11,051 bases of DNA from Bacillota bacterium. Its GTDB lineage: Bacteria > Bacillota > DTU030 > DUMP01. Positions 1-11,051 of the stretch are shown piece by piece. The stretch spans positions 1-11,051 of the forward strand of contig JAAYHG010000210.1 of assembly GCA_012735455.1 (NCBI GenBank), written 5' to 3'. The position numbers were made by a program, and so were the translations under genes. Within the stretch, counting starts at the first letter, position 1, and every line of letters starts with the position of its first letter. The notes under the pieces are model-generated. The model did no database searches, had not been told where the DNA came from, and saw only the letters and a program-made list of their open reading frames with translations.

Positions 1-889
1 CAATAAGAGAAGCAGTAATGCCAAAGAAACGGATCCACCGCAGATAAGCCCCCACCAAGGCATTTTGCCGAAACTCTTCCGCGTGCTGCAGGTGATGAAA
101 TAATGTAGCCGGTGCGATTATGGCGCTTGGCGAGGTGTCCACCAAGATTAGAACATGCCCTTCGAGAATGTGCACCGCCGCCACATCAGGCCGTTCGGTA
201 TAGCGGACTTGGGGAAAGGGATTCCAGGTGCCTAGCGTTAGAAACTCTTCCACGGATTTTTCTGCCATAGGCAAACCATCGATATCTATGGTTTTGAGGC
301 GCTCCTTGAGGAGTGTCACCAAACCCGGATCCGCTACATCTTTGATATAAACAACCGCAATGTCGGACAAGGATCGTTTTCCTGCCTGTTGCAATTCCAC
401 CCGCAGCTTCGGGTCACGGATACGGCGACGTATCAGTGCTGTATTAAACACCAGCGTTTCGGTAAATCCGTCCCGGGAACCGCGCGTCACGCGCTCGATA
501 TCAGGCTCTTCTGGCCCACGGGCCGGATACTCACGGGCATCAATAGCGATGGCTTCTCGCTCGCCATCAATAATGAGCACCACCGGCCCAGCTAACACCG
601 TCTTAGGTATATCCTCCAAAGAAGAAATGGTTTCAACTTCGATATAGCCGATGTAACTGGCCAGCAGTTTCTTTATGGGTGAAGGGGCCAACCTCTCCCG
701 GGGAAGGCCCTGGAGTATCTGGAGAATACGCAGCAGCACCTGGTCCTTGGCAAACCCATCGATAAAAACCAGGGCTGCTTCCCGACCACCTACGGAAATA
801 TGTCTACTGACGACGTCGAGACTCTCGCCCAGCCCCATTTCCTCACGCAGGTAGTCCAGATTCTCCTCTAGTCTGCGCCTTAGCTCCAC
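1..889 (-). CDS. spoVAF: SpoVAF, GerA-family spore membrane protein, 5' part only
   Basis: An uninterrupted minus-strand frame gives 296 codons and runs off the left edge. It matches SpoVAF, a relative of the GerA germinant-receptor A subunit in the spore inner membrane. Recognisable blocks are IDGEREAIAIDAREYPARG (107-125), RGSRDGFTETLVFNTALIR (136-154), YIKDVADPGLV (181-191), NPFPQVRYTERPDVAA (223-238), EGHVLILVDTSPSAI (243-257) and FHHLQHAEEFRQ (264-275). These form the soluble N-terminal domain. The first membrane helix is starting at the window edge (FFGITASLI), and the C-terminal membrane half is missing. The proposed start is GTG at 887-889, behind an AGGAGG (901-906) that overlaps the spoVAE stop; the 11-base spacing is long, so the start is less sure than the family. 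As last visible gene of the spoVA operon it should be expressed in the forespore. The family assignment is very likely. Confidence 0.93.
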   Translation of the reverse strand, partial: MELRRRLEENLDYLREEMGLGESLDVVSRHISVGGREAALVFIDGFAKDQVLLRILQILQGLPRERLAPSPIKKLLASYIGYIEVETISSLEDIPKTVLAGPVVLIIDGEREAIAIDAREYPARGPEEPDIERVTRGSRDGFTETLVFNTALIRRRIRDPKLRVELQQAGKRSLSDIAVVYIKDVADPGLVTLLKERLKTIDIDGLPMAEKSVEEFLTLGTWNPFPQVRYTERPDVAAVHILEGHVLILVDTSPSAIIAPATLFHHLQHAEEFRQNALVGAYLRWIRFFGITASLI

Positions 890-904
890 CCCGCACAGCG
901 CCTC

Positions 905-1255
905 CTAGCCTTTCGGGTTGAAAAGAATAGACATAACAAAACCAAAGAACACCGCGGCCGCTAACCCCATACTGGTGTTCTTGAAAACCCCGCTCAGAAT
1001 TCCCACAGCCCCTTTGGCCTCAATCTCTTCAAACACCCCTGAGACAATGGCATGCCCAAAGCCAGTAAGCGGGATTGTGGCTCCGGCGCCACCTAGTTCT
1101 ACCAGCTGTTCATATATCCCAAGACCGCTAAGCACGGCCCCTACTGAGACAAAAAGGACTAGGATATGGGCCGAGGTAAGTGAGGTCAAATCCATAAGCA
1201 GTTGGCCCACGGCACAAATTGCCCCTCCCACTAAGAAAGCCATCAAATACTGCAC
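905..1255 (-). CDS. spoVAE: Stage V sporulation protein AE (SpoVAEb type)
   Basis: This 116-residue integral membrane protein is the length expected of SpoVAEb. It contains MAFLVGGAICAVGQ (5-18), SGLGIYEQL (43-51) and GAGATIPLTGFGHAIVSG (56-73), with hydrophobic segments at about 5-22, 30-47 and 95-112. With SpoVAC it is thought to form part of the channel that moves Ca-dipicolinate into the developing spore core and out again in germination. The start is GTG at 1253-1255, with AGGAGG seven bases upstream. That Shine-Dalgarno overlaps the TAG stop of spoVAD (TAGGAGG), so the two are tightly coupled with an 11-base gap. The protein is clearly a paralogue of SpoVAC, encoded on the other side of spoVAD. 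Confidence is high. Confidence 0.94.
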   Translation of the reverse strand: MQYLMAFLVGGAICAVGQLLMDLTSLTSAHILVLFVSVGAVLSGLGIYEQLVELGGAGATIPLTGFGHAIVSGVFEEIEAKGAVGILSGVFKNTSMGLAAAVFFGFVMSILFNPKG

Positions 1256-1266
1256 TGCAGGCCCTC

Positions 1267-2280
1267 CTACACCTTTTCTATAGCCACTGCATGGGCAATA
1301 CAGGGTATAGACTCGCCTTGCTGTGTAGACGTCGGGCTAAGCAAAGCCCCTGTGCTCACAAGGAGTAGCTTATGGTAGTCTCCGTTCAATAGGCTGCTGT
1401 AAAAGTACCCCGCAAACACTGTGGCGCTACACCCGCAACCACTCCCACCAGCATGCACATCTTGGTCGGGGGTGAAAATAATTACACCACAGTCGGTATA
1501 GTTTTTGCTCATATCGTAGCCCAACTCACTCAGCATCTCCTCGGCTAAGGCCTTGCCGAGGCAGCCCAGGTCTCCAGTGGCAATAACATCGTAATAATCT
1601 GGAGTGCGGCCAGTATCCTCAAAGTGCTGCTTGATAGTCTCTGTAGCAGCAGGTGCCATGGCAGACCCCATATCATTAGCATCTGTTATTCCCATGTCCA
1701 CCACCCTGCCAACAGTGGCACACGTAAGGCAGGCACCAGAACCACTGCTGCCGATAATAGCCGCCCCTGCCCCAGTGACTGTCCACTGCGCAGTAGGTTT
1801 GCGCTGCACCCCCAGTTCTGTCGGGAAACGGAACTGTCGCTCTGCCGTCTGGTAATGCGAGGAAGATGTAACCAGAACCTTGTCAGCGAAGTCACCATCC
1901 AGGGCAATTCCAGCCAAAGAAAGCGCTGCAGTAAAGGTGGAACAAGCACCAAACAACCCGTAGAAGGGCACTGGCAAATCGCGCGCGGCAAAATTGGAAG
2001 CGATTAGCTGGTTGAGAAGGTCACCGCCAAACATGAAGTCCAGATCCCCATATGAGGCGTTGATCTTACCCAAGGCGATGTCTACGGCCTCGCGCACCAT
2101 TTTCGATTCCGCCTTTTCCCAACTCTTCTCGCCGAATAGCGGGTCGGTAATAACCTCGTCAAAGTATTCTCCCAGAGGGCCCTCGCCCTCCTTGCGACCA
2201 ACAACACTGGCCGTGCTCAAGATAGGCAATGGTCGACTGAACACATAAGTCTGTTTGCCTAGCTTCTTGCTGCCTGTCAC
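1267..2280 (-). CDS. spoVAD: Stage V sporulation protein AD (SpoVAD), dipicolinate-binding, thiolase fold
   Basis: With the chosen start this is a 337-residue soluble protein of the SpoVAD family, which has a thiolase/ketosynthase-like fold and binds dipicolinic acid at the inner spore membrane. Visible blocks are GDLLNQ (86-91), FGACST (110-115, in the position of the thiolase active-site Cys), SSSHYQTAERQFRFPTE (139-155), GITDANDMGSAMAPAA (197-212), AGGSGCGCSA (277-286) and VSTGALLSPTSTQQ (308-321). The longest frame opens at a GTG at 2295, 19 bases inside spoVAC. The GTG at 2278-2280 is preferred: it makes a GTGA overlap with the spoVAC stop, has GGGAGG seven bases upstream, and gives the length of B. 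subtilis SpoVAD (338 residues, recalled). Translation is probably coupled to spoVAC. No disruption is seen. Confidence 0.95.
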   Translation of the reverse strand: MTGSKKLGKQTYVFSRPLPILSTASVVGRKEGEGPLGEYFDEVITDPLFGEKSWEKAESKMVREAVDIALGKINASYGDLDFMFGGDLLNQLIASNFAARDLPVPFYGLFGACSTFTAALSLAGIALDGDFADKVLVTSSSHYQTAERQFRFPTELGVQRKPTAQWTVTGAGAAIIGSSGSGACLTCATVGRVVDMGITDANDMGSAMAPAATETIKQHFEDTGRTPDYYDVIATGDLGCLGKALAEEMLSELGYDMSKNYTDCGVIIFTPDQDVHAGGSGCGCSATVFAGYFYSSLLNGDYHKLLLVSTGALLSPTSTQQGESIPCIAHAVAIEKV

Positions 2281-2747
2281 AAGCGAGCCTCCCACAACCT
2301 TGTAAGCCAGTAAACAATACCTATCACAATAGAAGTCACAGTACTATAGACGAGCACCGGCCCTGCAACCTGAAACATGCGCGCACCTACACCGGTAACA
2401 AAACCCTCACGTTTGAACTCCATGGCAGGAGAGACCATGGAATTGGCAAAACCGGTAATAGGCACCACAGAACCCGCCCCGGCCACTTTCCCAATGTCGT
2501 CATAGACGCCGAGCCCGGTTAAGAATGCCCCTAGAAACACCATGACGCTGGCCGTAGGGCCAGCAGCCTCCTTCATGGACATACCCAAAGACTGAAAGAA
2601 AACCAACACTCCTTGGCCCAAGGTACAAATCAAGCCACCTACCAGGAAAGCCATGATTGTGTTCCTCAGCACGGCCGGCTTGGGTTTTTTTCGCTGTACT
2701 CGCCACTTATACTGTTCTTGATCTATGGTCTTTTCTTTCGTGGCCAC
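2277..2747 (-). CDS. spoVAC: Stage V sporulation protein AC (SpoVAC)
   Basis: This 156-residue membrane protein matches SpoVAC, described in B. subtilis as a mechanosensitive-type channel component for dipicolinate passage across the inner spore membrane. A basic N-terminus (1-28) leads into IMAFLVGGLICTLGQG (31-46). Further blocks are FLTGLGVYDDIG (75-86), AGAGSVVPITGFANSM (89-104) and a last hydrophobic stretch at about 126-148. The start is GTG at 2745-2747, with GAGGGG seven bases upstream. It is the first gene of the spoVACDEF operon here: upstream lies a dodecin gene with its own terminator, and spoVAA and spoVAB of the Bacillus operon are absent from this position. Its last four bases overlap the spoVAD start. 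Confidence is high. Confidence 0.95.
   Translation of the reverse strand: MATKEKTIDQEQYKWRVQRKKPKPAVLRNTIMAFLVGGLICTLGQGVLVFFQSLGMSMKEAAGPTASVMVFLGAFLTGLGVYDDIGKVAGAGSVVPITGFANSMVSPAMEFKREGFVTGVGARMFQVAGPVLVYSTVTSIVIGIVYWLTRLWEARL
2288..2293 (-). promoter_or_regulatory. Shine-Dalgarno that decides the spoVAD start
   Basis: GGGAGG on the minus strand lies inside the last codons of spoVAC, seven bases before the GTG at 2278-2280. The upstream GTG at 2293-2295 overlaps this same GGGAGG and has no comparable site at a proper distance. This is the main reason for the shorter SpoVAD. Confidence 0.7.
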
Positions 2748-2763
2748 CTTCGTACCCCTCTCC

Positions 2764-2792
2764 TAGTTTTTCCTTAGAACCTTAGCTTATGC
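2764..2792 (-). promoter_or_regulatory. Possible forespore (sigma-G/F type) promoter of the spoVA operon
   Basis: On the minus strand GCATA (2788-2792) fits the -35 pattern GYATR of sigma-G. After 17 bases comes AAAACTA (2764-2770), a partial match to the -10 pattern CATNMTA. It lies between the dodecin terminator and spoVAC, and sigma-G control of spoVA is established in B. subtilis. Against it, the predicted RNA start falls close to or inside the Shine-Dalgarno of spoVAC, leaving a leader of only about ten bases. Confidence 0.33.
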
Positions 2793-2811
2793 ATTTTCCA
2801 GTTTTGGTTAG

Positions 2812-2836
2812 AAAAGGGAGGCACCCTGGTGCCCCC
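2812..2836 (-). terminator. Rho-independent terminator after the dodecin gene
   Basis: Read on the minus strand, GGCAC and GTGCC (2829-2833 and 2820-2824) pair around a CAGG loop. One G-U and two G-C pairs extend the stem to eight base pairs, and TTTT (2812-2815) lies just downstream. The hairpin touches the dodecin stop codon. It should separate dodecin from the spoVA operon. The T-tract is short, so some read-through is possible. Confidence 0.65.
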
Positions 2837-3045
2837 TAACTTGTCCCATCTACAGGAAAGGCGATTTTGCAGTTGGCTTTGTACTCAATCACCTGACCAT
2901 CCATGCAGTTGGCAGTAAGGTTATAAACCTCTACTCCGGTAACATTGCGCACTGTTTTCGACGCTTGTTTCACCGCATCGCGTACTGCCGCGTCCCAGCT
3001 GTCCTTAGACTCGCCCACGACTTCTATTACCTTAACGACAGTCAT
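2836..3045 (-). CDS. Dodecin family protein
   Basis: This is a 69-residue protein of the dodecin family: small beta-alpha-beta-beta proteins that assemble as hollow dodecamers, usually storing or buffering flavin. Typical blocks are VVKVIEVVGESKDSWDAAV (3-21), KQASKTVRNVTGVEVYNL (26-43) and IEYKANCKIAFPVDG (53-67), at full family length. At the position where flavin-binding dodecins carry the stacking Trp (W36 in Halobacterium, DWFEV in Thermus, recalled) this protein has Gly37 (VTGVEV), so classical flavin sandwiching is doubtful. Two Cys (47, 59) are present. The start is ATG at 3043-3045; AGGAGG (3057-3062) is 11 bases upstream, which is long but is the only good site. Its position between sigF and the spoVA operon suggests, but does not prove, a sporulation role. 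Confidence 0.9.
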   Translation of the reverse strand: MTVVKVIEVVGESKDSWDAAVRDAVKQASKTVRNVTGVEVYNLTANCMDGQVIEYKANCKIAFPVDGTS

Positions 3046-3060
3046 TAATATAAATACCTC

Positions 3061-3123
3061 CTAGATATTTTTTGCGAGTAGATAGTCGCTCAGTTCCCTG
3101 CTGCCACCACCCTTCTTTGACAT
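3061..3123 (-). CDS. Possible 20-residue peptide upstream of dodecin
   Basis: A minus-strand frame, ATG at 3121-3123 to TAG at 3061-3063, encodes a 20-residue peptide starting MSKKGGGSREL and ending YLLAKNI: a basic, glycine-rich head and a short amphipathic tail. A weak AGGTG lies about nine or ten bases upstream. The stop codon is embedded in the Shine-Dalgarno of dodecin (TAGGAGG), the same arrangement seen at the spoVAD/spoVAE and spoVAE/spoVAF junctions, which favours a real coupled ORF. I do not recognise the peptide. A chance frame of this size is entirely possible. Confidence 0.3.
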   Translation of the reverse strand: MSKKGGGSRELSDYLLAKNI

Positions 3124-3209
3124 ACTACTTGACACCTTGGAGGACGCTCTCCTAGCTAGTGTCACCTCATGGCTTAGTCTAGTATTCCTGCCATACGAAA
3201 AAGGCATAC

Positions 3210-3233
3210 AAAAAAAGCGGTCCTAACCGCTTT
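3210..3233 (-). terminator. Rho-independent terminator of the spoIIA operon
   Basis: On the minus strand AAAGCGG (3227-3233) and CCGCTTT (3214-3220) form a perfect seven-base-pair stem around a TTAGGA loop, running into seven Ts (3210-3216). The ascending arm lies inside the last sigF codons and the loop contains the TAG stop, so the hairpin closes the operon with almost no 3' untranslated sequence. Confidence 0.88.
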
Positions 3234-3990
3234 CCATGAGACGTTTTATTTTACGCAAGATCTGTTTTTCCAACCGTGAGATCTGTACCTGAGAAAGTCC
3301 TAGCTCTGCCGCTACCTCGGTTTGAGTCTTGTCGGTAAAAAAACGTTCGCGTATTATCCGCTTCTCCCGCGGTGCCAGTTGTTCTATAACTTGCCCCAAG
3401 AGAACATGATCTAGGAGCTCCTCGCTTTTTTCTTCGCCCAGCTGGTCCTCTAGATTGATGGCTGTACCCTCATCTTGATAGATAGGATCCGAAAGCGAAG
3501 TGGGGGGCTGCATTGCTTCTAAGGCCAAGACCAAGTCTTCTGACGTTACCCCAATTTCAGCAGCTATTTCACTCAGTGTGGGTTCCCGTCCTAGACGTTG
3601 ACCTAACATGGTACTGACGCGGCGAGCACGTAGCGCAGTTTCCTTTAAGGAACGGCTTATCTTGATAGGGCTATCATCGCGCAAGAAGCGCCTGATTTCT
3701 CCTACTATCATGGGAACCGCGTAGGTAGAAAACTGAACGCCAAAGCTGAGGTCGAATTTGTCCACTGCTTTCATAAGACCAATGGTACCGATCTGGAAGA
3801 GGTCCTCGAAGTCGTAACCCCGCCCACAAAAACGACGCGCTATCCCTACCACCAAGCGCAGGTTATTGTTTATTAGCTGATCGCGGGCTTCCTTGTCCCC
3901 GGCCCGTGCCTTGGCTATCAGCTCTTGTGTGATCTCCTGGTCCACTGTCTCTCGAGTTGGCAAGTCTATGTTTATATACTGGTCAGTCAT
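3223..3990 (-). CDS. sigF: RNA polymerase sigma-F factor (SpoIIAC)
   Basis: This is the first forespore-specific sigma factor, at 255 residues, the same length as B. subtilis SigF (recalled). Region 2 spans about 37-106, with DLFQIGTIGLMKAVDKFD (63-80) and FSTYAVPMIVGEIRRFLRDD (87-106). Region 3 spans about 112-185. Region 4 spans about 203-252, with the helix-turn-helix QTEVAAELGLSQVQISRLEK (223-242). The longest frame begins at 4065, deep inside spoIIAB, but ATG at 3988-3990 is chosen: GGGGAG (3999-4004) lies eight bases upstream, the overlap with spoIIAB is then eight bases, and the N-terminus fits SigF. It is held inactive by SpoIIAB and released by dephosphorylated SpoIIAA after the polar septum forms. 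The overlap implies translational coupling with its anti-sigma factor. The protein looks intact. Confidence 0.96.
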   Translation of the reverse strand: MTDQYINIDLPTRETVDQEITQELIAKARAGDKEARDQLINNNLRLVVGIARRFCGRGYDFEDLFQIGTIGLMKAVDKFDLSFGVQFSTYAVPMIVGEIRRFLRDDSPIKISRSLKETALRARRVSTMLGQRLGREPTLSEIAAEIGVTSEDLVLALEAMQPPTSLSDPIYQDEGTAINLEDQLGEEKSEELLDHVLLGQVIEQLAPREKRIIRERFFTDKTQTEVAAELGLSQVQISRLEKQILRKIKRLMESG

Positions 3991-4405
3991 CCGGGCAGCT
4001 CCCCTGCACACCCAGTTTTTTTTCCATGTAAACGCGGGTGCCACCATGTTCGGAGCTGAGCTCAACCAGATCCATACAGGCTTCCATTAGAGACAACCCG
4101 ATCCCCATTCTTTCATCTAGTTCTTGTTTTGTTTTCGCAGTATCGGCAATGCCGACCCCATGATCAACAACCTCAATCTTTACTGTGCGCCCACTTAGCC
4201 GCACATGCACACGCACCGACCCTTCTCCGTTTGGATAAGCATGTACTACAGCGTTTGTAACAGCCTCGGAAACGGCAGTGCTGATATCCGCAACCTCCGG
4301 CAGGGTTGGATCCAATTGGCTAGCAAAAGCCGCCACAGTTGCCCTGGCAAAGGCAACGTTTTCGGGGCGGCTAGGAAACTCAAGGTGCATTTCGTTGTCT
4401 TTCAC
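3983..4405 (-). CDS. spoIIAB: Anti-sigma-F factor and SpoIIAA kinase SpoIIAB
   Basis: This 140-residue GHKL-type serine kinase binds and silences sigma-F and phosphorylates SpoIIAA. The N-terminus NEMHLEFPS (4-12) is nearly identical to B. subtilis SpoIIAB. The N box is EAVTNAVVHAY (47-57; Glu47 and Asn51 for Mg-ATP). The G1 box is DHGVGIAD (81-88) and the glycine-rich G2 segment is MGIGLSLM (100-107). It is unusual between the G1 and G2 boxes: compared with B. subtilis it is about six residues shorter and lacks the QPLFTTKPE-type segment, so the ATP lid is reduced. Arg21 corresponds to the Arg20 used in partner contact in Bacillus. The start is GTG at 4403-4405, one base after the spoIIAA stop, with GGGGAG seven bases upstream. 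The tail overlaps sigF. Identity is secure from sequence and operon; normal activity is not proven. Confidence 0.94.
   Translation of the reverse strand: MKDNEMHLEFPSRPENVAFARATVAAFASQLDPTLPEVADISTAVSEAVTNAVVHAYPNGEGSVRVHVRLSGRTVKIEVVDHGVGIADTAKTKQELDERMGIGLSLMEACMDLVELSSEHGGTRVYMEKKLGVQGSCPDD
3999..4004 (-). promoter_or_regulatory. Shine-Dalgarno that decides the sigF start
   Basis: GGGGAG lies eight bases before the ATG at 3988-3990, inside the 3' end of spoIIAB. It supports the 255-residue SigF over a 280-residue form starting at 4065. Confidence 0.7.
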
Positions 4406-4406
4406 C

Positions 4407-4754
4407 CTAACTCTCCCCTCCCACTTGTTTTATAGCATCTTCAACTGTACTGGTGACAGGCATGATCTTCCCTATGCCAGAAAGCTGTAAGACACGCTGC
4501 ACTTGAGACTTGGCCCCGGAGATAGCCATACTGCCACCACGCTCGCTAAGCTCGCGGTAACGGCCCAAGATCAATCCTAGGCCGGAACTGTCCATGAAAC
4601 TAACAGCGGCAAGGTCCAATACCACTTTCGCTGTTCCTGGGCGAGCCAGGGCAGCTTCTAAGTGCCGTCGTACCTTCGGAACGGTAGCAACATCCAAATC
4701 TCCACTTAGTGCCGCAACCAGGCATGATCCACGATAGCTAAGCCCCACGCCCAC
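4407..4754 (-). CDS. spoIIAA: Anti-anti-sigma factor SpoIIAA
   Basis: This 115-residue STAS-domain protein frees sigma-F by binding SpoIIAB when unphosphorylated. The signature SFMDSSGLGLILGRY (52-66) contains Ser56, which aligns with the phosphorylated Ser58 of B. subtilis. SGDLDVATVP (17-26) and LSGIGKIMPV (90-99) are the other family blocks. The start is GTG at 4752-4754, with GGGAGG about seven bases upstream. A second in-frame GTG two codons later is possible. It is the first gene of spoIIAA-spoIIAB-sigF, behind a sigma-H type promoter and downstream of the dacF terminator, so the operon should be transcribed on its own at sporulation onset. The protein appears complete. Confidence 0.95.
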   Translation of the reverse strand: MGVGLSYRGSCLVAALSGDLDVATVPKVRRHLEAALARPGTAKVVLDLAAVSFMDSSGLGLILGRYRELSERGGSMAISGAKSQVQRVLQLSGIGKIMPVTSTVEDAIKQVGGES

Positions 4755-4798
4755 CGGTCTCCCTCCCTGCGTTTGGTACTTTTTTCATTATTTACCAT

Positions 4799-4828
4799 TT
4801 ATTCGCCCTCTCCAGCTCCTTTCCCTGC
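4799..4828 (-). promoter_or_regulatory. Sigma-H type promoter of the spoIIA operon
   Basis: On the minus strand GCAGGGAAA (4820-4828) matches the sigma-H -35 pattern RNAGGAWWW at eight of nine positions. Exactly 12 bases later GGCGAATAA (4799-4807) matches the -10 pattern RNNGAATWW completely. It sits between the dacF terminator and spoIIAA, leaving a leader of roughly 40 bases. In B. subtilis spoIIA is transcribed by sigma-H with Spo0A. I did not identify a clear Spo0A box. Confidence 0.75.
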
Positions 4829-4849
4829 TTTTAGTTATGTATCAACCAC

Positions 4850-4873
4850 AAAAAAGCCGGGCTTAGCCCGGCT
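4850..4873 (-). terminator. Rho-independent terminator after dacF
   Basis: On the minus strand AGCCGGGC and GCCCGGCT (4866-4873 and 4855-4862) form a perfect eight-base-pair GC-rich stem with a three-base loop, followed by six Ts (4850-4855). It lies eight bases past the dacF stop and insulates the spoIIA promoter. Confidence 0.93.
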
Positions 4874-4881
4874 GAGAAAGG

Positions 4882-6066
4882 CTATCTACCGCTTTCTGGT
4901 GGCACAAACCAGTACGTTATAACCCTGCCTAGGAGCCCACGCCAACCAATGGCCGGTATGTCGTCTGCTGCTACGAGATCTACCTGGCCTACTATTTCAC
5001 CATCTTTGAATGCTACCAGCTGGCCTAGCGGTGTCCCCTTAGCCACAGGAGCAGTCAGCTGTTCTTGTTCTGCATTAACCACGTAAGTTATGGTATCTTC
5101 TTCGCCCTTGGGAATGGTCACAGAAAGGGCGGATGCGGTAATGAGCTCCACTTCCTGCCGCAACCCCCGGAGAACAGGCAGTACCTTCTTTGCTTCTCCT
5201 TCCTTTGTCACCATGAGAGAGGTATAGTTAGCAAAGCCGTAGTTTAAGAGCTTAATTGCCTCTTGAAAATGGCTACGCGGTACCGGGCAACCAAGAACAA
5301 CAGCGATGAGACGGAAATCGTTCTTTTTTCCCGTGGCAGCTAAACAGTAGCCTGCCTTTTGGGTCCAGCCTGTCTTGAGTCCGTCTATCACATCTTCATA
5401 CCATGCCAGAAGCTTGTTGGTGTTCCAGAGCACAACAGGTGGATCTTCTTTAAACCTGTATTCATAAATGGAAGTATACTTGAGTATTTCGGGGTGCTTC
5501 ACTGCTTCCTGAGCGGCAAGGGCCAAATCGTAAGCACTGGTGTAATGATTCTCTTCGGGCATGCCATGGCAGTTGGTAAAGTGGGTGTTTTGCATCCCCA
5601 GTTCTTGGGCGCGTTGGTTCATCAACTCCACAAACTTCTCCTGGCTCCCAGCGATATGCTCGGCCAAAGCCACGCAGGCATCGTTCCCGGATCCTACAGC
5701 AATACCAATGAGGAGTTCCTCCACCGTACGCTTTTCACCAAGTTCGAGAAAGACCACTGAACCATCCGTATCGCTCTCCGCCCGGGCATTGGCAGAGGTG
5801 ATCACCTCGTCCTGCAGGCTGATCTTGCCATCTCGCACAGCTTCTATAGCCATGAGCAAGGTCATGACCTTGGTGACGCTGGCCGGTTCTCTCTTCTCAT
5901 GGGGGTTTTTTTCGAAAAGAACCTTGCCTGACAGTGGATCCAAGAGAACCACGCTTACTGCACTTGTTTCCAGGTCTTGGGCCCTGGCTGCCCCTGCTGT
6001 TAGGATTGTAACCAGGAAAACCAACACGAGAGCTGCCGCGATTGAGGCTAGTCTTCTCTTAGTCAT
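4882..6066 (-). CDS. dacF: D-alanyl-D-alanine carboxypeptidase, sporulation DacF type
   Basis: This 394-residue penicillin-binding protein (peptidase S11) trims the terminal D-Ala from peptidoglycan stem peptides and so controls cross-linking. The Sec signal peptide has MTKRR, a hydrophobic core at about 8-24 and a probable cleavage after ARA (27-29). The catalytic motifs are SVTK (63-66, nucleophile Ser63), SGN (126-128) and KTG (231-233). GMPEENHYTSAYDLA (168-182) is typical of DacA/DacF. The C-terminal beta domain spans about 285-370, and the tail RGLLGRVITYWF (374-385) resembles the amphipathic membrane anchor. The start is ATG at 6064-6066, with AGGGAG seven bases upstream. It lies directly upstream of spoIIA as in Bacillus, where dacF is forespore-expressed and affects the spore cortex. 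The 75 bases before it show no promoter I trust, so read-through from punA is possible. The S11 assignment is certain; the DacF label rests on synteny. Confidence 0.93.
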   Translation of the reverse strand: MTKRRLASIAAALVLVFLVTILTAGAARAQDLETSAVSVVLLDPLSGKVLFEKNPHEKREPASVTKVMTLLMAIEAVRDGKISLQDEVITSANARAESDTDGSVVFLELGEKRTVEELLIGIAVGSGNDACVALAEHIAGSQEKFVELMNQRAQELGMQNTHFTNCHGMPEENHYTSAYDLALAAQEAVKHPEILKYTSIYEYRFKEDPPVVLWNTNKLLAWYEDVIDGLKTGWTQKAGYCLAATGKKNDFRLIAVVLGCPVPRSHFQEAIKLLNYGFANYTSLMVTKEGEAKKVLPVLRGLRQEVELITASALSVTIPKGEEDTITYVVNAEQEQLTAPVAKGTPLGQLVAFKDGEIVGQVDLVAADDIPAIGWRGLLGRVITYWFVPPESGR

Positions 6067-6141
6067 CCTGAATCTCCCTTCCTTTCCTCTTTACAGGAGC
6101 TAGGTTATCCAGGATGACATTACACAATTCATCAGAGGCTG

Positions 6142-6966
6142 TTAGATCTGTCCCAGGATAATCGCCAAAAGCCGGGCAAGGCGCGGACCACTCTCAGCCG
6201 CCACGTTGAGCACGTTACCGTGTTGCGCAACTTCATGGGCGTGGCCGCGGGCACTGTTGGTTATAACTGAAAACGCCAGCACCTTAAGTCCGGCATGGCG
6301 CGCAACGATGGTTTCCGGTACCGTGGACATCCCCACCGCATCTGCTCCTAGCCGGTGAAACGCCATTAGCTCTGCCGGAGTCTCAAAACTGGGGCCAGTC
6401 ACACCTACGTAGACACCCTCCTTCAAGTCGATGCCCAAACCAGGTGCAACCTTACGAGCAAGCCTCCCCAGCTCTTCGTCATAGGGAGGGGTAAGGGAGG
6501 GAAAACGGGGGCCTAGTTCGGGATCGTTAGGACCTATTAAGGGGTTTGTACCCATAAAATTGATGTGATCGGTGATGAGCATGATGTCACCAGGATTCAG
6601 GTTGGGACTGATACCACCTGCCGCGTTGGTGAGTACCAAGACCTCTACCCCCAAGGCCTTAGCTAAGCGAACAGAGAAGGTTACTTCCTCCATTGAGTAA
6701 CCCTCGTAACAGTGGAAACGACCCTGGAACGAAACTACCTCCTGCCCAGCCCACTTACCTAACACCAACTGTCCCGCGTGGCCCTCCACGGTAGATACGG
6801 GCATGTGAGGAATACTAGCATAGGGTACGGTGAGTGGCTCCTCGATCTCGCTGGCCACACCTCCCAAACCCGAGCCCAGGATAAGCCCTACTCGCGGTCG
6901 GATTTCTCGCAGTTCCTGCACAAAACGGGCTGCTTCCTGTACCCTCGCTTTCAAGGATTGTGTCAT
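6142..6966 (-). CDS. punA: Purine-nucleoside phosphorylase
   Basis: This 274-residue trimeric-type enzyme splits (deoxy)guanosine and inosine with phosphate into the free base and (deoxy)ribose 1-phosphate. Phosphate and substrate residues are in place: LILGSGLGG (28-36, Ser32), GRFHCYEGY (82-90, His85), TNAAGGI (113-119), GPSFETPAE (191-199, Glu195 for the purine), VGMSTVPE (211-218, Met213) and ITNSA (235-239, Asn237). The start is ATG at 6964-6966, with AAGGAG ten bases upstream. It follows deoB by 22 bases. The products pair functionally, since DeoB converts the ribose 1-phosphate made here to ribose 5-phosphate. The length is normal and no defects are seen. It could also be named pnp or deoD-like; the residues support the PunA/PupG class. 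Confidence 0.95.
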   Translation of the reverse strand: MTQSLKARVQEAARFVQELREIRPRVGLILGSGLGGVASEIEEPLTVPYASIPHMPVSTVEGHAGQLVLGKWAGQEVVSFQGRFHCYEGYSMEEVTFSVRLAKALGVEVLVLTNAAGGISPNLNPGDIMLITDHINFMGTNPLIGPNDPELGPRFPSLTPPYDEELGRLARKVAPGLGIDLKEGVYVGVTGPSFETPAELMAFHRLGADAVGMSTVPETIVARHAGLKVLAFSVITNSARGHAHEVAQHGNVLNVAAESGPRLARLLAIILGQI

Positions 6967-6988
6967 TTAACTTCAGCTCCTTCTTTAC

Positions 6989-8161
6989 CTAAGCTGCAAT
7001 CAACAGCGACCAAAAGCTCTTACCCGGTCCTGCCCATGGCACGCCCAGTAGCTCTGCCACTGTTGCCCCCAGATCCGCAAAAGTAGAACGGATTCCCAGG
7101 TCTACCGGCTTCACCCGAGCCCCGTAGGCCAAAATGGGTACATACTCCCGGGTGTGGTCTGTACTGGCGGTTGTGGGGTCACAGCCGTGATCGGCAGTAA
7201 TAAAAAGAACATCTCGTGGGCCTAAGGCAGACAAGAGATCCGGCAGCGCGGCATCAAACTCCATCAAAGCACGGGCGAAACCATGCGGATCGTTTCGGTG
7301 CCCGTAGAGCATATCGAAGTCCACCAAGTTCGTAAAGACGAGGTCCCACTCGCGACTAACTACCGCCATACGAGAGAGTGACAGCCCTTGGGTGTTGTCT
7401 TTCGTCGGCCAGGTAGTGGTCAGCCCCCGACCGGCAAAAATATCGCCGATCTTGCCAATACCAAGAACCCGGCATCCACTGCTCAACGCCTTATCCAACA
7501 CCGTTGGTGCAGGGGGTGGAAGCGAGTAGTCACGCCTGTTGGCCGTACGCTTGAAGCTACCGGGCCGACCCACAAAGGGCCGCGCAATCACCCGGCCTAC
7601 AGAATGCTCCCCCTGCAGAATGCGACGGGCAACAGTACACATCCGATACAGTTCGCTAAGAGGAATTACTTCCTCGTGGGCAGCAATCTGAAAGACACTG
7701 TCAGCCGAAGTATAGACTATAGGGTAACCCGTTGCCAGATGTTCCAGCCCCAGTTCCTCAATGATCTTTGTCCCAGATGCCACCTTGTTACCTAGTACAC
7801 ATCGTCCAACTTCCTGCTCAAACGCTCTGATAACCTCGGGCGGAAAGCCCTGCGGGTAGATAGGGAAAGGACGTACCAGCACCAGCCCCATTAGCTCCCA
7901 ATGACCAGTGGTGGTATCCTTGCCTGGAGATTTCTCAGCCATCCGGCCATGGGCTGCCGCAGGGGACACCACAGGCTCTGTCCCCACAATAGGTACAATG
8001 TTACCTAACCCCAACCGCCCTAAGTTGGGGAGCTCTAGTCCACCTAAAGCAGCAGCTACGTTACCCAGGGTATTGCTGCCTTCGTCATCATAATTCTTGG
8101 CATCGGGTAATTCACCCACGCCAACGCTGTCCAGCACTATAACTATGGCCGTACTCGTCAC
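6989..8161 (-). CDS. deoB: Phosphopentomutase
   Basis: This 390-residue alkaline-phosphatase-superfamily enzyme interconverts (deoxy)ribose 1-phosphate and 5-phosphate. The two-Mn active site is complete by comparison with the Bacillus cereus enzyme: Asp11 (VLDSVGVGE), the phosphorylated Thr in [10 protein letters not shown] (80-89, Thr85), [11 protein letters not shown] (281-291, Asp283 and His288), TADHGCDPT (322-330, Asp324 and His325) and TDHTREYVP (334-342, His336). The start is GTG at 8159-8161, with AAGGAGG about six bases upstream. It lies 24 bases after xerD and 22 before punA, giving the xerD-deoB-punA order of B. subtilis (ripX-drm-pupG). It is full length and intact. Confidence 0.96.
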
Positions 8162-8185
8162 CAGAACCCTCCTTAAATTCCCATC

Positions 8186-9109
8186 CTACTCCTGCCCATG
8201 GGGGTGGCTGCGTCGATACACCTCAATAAGACGGTTTACTGTAACCTGAGTATAAATCTGGGTGGTGCTTATGTCTCTATGCCCCAAGAGTTCTTGTACA
8301 GTCCTTAGATCCGCCCCGTTTTCCAAGAGATGAGTAGCGAAAGAGTGTCGCAGTGTGTGCGGACTCACTCTAGCGGGAAGCCGGGCTTTCTGAACGTACT
8401 TCTTCAGTAAGAGCCAGAAACCCTGACGGGTCAGCCGCCGGCCGCGCTGATTTAGAAATAGCCCCTGTTCGCGCCGGTTGCGAAGGAGTTTGCCCCGCCC
8501 ACCCTTCAGGTAACGCTGAAGGGCGGCAGCGGCTTGTTCTCCTAAAGGGACAATGCGTTCCCTCCCACCCTTACCCAGGCAACGGACATAGCGTTCCTCC
8601 AGGTGAACATCTCCCAGATTAAGGCCAACAAGCTCCGATACGCGCAGGCCACAAGCATAGATCAGCTCCAGCATCGCCCGGTCCCTGAGATCGGCAGGGC
8701 TAGAACCGCAAATCTGCTCAATAAGCACTGCCACCTCATCTTGCCCCAGGCTGCGCGGCAGGCGCTGCGCACCTTTCGGTCGAACAAGTTCCATCGCCGG
8801 ATTTTCTTTTACTCGCCCCTCTTGGCACAAGAAGTGATAGAAACTGCGTGTTGCTGCTTGTGCACGGGCGATGCTGGCCGGTCTTAACCCTTCTCGGGCC
8901 AGTTCGTGGAAGTAGGCCAGGAGTGTAACGGTTCTTGCCTTACGTAGCTCTTCTCCCTGAGCATGTATGTAACTAGCCATCTTTTCTAAATCACGCCGGT
9001 AACTTATTACCGTGTTTGCTGCTAAACCCCGTTCAACCTTAAGATACACCAAGAAGTCGTCAATATCGCTTCGGTCCTTTAGGCTCGGCTTTTCCTCATT
9101 TATGTTCAT
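8186..9109 (-). CDS. xerD: Tyrosine recombinase XerD
   Basis: This 307-residue site-specific recombinase works with a XerC/CodV partner at dif to resolve chromosome dimers. The N-terminal SAM-like core-binding domain spans about 15-105 (DFLVYLKVERGLAANTVISY at 18-37). The catalytic domain spans about 120-300. All six catalytic residues are visible: Arg156 (GLRVSE), Lys180 (GKGGRER), His251 and Arg254 (HTLRH), His277 (LLGHRD) and Tyr286 (QIYT). The C-terminus RLIEVYRRSHPHG is typical of XerD. The ATG at 9107-9109 follows a modest AAGGGATGAT-type site. It heads the xerD-deoB-punA group. A XerC origin cannot be excluded from sequence alone, but the location before deoB/punA is that of ripX/xerD, which favours the chromosomal enzyme over a phage integrase. 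Confidence 0.94.
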   Translation of the reverse strand: MNINEEKPSLKDRSDIDDFLVYLKVERGLAANTVISYRRDLEKMASYIHAQGEELRKARTVTLLAYFHELAREGLRPASIARAQAATRSFYHFLCQEGRVKENPAMELVRPKGAQRLPRSLGQDEVAVLIEQICGSSPADLRDRAMLELIYACGLRVSELVGLNLGDVHLEERYVRCLGKGGRERIVPLGEQAAAALQRYLKGGRGKLLRNRREQGLFLNQRGRRLTRQGFWLLLKKYVQKARLPARVSPHTLRHSFATHLLENGADLRTVQELLGHRDISTTQIYTQVTVNRLIEVYRRSHPHGQE

Positions 9110-9184
9110 CTCATCATCCCTTTAAGCATCACTTCATGGCTTGTCCACGCCGCGCACACTGAGGCTAGGCAGCCGGTGCTGGCG

Positions 9185-9826
9185 TTACAAAACCCAATTC
9201 ATCACTCCTTTTAGTAATACCGGAGTAATATAAGCCTCCACGAGTCCTGCCACCACTGCAGCCGCACCTGCTACGAACAAGAAAAGACCATAGCTAAAAA
9301 GCGGCAACGGCCCCTGGGCGCGGCGGTTGAGTAGCCGCTGCTGCACCACGCAGACGGAGAAGCAAACCGCTCCTGCGCCAGATAGGACAATGGCTGGCAC
9401 AGTAAGCAGGCTTTGTGGCAATACGGCAGCGCCAGCCACCAGGAGACCACGCCAGTTGATCTCATCCACCAGAAAGCCCACTGTAAACCCACTGGTAAAA
9501 CCCTTGGTAAATAGCAGCACCAATGCCAAAGGTAAGCCTACTACTGTAAGCCCGCTGAACCAGATGAGGGCCACGCCCTTGAGGTTGGACCACACCGTAT
9601 GCGTCGCCAGCTCTTGACCTTTATACGCAGTTGGTTCCGAAACGTCCTGTAGCAACAGGATCAGATAGTCTATGAGCTCAGCCTTTTGCTCAGTGGTAAG
9701 CGTTTTCACCGCCAGGGCACCAAACACAACCCCCACCGCAAACAGTAGAATAACAAAAAAGTAAATACCGAGGTGCCTCCTGACATGCTGCGCCAGGTCC
9801 TCCTCCCACTGCGTGGCGCGCATCAT
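9185..9826 (-). CDS. spoIIM: Stage II sporulation protein M (SpoIIM)
   Basis: This 213-residue polytopic membrane protein belongs to the SpoIIM family, which with SpoIID and SpoIIP forms the peptidoglycan-degrading engulfment complex at the septum. Hydrophobic segments lie at about 21-40, 84-107, 127-162 (probably two) and 175-198. Family marks are FTKGFTSGFTVGFLVDE (106-122), LPQSLLTVPAIVLSGAGA (136-153) and VEAYITP (196-202). The longest frame opens with TTG at 9853. The ATG pair at 9821-9826 directly behind GAGGGGGG is preferred; either ATG could be used. It lies between the Nudix gene and xerD. The 75 bases downstream, before xerD, hold no hairpin with a T-tract. A sigma-E-like promoter is possible upstream, in keeping with mother-cell expression in Bacillus. 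Confidence 0.92.
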   Translation of the reverse strand: MMRATQWEEDLAQHVRRHLGIYFFVILLFAVGVVFGALAVKTLTTEQKAELIDYLILLLQDVSEPTAYKGQELATHTVWSNLKGVALIWFSGLTVVGLPLALVLLFTKGFTSGFTVGFLVDEINWRGLLVAGAAVLPQSLLTVPAIVLSGAGAVCFSVCVVQQRLLNRRAQGPLPLFSYGLFLFVAGAAAVVAGLVEAYITPVLLKGVMNWVL

Positions 9827-9852
9827 AATCCCCCCTCGAAATCCTTCTTTCA

Positions 9853-9881
9853 ACCATATGCAGGGGGGAAGGCCAGTATAC
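9853..9881 (-). promoter_or_regulatory. Possible sigma-E-like promoter of spoIIM
   Basis: On the minus strand GTATACT (9875-9881) and CATATGGT (9853-9860) are separated by 14 bases. They resemble the mother-cell sigma-E pattern KMATATT / CATACAMT (five of seven and five of eight matches, with the key ATA and CATA kept). A start about seven bases downstream would leave roughly 20 bases before the spoIIM ATG. spoIIM is sigma-E dependent in B. subtilis. The match is partial. Confidence 0.33.
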
Positions 9882-9883
9882 CG

Positions 9884-10414
9884 CTACTTCTCTCGGGCTG
9901 CCAGCAGGAGACCAACATAGGTCTTGGCGTCGCGGATCCGTCCCTCTTCTATCCAGGCTAGAGCATCCTGTAGCAAGACCTTGTGTACCTCGACAAACTC
10001 ATCAGGATCCGTCTGTCCCGCTTGTGGCACGAGATCCCACGCCTCATAAAGGTACATAAACTCAGAAGAAAAACCAGGTGCGGTGTAAAAGGAAGCCAGT
10101 TTACGCAGCTTCCCAGGTGAGTAGCCCGTCTCTTCCTGCAGTTCCCGCACCGCACACACCTCTGGGCTTTCGCCTTTCTCTAGTTTCCCAGCCGGTATCT
10201 CCCACAGTTCCTCCCCTGTGGCATAGCGAAACTGCCGCACTAAAATAACACTCTCTAGACTCGGGCGTGCGAGTATAGCAACTGCTCCAGGGTGACGAAC
10301 CACATCACGAAAGGCTTCCATGCCGTTAGGCAGCCGAACGAGGGAACGCTCCACCTTAAATATTTTCCCCAGGTAAACTTCCTCTTGAGCTAGAGTCTCT
10401 TCACGCAAATTCAT
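9884..10414 (-). CDS. nudF: ADP-ribose pyrophosphatase, Nudix family
   Basis: This 176-residue Nudix hydrolase probably cleaves ADP-ribose to AMP and ribose 5-phosphate. The Nudix box GX5EX7REUXEEXGU is fully satisfied at residues 76-98 (Gly76, Glu82, Arg90-Glu91, Glu94-Glu95, Gly97). The preceding RQFRYATGEELWEIPAG (60-76) and the following FYTAPGFSSEFMYLY are hallmarks of the ADPRase subgroup. The longest frame starts at 10450. The ATG at 10412-10414 is preferred, because AGGTGG (10421-10426) lies six bases upstream while the upstream ATG has no ribosome-binding site. It is divergent from the small MciZ-like gene across 73 bases and lies 57 bases before spoIIM. In B. subtilis nudF is likewise a neighbour of mciZ. 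Substrate is inferred from the subfamily motifs. Confidence 0.92.
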   Translation of the reverse strand: MNLREETLAQEEVYLGKIFKVERSLVRLPNGMEAFRDVVRHPGAVAILARPSLESVILVRQFRYATGEELWEIPAGKLEKGESPEVCAVRELQEETGYSPGKLRKLASFYTAPGFSSEFMYLYEAWDLVPQAGQTDPDEFVEVHKVLLQDALAWIEEGRIRDAKTYVGLLLAAREK

Positions 10415-10420
10415 CTTTAT

Positions 10421-10426
10421 CCACCT
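10421..10426 (-). promoter_or_regulatory. Shine-Dalgarno that decides the nudF start
   Basis: AGGTGG lies six bases before the ATG at 10412-10414. The longer frame from 10450 is preceded by a C-rich stretch with no ribosome-binding site. Confidence 0.65.
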
Positions 10427-10427
10427 C

Positions 10428-10455
10428 TCATAACCTAAGCATGAAGGCATAAATA
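10428..10455 (+). promoter_or_regulatory. Weak sigma-E-like promoter ahead of the MciZ-like gene
   Basis: TCATAAC (10428-10434) fits five of seven positions of the sigma-E -35 pattern KMATATT. CATAAATA (10448-10455) keeps the CATA of the -10 pattern CATACAMT. The 13-base spacing is one short of usual. The predicted start, near 10462, would precede the Shine-Dalgarno at 10475. mciZ is sigma-E dependent in B. subtilis. This is suggestive only, and it overlaps the start region of the divergent nudF. Confidence 0.22.
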
Positions 10456-10487
10456 ATAGGGGGGAATCTTATTCAGGAGGTTAAACC

Positions 10488-10616
10488 ATGCAGACCATTT
10501 TTTTCCGTCGGGGACTGGTCTTTCAAGGGCAGGCAAAGGACCTTCTGCCCTTCCTAGAGCAGCTGCTCAGGGAAGCCGACACCCTATCTCAAGTTGTCAA
10601 ACGCCATCTCCACTGA
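10488..10616 (+). CDS. mciZ: MciZ-like 42-residue peptide (putative FtsZ-ring inhibitor)
   Basis: This is a short plus-strand gene with a perfect AGGAGG (10475-10480) seven bases before ATG 10488-10490, ending at TGA 10614-10616. The peptide begins MQTIFF, continues RRGLVFQGQAKDLLPFL (7-23) and ends with a basic stretch at 39-42. It aligns without gaps to recalled B. subtilis MciZ (40 residues; PKGVVLVGKAWEIRAKL). Identical positions are Met1, Gly9, Val11, Gly14, Ala16 and Leu23, with conservative hydrophobic changes at 10, 12 and 19. MciZ caps FtsZ filaments in the mother cell and blocks a second medial division in sporulation. The neighbours agree: nudF is divergent at 73 bases and spoIIM follows, as in Bacillus. 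Its last 20 bases overlap the 3' end of the DUF3866 gene on the other strand. It is a real gene with high likelihood; the MciZ function is inferred from weak similarity plus synteny. Confidence 0.7.
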   Translation: MQTIFFRRGLVFQGQAKDLLPFLEQLLREADTLSQVVKRHLH

Positions 10617-11051
10617 CAAGACCTGCCGCAACCCGACCAGCTGCTGCCGCGGCCAGGAAAAAAGCAGGATCTTCTTCCGGCCCACGTCCCATACTAGTGA
10701 CTCTGAGATTCAACCTTGCCAAGAGACCTAGCCCTTCGCAGCCGGATGCAGTAACAATGTCGTGGCGAGTGCTGACACCGCTCTCGTCCAGTTGGTGCTT
10801 CACCACCCTCAAGAAGGCTTGATCCGTAAGTTCGGGCAAGACCGCCGTGGCCCGTCCAAGGGCTACTCGCGTAAGAGCGGTAAGGGTGTGGTGACTCACT
10901 CCCTTGTGGCGCGGCCGCAAATCACGTTCACTTAGACGCAATACCGCTATCGGTTTACCGCCCAGAGAAAGAGCAGCATTGATAGTCTGCCCTTGTTCCA
11001 CGGCGGATCAGCCAAACTGCGTCCCTGTCCCCACGGTACCTGGCCCCATAG
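10597..11051 (-). pseudogene. DUF3866 family protein, C-terminal part, interrupted by an in-frame TGA
   Basis: The minus-strand frame encodes the C-terminal region of a DUF3866 protein, a family of unknown function found in Gram-positive bacteria. From the window edge the frame reads MGPGTVGTGTQFG, then TGA (11008-11010), then SAVEQGQTINAALSLGGKP and on through RPRHKGVSHHTLTALTRVAL. Sequence on both sides of the TGA is in one frame and belongs to one conserved block (GPGxVGTGTxxG-aromatic-SGxEQG, as I recall the family). The stop therefore lies inside the protein, where an aromatic residue or His is usual; a TGG-to-TGA change would explain it. The downstream part can be read as a 134-residue ORF from a GTG at 10999-11001, but that GTG lies in the middle of the motif and has no Shine-Dalgarno. 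The gene is cut by the right edge. Alternatives are a sequencing error or recoding. Confidence 0.6.

Follow-up and report, generated by a model that had tools for sequence, protein, structure and literature searches.

A probable divergent, clostridial-type MciZ gene opposite nudF in a Bacillota sporulation cluster

The closest described counterpart of the gene studied here is that of the FtsZ-binding peptide MciZ of B. subtilis (PF13072; structures 2mrw and 4u39). SulA and MinC are unrelated to MciZ, larger, and not known to be specific to sporulation. They share its proposed target surface, as both are presented in the available text of PMC11938149 as other inhibitors acting at the C-terminal face of FtsZ. 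In the portions of the literature available, MciZ is described as a Bacillus regulator, and the literature matches listed included no description of MciZ outside Bacillus and its relatives, of its fixed locus, or of its promoter there. This kind of peptide is already known in clostridia, since Z-ring formation inhibitor MciZ is the NCBI name of a few clostridial proteins. Four of them (P0030, P0031, P0060, and P0073) belong by profile to the same family as our peptide; P0030, P0031, and P0060 match translated frames at the loci L034, L046, and L084, and L034 and L084 adjoin a DUF3866 gene. Compared with these named proteins, the branch described here is more divergent, lies below the Pfam cut-off, and carries no MciZ name. 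Three further public proteins of the MciZ type, namely P0002 (Calderihabitans maritimus, the same peptide as at L025), P0027, and P0063, are labelled PadR family transcriptional regulator, a label that is probably wrong.

In this study, we analysed a stretch of 11,051 nucleotides, hereafter the window (contig G000:C151), from a 1.68 Mb draft genome that comprises 355 contigs and is 93.22% complete. A first-pass annotation had placed in it a 42-codon plus-strand gene with a ribosome-binding site, opposite to the rest of the window. The gene and its binding site lie exactly where they had been placed, and all other genes identified in the window are on the minus strand.

10488..10616, plus strand: mciZ-like gene, ATG at 10488, TGA at 10614-10616, 42 codons plus stop
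10475..10480, plus strand: ribosome-binding site, sequence AGGAGG, 7 nt 5' of the ATG
10430..10432, plus strand: putative sigma-E -35 core ATA, a pattern recurring 5' of relatives
10448..10451, plus strand: putative sigma-E -10 core CATA, 15 nt 3' of the ATA
9884..10414, minus strand: nudF-type NUDIX hydrolase (Pfam NUDIX), divergent neighbour; longest ORF from 10450, start at 10414 preferred
10597..11001, minus strand: 3' part of a DUF3866 gene (Pfam PF12982, positions 198-318 of 318), convergent neighbour
9185..9853, minus strand: spoIIM (Pfam SpoIIM), conserved neighbour on the nudF side

The NUDIX gene was called nudF by its position. Its start is most likely 10414 rather than 10450, because relatives in 8 of 10 other loci align only from residues 13-15 of the longer ORF; with this start, 10415-10487 would therefore be a divergent intergenic region. 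The DUF3866 gene is truncated by the contig end and shares its last 20 nt with the mciZ-like ORF. The minus-strand genes form a sporulation cluster, which comprises GerA-type and spoVA-type genes, a dodecin gene, sigF, spoIIAB, spoIIAA, a dacF-type carboxypeptidase, a purine phosphorylase, a deoB-type phosphomutase, and a tyrosine recombinase, together with spoIIM, nudF, and DUF3866 (Pfam). The Pfam families were computed, while some of the short gene names are our presumption, as is XerD, which we take to be the name of the tyrosine recombinase. The dodecin gene (PF07311; 2836-3045, minus strand), situated between sigF and the spoVA genes, was unexpected in a sporulation cluster.

The window peptide resembles B. 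subtilis MciZ in its length (42 versus 40 residues), its ungapped alignment with common Gly14 and Leu23, its predicted hairpin-helix-helix arrangement, its position opposite nudF, its putative sigma-E-type promoter, and its spore-forming host. It differs in falling below Pfam detection, in lacking Trp17, Arg20, and Trp36, in having Thr32 and a C-terminal Leu-His, and in its convergent neighbour DUF3866, which, with the window's fragment as a query, was not found within 1.5 kb of three Bacillus-type loci. The first-pass annotation was right that the alignment shares Gly9, Val11, Gly14, Ala16, and Leu23 without gaps, although an ungapped alignment with five common residues is, taken alone, weak evidence. 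Its further expectation of a match to the MciZ Pfam profile failed for the peptide alone, which gave no match in Pfam or NCBIfam and did not reach the MciZ cut-off, a detection threshold and not a biological feature; the link runs instead through the peptide's family. The MciZ Pfam model likewise had no match in the window genome (G000), and the only match of the peptide to the PDB (E 8.8) was irrelevant.

The quantitative comparison of profiles connected this family with Bacillus MciZ. A profile of 11 peptides (A1), searched against 398 genomes of the phylum, matched 269 of them at E <=1, much of this being noise, and 79 at E <=1e-3. When A1 was compared with ten Bacillus-type MciZ sequences in a profile-profile alignment, 39 columns were matched without gaps at a probability of 95.9; the real profile scored 41.1, whereas none of 150 column shuffles scored above 13.1, and the six rows from the window's own taxonomic family scored 18.0 by themselves. 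A 41-row profile devoid of any Pfam-positive row also aligned with Bacillus MciZ over 39 ungapped columns (hhalign; probability 96.9, E 1.8e-10). In a PDB profile search with A1, MciZ was present, weakly and without significance. The Pfam model for MciZ exceeded its cut-off in 14 of the 398 genomes: 3 of Bacillus type, 10 also matching the family profile, and 1 other, a probable chance match with an internal stop and no match to the family profile. Eight of those ten loci have DUF3866, nudF, or spoIIM adjoining (seven among the 90 loci considered below, plus that of G193); the one in G169 (L117) lies about 2 kb from DUF3866 (L135), and in G134 (L046/L113) no conserved flank was found. In addition, when the members of a 56-row set (A4, which includes four Bacillus MciZ rows and the Bacillus-type L075) were scanned singly against Pfam, 25 of the 56 matched MciZ at E <=1, and no other family was matched by more than 2. 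By profile, locus, and predicted fold, the window peptide belongs to one family with Bacillus MciZ.

The conservation of the locus was evaluated in the best 90 loci of the A1 match list (E up to 0.0053). The ORF lies opposite DUF3866, nudF, or spoIIM in 87 of these loci, and no flank has the same orientation. DUF3866 was present in 74 loci, and DUF3866 on one side with nudF or spoIIM on the other in 64. Since position played no part in the search, the synteny is an independent confirmation. Of the 90 loci, 60 had nudF and 34 had spoIIM. In addition, nudF adjoins the peptide gene in the window as it does in Bacillus, and the Bacillus-type genes at L075, L111, and L112 are also opposite nudF. 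No conserved flank was found at L046 and L068. The third exception, L098, is an 898-residue frame without synteny and was judged a chance match; it was counted among the 90 synteny loci and left out of the promoter count, A4, and A5. A flank search with extra queries found DUF3866 in L114 (G193) and none in L046/L113 (G134), L068, or L117 (G169).

Upstream of these loci, a common promoter pattern was observed. Within 150 bases upstream of the match, ATA-N15/16-CATA occurred in 57 of 89 loci; the reverse strand had it in 5 of 89, and the shuffle control gave 3.45 +/- 1.77 with a maximum of 10 (300 shuffles). Counted by family, the figures were 25/38 versus 4/38. A spacing of 15 was seen in 26 loci and of 16 in 32, while every other spacing from 4 to 30 was seen in 1 to 12. 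Within the window alone, ATA-N15-CATA is not unusual, and the argument is carried by its conservation across loci. According to the available part of PMC3789822, mapping of the sigma-E promoter of C. difficile spoIIID gave ATA-N16-CATATATA, and the distinguishing mark of sigma-K promoters is AC at -35. A sigma-70 scan of 10380-10700 returned one weak site only, on the other strand, and no terminator. In the window's family, all eight spoIVA upstream regions were without AT[AT]-N15/16-CATA, and seven of the eight had a CATATA box. Among the eight spoIIID upstream regions, four had AT[AT]-N15/16-CATA, always with ATT and not ATA; three others had GCATCTTTT and GCATATACA at a similar spacing, and one was cut by its contig. 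The putative promoters of spoIIID in this family are thus a related arrangement with ATT or ATC replacing ATA, and the relatives of the mciZ-like gene carry a conserved, putative sigma-E-type promoter.

Concerning the fold, an AlphaFold2 model built without Bacillus rows had a pLDDT of 90.5, and FtsZ-bound MciZ (4u39_J) was the first of its nine matches, superposing at 0.8 A over 36/36 residues in the register 2-37 on 2-37. With predicted strands at 2-6 and 9-13 and helices at 16-29 and 33-41, the peptide of about 40 residues is predicted to form a beta-hairpin and then helices, as does MciZ bound to FtsZ. The FtsZ target surface is probably present in the window's family, because an FtsZ from that family closely matches the B. 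subtilis FtsZ of 4u39 over residues 12-315 (E 2e-139). A search for the FtsZ C-terminal domain had no match in the window's draft genome or in 2 of 7 relatives; each of these three assemblies has at least 110 contigs, and an assembly gap is the simplest reason. The identification as MciZ made in the first-pass annotation is accordingly supported by the profile comparison, the Pfam-positive family members, the synteny, the predicted fold, the promoter, and the co-occurrence with spoIVA.

Given its small size, its orientation against its neighbours, and its 20-nt overlap with the 3' end of DUF3866, the gene might be taken for a chance ORF, or for an RNA or DNA element without a protein product, for example an antisense or promoter element belonging to nudF or DUF3866. 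We regard this as extremely improbable, as the codon substitution pattern largely refutes it and the profile matches in 114 of 398 genomes, described below, also speak against it. In related pairs from 11 groups of loci, pS was 0.51 and pN 0.15 in the coding frame, against 0.23/0.23 and 0.17/0.24 in the other two frames of the strand; consecutive pairs showed 281.3 changes over 557.0 synonymous sites versus 288.7 over 1933.0 non-synonymous sites. With dN well below dS and the frame controls, the chance ORF was rejected, and the pattern indicates strong purifying selection on the family as a protein; the peptide and not just the overlapping DNA is conserved in relatives. This evidence rests on relatives, because the window's own genus has no second genome. 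Searched with the window peptide, 5 of the 7 other genomes in its family yielded homologues (E 8.8e-11 to 1.8e-5). The low pairwise identity to B. subtilis MciZ and the weak direct PDB profile match would also suit a convergently evolved small helical peptide, directed at FtsZ or otherwise, that merely resembles MciZ. This, too, is highly improbable, since a bridge of intermediates exists: ten Pfam MciZ-positive members outside the three Bacillus-type genomes, eight with conserved neighbours, and L139, which adjoins DUF3866 and has the Bacillus-type GKAWE signature. The shared orientation of the three Bacillus-type genes opposite nudF argues against convergence as well.

A homologous peptide of the MciZ fold may instead have taken on a different role that is still linked to sporulation, with a partner other than FtsZ in the mother cell or with its action at a different stage. 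Ten Bacillus-type rows keep Trp17, Arg20, and Trp36 fully or almost constant, whereas most other members have different residues at these three positions and share Thr32 (46/52 rows) and a C-terminal Leu41 (32/35 rows reaching position 41), mostly followed by His or Asn (24/28). Against such a change stand the same predicted fold in the same register as FtsZ-bound MciZ, the same orientation to nudF as in three Bacillus-type genes, the sigma-E-type promoter, and the high conservation of FtsZ, and we consider it unlikely. We hold with good confidence that the window gene is a divergent, clostridial-type MciZ and a probable mother-cell inhibitor of FtsZ driven by sigma-E. By analogy with B. subtilis, for which the background is given in the available text of PMC7430163, polar septation would be followed by sigma-E activity in the mother cell and by transcription of the mciZ-like gene, whose sigma-E-dependent expression is predicted from the promoter. 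Folded as a beta-hairpin and two helices, the peptide would dock on the C-terminal face through which FtsZ polymerises and would cap or sequester FtsZ, so that no second Z-ring or septum could form in the mother cell; both the binding and the block are proposed from the B. subtilis case.

Several variant frames were noticed. At L002, L006/L026, and L004/L029, from genus g2 of the same family, ATT or ATC stands where the window has ATG, and L004 has GGAGG at a normal distance from the non-ATG position; this hints at initiation from a rare codon or from a site further upstream. In family f50 (L047, L048, L051, L059, and L067), the mciZ-like frame extends by about 45-65 codons toward the 3' end of DUF3866, giving ORFs of 89-104 residues; the extension is probably antisense to that 3' end. 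In G002 and G007, no homologue was found in the 420 bases beside nudF (three frames of the expected strand). The corresponding loci (L223 in G007 and L224 in G002) have beside nudF an AGCAGGA... element and then a GCGAATAT box, alike in both, and the peptide is missing.

To estimate the distribution, a 56-row profile was applied to the 398 phylum genomes at E <=1e-3, and 114 of them, in 43 families, had a match. The sporulation gene spoIVA was present in 113 of the 114 positive genomes versus 223 of the 284 others (Fisher p 4e-9, with relatedness ignored), so that the MciZ-like peptide is carried by endospore formers, the window genome itself having spoIVA and spoIIID. Its absence is also common, as 223 of 336 spoIVA genomes had no match. 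Among 80 named loci around DUF3866, 26 had a match under E 1e-3, in every case on the opposite strand and in 25 cases directly beside DUF3866; they are partly redundant with our genome loci, which already include the contigs of at least 10 of the 26 positives. The positives include Desulforamulus putei and Syntrophomonas zehnderi, both of NCBI class Clostridia, and metagenome-assembled genomes (MAGs) labelled Thermincola ferriacetica and Desulfoscipio geothermicus. The other 54, including Tissierella, Romboutsia, Peptacetobacter, and Armatimonadota MAGs, had no match under E 1e-3, and a few of the negative stretches end soon after DUF3866. DUF3866 itself was also seen in MAGs labelled Armatimonadota, Abditibacteriales, and Actinomycetota (L151, L184, L189, L201, L137, and L172); no mciZ-like ORF was found in the first five, and the stretch of L172, which ends within 33 bases, is too short to tell.

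On balance, we lean toward the view that MciZ belongs to the ancestral endospore programme, having been fixed at a nudF-spoIIM locus under sigma-E before the Bacilli and the clostridial groups split, with the Bacillus form derived and the clostridial branch bearing its own contact signature (Thr32 and C-terminal Leu-His/Asn). If so, the many sporulating lineages that have lost MciZ would be groups with a different way of avoiding a second septum. What is new here is the wider range of MciZ, with relatives across many spore formers other than Bacillus, and natural variants are now listed for the study of FtsZ capping by a 40-residue peptide. A gene this small and below profile detection can be recovered when locus, promoter, and codon pattern are combined. 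If many of the 43 families have a copy under a sigma-E-type promoter, the mother-cell division block would be widespread among endospore formers and not a detail of Bacillus.
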